From an uncultured bacterium (GTDB lineage Bacteria > Cyanobacteriota > Vampirovibrionia > Gastranaerophilales > Gastranaerophilaceae): 43,054 bases of DNA. Positions 1 through 43,054 of this stretch are shown here, one piece after another. The notes beneath the pieces were generated by a model that saw only the letters and a list, made by a program, of their open reading frames with translations, did no database searches and was not told the origin of the DNA. How positions within the stretch are numbered: the first letter of the stretch is position 1; every line of letters starts with the position of its first letter. The DNA lies in assembly GCA_949293185.1 (NCBI GenBank), contig CASFCQ010000013.1, forward strand, positions 1 to 43,054, written 5' to 3'. The position numbers and the translations under genes were made by a program.

Positions 1-12
1 ATGTGACACTCC

Positions 13-93
13 AAAAATTCGTTCACGTCGCTTACCTCTCACAAAACCAGCCACCGGCTGCTTTTGTTCGGCAGAGCCTTATAACGAATTTTT
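13..93. repeat. Nested inverted repeat (long hairpin) at the left edge
   Basis: An 11-base arm AAAAATTCGTT (13-23) is exactly complementary to AACGAATTTTT (83-93). Inside it lies a second stem, AAAACCAGCC (43-52) against GGCTGCTTTT (56-65), around the loop ACC, and a short GGC/GCC pair near 70-78. The nested design and the GGCTCTGCC core (on the minus strand) recall the repeat element near 6502. The minus strand can be read as a short peptide-like frame, but a stop lies just upstream and there is no start, so I treat it as non-coding. The rest of 94-195 holds only a possible TATAAT at 100-105. Confidence 0.6.
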
Positions 94-195
94 CTCGGAT
101 ATAATAAATCACCTGCCTGTATATATTACAAAGACTGTACAAAACAATTATGCCTTCCGTTAATTTAAAAATAAGTCAGCGGGAGAAACTTTAGA

Positions 196-801
196 TTGAT
201 TATTTTGGGCAAAAAGAAATATAAAAATAAAAATTTACAAGATCTGATTATGCTTGCACAGCAGGATGATATAGACGCACTCGAAGAGCTTGTTAAACGC
301 AACCAGGACAGCGTGTATGCATCGTTTTATTATCTCAGCGCTGACTGTCAGGATATTCTGGATTTAACACAGGAAGCGCTTTTAAAAATGGCGAAAAACA
401 TAAAAAACCTTAAAGACCCGGCTAAATTTAAACCCTGGCTTAACCAGATAGTCACAAGATTATTTTATGACCATATAAGAAGCATAAATAGAAAATTAAA
501 AACAGTACCGATAGATAAAAAAAAGGATGACGAGCAGGACAGATTTAATGTTACGGATATTCCCTGCAAAAAGTGTACCCCCGAAGAATCAAGCCTGAAC
601 AGTGAATTGAACTGTATTATAGAAAAATCAATACACAAACTCCCGGATTCCTTCCGGCTGGCTATAGTTTTGAGAGAATTTCAGGGGTTAAGCTACGAAG
701 AAATTGCAGATATAACAAATACGAATGTAGGCACTGTAAAATCCCGCATTGCAAGAGCAAGAAATAAACTGCAGGAAGACTTAAAGGCATATATTGCTTA
801 G
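196..801 (+). CDS. ECF-type RNA polymerase sigma factor
   Basis: A 201-residue sigma-70 family protein of the extracytoplasmic function class, which directs RNA polymerase to a specific promoter set. Residues about 33-100 match region 2 (DILDLTQEALLKMAKNI, then a PWLNQIVTRLFYDHIR-type helix). Residues 140-195 are region 4 with the helix-turn-helix LSYEEIADITNTNVGTVKSR. A linker with a CxxC (IPCKKC, 122-127) separates them. The start is TTG: GGGAG at 181-185 lies ten bases before it, whereas the first ATG (residue 19) would have no such site. It is followed after 20 bases by a membrane zinc-finger protein, the usual position of its anti-sigma factor. The regulon cannot be told from this window. 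Confidence 0.9.
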   Translation: MIILGKKKYKNKNLQDLIMLAQQDDIDALEELVKRNQDSVYASFYYLSADCQDILDLTQEALLKMAKNIKNLKDPAKFKPWLNQIVTRLFYDHIRSINRKLKTVPIDKKKDDEQDRFNVTDIPCKKCTPEESSLNSELNCIIEKSIHKLPDSFRLAIVLREFQGLSYEEIADITNTNVGTVKSRIARARNKLQEDLKAYIA

Positions 802-821
802 AAAACAGAGGATATAAATAT

Positions 822-1517
822 ATGGAACAGGAAAACGAAATTGTTTGCAAACAGGTTTTATCAATGCTTTCTTTGTATATAGACAACAAAGTCTCTTTTA
901 ACGAGAGAATATTTATACAGGAACATTTGAAAAATTGTCCTTCCTGCAGAAAAAAATATGCATATCTCAAATCATTGATAAAAAATCTGAAAGATTCCTA
1001 CAGGCAGGTTGTTGAACTTTCAGCAAGAAATCAAAAGCAAAAAAGTTTCAGCATAAGAGAGCATCAAAAATTTATGAGTCAGGTTTCGCCTTATGTTGAT
1101 AATGAACTTATGAGCGATGAGAGTTTTGAGTTTCGTAAATATCTTATGAAATCCAAAAATGTGCAAAAAGAGTTAAAAAATATATACATAATCCAAAAAC
1201 ATATTAAACACGCATACGCTAAAACCTGTCAAAAAGCACCCTCTGATATCAGCAAAAATGTAATAAACCAAATAAATAAAACTAATATTTTTGACAGTAT
1301 AATTTTAAAACAGATATTTACAATGAAAACAGCCAAAATAGCGATACTTGCAGGGCTTATTTTTATTGGTGCATACGAATACAGACAATATAATATCCCT
1401 TTAAAGCCGGGAATAGAACATAAAATAGAACAAATCCCCGACAAAAACATTCCTGATGAAGAGCTTTTTATCGAGGATTATCAAAGTCAAAATACTGGCA
1501 ATGAAATTAATCGCTGA
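822..1517 (+). CDS. Membrane-anchored zinc-finger anti-sigma factor
   Basis: A 231-residue protein beginning with a ZAS-type zinc-binding anti-sigma domain: C9, H35, C39 and C42 form the expected C...HxxxCxxC set. A second region (about 82-128) aligns with the first (YVDNEL against YIDNKV, then an amphipathic helix) but has lost all ligands, so it looks like a degenerate duplicate. One transmembrane helix lies at about 171-187 (AKIAILAGLIFIGAYEY), leaving a short charged C-terminal tail outside. In known pairs such a protein holds its cognate sigma factor at the membrane, and the gene directly upstream is that sigma factor. The last 11 bases overlap the end of the convergent glycosyltransferase gene. 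Confidence 0.85.
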   Translation: MEQENEIVCKQVLSMLSLYIDNKVSFNERIFIQEHLKNCPSCRKKYAYLKSLIKNLKDSYRQVVELSARNQKQKSFSIREHQKFMSQVSPYVDNELMSDESFEFRKYLMKSKNVQKELKNIYIIQKHIKHAYAKTCQKAPSDISKNVINQINKTNIFDSIILKQIFTMKTAKIAILAGLIFIGAYEYRQYNIPLKPGIEHKIEQIPDKNIPDEELFIEDYQSQNTGNEINR

Positions 1518-2199
1518 AACGGAATTTCAATAACGCCCATATAGCGTGGAATCCGTCTTTCCAGGTGATTTTTTTGCCTTCTGAATAATCCCTTCCGTAA
1601 TAAGAAATCGGCAACTCGTACAATCTCGGTTTTCTTTTCAATACTTTTGCCGTTATTTCCGGCTCAAAATCAAATCTGTTTGATTTAATTTCAATACCTT
1701 CCAAAAAGCTTGTTCTAAAAGCCTTATAGCAGGTTTCCATATCGGTAAGAGTTGCTCCGTAAAGGAGATTTGTTGTAAGAGTTAAAACTTTATTGCCCAG
1801 CCAGTGTGTAAACATAAATGATCTCGATGGTTTAGCACCCGTAAGCCTTGAGCCGTAAACAACATCAGCTTTATCTTCAACAATAAGTTTAATGAGTTCT
1901 TCATAATCAGCAGGATCATATTCCAAATCCGCATCCTGAATAACCATTATATCGCCTGTTATGTGAGCCATACCGGTTCTTATGGCAGCGCCTTTACCCT
2001 GATTATAGTTGTGATAAAAGACTTTGTACCTGCCTTCAAGTTCCGCAAGATGCTCGCGTGTGCCGTCTGTTGACATATCATCGATAAGTATGATTTCTTT
2101 TTCCAGGCCGCAAAACGATGCCTGCTCCACCTTTTCAAGAATTTTATCCAGCGTACTCATCTCGTTATATACAGGTATAATAATGCTTATTTTATTCAT
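1507..2199 (-). CDS. Family 2 glycosyltransferase, polyprenyl-phosphate sugar transferase type
   Basis: A 230-residue GT-A fold protein. It has the opening IIIPVYNE (6-13), the nucleotide-sugar motif LIDDMSTDGT (38-47) and the metal-binding QDADLEYDP (88-96; D89 and D91). Length and motifs match the dolichyl/undecaprenyl-phosphate mannose or glucose synthase group without a membrane anchor (DPM1-like). These transfer a sugar from a nucleotide donor to a lipid phosphate at the inner face of the membrane. The sugar cannot be inferred. The gene stands alone, diverging from the GAF/HD-GYP gene and converging with the anti-sigma gene. A G-rich stretch 10-20 bases before the ATG may serve as ribosome binding site. 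Confidence 0.85.
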   Translation of the reverse strand: MNKISIIIPVYNEMSTLDKILEKVEQASFCGLEKEIILIDDMSTDGTREHLAELEGRYKVFYHNYNQGKGAAIRTGMAHITGDIMVIQDADLEYDPADYEELIKLIVEDKADVVYGSRLTGAKPSRSFMFTHWLGNKVLTLTTNLLYGATLTDMETCYKAFRTSFLEGIEIKSNRFDFEPEITAKVLKRKPRLYELPISYYGRDYSEGKKITWKDGFHAIWALLKFRFSD

Positions 2200-2264
2200 A
2201 ATCCGATAAATCCCCCGATTTCCCGATTTTCCTTGTATTTATTTATTAATTATAAAAAATATTG

Positions 2265-2270
2265 TATAAT
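2265..2270 (+). promoter_or_regulatory. Putative -10 box for the HD-GYP gene
   Basis: TATAAT at 2265-2270 lies about 29 bases before the ATG at 2299; the weak ribosome binding site AAGGGTT follows. No good -35 is visible. The minus strand of the same divergent gap also carries a TATAAT that could serve the glycosyltransferase. Confidence 0.4.
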
Positions 2271-2298
2271 TAAATAGAGATTATGTTAAGGGTTAAAT

Positions 2299-4053
2299 AT
2301 GGAAGAGTTTATAAAATCAGTTTGTGTTGAAGATTTAAATAATGCCCAAAATACAATGTTTACGGTGTTTAGGACGCTTGATACCGCATCTGTATCCACG
2401 CTTGTGCCTAAAGCAGAAATGATTCATAATACATTTTTGCTTAATAAATCTTATGAATTTATAGCGCAAAATTTGTCACTGCTTGCTGTTTTAAAATACA
2501 AAACCGACAAAAATAACTATAAAATAGCTATTAACATGCTGGAGGATGCAAGATTTTTGGCAGAAAATTCCCATAACAAAAACGCTATCAAAACGAATCT
2601 GTTTTGCTGGGGATATATTTATAATGCCGAAAAAAATTACTCAATGGCTTTAAATACCTTAAAACAGGCTAGAAATATAAACTCCTCAAATGAAATTATA
2701 AACGCTAAAGTCAGCAATTTAATTGTGCAGATTGAAAAATTGAATATTGCAAATCAGGATACTCAGGAACACGGCGGTGTTGAAAAACCGATAGTTGCTC
2801 TTTTGAATGTAGCCCGTACCCTTGCTGCGGAAACTAGCCTTGAGCATCTTTTAAAGACAGTTGCCGAAGAAATAAAAAAAGTTCTTGATGCAGACAGGTG
2901 CACGGTATTTTTATTGGACAGACAAAAAAATGAACTGGTCTCAAAAGTTGCACTCGGTATGGGCACGCAGGAATTAAGATTCCCTGCTGATAAGGGGCTT
3001 GCGGGTTATGCTGCACAAATGGGCGAAATTATTAACATAAAAGATGCATACAAAGATGAGCGCTTTAATCCTGATATTGATAAGGAAACCGGATATAAAA
3101 CAAAAACCATATTGTGTATGCCGATATGGAATATGAAACATGAAATTTTAGGCGTTTTTCAGGTTTTGAACAAAAATAATGACGCTGTGTTTACAAAAGA
3201 AGATGAGGATATTCTCATTGCCATAGGCTCAAGTGCCGGTATTGCAATAGAAAACGCAAAGCTTTTTGAATCACAGCAAATGATGATAGACCAGCAAAAA
3301 GAACTGTTTAAAAACTTTGTTGACACCCTTGCCGCTTCTATTGATGCACGCGACAAAATTACAGCAGGTCATTCTAACAGAGTAAAAATGTATTCAGAGC
3401 TTATTTGCGAGGTAATGAATCTTGATGAAAAAACTACCGCAAATATTATCCATGCGGCAATACTGCATGATATAGGCAAAATCGGTATAAGAGATGCCGT
3501 ACTTCAAAAAGACGGAAAGCTTACGGATGATGAATACAAACATATTCAGGAGCACGTAAAAATTACATATGATATACTAAACCGTGTTTATATATCGGAA
3601 GAATTTAAAGAAGTTGCGGAAATCGCTTCAAGCCACCACGAAAAATATGACGGAACAGGTTATTTCAGAAAACTTAAAGGCGAAGAAATTCCGCTGGGAG
3701 GAAGAGTTTTAGCCGTAAGTGATGTTTTTGATGCAATCACATCAAAAAGACACTACCGTGATAAAATGCCGATAAAAAATGCGCTTGATATAATAAAATC
3801 AGGTGCTTGGAAACATTTTGACGGTGATATTGTTGATGCATTTTTTAAAATTAAACTTGACAGGCTTGTTGATGTGTTTTTAAGCGAGGTGGACTCTGTT
3901 CTTTATAATCAAAAAGATAGAGAAACACTGGACAAATACGATGTCAGCTATCTTTTTAATCTTTTAACAAACGAATCGGAAAATTATTCTGACTCAGACA
4001 GGGCATTGATTGAACTGTTCAATACGTATTATAATTGTAAAGCGGGCAAATAA
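2299..4053 (+). CDS. GAF and HD-GYP domain protein (putative cyclic-di-GMP phosphodiesterase)
   Basis: A 584-residue cytoplasmic signalling protein. Residues 1-150 are helical and TPR-like. Residues about 180-325 form a GAF ligand-sensing domain. Residues about 335-530 form an HD-GYP domain, with GHSNRV (H358), ILHDIGKIG (H390, D391), SSHHEKYDGTGY (446-455) and HFDGDIVDAF. Known HD-GYP proteins hydrolyse cyclic-di-GMP. The signature here reads DGTGYF where the family normally has GYP, so the final proline is replaced by phenylalanine; all metal-ligand positions I can identify are kept, so activity is plausible but not assured. A secreted TPR protein and a response regulator follow in the same direction. 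Confidence 0.88.
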   Translation: MEEFIKSVCVEDLNNAQNTMFTVFRTLDTASVSTLVPKAEMIHNTFLLNKSYEFIAQNLSLLAVLKYKTDKNNYKIAINMLEDARFLAENSHNKNAIKTNLFCWGYIYNAEKNYSMALNTLKQARNINSSNEIINAKVSNLIVQIEKLNIANQDTQEHGGVEKPIVALLNVARTLAAETSLEHLLKTVAEEIKKVLDADRCTVFLLDRQKNELVSKVALGMGTQELRFPADKGLAGYAAQMGEIINIKDAYKDERFNPDIDKETGYKTKTILCMPIWNMKHEILGVFQVLNKNNDAVFTKEDEDILIAIGSSAGIAIENAKLFESQQMMIDQQKELFKNFVDTLAASIDARDKITAGHSNRVKMYSELICEVMNLDEKTTANIIHAAILHDIGKIGIRDAVLQKDGKLTDDEYKHIQEHVKITYDILNRVYISEEFKEVAEIASSHHEKYDGTGYFRKLKGEEIPLGGRVLAVSDVFDAITSKRHYRDKMPIKNALDIIKSGAWKHFDGDIVDAFFKIKLDRLVDVFLSEVDSVLYNQKDRETLDKYDVSYLFNLLTNESENYSDSDRALIELFNTYYNCKAGK

Positions 4054-4089
4054 AAAAATAACCGCCAAAATTATTGCCGGGGAAGGTTT

Positions 4090-5682
4090 ATGATAAAAAA
4101 AATTGTAACAGCAGCAATAATCGTAGCAAGCACAACAACCCTGTGCTGCGCAAAGCCTGCTGCCAGAAGTATAATCAAAACACCTATTTCAACCTTTAAC
4201 AAAGAAAATCTTAAGATGATTAAAAATAATCAACTGACAAATGATTTTCTGAAACTTTTAACATATTCTCAAAGCGACAATCCGGATGCCGTTGACAAGG
4301 ATACAATTGATTATGCTAAAAAATATTCCGAAGCTAACGAAAAATTTGCACAGGGCAATATTACTTCCGCATATAAAGATTACAAACTTATTTTGCAAAA
4401 CAAAGCAAACGATGATTTTGTAAACCTTGGATTTGCATACAAATTTGCAAATATCGGATTGTTTACACTTGCTCAGGAAGCAATAAACAATATTCAAGAC
4501 AGAGAAACATACAACCACCAGATACAACTTATTAAATCAAAACTGTTCCCTATGGTTGTTCTGTCTTATGATGACGAGATTAAACTGGCACAAAATTATA
4601 CGGAAATTTATTATAACAATCTGGCTTTTGAGGTTGCAAGGGATTTGAACAAACTTCCGGACAACCTTAAGCGTTCGGATTATGCTCATTATATACTTTC
4701 GCAAGCCTATTACAATACAAAAGAATACAACAAGGCAATTAACGAAATTAACCGTGCGATATCAATCAATCCTGATAATATAAATTATCAAAAATATAAA
4801 GCTCAAATTTTTTGCGAAACCAACAAACTGTCAGATTCTATAAAAATTATGGAAGACCTGTTATCGCAGGATATAAATATTCTGGATTATAAAAAAGATT
4901 TAGAGGGATTGTATTATTACACACTTGCTAAGGCAACAAAAGACAGAGAGTTGTCAAAATTTTATCTTGCCAGATACTTTTTAAAAACTGGTGATTATAA
5001 CAGAGCAATTAAAGAACTGAACCAGAATATATCAGCTGATTCAAAAGCATATCGTTCTATGACTCTGCTGGCGGAAATCTATTTTAAACAGAACAATCTG
5101 GCTGATTCAATGGATATGTATGAAAAAGCATATAAAGTAAAAAAGAATTATGCTCCGACTCTCATGGGTATAGCTGATATGTATCTTTTTAAAAAAGATT
5201 ACAAAAACGCGCTTGATTACTTTATAAAAGCTTATAAAAAAGACAAAAAGAACGATGAGGCAATGATTAAAGCGGCATTGTGCTACAAAATGCTTGGCAT
5301 GACAGACAAATCAGTTGAGTTTACAAATAAAGTTTTTTCCAAAGATAATGTTGATGCAAAAATATATTATCTTGCCTCAAAAGTTGATGATATCAAAAAT
5401 ACCCAGTATCTAAAAAAAGCAGTTGCGCTCGACCCTTTGTTAACAGATGCCTGGCTTGCTCTTGCAGATATTGCGATACAAAATAACAGACTGGAACTGG
5501 CAAGAGCATATCTCAAACCTGTAAACTATGTTGACACAAAAAACAGCAGATATTATTACTATCAGGGGTTAATTAACAAAAAACTCGGTCATATCGATGC
5601 TGCAAAAAACAACTTCAAAAAAGCGCTGGAGCTAAATCCGCTTGATGAAGATGCAAATCAGGAAATGCGTTCACAATTATAA
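4090..5682 (+). CDS. Secreted tetratricopeptide-repeat protein
   Basis: A 530-residue protein with an N-terminal Sec signal (MIKKIVTAAIIVASTTTLCCA) and a body made almost wholly of TPR helical pairs. Examples are HYILSQAYYNTKEYNKAINE, FYLARYFLKTGDYNRAIKEL, LLAEIYFKQNNLADSMDMYE and a last YYYYQGLINKKLGHIDAAKN. TPR domains act as protein-binding scaffolds, so it may assemble an envelope complex; the partner is unknown. The gene begins 36 bases after the HD-GYP gene, and GGGGAAGG lies just before the ATG. The response-regulator gene follows after eight bases, so the three probably form one operon. Confidence 0.8.
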   Translation: MIKKIVTAAIIVASTTTLCCAKPAARSIIKTPISTFNKENLKMIKNNQLTNDFLKLLTYSQSDNPDAVDKDTIDYAKKYSEANEKFAQGNITSAYKDYKLILQNKANDDFVNLGFAYKFANIGLFTLAQEAINNIQDRETYNHQIQLIKSKLFPMVVLSYDDEIKLAQNYTEIYYNNLAFEVARDLNKLPDNLKRSDYAHYILSQAYYNTKEYNKAINEINRAISINPDNINYQKYKAQIFCETNKLSDSIKIMEDLLSQDINILDYKKDLEGLYYYTLAKATKDRELSKFYLARYFLKTGDYNRAIKELNQNISADSKAYRSMTLLAEIYFKQNNLADSMDMYEKAYKVKKNYAPTLMGIADMYLFKKDYKNALDYFIKAYKKDKKNDEAMIKAALCYKMLGMTDKSVEFTNKVFSKDNVDAKIYYLASKVDDIKNTQYLKKAVALDPLLTDAWLALADIAIQNNRLELARAYLKPVNYVDTKNSRYYYYQGLINKKLGHIDAAKNNFKKALELNPLDEDANQEMRSQL

Positions 5683-5690
5683 GGATAAGT

Positions 5691-6365
5691 ATGAAAAAAT
5701 ACAGTATTTTGATAGTAGAAGACCATTCTTTAACGAGATTCGGTCTCAGGACTGCGTTCGAGTCGGAAAAATGCTTTGACAAAATATTTGAAGCGTCTAA
5801 TGCTAAATCAGGTATAGCTCTTGCTCAAAAGGAGGCTGTTGATGCGGTAATTATGGACCTTGGGCTGCCGGATATGAATGGTATTGAAGCAACTAAAATT
5901 ATAAAAGAAAAACGACCCTCAACAAAAGTCGTGGTGCTTTCATCCCATGAACAAGAAGAAGATGTGCTAAAATCTTTGCATAACGGGGCTAATGCCTATT
6001 GTACAAAAGATATTGAGCCGGATAAACTGATTGATATCACTAAATCCGTGCTGGAAGGGGCAGCCTGGTTTGACCCTAAAGTCGCCGGATATGTTCTAAA
6101 AGCTGTAGGACAATCTGAGAACACAAGTAATGAAATAAAGGCAGAATCAGCGGAATCTGTCAAAACAAATGATATAAATCTTACAACAAGAGAAAAACAG
6201 GTGCTTGCATTGATTGTTGAAGGTTTAACCAACAATGAAATAGCTCAAAGGCTTGATGTGAGTATAAATACAACCAAGGCGCATGTCTGCAATATTTTAC
6301 AAAAGCTTGCGGTTAACGACAGAACCCAGGCAGCAATAAAAGCATTGAAAGATAATTTGATATGA
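5691..6365 (+). CDS. NarL/FixJ-family response regulator
   Basis: A 224-residue two-domain regulator. The receiver domain (1-125) has the acidic pair E10/D11, the phosphoacceptor D56 in VIMDLGLPDMNG and the switch residues VVLSS and K around 107. The LuxR-type helix-turn-helix (about 162-222) reads LTTREKQVLALIVEGLTNNE and then NTTKAHVCNILQKL. A linker rich in Ser and Glu joins them. No histidine kinase is encoded in this window, so the partner is elsewhere. It lies at the end of the operon with the GAF/HD-GYP and TPR genes and may link cyclic-di-GMP turnover to transcription; that link is inference. Confidence 0.9.
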   Translation: MKKYSILIVEDHSLTRFGLRTAFESEKCFDKIFEASNAKSGIALAQKEAVDAVIMDLGLPDMNGIEATKIIKEKRPSTKVVVLSSHEQEEDVLKSLHNGANAYCTKDIEPDKLIDITKSVLEGAAWFDPKVAGYVLKAVGQSENTSNEIKAESAESVKTNDINLTTREKQVLALIVEGLTNNEIAQRLDVSINTTKAHVCNILQKLAVNDRTQAAIKALKDNLI

Positions 6366-6411
6366 TTTTTTATATAGAGATTCTGCTGTATAAAAATTAA
6401 TATGAGCTTTG

Positions 6412-6465
6412 CATATACAAGAGTGACGAAAAAATCAATAAAATTGTGTGTCATCCTTGTATATG
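6412..6465. repeat. Inverted repeat after the response regulator gene
   Basis: CATATACAAG (6412-6421) and CTTGTATATG (6456-6465) are exact complements. GTGAC/GTCA can extend the pairing inside after a bulge. There is no T-run after it, so it is not a typical terminator. It may still mark the 3' end of the operon or belong to the repeat-rich zone that follows. Confidence 0.55.
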
Positions 6466-6501
6466 TTCAGTAATTTTGTGCCAAAGCAATAATCCAAGAC
6501 A

Positions 6502-6724
6502 GCGGCTCTGCCGCAGGAATACGATTAAACACTGTTAGTTTTTAGAGTGAATTTTGACAGACCGTAACGTAGTGGAGTGGATGCAAAATTTATTCTAAAA
6601 ATTTACAGTGTTTTTTGATTAGCGTTCTTTTCTCTTTCTTTGGTTCGTTTCTTTCTCTTTTTCTTTTCTCTTTCTTTGGTTCGTTTCTTTCTCTTTTGAT
6701 CGCAAAAAAGAGAAAGAAATGAAC
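6502..6724 (+). repeat. Hairpin repeat element, copy 1
   Basis: Order of parts: short palindrome GCGGC-TCT-GCCGC (6502-6514); shared block GGAATACGATT (6516-6526); long central hairpin; shared block TTTTGATTAGCG (about 6613-6624); pyrimidine-rich end with TTTGGTTCGTTTC; closing inverted repeat. The central hairpin has three nested stems: AAACACTGT (6527-6535) with 6605-6613, TTTTTAGA (6539-6546) with 6594-6601, and AATTTTG (6550-6556) with 6584-6590. The closing stem GTTCGTTTCTTTCTCTTTT (6679-6697) pairs with 6706-6724 around a GATCGC-containing loop. Copies at 6800-7014 and 42846-43054 share the outer blocks but have unrelated central stems. Confidence 0.75.
6625..6696 (+). repeat. Perfect 36-base tandem duplication
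   Basis: 6625-6660 and 6661-6696 are identical 36-base units, each beginning TTCTTTTCTCTTTC and containing TTTGGTTCGTTTC. The pyrimidine-rich end of repeat copy 1 has therefore been duplicated. The other two copies carry a single unit. Confidence 0.85.
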
Positions 6725-6799
6725 AAATAAAAAAACTAAACCTATAATTTATGTTTTCTAAACAATTGCTTTCTATAAACGTGTATTTTCTTTTTTTAT

Positions 6800-7014
6800 G
6801 TTCATTTTCTTTCTTTGTATTGCGCAGGCAAAGAAAGAAAACGAACCAAAAGAAAGAAACCGGCGCTTATCAAAAGAAACAGTAAAGTGTTTTATCAAAG
6901 ATTTTGCCACGACAAGCTGTGGTGTGGTCAAAATCTTCTCAAAACACAACTGTTTCTAATAAACTTCCATCAGGGCTTCGCCCTGAACCCCATACGGCTT
7001 ACACAGTAAGCCGT
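6800..7014 (-). repeat. Hairpin repeat element, copy 2 (opposite orientation)
   Basis: Read on the minus strand: palindrome ACGGCTTAC-TGT-GTAAGCCGT (7014-6994), palindrome CAGGGC-GAA-GCCCTG (6985-6971), the central hairpin, the block TTTTGATAAGCGCCGG, then the pyrimidine tract with GGTTCG and a closing 18-base inverted repeat (6800-6817 with 6829-6846, one mismatch). The central hairpin pairs 6875-6882 (AGAAACAG) with 6950-6957, 6887-6893 (GTGTTTT) with 6941-6947, 6898-6906 (AAGATTTTG) with 6929-6937, and CCAC with GTGG. It faces copy 1 head to head with about 75 bases between them. A 64-codon frame inside (6815-7009) is low-complexity repeat reading and is not accepted as a gene. Confidence 0.78.
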
Positions 7015-7070
7015 GTATATTATGGGTTAAAATGTAACAATCTTTGTCATTGAATTACGTAACATATACA

Positions 7071-7126
7071 ATTCCGAACTTGTTTCGGAATCTTACCACC
7101 GGCAAGACCCTGAAACAAGTTCAGGG
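7071..7126. repeat. Pair of inverted palindromes with core GAACTTGTTTC
   Basis: 7071-7091 is an 8-base stem ATTCCGAA/TTCGGAAT around CTTGT. 7108-7126 is a 7-base stem CCCTGAA/TTCAGGG around ACAAG. The second core (GAAACAAGTTC) is the reverse complement of the first (GAACTTGTTTC), so these are two oppositely oriented copies of one REP-like unit, with stem ends changed in a compensating way. GTGACA follows the second. They sit between the hairpin elements and the mla operon. Confidence 0.65.
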
Positions 7127-7202
7127 TGACAATTTTAGCTATTATTAGTGGAATTTGCTATATAAGTCCAAATTAATAAGTATTACAAAATATTGTAAAT
7201 TT

Positions 7203-7211
7203 TGATACAAT
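7203..7211 (+). promoter_or_regulatory. Extended -10 promoter for mlaE, start codon at the expected transcription start
   Basis: TGA-TACAAT at 7203-7211 is an extended -10 box. Seven bases then separate it from the ATG at 7219, and no Shine-Dalgarno sequence is present. The transcript is therefore predicted to begin at or next to the start codon (leaderless). Confidence 0.5.
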
Positions 7212-7218
7212 ATATTCC

Positions 7219-8046
7219 ATGAACCAATACAGAGTAATCCAAATCTTTAAACAAAGTGCCACCTATGCTCTCGGGAAAATGCTGCTTAATCAAACGCAAG
7301 ATTTTTTTGAAACACTGGGAGAAATTGGAATAAGAACAAGTCAGGTAATATATTTGACGATAAAAGCACTTTTTCAAAGACAAATGAAATGGAAACTCAT
7401 TATAGACCAGTGTTCAAGGTTTGCGGTTGACTCGCTTCCCATTACATTGACCATTGTGGGAATGGTGTCTGTAATTATATCAATGCAGGTCGCACCTGAA
7501 ATGGTTAAACAAGGCGGAGAAAAATTCGTTGGAGCGCTAATGGCAGTTGTTACAACACGTGAACTCGGAGCTATCATGTCAGGATTTGCTATTATTTCGA
7601 TGATAGGATCTTCTTATGCTTCGGAAATTGCAACAATGAGAGTAACAGAACAAATTGACGCCCTGAAGGTGCTAAAGGTCAATCCGATAGAATATCTTTT
7701 TATACCGCGTGTTGCTGCAGGTTTTGTGATGATGCCGGTTGTTGTGATAGTAGCTTCAACCTTCGGACTGATTTGTTCCGGAGTTGCGGCTTACTTAAGC
7801 GCTCATATAAGCAGGCTTAATTACATAAGTTCACTGTGGCAGGGGCTGTATCTAAAAGATATCTTTGTATCTTTAGGCAAATCCGCTTGCTTTGGTGCTG
7901 CAATAGCAATAATAAGCAGTACCTGCGGGTATCTTGCCTACGGCGGGGCTAAAGGTGTAGGTATTTCTACAACAAAAGCGGTTGTTTGGTCGTTTGTTGC
8001 TATTTGCATAATCGACTATATTTTCGCGGCAATATTCTTTTTCTAA
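7219..8046 (+). CDS. mlaE: MlaE-family phospholipid ABC transporter permease
   Basis: A 275-residue integral membrane protein of the MlaE/YrbE (DUF140) family. It carries the conserved stretch TTRELGAIMSGFAIISMIGS and the following SEIATMRVTEQIDALKVL, the family hallmark, with about five to six membrane helices. It forms the permease dimer that works with the MlaF ATPase and the MlaD substrate-binding ring to move phospholipids between the inner and outer membranes. mlaF follows after 35 bases and mlaD after that. No Shine-Dalgarno sequence is seen; the start follows an extended -10 directly. The presence of this system supports a diderm envelope. Direction of lipid transport cannot be read from sequence. 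Confidence 0.92.
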   Translation: MNQYRVIQIFKQSATYALGKMLLNQTQDFFETLGEIGIRTSQVIYLTIKALFQRQMKWKLIIDQCSRFAVDSLPITLTIVGMVSVIISMQVAPEMVKQGGEKFVGALMAVVTTRELGAIMSGFAIISMIGSSYASEIATMRVTEQIDALKVLKVNPIEYLFIPRVAAGFVMMPVVVIVASTFGLICSGVAAYLSAHISRLNYISSLWQGLYLKDIFVSLGKSACFGAAIAIISSTCGYLAYGGAKGVGISTTKAVVWSFVAICIIDYIFAAIFFF

Positions 8047-8081
8047 TAAATAATATAATTTAATATACAAGGACAAAAACA

Positions 8082-8825
8082 ATGAGCATAGATGTAAGAC
8101 ATCTTAAGAAATCATTTAAAGGCAAAACCGTTCTGGATGACATATCTTTTAAGGTAGAAGACGGAGAGATTCTGGCTGTAGTCGGCTTAAGCGGTGCAGG
8201 CAAAAGTACAATACTAAAACTCATCTGCGGCTTGACCAAGCCAGACAGCGGAGAGATTATCGTATCCCCCGGAGATATTGCAATGGTATTTCAGTATTCG
8301 GCATTGTTTGACTCGCTTGATGTCTACGAAAATATTGCATTTGCACTGAAAGAAAGAAAAGAATTTAAAAATAAATATACAGATGCCCAGCTTAAAGAAA
8401 TAGTTGAACAAAAGCTTAAACTGGTTGGTCTGGAAGGTATTGAAGAAAAAATGCCCCATGAACTATCCGGCGGTATGCAAAAACGTGTTAGTTTTGCACG
8501 TGCAGTTGTTACAGATCCTAAAACAATTCTCTATGACGAACCGACGGCAGGTCTTGACCCTGTATCTTCCACAATGATTGAAGACTACATTGTAAGGCTC
8601 AAAGACGAATTCAATCCGGCATCTGTTATTGTTACACACCAATTATCCACCATTCAAAGGTGTGCGACTAAAGTTATTATGTTATATAATACTAAAATCG
8701 TATACTCTGGTACTCCTCAGGATATGATAAACGGCGGCAATGAATACACAAAACAATTTATTAATGCCAGCATACAAGGCCCCATGAAAGTTGCAGGAAG
8801 CGACGAAGAAACAAAAGAAAATTAA
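8082..8825 (+). CDS. mlaF: MlaF-type ABC transporter ATP-binding protein
   Basis: A 247-residue ATPase with every expected motif: Walker A GLSGAGKST (35-43), Q-loop Q71, signature LSGGMQKR (128-135), Walker B TILYDEP (148-154), D-loop AGLDP and H-loop H186 (VTHQL). GMQKR in the signature is typical of MlaF/MCE-associated ATPases. It powers the MlaE permease encoded 35 bases upstream; mlaD begins 15 bases downstream. Ribosome binding site: ACAAGGACAAA before the ATG. The C-terminal tail ends in a run of acidic residues. Confidence 0.93.
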   Translation: MSIDVRHLKKSFKGKTVLDDISFKVEDGEILAVVGLSGAGKSTILKLICGLTKPDSGEIIVSPGDIAMVFQYSALFDSLDVYENIAFALKERKEFKNKYTDAQLKEIVEQKLKLVGLEGIEEKMPHELSGGMQKRVSFARAVVTDPKTILYDEPTAGLDPVSSTMIEDYIVRLKDEFNPASVIVTHQLSTIQRCATKVIMLYNTKIVYSGTPQDMINGGNEYTKQFINASIQGPMKVAGSDEETKEN

Positions 8826-8840
8826 AGGAACTTTATAAAA

Positions 8841-10205
8841 ATGCGTTTTTCATCCTCTTTTAAAGTAGGCTTATTAACATTAACAGCTCTTGTTATATTA
8901 ATTTTTTCAATCTTGTGGATAAAAGGAAGAGCCTTGTCGGCAGGCGAAAGGCTGTTTGTAGATTTTAAAGATATAAACGGAATGCGTCCCGGCTCAGCTG
9001 TACAGCTAATGGGGCTTAGAATCGGACAGGTTGAAGAAATCACACCTGTACTGACAAACCCTGACGACCCGTATGTAAGGGTAAAATTTGTTATAACAGA
9101 ACCTGATATTACAATACCTAACGCCTCAACAATCTCTATCCAGCAGTCAGGTATTATCGGAGAACAGTTCCTTGAAATTACCCCTCCAAAATTAAGAACA
9201 ATCTATCTTCCTATCAACAGACACTCGCAGGTTCTTCATGCCAATGATAAGGTTCAAATGATATTAAGCAACAAACCATATGATGTCGGTAAAGTTAAAA
9301 AGATAGAAATCATACAAACAAAAACCCTTCCTATCAACATTCAGGAAGAAATAAAAACTCCGTCAGCATACAAAGTCGGCTACATTGTTACACTGCCGGG
9401 GCTTCAGCTTCCTGACAGGCTGCAGGCAAAAGTGCAGACAGCAGATTCAAAACATTATTTGTTTTTAAAACCTTATACAAAAATGGAGCTTGCTTATCCT
9501 AAATCAACCTCAAGATTTACGGTTATAGAACCTTTAAGACTTTCTGATTTTATGGAATTGCAATACAGAGCAGCAATGGCGCTTGCTGAAACTAATGAAA
9601 AACTCAGTGCGCTTATGTCTGATGATATCATTGCCGACCTGAAAAATATCGTCGGTAACATTGATATGCTTACAATAAAAGCAAATTCAACTCTTGATAA
9701 AACTCAGGCGCTGCTTGATTCTTCAAGAAAAGACTTAGATTCATTGATGGTCACAACTGATAAATTGTCAGCGAAAATCATAGTTCTTACTGATAATATA
9801 AACAATATTATCGGAGATGAAGACTTTAAAGACACATTGATGTCTACAACAAAATCGATTGACAGATTGTCTCAAAACCTCAACAAAATTTTCGAAGATC
9901 CAAAGACAAAAGAAACCATGGACAACCTCAATGTTGCAAGCAAAAATATTTCAGAAATAGCTGAATACGTGAATACAATGACAAAAGACCCTGTATTAAA
10001 AGAACAAATTAATACAACAGTAACCAAGTTTAATAAAGCGCTTGATGATTTATCTTGCACGCTGGAAACTGTTAACGGTCTTACAACAGACAAAAAAGAA
10101 GAACTCAATGACACAATAAACAATGTCAATGAAACTTCTAAGAATCTGCGCAAGTTCTCGGAAAAATTGAACAAAAGATTCCTGTTATTCAGGTTAATGT
10201 TCTAA
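8841..10205 (+). CDS. mlaD: MlaD-like MCE-domain protein with long helical C-terminus
   Basis: A 454-residue protein with one N-terminal membrane helix (about 9-26) and one MCE domain (about 38-115: RLFVDFKDINGMRPGSAVQL, then a QQSGIIGEQFLEI stretch). The C-terminal half (about 235-440) is a long, repetitive helical region rich in Asn, Thr and Asp (TTDKLSAKIIVLTDNINNII and similar). MCE proteins form hexameric rings that carry lipid across the periplasm. The length is well above the about 180 residues of E. coli MlaD and closer to the long PqiB/cyanobacterial-type MCE proteins, which can form a needle or tunnel. It is the third gene of the mlaEFD operon; AAAGGAAC precedes the ATG. Confidence 0.88.
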   Translation: MRFSSSFKVGLLTLTALVILIFSILWIKGRALSAGERLFVDFKDINGMRPGSAVQLMGLRIGQVEEITPVLTNPDDPYVRVKFVITEPDITIPNASTISIQQSGIIGEQFLEITPPKLRTIYLPINRHSQVLHANDKVQMILSNKPYDVGKVKKIEIIQTKTLPINIQEEIKTPSAYKVGYIVTLPGLQLPDRLQAKVQTADSKHYLFLKPYTKMELAYPKSTSRFTVIEPLRLSDFMELQYRAAMALAETNEKLSALMSDDIIADLKNIVGNIDMLTIKANSTLDKTQALLDSSRKDLDSLMVTTDKLSAKIIVLTDNINNIIGDEDFKDTLMSTTKSIDRLSQNLNKIFEDPKTKETMDNLNVASKNISEIAEYVNTMTKDPVLKEQINTTVTKFNKALDDLSCTLETVNGLTTDKKEELNDTINNVNETSKNLRKFSEKLNKRFLLFRLMF

Positions 10206-10221
10206 AAAATAAGGAGAAATT

Positions 10222-10635
10222 ATGAAAAAGACTATAAAAACAATTTTAACAATATCGTTGTTATCAATGACTCTTTGCACTGCGGCGATTGCTAAAGATA
10301 AAACAGCAGATGATATATTCTGGCAGGGATACACTCAAGGAGCAAAAGAGCAGGCTAAAGTAATGCTGCCCGTATGGGAAAAAGCAGCAAAATGCTCACC
10401 TGCAAAATCCAATGACGGCAGTCTGCAGGTTTACGGAAGAGAAAAGAAGATGTGCCACATAAGATACTCGCACAACGACTGCTACCTTCCTGATAATGTT
10501 CTTAAAAAATACACAAAAGCAGCAATTAAGCATATAAATAATACTTTAGCAGGCAATTGCGACCCGTTCTCTAAGGAAACAATGTATATGCAATCAATCC
10601 AGAACGATGAAAAATACTGTAAGATAAAATACTAA
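10222..10635 (+). CDS. Small secreted cysteine-containing protein, unknown function
   Basis: A 137-residue protein with a clear Sec signal peptide (MKKTIKTILTISLLSMTLCT, cleavage after AAIA). The mature part has five cysteines (in KCSP, MCHI, DCYL, GNCD and YCKI) and several aromatic residues. I recognise no family. It starts 16 bases after mlaD with AAGGAGAA before the ATG, so it is probably the last gene of the mla operon and may be a periplasmic accessory; that is guilt by association only. The odd number of cysteines would leave one free or allow a disulfide-linked dimer. Confidence 0.7.
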   Translation: MKKTIKTILTISLLSMTLCTAAIAKDKTADDIFWQGYTQGAKEQAKVMLPVWEKAAKCSPAKSNDGSLQVYGREKKMCHIRYSHNDCYLPDNVLKKYTKAAIKHINNTLAGNCDPFSKETMYMQSIQNDEKYCKIKY

Positions 10636-10650
10636 TAACCAATATTTTGA

Positions 10651-10679
10651 TTTACCCCTGTACAACATACAGGGGTAAA
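10651..10679. terminator. Strong hairpin at the end of the mla operon
   Basis: TTTACCCCTGT (10651-10661) and ACAGGGGTAAA (10669-10679) are perfect 11-base complements around a seven-base loop. The following bases are ATTATG rather than a T-run, so termination would be atypical. It could instead be an operator just upstream of the uvrC promoter. Confidence 0.5.
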
Positions 10680-10682
10680 TTA

Positions 10683-10691
10683 TGCTAAAAT
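10683..10691 (+). promoter_or_regulatory. Extended -10 promoter for uvrC, leaderless arrangement
   Basis: TGC-TAAAAT (10683-10691) ends six bases before the uvrC ATG at 10698. There is no Shine-Dalgarno sequence, so a leaderless mRNA is predicted. Confidence 0.5.
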
Positions 10692-10697
10692 TACATT

Positions 10698-12581
10698 ATG
10701 AGCATTCAAAAATCCAAACTGCCCGCAGAGGTAAAACAAACCCTTGCCGTAATACCGGAACTCAGCGGTTCTTATCAGTATTTTGATAAAAACGGCGAAA
10801 TTATTTACGTGGGCAAAGCAAAAAACTTAAAAAAAAGAGTCTACAGCTATTTTAACAAACACCACGACTCCCCGAAGCTCAGGGTAATGGTGCCGCAGAT
10901 TGCGAAGATTCAATTTATTGTTACAGACAGCGAGATTGAAGCCCTTATTCTGGAATCGCACCTTATCAAAAAGCACAAACCTAAATACAATGTGCTTTTA
11001 AAAGATGACAAAAAATTTCCGTATTTTGTAATCACGGAAGAAGAATACCCGAGGATTATAGTTGCAAGAAAAGCAAACAAAAACAAAATCAAAGGCAAAT
11101 ATTTCGGACCGTATACTGACTCAAGAGCAATGTATGCAACTTTGGATTTGATAAAGAAGTTATTCCCCCTAAAACAATGCAAAAACCCGAAATTTAAAGA
11201 TCGCCCCTGTCTTTATTACCACATAGGACGCTGCATGGCACCTTGCCAGAGGCTGATTAGCCCCGAGGAGTATAAAAAAATACTAAAAAACGTGGAACTG
11301 TTTTTGACCGGTAAACAAAAAGAACTCGTTGACGCGTTAAAAAAAGAGATGGAAAAATACGCAGCAACAGAGGACTTTGAAAAAGCTGCAAGATATCGCG
11401 ACAGCTGGATGGATGTTCAAAAAACAATGGAACATCAAAAAGTCGTATTTGAAAACACAAATATTAATCAGGATATTATTGCAATTTACAACGAAGGGAA
11501 TCTATTTGTTGTTTCGCTGCTTCAAATCCGTCAGGGCAGGCTTACGGATAAAAAAGATTTTCAATTTTCCAATACAGAAACTATGGAAGCTATGGAAGGA
11601 GAAAACAGCCTCTCCGGTGAGAATGAAGTTCTTGCAACGTTCTTAAAAGAGTATTACACAATGACTCCGGAATTCGATATCCCCAACACTGTAGTTGTTC
11701 CCCGTGTTTTAGAAAAAGACGATATTGAACTCTATACCAAATGGCTGGAATCTGTTGCAGGTAAAAAAGTTAAAATAACAGATTCGCCGACAAAAAGAAA
11801 TATTGAGCTTTTGAATCTTGCGCAAAAGAATGCCAAATTTTATTTTGAAAAAGTTAAGCTTCAAAAACTTACGGAAATTCAGCGCGATTACAACGAAGTC
11901 GGGAGCTATATTCAGGAGAAACTCGGATTATCGAAATTCCCCTATGTTGTGGAATGCTTTGATATCTCACACATTCAGGGTACAAACACAGTTGCTTCAA
12001 TGGTAACATTCGAAAACGGCCTGCCAAAAAAATCCAGATACAGAAAATTTAAGGTTAAATCAACGGAATCAAAACCCGATGACTTTAAATCCTTGCAGGA
12101 GGTTGTGGAAAGGAGATATTTCGGCAAACTTACAGAAACTCTGCCAATGCCTGATTTAATAATAATAGACGGCGGTAAAGGACAGCTGTCATCGGTTATG
12201 GAAGTTTTTGACGCCCACAATTTCCATCCCGATGTTGTTTCGCTGGCTAAAAGGCTGGAAGAAGTTTTCAAACCCCATGAGTCTAATCCCGTAATCTTTC
12301 CTATAAATTCTCCGGCTCTTTATTTCTTCCAGAGAATAAGAGATGAAGCCCACAGATTCGCCATTACTTTCCACAGGCAGTTAAGGGGTAAAAAAGCAAC
12401 AGAATCCGTGCTTGATGAAATAAAAGGGCTCTCTAAAGAAAACAAAGAAATACTTATGCACGAATTTAAAGACGTAAAAAAGATTTCTCAGGCAAGCTAT
12501 GAACAGCTTAAAGAAAAAATTCACACCCGCGCTGCAAAAGCTGTGTATAACTTTTTTAACCCGAATGTGCAGATTATATAA
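10698..12581 (+). CDS. uvrC: Excinuclease ABC subunit C
   Basis: A 627-residue UvrC of normal length. The N-terminal GIY-YIG nuclease (about 19-100) reads GSYQYFDKNGEIIYVGKAKN and makes the 3' incision. The UVR domain (about 209-240: EMEKYAATEDFEKAARYRDS) contacts UvrB. The RNase H-like domain that makes the 5' incision carries FDISH and IIIDGGKGQLSS, which include catalytic aspartates. A helix-hairpin-helix region ends the protein. It acts in nucleotide excision repair with UvrA and UvrB, which are not in this window. It appears to have its own promoter and no ribosome binding site. Confidence 0.97.
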   Translation: MSIQKSKLPAEVKQTLAVIPELSGSYQYFDKNGEIIYVGKAKNLKKRVYSYFNKHHDSPKLRVMVPQIAKIQFIVTDSEIEALILESHLIKKHKPKYNVLLKDDKKFPYFVITEEEYPRIIVARKANKNKIKGKYFGPYTDSRAMYATLDLIKKLFPLKQCKNPKFKDRPCLYYHIGRCMAPCQRLISPEEYKKILKNVELFLTGKQKELVDALKKEMEKYAATEDFEKAARYRDSWMDVQKTMEHQKVVFENTNINQDIIAIYNEGNLFVVSLLQIRQGRLTDKKDFQFSNTETMEAMEGENSLSGENEVLATFLKEYYTMTPEFDIPNTVVVPRVLEKDDIELYTKWLESVAGKKVKITDSPTKRNIELLNLAQKNAKFYFEKVKLQKLTEIQRDYNEVGSYIQEKLGLSKFPYVVECFDISHIQGTNTVASMVTFENGLPKKSRYRKFKVKSTESKPDDFKSLQEVVERRYFGKLTETLPMPDLIIIDGGKGQLSSVMEVFDAHNFHPDVVSLAKRLEEVFKPHESNPVIFPINSPALYFFQRIRDEAHRFAITFHRQLRGKKATESVLDEIKGLSKENKEILMHEFKDVKKISQASYEQLKEKIHTRAAKAVYNFFNPNVQII

Positions 12582-12644
12582 TTTAAATAATTCTTAATAT
12601 TCCGGCTTCAAAATAGCAAAAAAATTTATTTTAAAGCCTTAATC

Positions 12645-12653
12645 TGGTATAAT
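12645..12653 (+). promoter_or_regulatory. Extended -10 promoter for the triple-repeat protein
   Basis: TGG-TATAAT at 12645-12653 is a consensus extended -10. The predicted leader is about 25 bases and contains AAGGAC before the ATG at 12685, a conventional arrangement. Confidence 0.55.
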
Positions 12654-12684
12654 TAATGCATTAATAAATCAAGGACAAATATTT

Positions 12685-13839
12685 ATGACTAAAATCGCCG
12701 GCATCCCTAATTTTAAAGCATCTGTTTCTCAAACAAAAAACGGCAATGATTATAAAAAAACAAAACTCTGCACAACAGTCGGTACTTTGACAGGTGCGGT
12801 TGCAGCAGGCGCTGATATTTTTACTGCAGTAGAAAAAAATAACGGCTGGTCTGTTGTACAGAAAATCAAAAATGCGTTGCCGAAAGCCGGTATGCTTTTA
12901 GGTGCAGGTTTTGCAACAGGATTGGTTTTTGATTTTGTTCTTAACAAATTAAGTGCCCAAAAAGCAGACAAAAACCCGATGACTTTAGAACAAAAATTTG
13001 CAAGAGATTTAAAATCAAAAGATTATTCTCCAAGATATGATGCGGAATTTGACGAGGTTGTTTTAGTACATAAAAAAGACGAAAAGCTCAATTACTCGCC
13101 AAAACACAATGTTTACAGACTGCAAAGCGACGGTTCTGCCGCTCTTATCGGCGGAAGAGATTTTGTTCCGCCGGAAAACACCTACATAGACAACGGTGAC
13201 GGAACAGGTAAGTTTGTTACACATACTGAAAAACCTTTTATTGAAAACAGCAAAACGGTTAAAAAATATGTAAATGAAGCCAAAAAGGAAATCTTCCGTA
13301 AGGCTGAGTATGACAAAAACTACTCTTTTAAATATGACAAAGAGAAAGATATGGTTGTACTAAGCCGTATGCCGGCAATGACAATAGACGGTCCTGTTCC
13401 TTTTAAATCTTTTAACATCAGACCTGACGGAAGTATCTCTATAGTCAGCGCCGACGGAAAATACGAACGAAAAATTGAAGGTACAAACGGTATACCCATT
13501 TTTGACGAATTTGCCGATGAAAAGACATCCGTCAGAAAATTCAAAACAATATTAAAAGACACTCTTGAGGGAAAAGGAAATTACTCTCTTTCTTACAATG
13601 ATGACGAAGAAAAATGGATTCTAAACCCAAAAGATTCCACTGAAAATGACAAAGAAGATAAATTTACCCCGTATTACTTAATAAAAAAAGAAGAAGGCGG
13701 TAACGGCGGAGCTACAGCTTTGCATATTGTTTACCCAACAGGAGATATGTACTCGCCAAATGCAGACTTACTCATTTCTGATTCAAAAGAACTGCTCGAT
13801 CAGCTAAACTCTTATACTGAAGAGCATAATGAGGAATAA
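12685..13839 (+). CDS. Unrecognised protein with three internal repeats and two hydrophobic segments
   Basis: A 384-residue protein I cannot assign. Residues 1-15 contain the short motif NFKAS near the start. Hydrophobic, glycine- and alanine-rich segments lie at about 29-48 and 66-90. The remainder holds three related blocks beginning near residues 113, 213 and 300: YSPRYDAEFDEVVLV, YSFKYDKEKDMVVLS and YSLSYNDDEEKWILN. The first two are followed by a YRLQSDGSAAL or FNIRPDGSISI strand pair, so the pattern is about 90-100 residues of beta-rich fold repeated three times. There is no classical signal peptide. The gene has its own extended -10 promoter and ribosome binding site and ends at a terminator. 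Confidence 0.7.
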   Translation: MTKIAGIPNFKASVSQTKNGNDYKKTKLCTTVGTLTGAVAAGADIFTAVEKNNGWSVVQKIKNALPKAGMLLGAGFATGLVFDFVLNKLSAQKADKNPMTLEQKFARDLKSKDYSPRYDAEFDEVVLVHKKDEKLNYSPKHNVYRLQSDGSAALIGGRDFVPPENTYIDNGDGTGKFVTHTEKPFIENSKTVKKYVNEAKKEIFRKAEYDKNYSFKYDKEKDMVVLSRMPAMTIDGPVPFKSFNIRPDGSISIVSADGKYERKIEGTNGIPIFDEFADEKTSVRKFKTILKDTLEGKGNYSLSYNDDEEKWILNPKDSTENDKEDKFTPYYLIKKEEGGNGGATALHIVYPTGDMYSPNADLLISDSKELLDQLNSYTEEHNEE

Positions 13840-13872
13840 TAGTTTTTCACAAGATGTTGCACTAAAAAGTAC

Positions 13873-13917
13873 AAAAAAGCGGGTATATTCGTATTAAAGA
13901 AATATACCCGCTTTTTT
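13873..13917. terminator. Bidirectional intrinsic terminator
   Basis: AAAAAAGCGGGTATATT is followed after a short loop by AATATACCCGCTTTTTT, with A- and T-runs on both sides. It serves the plus-strand gene ending at 13839 and the minus-strand dapA ending at 13938. Confidence 0.9.
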
Positions 13918-13937
13918 ACTTTTAATATATACAAATT

Positions 13938-14825
13938 TTAGATGTATTGTTCCAGAACAGAATAAAGTTCTTTTCTTTCGTCTGCATCAAGTTCAACTAA
14001 CGGACATCTTACATAATTTTTAATTATCCCCATTTTAGACAAACATTCTTTAACAGGTACAGGGTTTGGCGCCATAAATATCTTTTTAAATAACGGATAC
14101 AATTTCAAGTGCATATTAGTAGCTTCTTTAACTTTACCGGATTTATAAAGATTAAGCATTTCATGCATTTCATTACCAATAATATGCGATGCAACGGAAA
14201 TTACCCCGTAAGCCCCTACTGACACCATCGGTAGTGTGAGACTGTCATCCCCTGAATAAATAACAAAATCATCAGGACAAAGTTTTCTGGTTTCTGTAAT
14301 TATGTCCATATTAGCAAGGCTTTGTTTTACTGCAAAAATATTTTTATATTTATTGGCAAGTTCCGCTATGGTTTCAGGATTCATTGTTATACCAGTTCTG
14401 CCGGGAATGTTATATAAAATTATAGGCAAATCAGTTGATTCTGCTACTGTAGAAAAATGTTTGAGCAATCCCTTTTGAGACGGTTTATTATAGTAAGGAA
14501 CAACAGACAAAACAGCATCAGCACCGGCTTTTTTAGCATTTTCGGTAGCCATAACAGCTGTTTGGGTACAATTAGAACCTGCTCCCATTATGAGTTTACA
14601 TCTGCCTGCGGCAATCTTTTTTACAAAATTAAAGATTTCAACTTCTTCTTCATGGGTTAAAGTAGGGGATTCACCTGTAGTACCTGCGACAAGAAGAGAA
14701 TTTGAGCCTGTTTTTATAAGGTGTTCGACCAGTTTTTCAAGAGCAGGAAAATCAACATTTCTGTTCTCATCCATCGGTGTCACCATTGCCGTAATAATTT
14801 CGCCGGCATCAAAACGCATAGCCAT
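13938..14825 (-). CDS. dapA: 4-hydroxy-tetrahydrodipicolinate synthase
   Basis: A 295-residue TIM-barrel enzyme that condenses pyruvate with aspartate semialdehyde, the first committed step to diaminopimelate and lysine. AGTTGES (47-53) supplies the threonine pair, YYNKPSQ (111-117) and YNIPGRTG (138-145; Y138, R143) belong to the active site, and K167 in FAVKQS forms the pyruvate Schiff base. AAGGAG lies eight bases before the ATG. It is the last gene of a minus-strand run after miaB and two secreted paralogues, but a palindrome between it and the gene before suggests a separate control point. Diaminopimelate supply fits the peptidoglycan synthesis genes in the window. Confidence 0.96.
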   Translation of the reverse strand: MAMRFDAGEIITAMVTPMDENRNVDFPALEKLVEHLIKTGSNSLLVAGTTGESPTLTHEEEVEIFNFVKKIAAGRCKLIMGAGSNCTQTAVMATENAKKAGADAVLSVVPYYNKPSQKGLLKHFSTVAESTDLPIILYNIPGRTGITMNPETIAELANKYKNIFAVKQSLANMDIITETRKLCPDDFVIYSGDDSLTLPMVSVGAYGVISVASHIIGNEMHEMLNLYKSGKVKEATNMHLKLYPLFKKIFMAPNPVPVKECLSKMGIIKNYVRCPLVELDADERKELYSVLEQYI

Positions 14826-14849
14826 AACATTCTCCTTGTTGTCTAGATA

Positions 14850-14872
14850 AAACTATACTTTAAGTATAGTTT
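14850..14872. promoter_or_regulatory. 23-base palindrome upstream of dapA
   Basis: AAACTATACTT (14850-14860) and AAGTATAGTTT (14862-14872) are perfect complements around one T, 25 bases before the dapA start. The symmetry suits a dimeric repressor site. Read on the minus strand, the hairpin followed by TTTTAT could also be a weak terminator for the upstream genes. Confidence 0.5.
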
Positions 14873-14898
14873 ATTTAGCGTTTTTAGACAACGATTTA

Positions 14899-15399
14899 TT
14901 AATTAACGTAAGAACAATAACCTTTTTCTATCAAATGTTTGTTAAGACTTTTGCCCTTAATATAAAATTCTCCAACAATATTGTTTCTTATTCCATAACC
15001 TTTTACAACAAGATAAATACTGTTAGGGTATTGTTTAAACAACTGTTTTACATATTTTGTGACAGCACTGTTTCGTTTTACAGAATATTTTGACGGCAGC
15101 AAATACGTAACTCCGTTAAAATCACTTCTTTTAGAAACTTGTTCCCGTGTGCTTTTATGTTCAATCGTCTTTGTAAACTCGTGGCAATTTAAGTTTGAGA
15201 CATAAACGGTCATAAGCACTCTTCTGTATCGCATTTCGTCATTATTAAAAATAACTTTTGCCTGCATCGCATTCGACACATTAAATACATCAACCTTTAC
15301 CGGTTTATCCCAGACAAATGTTGTGTCTATCATTTTCATAGCCAAAACCGGCAATGAAGATATAATGGAAAAGAATAAAATAATAAATGTTTTTTTCAT
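14899..15399 (-). CDS. Secreted degenerate nuclease-like protein, paralogue B
   Basis: A 166-residue protein with a Sec signal (MKKTFIILFFSIISSLPVLA). It resembles its upstream neighbour throughout (MIDT, VYVSNLNCHE, VTYLLPS, YVKQLFKQYPNSIYLVVKGYG, VGEFYIKGKSLNKHLIEKGYC). The C-terminal stretch resembles the staphylococcal nuclease (SNase) fold, where a VGEVYV...SLNE.LI..G strand-helix unit is typical, and LNCHE could match the IDxPE loop. The arginines that catalyse cleavage in SNase are not evident, so nuclease activity is doubtful. The family name is inference from short motifs. It starts 28 bases after its paralogue in the same operon. Confidence 0.65.
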   Translation of the reverse strand: MKKTFIILFFSIISSLPVLAMKMIDTTFVWDKPVKVDVFNVSNAMQAKVIFNNDEMRYRRVLMTVYVSNLNCHEFTKTIEHKSTREQVSKRSDFNGVTYLLPSKYSVKRNSAVTKYVKQLFKQYPNSIYLVVKGYGIRNNIVGEFYIKGKSLNKHLIEKGYCSYVN

Positions 15400-15426
15400 A
15401 AAAATGCCCTATATTTTTGGTACATA

Positions 15427-15921
15427 TTATTGTATTAGCTGTTTAGGATATTTTTTGTCATTGTCATCAGGTTTGTTTTCCACACGTGTGCAATAGCCCT
15501 TTTCTATAAGATGTTCGCTTAAGCTGACATCTCCGATAAAAAATTCTCCGACCAAATTTGCATACAAACCATAACCGTTTGCCGCAAAATAAATATCATT
15601 GGGATATTTTTCAAAGATAGATTGAACATAATCGCTTGCTTTAGTGCTCACTCTTTCCGCCAATCTGGCGGGTAAAACATAAGTAGCGCCTTTAGAGCTA
15701 TTCAGGGTATATGTTTTTGAATATTCATGGCAATCAAGGTTTGATACATAAACAGGGGCTCTCATTCTGTTAAAGTCAATACGCACCGTCAGCGCATCAA
15801 AAACTTTTTTTACTTCAACCTTTTCGTGTGTTCCCCATTTATAGGTGTCAATTACTTTCATTGCAAACGAAGGAAGTGCAGTTACAAAAATCAAAGAAAC
15901 CGTTAGCAGAAATTTGTTCAT
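15427..15921 (-). CDS. Secreted degenerate nuclease-like protein, paralogue A
   Basis: A 164-residue protein with a signal peptide (MNKFLLTVSLIFVTALPSFA). The body shares MKVIDT, APVYVSNLDCHEYSKT, ATYVLPA, IYFAANGYGLYANLVGEFFI and SLSEHLIEKGYC with the next gene. As there, the C-terminal half looks like an SNase-type fold, with LDCHE in place of the IDxPE loop and no visible catalytic arginines. Its ATG overlaps the miaB stop by one base (TAATG), so it is translationally coupled to miaB. The tail ENKPDDNDKKYPKQLIQ is absent from the paralogue. It is probably periplasmic; the substrate is unknown. Confidence 0.65.
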   Translation of the reverse strand: MNKFLLTVSLIFVTALPSFAMKVIDTYKWGTHEKVEVKKVFDALTVRIDFNRMRAPVYVSNLDCHEYSKTYTLNSSKGATYVLPARLAERVSTKASDYVQSIFEKYPNDIYFAANGYGLYANLVGEFFIGDVSLSEHLIEKGYCTRVENKPDDNDKKYPKQLIQ

Positions 15922-17318
15922 TAAATCAATTCTCCTCTCAAATGCCAGGTGCTCGCTCCAGTAATTTTTACGTTTACAAATGCCCCGACAAGATTTTTAT
16001 CTCCGGCAAAGTGCACAATTTTGTTATTTCTTGCCCTCCCTGCCAGAATAATATTATTATCTTTTTCTTCAAATGATTCAACGAGAATCTCAAAAATTTT
16101 GCCGACACATTTTTTATTTGATTTTATACAGGCTTCTCTGTTTTTTTCATTCAAACGTGCCAGCCTGTCGGATTTTGTTTCTTCATCAATAAATTTGTCT
16201 GTCCATTTAGCCGCTTTGGTTTTTACCCTCGGAGAATATGCCGCTGTATTGGAGTAATCGAGTTCAAATTCGTCAATAGCACTTAAAGTATCTAAAAACT
16301 CTTCTTCTGTTTCTCCGGGGAATCCGGCAATAAAGTCCGAAGTAATAGCCACATTTTCAAAAGTATTTCTGATTTTTTTGACAATTTCACCATACTGCTG
16401 CCTGTCGTAGCGGCGGTTCATTTCCTTTAATACTTTTGAATTTCCCGATTGCATGGGAATATGGAAAAATTCACAAACCTTGTCACATTCTTTAACCGCT
16501 TTTATTAAATCATCTGAGATATCTGTAGGATATGATGTAACAAATCTTATGCGGAATTTTCCGTCAATTTTGTTTAAATCCCTTAAAAGATTGGCGAGTG
16601 TAACCTCTCTGCCGTCATAATCTCTTTCAGGGTCTAATTTTTTTCCATAGCTGTCTACGTTTTGCCCGAGCAGTGTGATTTCTTTATATCCTTCATTGAT
16701 TGCTTTTTTAGCTTCTTCCAGAATTTCAGCAGGCTTTCTGCTTCTTTCTCTGCCTCTTGTGAACGGAACAATACAGTATGTACAAAAGTTATCACACCCT
16801 TCCATTATTGGAATCCAGGCATTAAGACTTTTGGCGCGTTTGATTTCGTATTTAGCTTCTTCTTCGCCGTCTGTAAATTTTTTAGGTGTTTCATTGGTTG
16901 CACAGACTCTTTCTCCGTCATTGATTCTTTTTATCAAGTCAGGCAATTCATAAACATTATTTGTACCAAACACCAAATCCACATACGGAAAACGTTTTAA
17001 AAGTTTTTCTTTATCCTGCTGCGCTACACATCCGCAAAAAGCTATTTTAATATTTCTAAAAGGCTTGCCCTGCAATTCTTTTTGCCGTTCATCACTTTTC
17101 CACTTTCCCCACACTCCGACAAGGCTGTATGCTTTGTCTGCAGAGAGCTGGCGGATTGAACATGTGTTGACCATCAACAAATCCGCATCTTTAGGCTCTT
17201 GAGTTTCTTCATAGCCAAAGTGAGAAAGCATACCGAGTATTCGTTCTGTGTCAGATTTATTCATCTGGCAGCCCATTGTTTCTATATAAACTTTTTTTGT
17301 AAAATTCTTATTTTCCAT
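15921..17318 (-). CDS. miaB: tRNA-2-methylthio-N6-dimethylallyladenosine synthase
   Basis: A radical SAM methylthiotransferase that adds the 2-methylthio group at A37 of tRNAs reading UNN codons. Counting from an upstream TTG in frame at 17336, the N-terminal cluster cysteines are C23 (TMGCQMNKSDT), C59 (NTCSIRQ) and C101 or C103 (CGCVAQ). The radical SAM triad is C181, C185 and C188 (EGCDNFCTYCIVP), and a C-terminal TRAM domain ends the protein. I chose the ATG at 17318 (MENKNFTKK): the TTG lies upstream of a TATAAT at 17326-17331 and has no ribosome binding site. Protein length is then 465 residues, usual for the family. Two secreted paralogues and dapA follow. Confidence 0.95.
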   Translation of the reverse strand: MENKNFTKKVYIETMGCQMNKSDTERILGMLSHFGYEETQEPKDADLLMVNTCSIRQLSADKAYSLVGVWGKWKSDERQKELQGKPFRNIKIAFCGCVAQQDKEKLLKRFPYVDLVFGTNNVYELPDLIKRINDGERVCATNETPKKFTDGEEEAKYEIKRAKSLNAWIPIMEGCDNFCTYCIVPFTRGRERSRKPAEILEEAKKAINEGYKEITLLGQNVDSYGKKLDPERDYDGREVTLANLLRDLNKIDGKFRIRFVTSYPTDISDDLIKAVKECDKVCEFFHIPMQSGNSKVLKEMNRRYDRQQYGEIVKKIRNTFENVAITSDFIAGFPGETEEEFLDTLSAIDEFELDYSNTAAYSPRVKTKAAKWTDKFIDEETKSDRLARLNEKNREACIKSNKKCVGKIFEILVESFEEKDNNIILAGRARNNKIVHFAGDKNLVGAFVNVKITGASTWHLRGELI

Positions 17319-17325
17319 AAGAAAA

Positions 17326-17331
17326 ATTATA
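17326..17331 (-). promoter_or_regulatory. -10 box for miaB, leaderless arrangement
   Basis: On the minus strand TATAAT (17331-17326) is followed by seven bases and then the ATG at 17318, with no Shine-Dalgarno sequence. This predicts transcription starting at the start codon and argues against the in-frame TTG further upstream. Confidence 0.5.
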
Positions 17332-17456
17332 GGCAAAACATGAGTGAAGTAAAATAAGGACTAATATGTAACAAATTATTTATCAATCTGCAAATTTTGG
17401 CAAAAGAAAATCTTTAGACGTTTTTACAGGCATAAAACAAGAAAGGGGATTCTTAT

Positions 17457-17900
17457 ATGTTTCAAGTGACAAGGCTTGCGGCAAAAGCAACAACTTTAGG
17501 CAGAAAAGTAGTAAACAATGTAGAAAAAGGCAAATTAAAACCCGAAAATTTCAGCGAGCAATTGAATACCTTCTATAAAAATGCGCAGGATATAGCACCT
17601 TCTCAAAAAAACTTTTTTAAAAAAGTAAAAGCCTGGTTGACTGCATTTAAAGAAAACTATCAAAAAGCAAAAACAAATATAAAAGGAGAAGTTGAATATA
17701 TAAAAAATAAACAATACAAAGACAGCAATATAGCGAAAACATCAAAAAGTGACGACAAAAAATTTTCCAAAATTACAAAAAAATTTGTAATGCAAATATT
17801 CAAACTGCAAATGAAAAACTTAAAATCCGAAATAAAAATATTAAAAAATAATGCTAAAATACAAACCATTATGGAAAAAACGACAGAGAAAGCACAATAA
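17457..17900 (+). CDS. Lysine-rich helical protein, unknown function
   Basis: A 147-residue, strongly basic protein (about a quarter lysine) that looks almost entirely helical: RLAAKATTLGRKVVNNVEKG, WLTAFKENYQKAKTN, FVMQIFKLQMKNLKSEIKIL. It has no signal peptide, membrane helix or cysteine. I do not recognise a family; charge and coiled-coil character would fit nucleic-acid or membrane-surface binding, which is conjecture. GAAAGGGGA lies ten bases before the ATG. It is transcribed alone and ends at a terminator shared with ftsH. Confidence 0.6.
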   Translation: MFQVTRLAAKATTLGRKVVNNVEKGKLKPENFSEQLNTFYKNAQDIAPSQKNFFKKVKAWLTAFKENYQKAKTNIKGEVEYIKNKQYKDSNIAKTSKSDDKKFSKITKKFVMQIFKLQMKNLKSEIKILKNNAKIQTIMEKTTEKAQ

Positions 17901-17917
17901 AAAATAAAATTAACAAT

Positions 17918-17951
17918 AAAAAATCCGACTCTTTTAAGAATCGGATTTTTT
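17918..17951. terminator. Bidirectional intrinsic terminator
   Basis: AAAAAATCCGA (17918-17928) pairs with TCGGATTTTTT (17941-17951), with A- and T-runs on both flanks, between the convergent lysine-rich gene and ftsH. Confidence 0.88.
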
Positions 17952-17968
17952 ATGTTTAAAAACAACTC

Positions 17969-19885
17969 TTATAAATCATGGTGTTGTCTTTTTTCTTCAA
18001 CACGTTTCATTATTTCTTCAAATTCTTCTTCATCAAGAGTTTCTCTTTCAAGAAGTTCTTTTGCAATAACTTCTAACATATCTCTGTTGCCTAACAGAAG
18101 TTCTTTTGCCAGATTGTATCTTTCATCAACAATCTTTTTAACTTCTCTGTCGATATCAGCAGCAATTTCTTCCGAGTAATCTCTTGAATGACCGAAATCT
18201 CTGCCCATAAACACGTGTTCTTCGCTCTTGCCGTATGCCATATTACCCATTTTAAAAGACATACCGTAAGTTGTAACCATGTTTCTTGCAGTAGCGGTAA
18301 CTTTTTCAAGGTCATTTTGCGCACCTGTTGTAATTGAATCAGGTCCGTAAATGATTTCTTCCGCAACACGACCGCCAAGAAGCATTGTGATTCTGTCTAA
18401 CAGTTGTGATTTTTTCAATGTCAAATGATCTTTCTCAGGCAGTGTCATTGTAACACCAAGAGCCATACCTCTCGGGATAATTGATACTTTGTGAAGAGGG
18501 TCGGTATTTTTAAGAAGTTTTGCCAGCAATGCGTGACCGACTTCATGATAAGCAGTGTTTTCTTTTTCCTCATCTGATATGATTCTGCTTTTCTTTTCAG
18601 GACCTGCAATTACTTTATCAATAGCTTCTTCTAAATCGGGCATATCGATTTTGTCCTGATTTTTACGAGCGGCAAGCAATGCAGCTTCGTTTAAAAGGTT
18701 CTGCAAATCAGCACCTGTAAAGCCTGGAGTTCTTTTAGCAAGAACTTTTAAATCAACATCATCAGCAAGAGGTTTGTTCTTTGCATGAACTTTAAGAATC
18801 TGTTCTCTGCCTAAAATATCAGGTCTGTGAACAACAATCTGTCTGTCAAAACGACCCGGTCTTAAAAGAGCGTTATCTAAGATATCAGGTCTGTTTGTTG
18901 CTGCGATAACGATGATATTTGTATTTTCATCAAAACCGTCCATTTCAACAAGCAGCTGGTTTAAAGTTTGTTCTCTTTCATCGTGACCGCCGCCCATGCC
19001 GGCACCTCTTTGACGCCCTACAGCATCGATTTCATCAATAAATATAATACAGGGCTGGTGTTTTTTAGCCTGCTCAAACAAATCCCTTACACGCGAAGCC
19101 CCAACACCTACAAACATTTCAACAAAGTCTGAACCGCTTATTGAAAAGAAAGGCACACCTGCTTCTCCGGCAACGGCTTTTGCCATTAAAGTTTTACCTG
19201 TACCGGGCACACCGACAAGCAACACGCCTTTGGGGATTTTAGCTCCGAGTTTGATATATTTTTCACCGTTTTTAAGAAAGTCTACAATTTCTTCCAGTTC
19301 CTGCTTTTCTTCATCAATGCCGGCAACATCGTTAAAGGTTACTTTTACTTTGCTGTCGAGCATAAGCTTAGCTTTGCTTTTACCAAAAGACATAGCCTGA
19401 GAACCGCCTGATTGAAGAGTTTTAGCCATTAGAATAACAAAGCCGATTATTAACAACAGCGGCAATACTGTAGATAAAATTGCAATAAGCTGGGAAGAAT
19501 CGCTTGGTTTTTTAACATTTACGTCTACTTTGCTTGCTTCCAGTTTTTCATACAAAGTATTGTCATTAAGCGGAATCATAACTCTGTACTGAACACTCGG
19601 AGCAGCAGCAAGACGTTTTGCATTCATAACACCTGTAAAAGAATTTGTATTCTGTACAGGTTCAGAAACCTTTTGTGCTGCACCTTTTTGCTTAACGGGT
19701 TTGGCTATCAGCACATCTCTGTCAATCTGTACAGATTCGATTTGTCCGCTTTTAACTTTTGACAGGAATTGAGAGTAAGAAATATCCTGTGTACTTGTGG
19801 TTTGCGCAGGGAAAAGCATTGACCCCAAACAAAGTACAAGCAGAATAACTACTATCCAAATTCCCGTTGATTGGCTTTTGTTCAT
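17969..19885 (-). CDS. ftsH: ATP-dependent zinc metalloprotease FtsH
   Basis: A 638-residue membrane AAA protease that degrades misfolded membrane proteins and some regulators. Membrane helices lie at about 8-25 and 133-153 and flank a periplasmic domain. The AAA module has Walker A GVPGTGKT (225-232), Walker B IIFIDEID (280-287) and the second region of homology with an arginine finger ([18 protein letters not shown]). The protease site is HEVGH (447-451). The C-terminus is a charged coiled coil ([20 protein letters not shown]). GAGGAAA precedes the ATG. All catalytic elements are intact. Confidence 0.98.
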
Positions 19886-20031
19886 TATTATTTCCTCTAA
19901 TTATATTAGTCGTTCAGTTATAAGATTATAACACACTTTGTAAACTTATGTAAATTATAACCCAAAAATCATAAAGTTTAAATTCAATTTGCCGATACAT
20001 ATATTACAAGCAATAAGGGGTATGAAAACAA

Positions 20032-20553
20032 ATGAGTCTTGGCGTTACATTAAATACAAATAAAGGTTATATCGACACAGCTGCAATCAACGAAGTTGCA
20101 AAACAGATTTTTACAAATGCTCAATCCAAAACAACAACTTCCGATTTAACAAACGTTGATTTAACAAAATTCAGAAGACCCGAAGTAGGTATCGATTTAT
20201 ACAGCCAGAGAACAAACATTGATACAGCTAAATTTGTTGCAGTAAGAAATGCTGGTCTGGATATCAATTTAAATCAAAATTTCATTGCTAACGTTCAATA
20301 CCTCAACACAATGGCTGCATTGGATGCAACAAAAGTTCAAAAAAATGTTGAAGGTAAAATGATAGCACCTGTTGCTGAAGGCGAAAAATCAGAAGTTAAA
20401 AACATTTTCAACCTCCCGCAGACTGTTGAATTGACTAATGCAAAAACATTAGACAAAGACAAAAGAGGTTCTAACCCGTTCTCATTCTTCTCTATGAATA
20501 CAAACAAAGGCAAAGAAAAACAGGAAGAAAAAATAGTAAACATCTTTGCATAA
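20032..20553 (+). CDS. Unrecognised soluble protein rich in Asn and Thr
   Basis: A 173-residue protein with no signal peptide, membrane helix or cysteine. Asn, Thr, Asp and Lys dominate (NTNKGYIDTAAINEVAKQIF, TTTSDLTNVDLTKFRRPEVG), and the tail KGKEKQEEKIVNIFA is highly charged. I see no known domain. AAGGGGT lies 12 bases before the ATG and a strong terminator follows, so it is a single-gene unit divergent from ftsH. The regular codon usage supports a real protein. Function unknown. Confidence 0.65.
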   Translation: MSLGVTLNTNKGYIDTAAINEVAKQIFTNAQSKTTTSDLTNVDLTKFRRPEVGIDLYSQRTNIDTAKFVAVRNAGLDINLNQNFIANVQYLNTMAALDATKVQKNVEGKMIAPVAEGEKSEVKNIFNLPQTVELTNAKTLDKDKRGSNPFSFFSMNTNKGKEKQEEKIVNIFA

Positions 20554-20602
20554 TAGATTTATTATCCAAACTATCCCCTCTTAATATTATTGCTTGATTA
20601 TT

Positions 20603-20629
20603 AGATGAGTTTTTACTCATCTTTTTTTT
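20603..20629 (+). terminator. Intrinsic terminator
   Basis: AGATGAG (20603-20609) pairs with CTCATCT (20616-20622) around TTTTTA and is followed by a run of eight T. It ends the Asn/Thr-rich protein gene. Confidence 0.9.
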
Positions 20630-20648
20630 GCTCTGATAAAGAAGCGCG

Positions 20649-20711
20649 CTAAGCGCCGAATATTGTCATAATAGCAAGAACCAGACTGCCTAACGCTTCT
20701 ATAATACACAT
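20649..20711 (-). CDS. 20-residue hydrophobic peptide ORF downstream of the exoribonuclease gene
   Basis: The frame encodes MCIIEALGSLVLAIMTIFGA and stops at TAG. AGGA, overlapping the preceding gene's stop codon, lies nine bases before the ATG, so it could be translated by reinitiation. The peptide is almost wholly hydrophobic with one Glu, enough for one short membrane or amphipathic helix. The sequence GCGC-TTA-GCGC covers the stop codon. Too short for family recognition; whether it is made is unknown. Confidence 0.4.
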   Translation of the reverse strand: MCIIEALGSLVLAIMTIFGA

Positions 20712-20717
20712 AGTTAA

Positions 20718-21548
20718 TTATCCTAAATCGGCAATTGCAGTTTTACCGAACTTGGCGCTCAAATCATCTATATGATGAATCAAATATAATAAAGGTTCTA
20801 AGTCCTTTTCGTTAAGGTCGACAATAGCCCCCCATTCGGCACGTCCGTGGTGCGCAGCAATCATTTTTGCCACCGTTTTAAATCCGTGCGCCATACAGTT
20901 AGAAAATCCCCACTGGGAATGTGTAAGCCATTCTTTGGGAAAGTTTTCGTCGTATTCGATTAAACCTGATTCCGTATCTATTTTATATTCAAAAATCTTG
21001 CCGAAGTCATGCAAAATACAGGCTGCATAAACGTAGGATTTGTTAACTTTTTTATAAAGCCCTGACATAACGCATTTTGCAATCTCTAGACATTCATATG
21101 TATGTTCAACCAGCCCGCCGAGATAATTGTGGTGCATTAACCTTGCTGCAGGAGCTATTTTAAATTTTTCTTCATATTCAAACAAAAGTTCTGTTACATA
21201 TTTTTTTAAATCATCTTCTTCGATTTCATTTGCATATTCAACAATAGAATCAAAGAGTTTGTTTCTCTCTTGCTCATCAAGCCCGATTTTTGCCTCTTTT
21301 ACAAGTTCCACACTTGAAATGAGGCAGTTATTATACTTTTCATTATAAGAACCGCCGAGAATTTTGAGATGGTTGCCTGTTCTAAAAACTTTGCTGTCAT
21401 ATCTGTTAAGGGTTTCTTCCCAGAGTATGCAATTTAAAAGGGAATTGTCAGAAAGATTCTTCAATTGCAGCTTACCCATTTTAGTTCCTGCTTTTGTATC
21501 GCCGATTGAAAATATAACTATTTCATAAGTTTGTGACAAATCTAACAT
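20718..21548 (-). CDS. yhaM: YhaM-like 3'-5' exoribonuclease (OB fold plus HD domain)
   Basis: A 276-residue protein with an N-terminal OB-fold-like nucleic-acid binding region (about 8-85: GKLQLKNLSDNSLLNCILWE) and an HD metal-dependent domain (about 130-270). The HD domain carries HHNYLGGLVEHTYE, ILHDFGK (the HD pair), SQWGF, AAHHGRAEWG and HHIDDLSAKFG. Order and motifs match Bacillus YhaM/CBF1, which degrades RNA, and single-stranded DNA, from the 3' end. YhaM is about 310 residues, so this one is slightly short. GAAAGGGAAAG precedes the ATG. It diverges from the sugar nucleotidyltransferase gene. Confidence 0.85.
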   Translation of the reverse strand: MLDLSQTYEIVIFSIGDTKAGTKMGKLQLKNLSDNSLLNCILWEETLNRYDSKVFRTGNHLKILGGSYNEKYNNCLISSVELVKEAKIGLDEQERNKLFDSIVEYANEIEEDDLKKYVTELLFEYEEKFKIAPAARLMHHNYLGGLVEHTYECLEIAKCVMSGLYKKVNKSYVYAACILHDFGKIFEYKIDTESGLIEYDENFPKEWLTHSQWGFSNCMAHGFKTVAKMIAAHHGRAEWGAIVDLNEKDLEPLLYLIHHIDDLSAKFGKTAIADLG

Positions 21549-21698
21549 ACTTTCCCTTTCAGATATCCTGTAATGTTTAATATTTTATCACTAAAAGTGT
21601 ATAAATGTTAAATAATATATTAAATAAATGTACATTACAGGCGTTTTATACTACAATCTTGTTTAAGTTTTATAAAAAAGACAGCGGGAGTAAAAATC

Positions 21699-22724
21699 TT
21701 GATTAAAAAAGCAATGGTTATGGCAGCAGGAGTCGGCTCAAGACTTGACCCACTTACACAAAAAATACCCAAACCTCTTGTTCCTGTTTTAAACAAACCT
21801 GTTATGGATATACTTTTGCAAAAACTTAAAGACTATGGCATAGAAAAAGTTATTGCAAATACTCATTATCTTGCACAACAGATTCAAGAAAGATATTCAA
21901 AAAACTCTCCAGTTGATATTCAGTTTGAATATATTCACGAAGATACCCTCTCAGGTACTGCAGGCGGGGTTAAAAAATGCGAATTTTTCTTTGATGATGT
22001 TGAGGACTTTCTGGTAGTCAGCGCAGATGGTTTGCATGACGCGGATCTTGAAAAAATCATACGTTCACACAAAGAAAGCGGCTGTATTGCAACTATGGCA
22101 ATTTCTGCGGTTGCACATGAAGAAGTCTGCCACTACGGTGTTGTTGTACCGTCAGCAGAACACCTCGTTTCGGAATTTCAGGAAAAACCGGACATAGAAG
22201 AAGCAAAAAGCAACTACATCAACACAGGCATCTATGTTTTTAATAAACGTATTTTTGACTTTATACCTGAAGGTCAAAAATATGACTTTGCAAAAAACGT
22301 ATTCCCGTCACTGCTTGCAGCAGGAGAAAAAATCAATGTTTACAGAATATACTCCTACTGGTCAGATATAGGAACTATTGAACAGTATATTCAATCAAAC
22401 ATTGACGCTCTTAACAGAAAAGTTTTAATCAAAACACCCGGCATAATGAGAAAATTCAACAGTCTTTATGTTGTGGGAGAAGATACAAGGATTGATTCAA
22501 GCGTACAACTGTCCGGTAATGTTGTAATAGGCAATAATTGCTCTATCGGAAAAAACGTTACCTTAGAAAATGTAATCCTGTGGGACAACGTAAAAATTGC
22601 GCCCAATGTTACGCTTAAAAATGTTGTATGCGCTAATAACACAATAATAAACAGTCCTGTAGAAGGTAAAAATAAATGGGAGATTATAGGTCCCGACAAA
22701 GTTATAGAATATTGCAACGTATAA
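21699..22724 (+). CDS. Sugar nucleotidyltransferase, mannose-1-phosphate guanylyltransferase type
   Basis: A 341-residue enzyme with an N-terminal Rossmann-like nucleotidyltransferase (MAAGVGSRLDPLTQKIPKPL, 8-27, with the signature GxGxRLxPLT...KPL) and a C-terminal left-handed beta helix of hexapeptide repeats (about 250-330: VVIGNNCSIGKNVTLENVIL). This matches the GMPP/RmlA-like family that activates a sugar-1-phosphate with NTP; GDP-mannose is the likeliest product but glucose or heptose is possible. The start is TTG, supported by GGGAG nine bases before it and by the need to keep the first strand (IKKAMVMAAG). The DAHP synthase gene follows 23 bases downstream. Confidence 0.85.
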   Translation: MIKKAMVMAAGVGSRLDPLTQKIPKPLVPVLNKPVMDILLQKLKDYGIEKVIANTHYLAQQIQERYSKNSPVDIQFEYIHEDTLSGTAGGVKKCEFFFDDVEDFLVVSADGLHDADLEKIIRSHKESGCIATMAISAVAHEEVCHYGVVVPSAEHLVSEFQEKPDIEEAKSNYINTGIYVFNKRIFDFIPEGQKYDFAKNVFPSLLAAGEKINVYRIYSYWSDIGTIEQYIQSNIDALNRKVLIKTPGIMRKFNSLYVVGEDTRIDSSVQLSGNVVIGNNCSIGKNVTLENVILWDNVKIAPNVTLKNVVCANNTIINSPVEGKNKWEIIGPDKVIEYCNV

Positions 22725-22747
22725 AATAAAAAAGGAAAGAGCCGAAC

Positions 22748-23812
22748 ATGATAATAATAATGGAACCTAAAGCAACAGTTGAGCAAATCAACGCAGTAAA
22801 ACGCTACATGGAAAACAAAGGGTTTAAAATAATTTTAAACCATGGTGATGTCATGACAGTACTGGCTGCTATAGGGGACAAAAGACTTATTGAACCGCAG
22901 TCTGTTGCTTCTTTTGAAGGAGTAAGAGAGGTAAAACTTATTCAAGAGCCGTACAAACTGGCTTCCCGTGAATACAAAGAGGAAGATACCGTTATTGAAT
23001 TTAAAAACGGCGTAAAAATAGGCGGACTCGAAAAACCGGTTATGATGGTCGGTCCTTGCTCTGTTGAAAAAGAGTTTGACGGACTTATGCAAATCGCAAC
23101 TGCAGCAAAAGAAATGGGCTGCGAATTTTTAAGAGGCGGCGCTTTTAAACCGAGAACTTCACCCTATGACTTTCAGGGACTTGGTGAAAAGGGGCTTAAA
23201 TACCTTAAAGAAGCTGCAGAAAAAACAGGTATGCTTGTAGTTTCCGAGGTTATGGATACCGTTGATGTTGATATGTTCTGCGATTACGTTGATCTTATCC
23301 AAATCGGCGCAAGAAACATGCAAAACTTCAAACTGTTAAAAGCTGTCGGCAAATCAGGCAAGCCCGTATTACTAAAAAGAGGTCCGGCAGCAACTATACG
23401 TGAATTTTTGCTTGCTGCAGAACACATTATGGCTAATGACAACGACAAAGTAATACTTTGCGAACGCGGTGTTAAAGGATTCGATTCTACATTTACCCGC
23501 AACACGTTAGATATTGCAGCTATACCGATTATAAAAAAATATTCACATCTTCCGGTTATTGCCGACCCGAGCCACGGCACGGGCAGAAGATATCTTGTCG
23601 AGCCGATGAGCAAGGCTGCTCTTGTTGCCGGTGCTAACGGTTTGATGATAGAAATCCACAATGACCCTGACAATGCCTCATCTGACGGAGCACAGAGCCT
23701 CAGCCTTCCGCAATTCAGAGAAGTTCAAAGACATTTGAACAAAATGATAGGCAGAATTGACTACGATAACAAAGTGCTCAAAGAAGAAAGAAAAAAGGCA
23801 TCGCTAAAATAA
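22748..23812 (+). CDS. aroF: 3-deoxy-7-phosphoheptulonate synthase (type I, with N-terminal regulatory-like domain)
   Basis: A 354-residue DAHP synthase that joins phosphoenolpyruvate and erythrose-4-phosphate at the entry to the shikimate pathway. Residues about 1-75 form a ferredoxin/ACT-like domain, as in the Thermotoga enzyme. The barrel carries VGPCSVE, FKPRTSPYDFQGLG, KPVLLKRG, ILCERGVKGFDS and IADPSHGTGRR, which bind metal and phosphoenolpyruvate. Of two possible ATGs the first (22748) has GGAAAG ten bases upstream and is kept. The N-terminal domain is the usual site of feedback inhibition by aromatic amino acids in this subfamily. The stop overlaps a small downstream ORF (TAATG). Confidence 0.95.
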   Translation: MIIIMEPKATVEQINAVKRYMENKGFKIILNHGDVMTVLAAIGDKRLIEPQSVASFEGVREVKLIQEPYKLASREYKEEDTVIEFKNGVKIGGLEKPVMMVGPCSVEKEFDGLMQIATAAKEMGCEFLRGGAFKPRTSPYDFQGLGEKGLKYLKEAAEKTGMLVVSEVMDTVDVDMFCDYVDLIQIGARNMQNFKLLKAVGKSGKPVLLKRGPAATIREFLLAAEHIMANDNDKVILCERGVKGFDSTFTRNTLDIAAIPIIKKYSHLPVIADPSHGTGRRYLVEPMSKAALVAGANGLMIEIHNDPDNASSDGAQSLSLPQFREVQRHLNKMIGRIDYDNKVLKEERKKASLK

Positions 23813-23952
23813 TGAAAAAATATTCAGATAAAAAAGAAATTACATACGGCAAAAATCTAAAGCTGCATAATATTTTAAAAGACTGCTTTTTGAAATCCTT
23901 AGTCTATGAAAAAGCACTTAAAGACGATGCCGCTCAAAAACGAGCCGTTTAA
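23812..23952 (+). CDS. 46-residue basic ORF coupled to aroF
   Basis: The frame begins at an ATG that overlaps the aroF stop (TAATG) and encodes 46 residues: MKKYSDKKEITYGKNLKLHN, then ILKDCFLKSLVYEKALK and DDAAQKRAV. It is rich in Lys and has one Cys. The overlap is the same coupling used by acsD/acsC and by the CMP-sugar synthetase/DUF721 pair here, which supports translation, though there is no strong ribosome binding site of its own. No known family. Confidence 0.5.
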   Translation: MKKYSDKKEITYGKNLKLHNILKDCFLKSLVYEKALKDDAAQKRAV

Positions 23953-23992
23953 TTCTGTTAAATTTTAATAATATAAATACAATAATCCTGTT

Positions 23993-24001
23993 TGGTATAA
24001 A
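23993..24001 (+). promoter_or_regulatory. Extended -10 promoter for glmU
   Basis: TGG-TATAAA at 23993-24001 predicts transcription starting near 24008. That gives either a leaderless start at the ATG at 24010 or a 28-base leader with AGGA for the ATG at 24037. Confidence 0.5.
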
Positions 24002-24036
24002 ATATTGATATGTTTACACAAAACAGGATTATTATT

Positions 24037-25323
24037 ATGGAAAAAACTATAAAATCAATTATCCTTGCCGCAGGCAAAGGCACAAGAATGAAATCACAAA
24101 CGCCTAAAGTTCTTCACAAAATCTTTAACAAAGAACTTCTTGGCTATGTTATAGACGCAGTAAACAATACCGGTAAAGCCGAAGAAAATTATATTATTGT
24201 AGGTCATTGCGCACAGCAGGTGGAAGATTACGTTACAAAGAATTATACAAATGCAAAATGCCGTCTGCAATCACCGCAGCTGGGCACAGGTCATGCGGCA
24301 ATGCAGGCTTATGATGACTTAAAAGGCTTTGAGGGTGAAGTTTTAATACTAAACGGTGACATTCCTCTTTTAACAACGGATACACTGAATAAATTTATAG
24401 AAGAACACAGAAAAAGCAATAACGCACTCACCGTTATGTCAGCAATACTTGACGACCCGACCAACTACGGTCGTATAGTGAGAGATGAAAACGGAGATTT
24501 AATAGCTATTGTAGAAGAAAAAGATACAACAGAAGAACAGAAAAAGATTAAAGAAATTAACACCGGTGCATATTTACTTGATTGGTCAAAAGTTAATGAG
24601 GCCTTTTTAAGTTTTGATACAAATAATGCACAGCACGAATACTATTTGACAGACATTGTTAAATGGACTATTAACAAAGGACTTAAAGCACGCTCTTACG
24701 TTCTTGAAAATAATGAAGAGTCGTTCGGAATAAACTCTAAAAAACAGCTGGCTGAAGCTGCTAAAATCCTTAAAAACAGAGTTATTGACAAACTGCTGGA
24801 TGAGGGAGTAACAGTTGTTGACCCTGATACAACCTATATTTCGCCGGAAACACAAATTGAACCGGACACGATAATTTATCCCTGCACCTATATCGAAGGT
24901 AAAAACAAAATCGGCAGAGATTGTAAAATAGGTCCTTTTGCAAGGCTAAGAGGCGATGTTGAACTCGGGGACGGGGTAAAAATCGGAAATTTTGTTGAAA
25001 TCAAAAAGACAAAAATCAAAGACCACACAAATGTCTGCCACCTGAGCTATGTCGGCGACAGCACGTTAGGCAGCAATGTCAACATCGGTGCCGGCACAAT
25101 CACCGCAAACTACAACCACATTACAAAAGAAAAATTTAAAACAGTTATAGATGACAACGCTTCAACCGGATCAAATTCCGTCATTGTAGCGCCTGCTCAC
25201 ATCGGCGAGAATGCATCTATAGGTGCTGGGTCTGTAATCAGCAAGGATATTGAAGCAAACGCGCTTGGCTTAACAAGAGCACCGTTAAAAATATTAAAAG
25301 GCTGGTTTGACAGATTTAAATAA
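24037..25323 (+). CDS. glmU: Bifunctional UDP-N-acetylglucosamine pyrophosphorylase / glucosamine-1-phosphate acetyltransferase
   Basis: GlmU makes UDP-GlcNAc for peptidoglycan and lipid A: the C-terminal domain acetylates glucosamine-1-phosphate and the N-terminal domain adds UMP. The N-terminal part has IILAAGKGTRMKSQTPKVLH and the metal-binding LNGDIP. The C-terminal half is a left-handed beta helix, ending with CHLSYVGDSTLGSNVNIGAG and TITANYN, the acetyltransferase site. From the ATG at 24037 (MEKTIKS) the protein has 428 residues; AGGA lies eight bases upstream. An in-frame ATG at 24010 would add nine residues and sits directly after an extended -10, so a leaderless longer form is possible. 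Confidence 0.96.
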   Translation: MEKTIKSIILAAGKGTRMKSQTPKVLHKIFNKELLGYVIDAVNNTGKAEENYIIVGHCAQQVEDYVTKNYTNAKCRLQSPQLGTGHAAMQAYDDLKGFEGEVLILNGDIPLLTTDTLNKFIEEHRKSNNALTVMSAILDDPTNYGRIVRDENGDLIAIVEEKDTTEEQKKIKEINTGAYLLDWSKVNEAFLSFDTNNAQHEYYLTDIVKWTINKGLKARSYVLENNEESFGINSKKQLAEAAKILKNRVIDKLLDEGVTVVDPDTTYISPETQIEPDTIIYPCTYIEGKNKIGRDCKIGPFARLRGDVELGDGVKIGNFVEIKKTKIKDHTNVCHLSYVGDSTLGSNVNIGAGTITANYNHITKEKFKTVIDDNASTGSNSVIVAPAHIGENASIGAGSVISKDIEANALGLTRAPLKILKGWFDRFK

Positions 25324-25355
25324 TTTTATAACATCAACAGCAGCAAAAACATTTT

Positions 25356-25398
25356 AATTACCCTCAAATGCATTATAACCGGGCATTTGGGGGTAATT
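25356..25398. repeat. Strong hairpin downstream of glmU
   Basis: AATTACCCTCAAATGC (25356-25371) pairs over all 16 bases with GCATTTGGGGGTAATT (25383-25398), with a single T-G wobble and an 11-base loop. No T-run follows. It may act as a 3' end or processing signal for glmU mRNA. Confidence 0.65.
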
Positions 25399-25926
25399 CA
25401 TAAATGTCAATTATACATTTGTTTCTTATTTTTAGAACTTGACATTTTTAAAACCATAAAAATAATTACAAAAGATTAACGCAAATTATTTTTATAAACA
25501 AAGAGCTAATACACTATTGTCCATGGTTTCAAGTCTTTTTTAAGAATTATAAAAAAAATAATGTAAAATTTTTTGTAAACACTAAAAAATAGCGGTTTTA
25601 CTGGTTTTAGCGCACTGCTACATGAGTAAAATTGTAAAATAAAAAGCATGGAAGAAATAAAAATTGCCCATGCGTTCAAAATTTGTTTTAATATAGATTA
25701 TACAAGTTCGGATAACAATTAATTTTTATTTCATAAAAGAAATTTAAAATTTTTCGGGGATACGATTTATGCAAAATTTTTTTGCGTAATAAGTGTACTT
25801 TTTACCCTTAATCCGCGCTAGAGTATTAATGATACATAGATACATCATTTAATCGATAAAAAACAGTCAAAAAGAATTTATAATGATAGATGAGATTAGA
25901 ATCTGTCAATTTCGGAGGACAAAACT
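25399..25926 (+). other. Long gene-free leader region before the cobalamin adenosyltransferase gene
   Basis: About 530 very AT-rich bases. A 6-base stem GCATGG/CCATGC (25646-25651 with 25668-25673) is the only clear hairpin. I found no recognisable cobalamin riboswitch core and no credible ORF. TTATAAT just after 25877 may be a -10 box, which would give a leader of about 40 bases with GGAGG at 25914-25918. Confidence 0.4.
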
Positions 25927-26460
25927 TTGTTAGAACATGGCTATATTCAGATTTATACAGGGGACGGTAAAGGTAAAACCACAGCATCTTTAGGTTTGGC
26001 TTTGCGTGCATTGGGTCATGGATGGAAAGTTCTTGTTATCCAGTTTACAAAAGGTGACTCAGGTACAACATATGGTGAAATCGCCTCTGCCGGTCAGTTT
26101 TTACCTAATTTGGAAGTTCACCAGTTTGGTATGGACAGAGTTGTTTACAAACACAATGTTTGTATTGAAGATTACAAAGAAGCTAAAAAAGGCTGGGAAC
26201 TTGCTAAACAGGCTATTCAAAGCGGTGAATACCAGCTTATAATTTTGGACGAAATAAACATCTGTGTTGCAATGAATATGATCAAAGTTTCAGATGTTAA
26301 AGAAGTATTAATGAATAAACCGGAAAGCCTTGAAATTGTATTAACAGGCAGATATGCACATCCAGAGCTTGTTGCAATGGCTCATCTGGTTACAGAAATG
26401 AAGCCTATTAAACACTACTTTGATATGGGTGTTATGGCAAGACAAGGTATCGAATATTAA
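25927..26460 (+). CDS. cobO: Cob(I)yrinic acid a,c-diamide adenosyltransferase (corrinoid adenosyltransferase, BtuR/CobO type)
   Basis: A 177-residue P-loop enzyme that transfers the adenosyl group of ATP to reduced corrinoids. The Walker A loop is GDGKGKTT (11-18), the family form, followed by ASLGLALRALGHGWKVLVIQ. LIILDEIN is the Walker B region and LTGRYAHPEL the conserved C-terminal motif. The start is TTG with GGAGG nine bases upstream. An intrinsic terminator separates it from the corrinoid iron-sulfur protein genes, so the two units are adjacent but probably transcribed separately. Their proximity suggests that this organism salvages and uses corrinoids. Confidence 0.93.
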   Translation: MLEHGYIQIYTGDGKGKTTASLGLALRALGHGWKVLVIQFTKGDSGTTYGEIASAGQFLPNLEVHQFGMDRVVYKHNVCIEDYKEAKKGWELAKQAIQSGEYQLIILDEINICVAMNMIKVSDVKEVLMNKPESLEIVLTGRYAHPELVAMAHLVTEMKPIKHYFDMGVMARQGIEY

Positions 26461-26506
26461 CGCACTAATTAATTAGGCGTAAATATACGGAGAAATGGGG
26501 AAATAC

Positions 26507-26540
26507 GGGAGGTTTGTTTAATAACAACTCCCTTTTTTTT
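26507..26540 (+). terminator. Intrinsic terminator after cobO
   Basis: GGGAG (26507-26511) pairs with CTCCC (26528-26532), TTGTT pairs with AACAA inside after a small bulge, and eight T follow (26533-26540). Confidence 0.8.
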
Positions 26541-26546
26541 ATTAAA

Positions 26547-26575
26547 TTGACAAGCTGACATTTAATTTTTAAGAT
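26547..26575 (+). promoter_or_regulatory. Promoter of acsDC with start codon at the expected transcription start
   Basis: A consensus -35 TTGACA (26547-26552), a 17-base spacer and TAAGAT (26570-26575), then seven bases to the acsD ATG at 26583. No Shine-Dalgarno sequence lies between. This is the best-formed of the leaderless candidates. Confidence 0.65.
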
Positions 26576-26582
26576 AAAACCT

Positions 26583-27491
26583 ATGAACAAATCAGATATA
26601 CATTTTGCGATTAAAGAAAAAATAAGAGAAACAAAACTCGTAAATTTAAAAATAGGCGGAGTCTCTGCACGCTCTTTTATGGAAGAAAATGAAAATAATG
26701 CACAACCGCTTATTGCAATAGAAATTCCATATATTTTAGACAACACATATCCTGAAGTCTTAAAAGAGCAATGGGACTGCTTAACTCAGGAACAAATGCT
26801 GACTAAGGCAGATAAATCAAATGCTGATATAATTTCTATAAAATTTAATCTTACGGAAGAAAACATAGATAACAATATTGAAAAAATAAAAGATTTTTTA
26901 AAAAACAAAGTATCAAAACTTACAAAACCTTTTATACTGAGGGGCGCTAATAATGACCCTGTTGATTTAAAGCTTTTGCCGATACTTGCAGAATTTGCCC
27001 CGAAAGAATGCATTATATCTTTTGCACAGGAAAGCACTTATGAACAAATTGTTCCGGCAGCGGCAAAATACAATCATATTCTTGTTCTTCGCAGTCCGAT
27101 TGATATAAATCTTGCGAAAGAATTAAACATTCTTTCTATAGATAAGGGAATGCAGCCTGACAGAATCCTTATTGACCCTGATATGGGCGGGCTAGGATAC
27201 GGACTGGACTATGGTTACAGCATTATCGAAAAAATCAGGCAGGCAGCTTTTGACGGAGATACAATGCTTAATATGCCAATCATCGCCTTTATAGGCGAAG
27301 AATCATACAGAGCCAAAGAAGCTAAATCTGATACATTCTGCGAACAATGGGGCGACTACAAAGAAAGAGCTGCAATGTGGGAAATATCAGGAGCTTCCGC
27401 TATGATTAGCGCAGGAGCTGATATTGTTGTGTTGTGGAATCCGACAAGCGTTGAAGCAATGCAGAAAGTATTAAAGGGAGAAAAAAGCTAA
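26583..27491 (+). CDS. acsD: Corrinoid iron-sulfur protein small subunit (acetyl-CoA decarbonylase/synthase delta type)
   Basis: A 302-residue TIM-barrel protein of the CdhD/AcsD family. Family marks include the opening VNLKIGGVSARSFM, the central LIDPDMGGLGYGLDYGYSII stretch and late sections MPIIAFIGEESYRAKEAK and CEQWGDYKERAAMWE. In acetogens and methanogens it pairs with AcsC to form the protein that carries a methyl group on cobalamin between methyl-tetrahydrofolate and acetyl-CoA synthase. Its stop overlaps the acsC start (TAATG), so the subunits are made together. No CO dehydrogenase, acetyl-CoA synthase or AcsE methyltransferase gene is in the window. Confidence 0.88.
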   Translation: MNKSDIHFAIKEKIRETKLVNLKIGGVSARSFMEENENNAQPLIAIEIPYILDNTYPEVLKEQWDCLTQEQMLTKADKSNADIISIKFNLTEENIDNNIEKIKDFLKNKVSKLTKPFILRGANNDPVDLKLLPILAEFAPKECIISFAQESTYEQIVPAAAKYNHILVLRSPIDINLAKELNILSIDKGMQPDRILIDPDMGGLGYGLDYGYSIIEKIRQAAFDGDTMLNMPIIAFIGEESYRAKEAKSDTFCEQWGDYKERAAMWEISGASAMISAGADIVVLWNPTSVEAMQKVLKGEKS

Positions 27492-28705
27492 TGAACCTTA
27501 CAGGTATGCAAATTTTTAAATATCTGCCGGGTGCCAAAAAAGCAGAAGGAACAAACTGCAAACAATGCGGCTGCCCGACCTGCATGGCTTATGCACTAAA
27601 ACTTGCCAAAAAACAGGCAAATATAGAACAATGCCCGCATATACCGCAGGAGCTTAAAGAAAAATTTGCGCAATCTTCAAAAATACAACAGCACGAAATA
27701 AAACTTTCGGAAACGCTGATAACCGGCGGCGAAAATGTTATGTACCGTCACGACAAAACCTTTGTTAACCGTACGGTAATCGCAATTGCTCTTGATTCTG
27801 ACGACAAAGACTTTGACAAAAAACTTGAGCAAATTTCACACTACGAAATTGAACGCATCGGCGAAAAATTTAAAGTTGACGCTGTTTACCTCACAGGCAG
27901 CAATATTGAAAACGCGGCTCAAAAAATAGAATCCGCAGGCATTGCGGTAATTTCCAAAATATCACCGTACAAAATTGTGAGTGCAGCTGATTTTGAATCA
28001 CTGGAAAAAGCATCAATGCAGGCTCTTGAACAGGGTGAAAAAGATATCATACTGGAGCTTGAGTACAAAAAAAATCAATTAAAAAATATTGTACAGGAGC
28101 TTACGTTTATAAGGCGTGCCGCTATAATAAAACGCCATGAGCCTTTGACATACCCAGTTATGGTAAAACTGCCTTCTGATATGGATATTTTTCAGTTGAG
28201 TGCAGCAGCATCGATTTTGTTGTGCAGATATGCCAATATCATTGTACTGCCGGTGTTTGACAGAGCACTTTTATCAACAATATTCACTTTAAGACAAAAT
28301 ATTTACACAAACCCGCAAAAACCTCTGCAGGTAGAAGCCAAAGTATATGAATTCAATGAGCCTGATAAAAATGCGCCCATACTTTTAACAACAAACTTTG
28401 CACTAACCTATTTTGCTGTTGCAGGAGAATTAGAATCACTGCCGTTCGGTTCATATCTTGTCGTTACTCCTTCTGACGGGATGAGCGTACTAACAGCCTG
28501 GTCGGCTGACAAGTTTACGGCGGAGCTGGTTGCCCGCTCCGTTAAGAATTTCGGGCTTGCCCAAAAAGTTGATACTAGAAAAATTATTATCCCCGGACTT
28601 TTAGCCCACATGAAAGACGAGCTGCAAGAAGCAATGCCGGAATGGCAGATTATAACAGGGACTATAGAAGCCTGCCAGATTCCGGAATTTTTAAAACAAG
28701 GATAA
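27491..28705 (+). CDS. acsC: Corrinoid iron-sulfur protein large subunit (acetyl-CoA decarbonylase/synthase gamma type)
   Basis: A 404-residue protein. The N-terminal 4Fe-4S motif has C23, C26, C31 and C48 (NCKQCGCPTC, then QCPHI), as in AcsC/CdhE, where the cluster reduces the corrinoid. A TIM barrel follows (about 90-270), and the C-terminal domain (about 290-400) contains TTNFALTYFAVAGELE and FGSYLVVTPSDGMSVLTAWS, resembling the corrinoid-binding region. It is somewhat shorter than the about 440 residues usual for AcsC. It is translationally coupled to acsD. With no other Wood-Ljungdahl gene nearby it probably serves as a stand-alone methyl carrier; that role is inference. Confidence 0.88.
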   Translation: MNLTGMQIFKYLPGAKKAEGTNCKQCGCPTCMAYALKLAKKQANIEQCPHIPQELKEKFAQSSKIQQHEIKLSETLITGGENVMYRHDKTFVNRTVIAIALDSDDKDFDKKLEQISHYEIERIGEKFKVDAVYLTGSNIENAAQKIESAGIAVISKISPYKIVSAADFESLEKASMQALEQGEKDIILELEYKKNQLKNIVQELTFIRRAAIIKRHEPLTYPVMVKLPSDMDIFQLSAAASILLCRYANIIVLPVFDRALLSTIFTLRQNIYTNPQKPLQVEAKVYEFNEPDKNAPILLTTNFALTYFAVAGELESLPFGSYLVVTPSDGMSVLTAWSADKFTAELVARSVKNFGLAQKVDTRKIIIPGLLAHMKDELQEAMPEWQIITGTIEACQIPEFLKQG

Positions 28706-28716
28706 AATTATTAAAG

Positions 28717-28745
28717 AAAAGGCAAGATATAAAGTCTTGCCTTTT
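28717..28745. terminator. Terminator after acsC
   Basis: AAAAGGCAAGA (28717-28727) pairs perfectly with TCTTGCCTTTT (28735-28745), with A- and T-runs at the base. It lies between convergent acsC and the Gln-rich protein gene and may act in both directions. Confidence 0.8.
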
Positions 28746-28786
28746 GTAATAGATGATGTATATAGTTAAGTTTAATTGTATTTTGA

Positions 28787-30652
28787 TTAGTACATTGGAG
28801 GATAAGGAGAAACATATAAGTCTTCAAATCCTAAACCTGAACCCATAGGAGGCTGGGCTGTCATTGTTGAATACATGCCTGCAGCATATGGATTAGTTGC
28901 ATATTGCTGTTGAGTTTGTTGAGAAGAAAGAAACTCATCTGCATTGTTTAATGCCTGCTGGCTGCTGTTCATTGCGTTTATGTAATCCTGCATAGCCTGT
29001 GCTGATTCAAAACCGTATTGTTGTGCATACAAATCAGCTTCGCTCAATTGCTGTCCGTCGACCTGTGCTGACTGATTTGCAAGGTAATAAGAACCGTAAG
29101 CCAACCCTACTTTAGGTAAGTGTTTTTGTGCAGCGACCAGATAGTTTGCATTTCTCAGGATTTGTTTGTCTATAATTGAAGCATAAGTTGATTTTGGAGT
29201 GCTGTTAGCTGCGCTTGCCGCAAGTTTTTCATCATATATTGCAACACCTCTAGTTCTTACCCCGGGTTCTTGTATATGATGTTGAGCCATTTCAACATAA
29301 CCTTGTCTTTTTAACCCGTTTAAGAGTTTTGTCTCTGCATTAATTTCTGCTTTGAGTGCTGCTTTTTGGCTTTCCGGTGCTGTTTTTAATTGTTCTTTTA
29401 AAGATTTAATGTAATTTTCTTTAGCAGCCACATTTTTGTTAAAGATTAATTCATATTTAGTATCAATTATTTCTGCTATTTTGTTTAATTGTTCTCTTTG
29501 TGCTGTCAATTTTGCTTTGTCAGCGGCAGATACTGCTGGATCAGTAAGTTTTGCATCTACATCAGCGATTCTGTCTTCTAAAGTTTTTAATGCCTTATTT
29601 TTACCGTCATTAACATTTAATCTTATTTCATTAATTAACTTTTCATTGTTGAGCTTTGTAATTTGCTCGTTTATTTGTGCAACTCGTTTTGCATCGGTAG
29701 TTGTTGCAAGTTCGTCATTCAATTTTTGAAGCTTAGCATCAATATCATTTATGTTTTTGTTGAACTTTTTGTCCATTGCATCGGTATAGTTTTTGTGAGC
29801 GTTTTTGTAAGAGAATGCCTGCTGCATATTAGGCTTAACAGTATTATTGTAGTAACTGCGTACTGCTCTTGCAGACTGCATAGGATGTAAAACTGCTGCT
29901 TTAGTACCTTTAGCTATGCCTGTACCGGCTATTTTAAAGCAATCACGTGTTGCTTTTAATGAACTTGTAATTGCATTACCCTTAGGTACAGGAGCTCCTG
30001 CTGCTTTTAGTGCACCTTTTGCACCGGCTACAGAACCTACTAATGCTGTTGTTCCTGAACCGATTTCCTGCCAGGCGGCTTCTGCCTCTGCATCTGTTTT
30101 TGCAGTAGCGGCTTTGTAAACGCCTTTACCTGTCTGTACAGCAGCTACTGTAGCACCTGCTGCAACTAAGAACGGAGTAGCAGCACCGCCTGTTGCTACT
30201 GTCAGGGCAACTGCGCCTGCGGCGACACCTACAGTTGTAAGTGTACGTTTCCAGCTAAATTTGCCGTTTTCATCGCAGACCATTCCTTTAAAGAAGTTGC
30301 CGACACCTTTAAAGAAATTTTTCACTTTTTTACCTGCGCTGATTTTTCCGTCGTCTTTGCCGTCTCCGTTTGTAACTTGAGGAGCTGCAACTGTTTGCTG
30401 CTGGGTTGTTTGAACTGTATCAACGGGTGCTTGGGTTTGAGTTTGAGCTGTAGTTTGAGCATACTGATTTTGCAATGCAGCTTGTTGCTGCTGTTGCAAT
30501 TGCTGCTGCTGTTGAAGCAGCTGCATTCTCTGCTCATATTGTGCCTGCTGCATCTGTTGGGCTTGCTGCATTGATTGCATCAAATACATCCAGTACAAAT
30601 TATTTTGATAATTTGCCGGCAATCCAGCGCCAAAACTCATTCCGTATCCCAT
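28787..30652 (-). CDS. Large Gln/Ala-rich protein with central hydrophobic glycine-rich block and coiled coil
   Basis: A 621-residue protein I cannot assign. The start is taken at the ATG at 30652 (MGYGMSFGAGLPANYQNN), with GAAAGG seven bases upstream; the frame extends 63 codons further but that part is not protein-like. Order: Gln-rich helix (about 25-100: MQQAQQMQQAQYEQRMQLLQ), a short link (KNFFKGVGNFFKGM), a Gly/Ala/Val/Thr-rich hydrophobic block (about 132-205: VGVAAGAVALTVATGGAATP), an Ala-rich helix, a long charged coiled coil (about 270-480) and a Gln/Tyr-rich C-terminus (QQALNNADEFLSSQQTQQQY). It has no signal peptide. The layout recalls secreted or membrane-inserting proteins with glycine-zipper segments, but that is speculative. 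Confidence 0.7.
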   Translation of the reverse strand: MGYGMSFGAGLPANYQNNLYWMYLMQSMQQAQQMQQAQYEQRMQLLQQQQQLQQQQQAALQNQYAQTTAQTQTQAPVDTVQTTQQQTVAAPQVTNGDGKDDGKISAGKKVKNFFKGVGNFFKGMVCDENGKFSWKRTLTTVGVAAGAVALTVATGGAATPFLVAAGATVAAVQTGKGVYKAATAKTDAEAEAAWQEIGSGTTALVGSVAGAKGALKAAGAPVPKGNAITSSLKATRDCFKIAGTGIAKGTKAAVLHPMQSARAVRSYYNNTVKPNMQQAFSYKNAHKNYTDAMDKKFNKNINDIDAKLQKLNDELATTTDAKRVAQINEQITKLNNEKLINEIRLNVNDGKNKALKTLEDRIADVDAKLTDPAVSAADKAKLTAQREQLNKIAEIIDTKYELIFNKNVAAKENYIKSLKEQLKTAPESQKAALKAEINAETKLLNGLKRQGYVEMAQHHIQEPGVRTRGVAIYDEKLAASAANSTPKSTYASIIDKQILRNANYLVAAQKHLPKVGLAYGSYYLANQSAQVDGQQLSEADLYAQQYGFESAQAMQDYINAMNSSQQALNNADEFLSSQQTQQQYATNPYAAGMYSTMTAQPPMGSGLGFEDLYVSPYPPMY

Positions 30653-30860
30653 ATAATACCTTTCTCTAAATAATAAATTCCCGTATAAATATAATCTCTT
30701 AAATTCCCTTATTAAAATAAAGTCTTTTTTGCTGCAAAAATTGACTTTAACAATAAAAATATTAAGAAATATTACAAATTTTTCAAACAAAGAATATAAA
30801 GACAAAAACTCATATGTAACATTATTATAAAAATTGCACAAAATGATATAGAAAATATAA

Positions 30861-30922
30861 CCTTTTGATGTATAATATTATGGTAAATGTTGCTACACAC
30901 AGATAGGGAAATCATCAAAAGG
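30861..30922 (+). promoter_or_regulatory. Inverted repeat spanning the promoter and ribosome binding site of the RHH gene
   Basis: CCTTTTGATG (30861-30870) and CATCAAAAGG (30913-30922) are perfect complements. The left arm abuts a TATAAT at 30871-30876, and the right arm contains the first part of the AAAGGAG ribosome binding site for the ATG at 30930. Because the left arm precedes the predicted transcription start, a pair of DNA operator half-sites is likelier than an RNA hairpin. Autoregulation by the RHH protein would be typical of that family. Confidence 0.55.
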
Positions 30923-30929
30923 AGAAAAT

Positions 30930-31118
30930 ATGGCAAGAATTCTGGTATCAATGCCCGATGAATTTTTAAACAAAATTGACCAGGTAGCTGACAGTGAACA
31001 AAGAACAAGAAGCGAACTCGTCAGAGAAGCTTTAAGAAGTTATATAAAACGCACAAAACTGCCCAGTCCGCAAAAAGCTTTGAGCAATGCAAAAATCCTT
31101 GAAGAAATTTTAGACTAA
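30930..31118 (+). CDS. Ribbon-helix-helix (CopG/Arc-type) DNA-binding protein
   Basis: A 62-residue protein with the ribbon-helix-helix pattern: a beta strand ARILVSMPDEFLNKIDQVAD (2-21), then RTRSELVREALRSYIKRTK (25-43), where SELVREAL is the classic second-helix stretch. Such proteins bind DNA as dimers through the N-terminal strand; many are antitoxins or autoregulators. No toxin gene follows: the next gene, two bases downstream, is a CMP-sugar synthetase. A regulator of this small operon is therefore more likely than a toxin-antitoxin pair. A perfect inverted repeat flanks its own promoter. Confidence 0.85.
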   Translation: MARILVSMPDEFLNKIDQVADSEQRTRSELVREALRSYIKRTKLPSPQKALSNAKILEEILD

Positions 31119-31120
31119 AA

Positions 31121-31840
31121 ATGGAAATACTCGCAATTATACCTGTAAGAGGCGGTTCTAAGGGTATACCAGGTAAAAACATAAAACTTCTGGCAAATCG
31201 TCCGCTTGTTGCTTATTCCATAGATGCAGCAAAAGGCTCAAAATATGTGACAAGAACTGTTGTTTCTACAGAAAGCCGACAAATAAAGCAAGTTGTACAA
31301 GACCTAGGTGCAGAAGTTATAGACAGACCGCAAGAACTTGCTCAGGATGAGACAAAAACCGCACCGGTTTTACTTCATGTTTTAGATTATTTAAAGCAAA
31401 ACGAGGATTACGAACCCGATATTGTTGTTTTACTGCAGGCAACCTGCCCGTTAAGAGATTCAAAGGAACTTGACGGGGCGTTTGAGCTGTTTTCTGAAAA
31501 ACAAATAAGCGGCTGCGACTCTGTTTTTGCAGGAAAAATGCTCGGCACAACCCACGCAAAATGGAGACAAAATCCGGACACAGGGGAGTACGAATGTCTT
31601 TATGACTACAGAAACCGTCCCAGACGCCAGGATAAAGACAAGCATTTTCCGATGCTTAGAGAAACCGGAGCAACTTACATAATCAAAACAGATGTTATGA
31701 AAGAGGTTAAAGACTTTATCGGTAAAAAACCAGAAGTATATTTCGGCGGAACATGTGTTGATATAGATACAGTACAGGATTTTGAAACTGCGGCTGAGAT
31801 AATTGAACAAAGACGCGCGAAACCAAACGGAAGCAAATAA
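31121..31840 (+). CDS. CMP-sugar synthetase (acylneuraminate cytidylyltransferase family)
   Basis: A 239-residue enzyme of the NeuA/PseF/KdsB-like cytidylyltransferase family. The nucleotide-binding motif is IIPVRGGSKGIPGKNI (6-21), followed by LLQATCPLRDSKELDGAF and the late motif GGTCVDIDTVQDFETA with metal-binding aspartates. It couples CTP to a nonulosonic acid such as sialic, pseudaminic or legionaminic acid for surface glycans or flagellin. The sugar cannot be decided because no NeuB- or PseB-like gene is present. It is tightly packed with the RHH gene (2 bases) and overlaps the DUF721 gene (TAATG). Confidence 0.85.
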   Translation: MEILAIIPVRGGSKGIPGKNIKLLANRPLVAYSIDAAKGSKYVTRTVVSTESRQIKQVVQDLGAEVIDRPQELAQDETKTAPVLLHVLDYLKQNEDYEPDIVVLLQATCPLRDSKELDGAFELFSEKQISGCDSVFAGKMLGTTHAKWRQNPDTGEYECLYDYRNRPRRQDKDKHFPMLRETGATYIIKTDVMKEVKDFIGKKPEVYFGGTCVDIDTVQDFETAAEIIEQRRAKPNGSK

Positions 31841-32412
31841 TGGATAAAAACAAAGAAATTTTGTACTCAGATTTTACAAGTCTTGGCAATGTAATGTCCT
31901 CTGTTTTACAAAATCCAAATCTAAAACAGGGGATAAAAAAGGCATCTTTATTTAAATTCTGGTCAAAAGTTGCCGGCAAAAAATTCGAAAAATATTCAAA
32001 ACCCGACTCAATAACACCTGCCAATGTACTTATAGTTGCTTGTGCAAATGCTGCTGTCAGTTCGGAATTGACAATATTTAAGCAAGATATATTAAAAAAA
32101 ATAAAAGTCTATGCAGCGCCTCTTGGTATAGAAATTTCTGACATAAATTTTTCGCATAAAATTTGGAACTCCCGCTCCAAAGAAGAATATACGGAATATC
32201 AAGAACCGGCGAACCCTTACAAAAGAGATTTAACAAACTTTAATCCTGATACAATAGAGCTTGATCCTAAAGAGGTGGAGGCAATAAAAAAGAGTGTTGA
32301 AAACAATAAATTTGCGACACCTGAGCAGAGAAAAAAGATGTTCGATGCAATTATTCTTGACTTAAAAGTCCAAAAATACGACAAAGAAAGAAAAAACAGA
32401 CCTACCCCATAG
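31840..32412 (+). CDS. DUF721 protein (possible DciA-like helicase loader)
   Basis: A 190-residue protein whose first 110 residues match the DUF721 pattern: SLGNVMSSVLQNPNLKQGIK, then FKFWSKVAGKKFEKYSKP, and VLIVACANAAVSSELTIFKQ with a C-terminal KIKVYAAP strand. In many bacteria a DUF721 member (DciA) interacts with the replicative helicase DnaB. The C-terminal 80 residues are charged and unstructured-looking. Its start overlaps the stop of the CMP-sugar synthetase. Assignment as DciA is a family-level inference; the gene is not next to replication genes here. Confidence 0.75.
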   Translation: MDKNKEILYSDFTSLGNVMSSVLQNPNLKQGIKKASLFKFWSKVAGKKFEKYSKPDSITPANVLIVACANAAVSSELTIFKQDILKKIKVYAAPLGIEISDINFSHKIWNSRSKEEYTEYQEPANPYKRDLTNFNPDTIELDPKEVEAIKKSVENNKFATPEQRKKMFDAIILDLKVQKYDKERKNRPTP

Positions 32413-33058
32413 AAACCCAGAGTATCTGTCTTACGGGTTTTGCAAAAAGTATGGCAAGATAGCCGAACACAAAATCATAAATCATCTTTGTGCTGCTTTG
32501 CATTGCAATCCAGTTAGAAACTTCTGAAAACGGATCGCGATGTATAATAGCCATAAGTATCAGATAAAAAACGCCAACTATATGGATTGTTAAAACACCC
32601 AGTATAGTAGCCTTTGCAACATTTACATAACTGTATTTATCTTTAAGCATAAAAGATACAATAAACACAGCAGGTATGTAAGCAAGAATATAGCCAAAGT
32701 TATACTGGAACAAATATCCTATCCCCCCGCCCAGAGCAAATATCGGGAAACATGTTAACCCCAGTAAAATATATATCATTACTGATGTAATCCCGAATCT
32801 GCAGCCTATTAACGCAGCAATAAAAAGGATTGTAGGTATTTGCGGAATATAAAGACAATGTTTGAGCTTTAAAAATCCTGGTTCAAAAGGATTCCAAGTA
32901 GCAAAAATATAATGGTTAAAGTCAAGCTGCGTAAAAGTGGAAATAATTATTAAAAAAACACACCATCCCATAACAACAAGTGTTCCAAGCGTTATACGAA
33001 GTTTTTTATTTTCTGAATTAAAAGTATCCAGTTCTTCTTTCAAACGTTTTGTGTTCAT
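32402..33058 (-). CDS. bioY: Biotin transporter BioY (ECF S component)
   Basis: A 218-residue membrane protein with about six helices. Family marks include IPQIPTILFIAALIGCRFG, ILLGLTCFPIFALGGGIGYL and YIPAVFIVSFML, the glycine-rich region being typical of BioY. BioY is the substrate-binding S component of an ECF transporter; the EcfA and EcfT energy module is not encoded nearby, as is usual when it is shared, and solitary BioY may also work alone. Its ATG overlaps the rimI stop (ATGA), so it is co-translated with rimI. It has a soluble N-terminal extension of about 20 residues and converges with the DUF721 gene with an 11-base overlap. Confidence 0.85.
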   Translation of the reverse strand: MNTKRLKEELDTFNSENKKLRITLGTLVVMGWCVFLIIISTFTQLDFNHYIFATWNPFEPGFLKLKHCLYIPQIPTILFIAALIGCRFGITSVMIYILLGLTCFPIFALGGGIGYLFQYNFGYILAYIPAVFIVSFMLKDKYSYVNVAKATILGVLTIHIVGVFYLILMAIIHRDPFSEVSNWIAMQSSTKMIYDFVFGYLAILFAKPVRQILWVSMG

Positions 33059-33570
33059 TTTTGCTGCAGAGGCTCCTTAGATGCTTTCAAATTATTATAC
33101 AATGTTTTGAACTTTTCGTACCATATATTTTCCGTAAACATAATCAGCGCATTTTCATTGTTATCCTGATAGTAGCCTTTGCGCGTACCTATTGATTTGA
33201 ATCCGTTTTTTTCATACAGAGATATAGCAGGAATATTGGATTCTCTTACTTCAAGAGTTATGTATTTTATTTTGTTTTTGTAACAATCATCAATAATTGC
33301 AAAAAGAAGATGCTGTGCAACACCTTGCTTTCTGAAATCCGGATTTACAGAAAGCGTTGTAATATGGGCTTCTTCAAATATATGCCAGCATCCGACGTAG
33401 CCCATTAAAATATTATCGTCACTCAATGCACAATAATAGTGAGCAAGGTTGTTTTCCAGTTCGTTATAAAAAGATTCCTTAGACCAGTGATGCTCGCCGT
33501 ATGAAAGCGCCTCGAGCCTGACGACCTCATCTACATCAGATTTTTGCATTTGTCTAATTGTTATATTCAT
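33055..33570 (-). CDS. rimI: Ribosomal-protein-alanine N-acetyltransferase (GNAT family)
   Basis: A 171-residue GNAT acetyltransferase of RimI type. The acetyl-CoA binding motif is VNPDFRKQGVAQHLL, followed by ITLEVRESNIPAISLYEKNG and F, the RimI signature including the NxxAxxLYxxxGF element. RimI acetylates the N-terminal alanine of ribosomal protein S18; related enzymes have broader targets. No Shine-Dalgarno sequence is present; an extended -10 box ends six bases before the ATG. The bioY gene follows with a 4-base overlap. Confidence 0.9.
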   Translation of the reverse strand: MNITIRQMQKSDVDEVVRLEALSYGEHHWSKESFYNELENNLAHYYCALSDDNILMGYVGCWHIFEEAHITTLSVNPDFRKQGVAQHLLFAIIDDCYKNKIKYITLEVRESNIPAISLYEKNGFKSIGTRKGYYQDNNENALIMFTENIWYEKFKTLYNNLKASKEPLQQK

Positions 33571-33576
33571 AGCAAA

Positions 33577-33585
33577 ATTTTATCA
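33577..33585 (-). promoter_or_regulatory. Extended -10 promoter for rimI, leaderless arrangement
   Basis: On the minus strand TGA-TAAAAT (33585-33577) is followed by six bases and the ATG at 33570, without a ribosome binding site. Confidence 0.5.
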
Positions 33586-33686
33586 AAACAATTTTTTATA
33601 GTCCAGAAATAACCGTAAAATTTGTATTTATATATTTTATTTGTTAGAATACAGCTGTATATATGTAAAATTACGGATTAGTATAA

Positions 33687-35780
33687 ATGTCAGAGTTTGA
33701 AATGCCTAAAAAATTTAAAAACCCTAAAAAAAACGGCCCGTTTAAACAGCTTTTTGTAATGCTGTTTTCCTTTGTACTTGCGGGTTTTATCGGTGTAAAT
33801 ATGTATCTGGCTTCACAGCCGCCAATACAGCACCTTGAAGATTTTAAACCAAACGTTGTAACAAAAATTTATTCAGCAGACGATGAGGTTATCAAAACTT
33901 TTACCGCATATAAGTTTGAAAAAGTTGATATCGAAAATGTGCCGGATAATATAAAAAATGCAATCATTGCAACAGAAGACAAAAACTTCTACCACCACCA
34001 CGGCTATGACCCTATAGGCGTAGCTCGTTCTATGGTTGTAAACCTTATGACAGGCGACCTCAAACAGGGTGCTAGCACCATTACCCAGCAGCTTGCAAGA
34101 ATTCTTTTCTTAAGCAATGAAAAAACTTTTGACAGAAAAATAAAAGAGTTTATTGTTGCAGCAAGAATCGAAAAAACAATTTCAAAAGACCAGATACTAG
34201 AAATGTACCTTAACAACGTATATCTAGGTTCAGGCGCATATGGTGTGGCAGGTGCTGCGCAAATTTATTTTAACAAACCGTTAAAAGATTTGACTCTTGC
34301 GGAATGCGCTTTGATTGCCGGTCTGCCGCAAGCACCATCAGTATATTCACCGTACAACAATAAAAAACTTGCAATACAAAGACGCAATCAGGTTCTTGGC
34401 AGAATGCTGAAAATGCGTTATATCACACCGGAACAATATAATGCGGCTAAAGAAGAAAAACTGCATCTTAACCCGAATCCGAGCGTTTATTCTCTAAACC
34501 GTGCACCTTATTTTGTTGATTATGCAATGAATGAACTTGAAGAACTCGGGTTTGATGAGACAGAAATCTCTCAAGGCGGTTATAAAATAACAACAACTTT
34601 GAACTATAAAGCTCAAAAAACAGCAGAAGACGCTGTAGTCAAAGCTCTTGGCTCAGGCGGAAACAGACAGGCTGCGGTATTTTCCTTCTCGCCTATTACC
34701 GGTGAGATTTATGTCTATGTAGGCGGAAAAAACTACTACAAAAGCCAGTATGACCGTGTAACACAGTCTATAAGACCTCCGGGTTCTGCATTTAAGCCGT
34801 TTGTTTATGCTGCGGCTATAGAAAAAGGCTGGGGTCCAAACGATATGCTTGATGATACTCCGGTTAACATAAACGGCTGGCGTCCGCATAACTATAACAA
34901 CAAATACAGAGGTAAGCTGCCTTTATATATGGGGTTAACTTTATCATCTAACGTAATGGCGGCAAGACTTATAAAAGATGTTGGCGTACGCTCTGTAATA
35001 GGCGTTGCCCGTTCTTTAGGCATCACAACACCGCTTGAATACGATATGACTATTGCTCTTGGTTCAAACGGCGTAAAACTTTACGAGATGACAGTCGCAT
35101 ACGGAGCACTGGCTAACGGCGGGTTCAAGGTAAAGCCTTATGCGGTGGAAAAAGTTGAAACATCACGAGGAAAAGTGATTTATCAAGCACCAAAAACAAG
35201 AGTTATGAAAGTGCTCAACCTGAATACCGCTGCAGTTGTTACAGCAATGTTAAAAACCGTTATCGAAAGAGGTACTGCACGCGCGGCAAACATAGGCGTA
35301 CCCTCTGCTGGTAAAACAGGTACAACAGATGACAGCAAAGATGCTTCATTCTACGGGTACACACCTGATGTCGTAACAGGTGTATGGGTCGGCAACGACG
35401 ATAACTCCAAAATGGGCAGCGTTTACGGAAGTACAATTCCTGCTTCTGTTTGGAAATCAACAATGAAAGTGCTTGTTGAAAAATTCGGCAAGTCTGATTT
35501 TGACTACCCTGACATTGAATTAAAAAGATACGGCTCAGGTGATGCAAAAATCATATCCGATGAAGAAGCACTGGAAGCAGAAAAGAAAAATGAACAATCA
35601 GTTCCTAATATAGTAGGCGATGTTCTTGAAAAAGAGCAACAACAGCAAACAACAAATCCTGTATCATTTAATAATACATTCCTTGAACCGGCGGCAAAAC
35701 CACAGCCACAAAGACCTGTTCTAAAGCCGGTTGAACCGCTGAATCCTCCTGTACCGCCTCTTCCGAGAATGGGGAACTAA
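33687..35780 (+). CDS. mrcA: Class A penicillin-binding protein 1A
   Basis: A 697-residue bifunctional peptidoglycan synthase. A membrane helix lies at about 21-42 after a basic cytoplasmic tail. The glycosyltransferase domain has IATEDKNFYHHHGYD with the catalytic Glu, then GASTITQQLARILFL and KIKEFIVAARIEKTISKDQI. The transpeptidase domain has RPPGSAFKPFVY (active-site Ser in the SxxK motif), SSNVMA (SxN) and AGKTGTT (KTG). The last 70 residues are rich in Gln and Pro (EKEQQQQTTNPVSF, PVEPLNPPVPPLP), a flexible tail. It polymerises lipid II and cross-links peptides in the periplasm. It is a single-gene unit. Confidence 0.96.
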   Translation: MSEFEMPKKFKNPKKNGPFKQLFVMLFSFVLAGFIGVNMYLASQPPIQHLEDFKPNVVTKIYSADDEVIKTFTAYKFEKVDIENVPDNIKNAIIATEDKNFYHHHGYDPIGVARSMVVNLMTGDLKQGASTITQQLARILFLSNEKTFDRKIKEFIVAARIEKTISKDQILEMYLNNVYLGSGAYGVAGAAQIYFNKPLKDLTLAECALIAGLPQAPSVYSPYNNKKLAIQRRNQVLGRMLKMRYITPEQYNAAKEEKLHLNPNPSVYSLNRAPYFVDYAMNELEELGFDETEISQGGYKITTTLNYKAQKTAEDAVVKALGSGGNRQAAVFSFSPITGEIYVYVGGKNYYKSQYDRVTQSIRPPGSAFKPFVYAAAIEKGWGPNDMLDDTPVNINGWRPHNYNNKYRGKLPLYMGLTLSSNVMAARLIKDVGVRSVIGVARSLGITTPLEYDMTIALGSNGVKLYEMTVAYGALANGGFKVKPYAVEKVETSRGKVIYQAPKTRVMKVLNLNTAAVVTAMLKTVIERGTARAANIGVPSAGKTGTTDDSKDASFYGYTPDVVTGVWVGNDDNSKMGSVYGSTIPASVWKSTMKVLVEKFGKSDFDYPDIELKRYGSGDAKIISDEEALEAEKKNEQSVPNIVGDVLEKEQQQQTTNPVSFNNTFLEPAAKPQPQRPVLKPVEPLNPPVPPLPRMGN

Positions 35781-35822
35781 ATATTAATTAACATTTGTTT
35801 AAATAATAGCAAAAATTTTTAT

Positions 35823-35858
35823 ATAGCCGTGTTCATGCAAAAAAGTGAGCACGGCTAT
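35823..35858 (+). promoter_or_regulatory. Hairpin covering the start of the 146-residue protein gene
   Basis: ATAGCCGTGTTC (35823-35834) pairs with GAGCACGGCTAT (35847-35858) over 12 positions with one wobble. The right arm includes the first two bases of the ATG at 35857. It may terminate PBP1A transcription weakly or restrict initiation of the next gene. Confidence 0.5.
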
Positions 35859-36297
35859 GATTAATAAAATAAATAACAATATTTCATTTAAAGGGGTATA
35901 TTTTTTCCCTACCATCAATAATATGAGCGAAGAAAATAAAGCTAAAGCAGGGGTATTTGCCAAAATTGCAAGAGAAGCTTTCCCTCAGAACGATATATTT
36001 CTCGCTTCTGACAATAACGGTGAATTATGCATGAGAGTGCAAAAATCAAATCCGCTGCATCTGCTTATGGATACAGAAATTGCTTCTATGATGGGTATGA
36101 CAACAATCCAGCTTGCTGATTTGATTAATCTTATAACAGCATATAAATCAGCTCATAACAAAATATGGGGAAGAGAAGAAGCTTATATCCTTGACAAAAC
36201 CGAGAATATAAACGATATGGATGCGATGGATGTGTCTTTTCAGTTTTGCAGGATAATCGATTTGTTTAACAAAACTCACAAAGATATCGAAAGCTGA
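35857..36297 (+). CDS. Unrecognised 146-residue protein with N-terminal SFKG motif
   Basis: The frame is open from a GTG at 35845, but that codon lies inside a hairpin; the ATG at 35857 (MINKINNNISFKGVYFFPTI) is preferred. Features are the short N-terminal motif ISFKG, a small alpha/beta-looking body (AKAGVFAKIAREAFPQNDIF), and no signal peptide, membrane helix or cysteine except one near the C-terminus. The motif resembles NFKAS near the start of the protein at 12685. I recognise no family. A strong terminator follows directly. Confidence 0.6.
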   Translation: MINKINNNISFKGVYFFPTINNMSEENKAKAGVFAKIAREAFPQNDIFLASDNNGELCMRVQKSNPLHLLMDTEIASMMGMTTIQLADLINLITAYKSAHNKIWGREEAYILDKTENINDMDAMDVSFQFCRIIDLFNKTHKDIES

Positions 36298-36298
36298 T

Positions 36299-36331
36299 AA
36301 AAAGCCCCGTATAAATAATACAGGGCTTTTT
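36299..36331. terminator. Bidirectional intrinsic terminator
   Basis: AAAAAGCCCCGTAT pairs with ATACAGGGCTTTTT around a short AT loop (one mismatch), between the SFKG protein gene and the convergent flavodiiron gene. Confidence 0.88.
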
Positions 36332-36352
36332 GATATTAAACGTATTAAACAA

Positions 36353-37534
36353 TTAAAGAGATTTATGTTTTTCAATAATCTGATTTGCAAGAACATCGAT
36401 TTTTTCAAAATCAGCTTGTCTCGGCTGACCTTTAACTATAACATAGTCCAGTTTTTCAGGCTTGATTATGGTAAACATTTTTTCTATTGTGCCTTCAAGA
36501 TTTCCGCCCCATCCGTAAGATCCGATTATTGAGTAGTATCTCAATTTAGGTCTTAAAGCGTTAACAAGGTAAGCTGCAGTAACAGCTGCAGGATGAGGAC
36601 CGGCTAATACCATTGATGATCCCAAAACAACTGTTGCACAGTCAACAAGTTCCATTGAAAGTTCGCCTTCATCGCAGTGTACAAGGTCGAATAATTTAAC
36701 TTCTATTCCGGCAGCAGTAAGCTTTTCTGTTAATCTGTCAACAAGCATTGTTGTACTTTCATACATAGAAACATAAGGAATAACAACTTTGTTTTCAACT
36801 CGGTCAGATGTCCAATCTGCGTATAAATCAAGAATCCATTGCGGTTTGTCATAAATTGGACCGTGGCTCGGCAGAATAAGTTCTACGTCCATTGATTTAA
36901 CTTTCTCCGTATATTTTTTAGCAAAACTCCTGAACGGCATAATGATTTCGGCATAATATCTTTTTGCCGCTTCTTTTAAATCATCTGTATAATCCGCAAA
37001 AAGCTCGTGTTTTGTATAGTGAGAGCCTAAAAAGTCGCAAGTAAACAACATTTTGTCTTCTTTTAAGTAAGAAAACATTGTATCCGGCCAGTGAACAAAC
37101 GGAGCAATAATAAATTGAAATGTTTTGTCGCCCAATGACAATTCATCTCCGTCATTTATAACAATAAACTTATCTTCATCAACATGAAGCATATTGATTA
37201 CATTCTCTTTTACTTTAGCGTTAGTAACCACTTTTGCTTCCGGAAACATTTCCAAGAGCATGGGGATTCCGCCTGAGTGATCCTGTTCAGCATGGTTTGA
37301 GATAATGTAATCAACTTTTGTTATATTGTTTTCCTGCAGTCTTTTTTTGTATTCATCGAGTTTTTTAGGATAGTCAGTATCAACAATAGCTGTTTTTTCA
37401 CTGCCTTTGACGAGGTAAGAGTTATACGTAGTACCTTGCGGAAGCGGTATCAGCTGGTCAAAAAGTTTTCTGTTGCTGTCTTTAGAACCGATGAAAAAGA
37501 CATTGTTTTTTATAGGTCTGATTTTTAAATCCAT
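36353..37534 (-). CDS. fprA: Flavodiiron protein (oxygen or nitric-oxide reductase)
   Basis: A 393-residue A-type flavoprotein. The metallo-beta-lactamase domain (1-245) has all diiron ligands: H81, E83 and D85/H86 (HAEQDH), H148 (FVHWPDT), D167 (CDFLGSH) and H224 (PSHGPIYD). The flavodoxin domain (about 250-393) begins VIPYVSMYESTTMLVDRL and binds FMN. Such enzymes reduce O2 to water, or NO to N2O, and protect anaerobes. A rubredoxin gene lies just upstream in the same direction, matching the known electron donor. AAGGAG lies ten bases before the ATG. Confidence 0.95.
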   Translation of the reverse strand: MDLKIRPIKNNVFFIGSKDSNRKLFDQLIPLPQGTTYNSYLVKGSEKTAIVDTDYPKKLDEYKKRLQENNITKVDYIISNHAEQDHSGGIPMLLEMFPEAKVVTNAKVKENVINMLHVDEDKFIVINDGDELSLGDKTFQFIIAPFVHWPDTMFSYLKEDKMLFTCDFLGSHYTKHELFADYTDDLKEAAKRYYAEIIMPFRSFAKKYTEKVKSMDVELILPSHGPIYDKPQWILDLYADWTSDRVENKVVIPYVSMYESTTMLVDRLTEKLTAAGIEVKLFDLVHCDEGELSMELVDCATVVLGSSMVLAGPHPAAVTAAYLVNALRPKLRYYSIIGSYGWGGNLEGTIEKMFTIIKPEKLDYVIVKGQPRQADFEKIDVLANQIIEKHKSL

Positions 37535-37603
37535 AACGATATCTCCTTATTTTATAAGGGGATTTCACTGCCAAAAATCCTTGTGCGCTTATTTTCAATC
37601 TGG

Positions 37604-37741
37604 TTATACTCTGGAAAATTCATCTTTTCCAACACCGCATAGCGGACAAACCCAGTCAGCAGGTAAATCTTCAAAAGGGATATTATCGTGTTCGGCGGGG
37701 TCATAAATATAACCGCATACGTTACAAATGTATTCGTCCAT
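37604..37741 (-). CDS. Rubredoxin
   Basis: A 45-residue rubredoxin, [20 protein letters not shown] followed by [16 protein letters not shown] and a GKDEFSRV tail. C6, C9, C32 and C35 (CxxC...CPLCG) bind a single iron, and Y11, W30 and the other family residues are in place; rubredoxins are usually 45-55 residues. AAAGGAG lies before the ATG. It is the first gene of a two-gene unit with the flavodiiron protein, to which it should pass electrons for O2 or NO reduction. Confidence 0.93.
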
Positions 37742-38068
37742 CAAAAATGCTCCTTTTAACTTTTACCTGAGCAGTATAAATTATTATGAGACAAAAATGA
37801 ATCGCCGTACAGGTTAGATTAAAGATTGTAAAATTTTCATATAGTCAACGGTGGGTTAATCATTTAAAAATATAACCAGATAGCAAAATACGTATATTTT
37901 ACTATAAAAAATGTGAGATAAAAAAAATTTGCTTTATATTTTATGTTCCATATTATTAGAGATTTATTCTATATGAATAAGCAAAAAATTGAAAACATAT
38001 TTTAGTGATAAATTTCTAATAATGTATATCAGAGTATCTGTAATCAAAATAAAAAGATTTTTCTTTTT
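37742..38068. repeat. Gene-free AT-rich stretch with a 16-base inverted repeat
   Basis: No gene is visible. ATTATTAGAGATTTAT (37952-37967) pairs with ATAAATTTCTAATAAT (38008-38023) over 16 bases with one G-T wobble, enclosing 40 bases. The promoter of the rubredoxin operon should lie near 37742-37800 but I could not place it with confidence. Confidence 0.5.
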
Positions 38069-38485
38069 TTATTTAAAATCCGGATATAAATAATTGAGTT
38101 CTTTTATATATTTTTCTACTTCTTGTCCCATACAACTTTTGGAAGTAATAGCTTTATATTTATAACATAATTTTATTGTACATGTTGTTGTGCCGAAATC
38201 ATGTTTTTTTTCAAAAACATTTCCACATTGACCATTGTTATAAGCAGCTCTGAGGAGTTTATGATCTTCCATACAATATTTGTAGGCAAAAGGCGAAATC
38301 TTTTTGGATTCTTCCTCTCTCCAAGTTTTACAATTTTCATCGTCTGTTTTATTTGGGTCAAAAGAAGCCGAAAATGTGTAATTCTTAGCATCAACATTAA
38401 CACAATAAACCTCTTGACATTTTGCAACAGGAATATATGCAAGCAATAAAAACAATAAAATTAATATTTGTGTGAATTTCTTCAT
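38069..38485 (-). CDS. Small secreted cysteine-rich protein, unknown function
   Basis: A 138-residue protein with a Sec signal (MKKFTQILILLFLLLAYIPV, cleavage after AKC or similar). The mature part has about eight cysteines (QEVYCVNVD, ENCKTW, YKYCMED, GQCGN, TTTCTIKLCYKY, KSCMGQ), suggesting several disulfide bonds. I recognise no family. It has the same general character as the secreted protein at 10222 but no clear sequence match. It is alone in its unit, in an AT-rich setting with gene-free flanks. Confidence 0.6.
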   Translation of the reverse strand: MKKFTQILILLFLLLAYIPVAKCQEVYCVNVDAKNYTFSASFDPNKTDDENCKTWREEESKKISPFAYKYCMEDHKLLRAAYNNGQCGNVFEKKHDFGTTTCTIKLCYKYKAITSKSCMGQEVEKYIKELNYLYPDFK

Positions 38486-38702
38486 ATGTTTTCTAATATT
38501 TTACTAAATAATTATAAATTGGGTTAATGCAGAACACAATCCTGCAAATAAATTAAAGTATGTAGTTTACTATAAATAAAAATTTACCGCGACAAAAAAT
38601 GTTTTTGTTGGAATTTTGAAACGCTTGATTTCGTTATGCAATGATTGTGTGTACGTAAACTTGCCGGTATTGTGGATTATTTTTCATTCCACACAAACAA
38701 AT

Positions 38703-39059
38703 TTAGTTTACAATAAATTTTACGACAAATCCCGGCATTTGTTTGTCAACAAGAGTTCCGTTGAATTTTTCCAGCAGTTTGTGAAAAATATAGCTGAAAG
38801 TATCTCCTGATTTGTAACCGTTTTCCAGTGCCTCTGCTTCTACGATTTGTTTTTCGTAAACGGCTTCATTATCTTTAAAATCAGTGTAATTATCAAAATT
38901 ATCTTTGTATTGTTTTGCTTTCTCTGCTTTTTCTCCGCTCAGCATCCCTTTTTCGTACAGGCGGATATCTCTGTACTGGCGGGCATGGGTCAATTCATGT
39001 TCTGTTATGTTAGTAAAAAACGGTTTGTAATACCTGCCTGAGAAACTGCCACTTGCTAT
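38703..39059 (-). pseudogene. 5'-truncated zinc metalloprotease-like gene (HELTH)
   Basis: The frame opens directly after a stop codon at 39060-39062 with no ATG or GTG and reads IASGSFSGRYYKPFFTNITE, then HELTHARQYRDI (HExxH at 38999-38985), then helical sequence with YEKQIVEAEALENGY, which could supply a third zinc ligand. It ends VVKFIVN. The only start-like codon is TTG for the Leu inside HELTH, which would destroy the motif. The coding-like sequence upstream of that codon shows that this is the 3' part of a longer gene that lost its start. A helicase promoter lies just beyond the break. Confidence 0.6.
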
Positions 39060-39115
39060 TTACCTTCACTTGTCCGCATCTTGACAATGTTATAAAAACA
39101 AACGTCTTAAAAAAA

Positions 39116-39146
39116 TTGACATCAACTTAATAATTACGGGTATAAT
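39116..39146 (+). promoter_or_regulatory. Promoter of the helicase gene, leaderless arrangement
   Basis: TTGACA (39116-39121) and TATAAT (39141-39146) are both consensus but 19 bases apart. The ATG at 39153 lies six bases after the -10, with no ribosome binding site. Confidence 0.6.
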
Positions 39147-39152
39147 ATTTTT

Positions 39153-41150
39153 ATGGACAATTTAACAACTGAAAATACAACCAAAGTTGCCGTAAAAAAA
39201 TACGTTTTAAAAAAGCAAAACACACAGTCGCAATTTAAAATAAACTATGAAAAAGAACTGAATCCCGCCCAGCTCGAAGCAGTTAAAAGCAAAGAAGGCT
39301 CTATACTTGTTATTGCCGGTGCCGGCTCGGGCAAGACTAAAACGTTAACATACCGCGTGGCAAGGTTAATAGAAAGCGGCATTAAACCGGATAACATTCT
39401 GCTTTTGACTTTTACCAAAAAAGCGGCTGATGAAATGCTTAACCGTGCGGTTATGATATTGGATTCGCGCTGCGAGCAGGTGGCAGGCGGAACATTCCAT
39501 TCTTTTGCAAATTACATTTTAAGAAAATACTCAAACTGCCTTGAGCTGCAGAACAATTTTACTATCATCGACCGCGCTGACGCAGAGGATGTTGTTAACC
39601 ATATCAGAAGCAAAGTCATTGACAAACAGGAAAAGCGATTTCCACGCAAAAACACTATCTTAGACATATATTCAAAAGCAATAAACAAAAATATGTCGGC
39701 AGAAGCGATTATAGAATCCGAGTACAACCAGTTTTCCCACTGCATAGAGAAAATCAATGAAATTTCAAAAGAATACATAACTTACAAAAGACAAAACAGC
39801 CTGTTAGACTACGACGATCTGCTTTTGTATCTTAAAACACTTTTAACATCTAACGATGAAATAAGAAAAAAGCTCTCCAATCAGTATAAATACATAATGA
39901 TAGATGAGTATCAGGACACAAACGCACTGCAGGCAGAAATCATCAGGCTGCTTGCGTCTGAACACAACAACGTGATGGCTGTTGGCGATGATTCTCAAAG
40001 TATTTATTCTTTCAGAGGTGCAAATTTCAGAAATATTCTGGACTTTCCCGCAATTTTTCCCGACACCAAAATTATTAAACTCGAACAAAATTACAGAAGC
40101 TCTCAGAATATCCTTGCTCTTACAAATGAAATAATAAAAAAAGCCAAGGAAAAATACACAAAACATCTGTTTTCGGAAATTGTTTTTCCTGAAAAGCCTG
40201 CAATAATCTGCACAAATGATATGCAGACAGAGGCGGAATTTGTTACCCAAAGAGTGCTTGAACTGCAGGAAGAAGACATTTCGCTAAATGATATGGCTGT
40301 GCTTTGCCGCAGCGCAAGAATGACTTACAACTTAGAAATAGAGCTTGCAAAACGAGCCATTCCCTATAAAAAATTCGGCGGCTTAAAGTTTATTGAAACA
40401 GCACACATAAAAGACGTAATAGCCCATCTGCGCTTTATTCTTAACCCCAACGACATTATAAGCCTAAACAGAATACTTTTGCTTTTAGACGGAGTGGGCA
40501 ACCAGACAGCAATGCGACTTTTGCCAATGCTTGCCAAACCTGAGGTGCAAACAGACAAACTTATGCTGCCGGCTAAAAGTTCGGACGGCATAAAAAAGCT
40601 GTTTAATACAGTGGAAAATCAGCGCAAACTGCTGTTAAAACCGGCGTCGATTGTGGAAAACGTTCTTGCATATTATGAACCGATTTTAATGGACAAATAC
40701 GACGATTACCAGAAACGTTTAAAGGATTTGGAGCATTTTCTTTATTTGTCCGAGCAATATAAGAATCTTGAAGACTTTCTAAGCGACCTTGCCCTTGAGC
40801 CTCCGGATTCTTCGGTCTCAGAGGTCGAAGACGGAGCTGTAAAAGACGAGTACCTGACACTTTCGACAATTCACAGTGCCAAGGGGCTTGAATGGAAAGC
40901 TGTTTTTATAATAGGAGCGGTTGACGGTCGTTTTCCTTCTGTTTACTCGTTTAACTCGGAAGAAGAGCTTGATGAAGAATTGCGCCTTATGTATGTTGCA
41001 GCAACAAGGGCAAAAAGCTGGCTTTATATAACCTATCCTATTGATATGTTTGATTATTTCACCGGTATGGTTTTGTCCAAACCCTCCAGATTCTTAGACG
41101 GCATAGGAGAAGATATTCTTGAGCGCTGGTCTTTGGAACTTGAAGAATAG
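39153..41150 (+). CDS. uvrD: UvrD/PcrA-family superfamily 1 DNA helicase
   Basis: A 665-residue 3'-5' helicase. Motifs in order: Q-motif LNPAQLEAV (37-45), Walker A GAGSGKT (56-62), TFTKKAADEM, motif II YIMIDEYQDTN, motif III VGDDSQSIYSFRGA, motif IV LEQNYRS, motif V TLSTIHSAKGLEWKAVFIIG and motif VI LRLMYVAATRAKSWLYI. It unwinds DNA in repair and replication restart; UvrC is also encoded in this window. It is shorter than E. coli UvrD (about 720) and lacks an obvious C-terminal Tudor-like tail. The first 30 residues are a basic extension. The leucyl aminopeptidase gene follows from its own promoter inside the 3' end. Confidence 0.94.
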   Translation: MDNLTTENTTKVAVKKYVLKKQNTQSQFKINYEKELNPAQLEAVKSKEGSILVIAGAGSGKTKTLTYRVARLIESGIKPDNILLLTFTKKAADEMLNRAVMILDSRCEQVAGGTFHSFANYILRKYSNCLELQNNFTIIDRADAEDVVNHIRSKVIDKQEKRFPRKNTILDIYSKAINKNMSAEAIIESEYNQFSHCIEKINEISKEYITYKRQNSLLDYDDLLLYLKTLLTSNDEIRKKLSNQYKYIMIDEYQDTNALQAEIIRLLASEHNNVMAVGDDSQSIYSFRGANFRNILDFPAIFPDTKIIKLEQNYRSSQNILALTNEIIKKAKEKYTKHLFSEIVFPEKPAIICTNDMQTEAEFVTQRVLELQEEDISLNDMAVLCRSARMTYNLEIELAKRAIPYKKFGGLKFIETAHIKDVIAHLRFILNPNDIISLNRILLLLDGVGNQTAMRLLPMLAKPEVQTDKLMLPAKSSDGIKKLFNTVENQRKLLLKPASIVENVLAYYEPILMDKYDDYQKRLKDLEHFLYLSEQYKNLEDFLSDLALEPPDSSVSEVEDGAVKDEYLTLSTIHSAKGLEWKAVFIIGAVDGRFPSVYSFNSEEELDEELRLMYVAATRAKSWLYITYPIDMFDYFTGMVLSKPSRFLDGIGEDILERWSLELEE

Positions 41151-41174
41151 TCGCGATGGGCGTATAATTTACGC
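41140..41174 (+). promoter_or_regulatory. pepA promoter with a palindrome over the -10 box
   Basis: TTGAAG (41140-41145), a 17-base spacer and TATAAT (41163-41168). The -10 sits within the palindrome GCGTA-TAATT-TACGC (41160-41174). The -35 is inside the last codons of the helicase gene. The leader carries AAAGGAG before the ATG at 41202. Confidence 0.6.
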
Positions 41175-41201
41175 AAAGATAGTTTAATAAAAGGAGTTTA
41201 T

Positions 41202-42704
41202 ATGGCTGATAAGTTAGAATTGAATGTTGAAAAGGGACTTTTGGAAGAAACACCTGCCAACGTTCTTGTTTTAAACCTTTACGAAGGTGTCAAAATCCCG
41301 TCAGGAGCAACAGGCTCTATTGATATAGCACTGAACGGACTGATAACAAAATTTGTTATCGGTCAGGAAGGTTTTGACGGAAAATTCGGCTCAATGTACA
41401 CACTGCAAACCTACGGAAAAATCGGAGCTGAAAAAATCCTTCTTGTCGGTATGGGCAAAGCAAAAGACTTTACCCCCAACAGATTAAGAGAATTATCAGC
41501 CAAAGTCATAAAAAAATGTAAAAAAATGACAAATGCCAAAAGAGTAATATCTGTTCTGCACGGAGCAGGCATCGGCGGATACGACCCCGAACTCAGTGCA
41601 AGAATGATTACAGAAGGCACTCTGCTCGGGTCTTACACATTTGACAAATACAAAACTGACAAAAAGACACAAAAGGTTAACGAGTTTGTTATAGTCGATA
41701 TGGATGAAGAAAACTGCAAAAAAGCAAAAGCCGGTATGAAAAAAGGCAAAATCATTGCTTCTGCCGTTAATTTTACAAGAGATTTGTCCAACGAACAGCC
41801 TTCATATGCTACTCCGTCAAAACTTGCAGAGATTGCACAGAGCTTAAAAGATGTCGAAGTCAAAGTATATGACAGAGATGAAATAGCAAAAATGGGAATG
41901 GGAGCATTCCTCGGCGTAGCCAGAGGCAGCAGCCAGCCGCCCAAATTTATACACATCAAATACAACGGCAGCAACCAGAAATTAATCCAGAGAAAAATCG
42001 CAATAATCGGTAAAGGCATCTGCTTTGACTCGGGCGGACTGGATATAAAACCGCCGTCATCAATGCTTAATATGAAAGACGATATGTCCGGTGCAGCGGC
42101 AATACTAGGCGTAATGAGCGTTATGAAAGACCTGAAACCTTCTTGCGAAGTACACGGCATTATTGCAGCCTGTGAAAACATGCCGGGAGCTTCCGCATAC
42201 AAACCCGGAGACATATTAACCGCTAAAAACGGAAAAACAATTGAGGTTGATAACACTGATGCAGAAGGCAGATTAACACTGGCTGATGCACTTTGTTATG
42301 CTTGCGACCTTGATGTTGACGAGGTTGTAGACCTTGCGACATTAACAGGGGCATGTGTTGTTGCATTAGGCAGCGTTGCATCCGGTATTATGGGCAATCA
42401 CCAGCCGACAATAGACAAATTAATAAAATGTGCAAACGCAGGCGGTGAAAAAATGTGGCAGATGCCGATGTTTGAAGATTACAAAGATTCTTTAAAAAGC
42501 GACATTGCCGATATGAAAAACACCGGCTCAAGAATGGGCGGCACACAGATTGCCGGTTTGTTCTTACAAAACTTTGTTAAAAAAGTCCACTGGGCACATA
42601 TTGATATTGCCGGTACTGCTTATATCGAAAAACCGCAGAATGAATTTTGCAAAGGTGCAACAGGTGCAGGTGTAAGGACTTTGATTAATTACATAATGTC
42701 TTAA
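41202..42704 (+). CDS. pepA: Leucyl aminopeptidase (M17 family)
   Basis: A 500-residue cytosolic aminopeptidase that removes N-terminal residues from peptides using two metal ions. The C-terminal catalytic domain has GKGICFDSGGLDIKPPSSML with the catalytic Lys and metal-binding Asp, NMKDDMSGAAAILG, and the M17 signature NTDAEGRLTLADAL. ATLTGACVVALG and a late TGAGVRTLINYI complete the family pattern. The N-terminal macro-like domain (about 1-160) is of usual size. In some bacteria PepA also binds DNA; nothing here tests that. AAAGGAG precedes the ATG, and its stop overlaps a small minus-strand frame. Confidence 0.96.
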   Translation: MADKLELNVEKGLLEETPANVLVLNLYEGVKIPSGATGSIDIALNGLITKFVIGQEGFDGKFGSMYTLQTYGKIGAEKILLVGMGKAKDFTPNRLRELSAKVIKKCKKMTNAKRVISVLHGAGIGGYDPELSARMITEGTLLGSYTFDKYKTDKKTQKVNEFVIVDMDEENCKKAKAGMKKGKIIASAVNFTRDLSNEQPSYATPSKLAEIAQSLKDVEVKVYDRDEIAKMGMGAFLGVARGSSQPPKFIHIKYNGSNQKLIQRKIAIIGKGICFDSGGLDIKPPSSMLNMKDDMSGAAAILGVMSVMKDLKPSCEVHGIIAACENMPGASAYKPGDILTAKNGKTIEVDNTDAEGRLTLADALCYACDLDVDEVVDLATLTGACVVALGSVASGIMGNHQPTIDKLIKCANAGGEKMWQMPMFEDYKDSLKSDIADMKNTGSRMGGTQIAGLFLQNFVKKVHWAHIDIAGTAYIEKPQNEFCKGATGAGVRTLINYIMS

Positions 42705-42841
42705 TTCTTGCCGGCAGCGAACCAGCCAAACGGAAATATATCGGCTTTCTGAGTCTTCTTGATAACAGATTCTTCGGCTAAAGCCTCAGAATTGTATATG
42801 TTATGTAATTTGATGTCTAAAATTGTAATATTTTTACTCAT
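42701..42841 (-). CDS. 46-residue ORF converging on pepA
   Basis: The frame encodes MSKNITILDIKLHNIYNSEA, then LAEESVIKKTQKADIFPFG and WFAAGKN, overlapping the pepA stop by four bases. Its start lies next to the ACGGCTTAC palindrome of repeat copy 3, with no ribosome binding site. AAG codons are more common than in neighbouring genes. It may be a real small protein, a gene remnant, or chance. No family recognised. Confidence 0.3.
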   Translation of the reverse strand: MSKNITILDIKLHNIYNSEALAEESVIKKTQKADIFPFGWFAAGKN

Positions 42842-42845
42842 ATAC

Positions 42846-43054
42846 ACGGCTTACTTTGTAAGCCGTAGGGGGTTCGGGGCGAAGCCCTGATGGAATACGA
42901 TTAGAGATTTTTAAATGAAAGAATGAAAATTTACCGGACCGATATTGTCATTTTGAGAGTGGACGGAAATTTTCGTTTCTGAATTTTAAAATCTCTTTTG
43001 ATAGCGCCAGTTTTCTTTTCTTTGGTTCGTTTCTTTTCTTTTGCCCGCGCAATA
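42846..43054 (+). repeat. Hairpin repeat element, copy 3 (cut by the window edge)
   Basis: Same order as the other copies: palindrome ACGGCTTAC-TTT-GTAAGCCGT (42846-42866), CGGGGC-GAA-GCCCTG (42875-42889), block TGGAATACGATT, central hairpin, block TTTTGATAGCGCC, then the pyrimidine tract with TTTGGTTCGTTTC and GCGCAATA at the edge. The central hairpin pairs AGAGATTTT (42903-42911) with 42988-42996 and GAAAATTT plus CCG (42925-42936) with 42964-42974. The closing inverted repeat would lie beyond the window. Confidence 0.75.

Follow-up and report, generated by a model that had tools for sequence, protein, structure and literature searches.

A MITE-like repeat of Gastranaerophilales with a conserved-fold hairpin and a predicted triplex-bearing pseudoknot

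The window, that is, the whole stretch of 43,054 nucleotides that was analysed, is one contig (CASFCQ010000013.1; C13) of a genome of 2.20 Mb in 95 contigs. The genes flanking the element described here (5691-8046) encode a LuxR/NarL-type regulator and an MlaE-like permease; they stand apart in the relatives where both were located, and the element occupies the position at which the local gene order differs from those relatives. Between them lies a two-armed MITE-like element of 615 bp without ORF (6457-7071). Its inverted termini (6460-6475 on the plus strand, 7053-7068 on the minus strand) belong to terminal inverted repeats (TIRs) recognized by a terminus pattern search of the genome, TTGTATATGTTCAGTAATT on the left (6457-6475, plus strand) and TTGTATATGTTACGTAATT on the right (7053-7071, minus strand). 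An earlier note had described three copies of a hairpin element, in which shared outer blocks (GGAATACGATT, TTTTGAT(N)AGCG, and a GGTTCG pyrimidine tract with a closing stem) surround unrelated self-complementary cores, and all of these are present in the sequence. The copies at 6502-6724 and 6800-7014 are nevertheless not independent, being the two inverted arms of one element within TTGTATATGTTACGTAATT-like termini, and the third is cut by the contig end. From the ends of the element inward, each arm consists of the TIR, P1 hairpins, the P2 core, TTTTGAT(N)AGCG and pyrimidine hairpins that face mid-element. Directly past the element, at 7072-7135, two further palindromic repeats were observed, TTCCGAACTTGTTTCGGAATC and AGACCCTGAAACAAGTTCAGGGTGAC.

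In the left arm (plus strand), the P1 hairpin GCGGCTCTGCCGC (6502-6514), which occurs identically elsewhere with cores A, B and D, is followed by the joining block GGAATACGATT (6516-6526), of which exact copies recur in the genome, and by a P2 core hairpin of family A, AAACACTGT..ACAGTGTTT (6527-6613; fold z −7.44, with compensatory relatives). The next block, TTTGATTAGCG (6614-6624), ends in AGCG (6621-6624), the putative pseudoknot strand a, whose GCG is complementary to the loop CGC at 6701-6703. Tandem units of tract 1 (TTTTCTCTTTCTTT), GGTTCG and tract 2 (TTTCTTTCTCTTTT), in which tract 1 is the exact mirror of tract 2, occupy 6628-6697; this 36 bp tandem duplication of tract 1-GGTTCG-tract 2 (6626-6697) is absent from the other complete copies inspected. 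The loop GATCGCAA (with a′ = CGC), the purine tract AAAAGAGAAAGAAA and TGAAC close the candidate triplex hairpin (6698-6724). The right arm (minus strand) carries the corresponding triplex-pseudoknot at 6800-6866, with strand a GCGC at 6863-6866, tract 1 at 6848-6859, GGTTCG at 6842-6847, tract 2 at 6829-6841, loop a′ GCGC at 6822-6825 and the purine tract with TGAAC at 6800-6817. It is accompanied by a P2 core of family C, AGAAACAGT..ACTGTTTCT (6875-6957; fold z −7.57, ten distinct relatives, 9 doubly changed pairs), and by P1-type hairpins, CAGGGCTTCGCCCTG and ACGGCTTAC..GTAAGCCGT (6972-7014), which recur at most B/C arms. The third copy (42792-43054, plus strand) is a single arm, composed of a TIR (42792-42810), P1 hairpins (42846-42888), GGAATACGATT (42892-42902), a P2 core of family B (42903-42996), TTTGATAGCG (42997-43006), tract 1 (43011-43023), GGTTCG (43024-43029), tract 2 (43030-43043) and a loop with GCGC.

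The element is dispersed. GGAATACGATT has 34 exact copies in the genome, whereas its reversed control has 1; arms of this type number about 34. Single arms without recognized termini occur as well, and related copies were found in 22 of 23 congeners. GGAATACGATT often stands a few hundred bases or less from contig ends and many contigs end within the element, from which it follows that the repeat breaks the assembly. The pattern-matched records that carry the element are annotated as Candidatus Gastranaerophilales. Other pattern-matched records, from unrelated organisms, are chance matches to the flanking words and do not contain the element.

Comparison of the three window cores with dinucleotide shuffles gave z scores of −7.4, −7.6 and −4.4, and none of 200 shuffles folded as well. 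The cores are unrelated among the three window copies, as the earlier note had stated, but they are not peculiar to each copy, since families A, B, C and D recur genus-wide; beyond the genus, P2 has yet other sequences. Thirteen representatives, drawn from the four families and the related G054/G111 cores, share one fold, in which a 9-bp outer stem is followed, after an offset of one nucleotide, by a mid helix (usually with A/T runs), a bulge on the 5′ side and an apical hairpin. In eight different outer stems, 72 of 72 pairs are Watson-Crick, compared with 46 on average and 58 at most upon column shuffling. Some trials of an arm-swap control also gave 72, since with only eight arms to redistribute the true partners may come together again. 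Within the core families, 19 pairs have changed on both sides, and family A has compensatory relatives in AAGCACAGT/ACTGTGCTT and AAACACAGT/ACTGTGTTT. The proposal that the fold and not the sequence is selected is thus borne out. Among mismatching P2 columns, G.T was found 19 times and A.C 4 times, and this asymmetry argues that one strand, in the form of RNA or of single-stranded DNA, is the one whose fold is judged. The comparison therefore supports selection acting on the fold of one strand in P2.

A given core was also observed in combination with more than one P1 hairpin and more than one tract type, which suggests that modules are exchanged between arms as well. To this extent the core swapping suspected earlier finds a counterpart, but the cores themselves are few and recurrent. 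A barcode-like or actively diversified cassette, in which an enzyme swaps cores for the sake of variation, would account for identical flanks around different cores. Nevertheless, the core families are few, common genus-wide and linked by compensatory change, and no diversifying enzyme was seen in the window. This idea is therefore not supported; it appears extremely improbable, and we have rejected it.

The pyrimidine tracts show a second regularity. The strand order is Y1-GGTTCG-Y2-loop-R, closing with TGAAC, in which Y1 is the mirror of Y2 and R is its complement; Y1 is therefore the exact parallel Hoogsteen strand for Y2:R. The positions of C vary by family (TTTCTTTCTCTTTT, TTTCTTTTCTTTT, TTTTTTCTTTTT, TTTTCTTTCTTT, TTTCTCTTTCTTTT and TTCTTTTCTTTT), and all three tracts change jointly. 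Perfect mirrors account for 18 of 24 distinct C-containing tract 1/tract 2 pairs, whereas on the same 24 pairs letter shuffles gave a mean of 1.2 (maximum 5) and partner shuffles a mean of 7.3 (maximum 16). In 22 of 28 tract types the mirror beats any direct alignment; five are ties and one (L071) is worse. Neither duplication nor inversion, by any process known to us, gives rise to mirror repeats. In most tract types, three matched tracts on one strand could thus form a triplex, as in PIT/TM repeats, and by the pairing rules the module would adopt a pyrimidine triple helix.

The bases just 5′ of Y1 are complementary to the hairpin loop, AGCG with CGC in the left arm and GCGC with GCGC in the right arm. 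The two sides covary in relatives, where GCGT/ACGC, GCTC/GAGC, TGTGC/GCACA, TACG/CGTA, TTGCG/CGCAA and GCCG/CGGC were observed as a/a′; further variants are TTCGCC/GGCGAA, GTCGCC/GGCGAC and CTTGAT/ATCAAG. When loops were re-dealt among copies, the longest a:a′ pairing in Gastranaerophilales was 3.73 against 3.37 ± 0.11 (1 of 2000 permutations as good; 0 of 2000 by hydrogen-bond score), and in non-cyanobacterial copies 3.47 against 2.47 ± 0.14 (0 of 2000). The pairing is lost in one lineage (G118/G093). As a pairs with the loop, Y1 must span the hairpin from top to base, parallel to the purine strand, and this is the orientation that a pyrimidine triplex requires. The covarying a:a′ helix and an L1 that matches the purine strand in parallel orientation are those of an H-type pseudoknot with a major-groove triplex. 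The mirror symmetry of the tracts and the loop pairing are the most distinctive features of the element, and both were absent from the earlier note.

A mirror polypyrimidine tract is also the classic H-DNA sequence, and the tract could act in double-stranded DNA as a fork barrier, supercoil sink or recombination hot spot, as has been proposed for bacterial TM motifs. Holder et al. (2015) tie TM repeats to instability in E. coli (PMC4666352), and the departure of gene order at the window copy, relative to relatives with both flanking genes located, would agree with such a role. For H-DNA the mirror tract alone suffices, however, so that the purine tract with its GTTC/GAAC clamp, the a:a′ pseudoknot and P2 would be superfluous, and the G.T excess is strand-specific. 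We consider action at the duplex level quite unlikely.

Virus-collection contigs were searched for GGTTCG..(T/C)GAAC and GGTTAC..GT(A/G)AC hairpins, and many copies with equivalent mirror and loop pairing were obtained. Two examples read GTCGCC-TTCTTTTT-GGTTAC-TTTTTCTTG-GCGAC and CCTTGAT-TTTTTT-GGTTCG-TTTTTTC-ATCAAG. Named carriers include Caballeronia (a/a′ GCTGC/GCAGC), Ilyobacter polytropus (TGCC/GGCA) and Diaphorobacter (GCGCG/CGCGC); candidate related places were also matched in Paraburkholderia, Variovorax, Chitinibacter, Pasteurella and Aeromonas plasmid records. A contig resembling a Bacteroidota prophage (L204) carries two outward-facing copies with the terminus TGGCCTGTGGATGTTCA. As judged from these matches, the predicted pseudoknot design recurs in at least four bacterial phyla. 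An TTGAGCGnAGCGAGTT-like motif stands 70-90 nt ahead of the pseudoknot in four loci (L141, L142, L252 and L292), a hint that P2 may also be common across phyla. In two IMG/VR contigs of 4.7 and 6.2 kb (L205, 1037-1073, and L206), whose genomes look like Microviridae (ssDNA phage), a mirror-tract hairpin, TTTTCTCTTTTGGTTCGTTTTCTCTTTTGTGAAAAGAGAAAATGAAC, was observed 37 bp upstream of a G2P-type replication protein gene.

It might be argued that palindromes simply pile up by insertion in a plain MITE/REP mosaic, with the symmetry as a by-product and no folded molecule under selection. Several copies are interrupted by nested hairpins and nested insertions are common (L010, L013, L049), modules are shuffled, and AT-rich tracts are of low complexity, all of which would suit a mosaic. 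Yet neither duplication nor inversion is known to produce mirror repeats, and G.T outnumbers A.C by 19 to 4. The covariation of the mirror symmetry and of the loop pairing, across many sequences and phyla, strongly disfavours this explanation. A mosaic of this kind is, in our opinion, very unlikely. As a separate observation, another hairpin repeat (CTTGCTTGAG..GGCGAGGTACGAGCCGTACATATCAGGATGCCC..) is nested in the candidate triplex hairpin at L013, L049 and L314 and also in copies of the window genome, where it lies between tract 1 and GGTTCG or in the loop, as palindromes within palindromes.

The termini point to mobility. The genome contains 70 matches to the TIR pattern and 8 to the control. 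Outside the TIR most ends read ..CGTCATTC or, in opposite orientation, ..CTCAGAA, and the flanks of the window element, GTCATCC and TTCCGA, fit the CGTCAT(T/C)C^TGAG target present at most other ends. Judged by these flanks, the element of this genome sits inside CGTC-tagged REP-like sequence, and 3-bp TTC/TCC repeats at many CGTC-REP targets are a possible duplication. Elsewhere in the family, the module is bounded by a TIR of a second type, GATAATATTTATTATGTA, with many inward pairs about 340-840 bp apart and none in the control; no consistent duplication was found at this second type. GATAATATTTATTATGTA forms the near-palindromic 18-bp ends of a MITE family common to at least four genera (G054, G013, G022 and others), of which some members carry the structured module and some apparently other hairpins. 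As inverted terminal repeats of two unrelated types bound a short non-coding element in inward pairs, the module appears to be a passenger of MITE-like elements. The earlier suggestion of a non-autonomous mobile element is supported by the paired inverted termini of two types, by the copy number and by the fact that most relatives lack the insertion seen in the window, a comparison limited by gene order that is not conserved in the genus. A related arm upstream of MlaE was seen in 1 of 19 loci read, where distances are large.

No transposase linked to the element was found, the neighbouring ORFs in other contigs being phage or ordinary genes. The only Y1_Tnp match in the genome (G000:C48) is at a locus without element or TIR, and a RAYT-driven REP was rejected because this sole Y1 transposase is unlinked to the element. 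At that locus (L061, G000:C48:9081-9443), the Y1 (RAYT-like) transposase gene has GTAG-type hairpins of its own on its flanks, ..GTAGGTTGGGGT..ACCCCAACCTA.., which bear no relation to the element. Single-arm copies show no orientation bias relative to the coding strand (19/39) or to the G-rich strand and GC skew (20/39), and copies are rare between divergent genes. Given this lack of bias, there is no indication that the element is transcribed together with its neighbours or enters ssDNA of the lagging strand; a fixed-orientation 3′ UTR signal and an IS200/IS605-like insertion into lagging-strand ssDNA were rejected accordingly.

A related possibility is that P1, P2 and the pseudoknot serve as the binding site of an HUH transposase (Y1/RAYT-like or Rep-like) on single-stranded DNA, similar to REP/BIME and IS200/IS605 ends, with no RNA role. 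The one-strand tolerance of G.T fits any single-strand recognition, the genome has one Y1 transposase gene, the element is inserted into REP palindromes, and the hairpin ahead of the replication gene in the two Microviridae-like contigs would also be in keeping. The elements, however, are bounded by inverted termini of 18-19 bp, a feature missing from IS200/IS605-type elements; replication-strand bias is absent (20/39); and the RAYT locus, with its own unrelated hairpins, has neither triplex pseudoknot nor TIR. Recognition of this sort is possible, though we consider it on the whole rather unlikely.

Several known systems resemble parts of the element. Telomerase RNA, SAM-II and preQ1-II are H-type pseudoknots with major-groove triples. 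The SAM-V riboswitch (PMC6061858) has the topology a-L1-b-a′-b′, and in such pseudoknots the U-rich L1 lies along the purine strand of stem 2, as would be the case here. Unlike those single regulatory or catalytic RNAs, the present module has up to 14 predicted consecutive triples and occurs in a dispersed repeat. The closest known kind is PIT/TM_ECO (Hoyne and Maher; Holder et al. 2015, PMC4666352), which comprises dispersed intergenic bacterial repeats with three matching tracts on one strand, capable of an intrastrand triplex, and with paired inverted copies too. In that account the TM_ECO triplex, found in proteobacteria, is G/C-rich, belongs to the purine motif and has loops of 3-6 nt, and triplexes in vivo could not be shown by Holder et al. 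By contrast, the present tracts are rich in T, follow the pyrimidine motif and are joined by a GGTT(CG/AC) linker; they come with a covarying loop pseudoknot, a feature that the paper's passages on TM_ECO do not describe, and Gastranaerophilales copies add the long P2 hairpin with TIRs. The TM_ECO consensus CCCTCNCCC..GGGNGAGGG..GGGNGAGGG, as given there (PMC4666352), is not matched by the T-rich tracts with GGTTCG/GGTTAC linkers. The pseudoknot and the hairpin are new relative to PIT/TM repeats.

With MITEs (Nezha, ERIC, RUP and others; PMC3733652), the element shares a non-coding nature, the size range of 70-850 bp, inverted termini, high copy number and intergenic location; it differs in that a structured module is common to elements with unrelated TIRs and present in other phyla. 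As in GTAG/CGTC REPs and the RAYT/TIRtron system (Di Nocera et al. 2013, PMC3733652), palindromes nest in palindromes, and the element of this genome lies in CGTC-REP-like targets; it differs from them in not being a tagged hairpin of 20-40 bp and in lacking a linked Y1 transposase. No Rfam match above the gathering cut-off was obtained in the window and 12 other loci, sub-threshold matches being mostly to miRNA models. The motifs GGTTACTTTTTG, TTGAGCGnAGCGAGTT and TTTTGGTTACTTTT were not found in a search of open-access literature, which returned unrelated papers only.

Taken together, we regard it as probable that the repeat is a MITE-like non-autonomous element whose payload is a structured module of P1, P2 and an H-type pseudoknot with a triplex-fitting linker. 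The payload would consist of one or two copies of the module, in the order small hairpin P1, long hairpin P2 and pseudoknot. In the latter, a strand a of 3-6 nt before tract 1 would pair with loop a′ of the GGTTCG-tract 2/purine-tract hairpin, and tract 1, as the linker from a to the hairpin, would run parallel to the purine strand and match as Hoogsteen strand (T.A-T, C+.G-C), so that it could occupy the major groove as a pyrimidine triplex of 5-14 triples. The MITE termini would serve DNA mobility through a transposase not found here, and the folded single strand would be what is recognized. The module would most likely act as a folded transcript or as a single-stranded transposition intermediate bound in trans, RNA being slightly favoured. 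More tentatively, and with rather less than even confidence, it may represent a pan-bacterial, undescribed structured nucleic acid (probably RNA), in which a pyrimidine triple helix, among the longest in nature, seals an H-type pseudoknot that follows a conserved-fold hairpin, the whole being spread through at least four phyla as a passenger of unrelated MITEs.

Few triple helices occur in nature, and selection for them in bacterial genomes is an open question. Three strands that change jointly and repeatedly in several phyla offer the sort of comparative evidence by which RNA helices were established, and the question of triplex selection becomes testable by existing probing methods. A large set of intergenic repeats that are so far unexplained would gain a folded target or transcript from the element family, and the same design in at least four phyla points to a widespread, undescribed mobile nucleic-acid structure.
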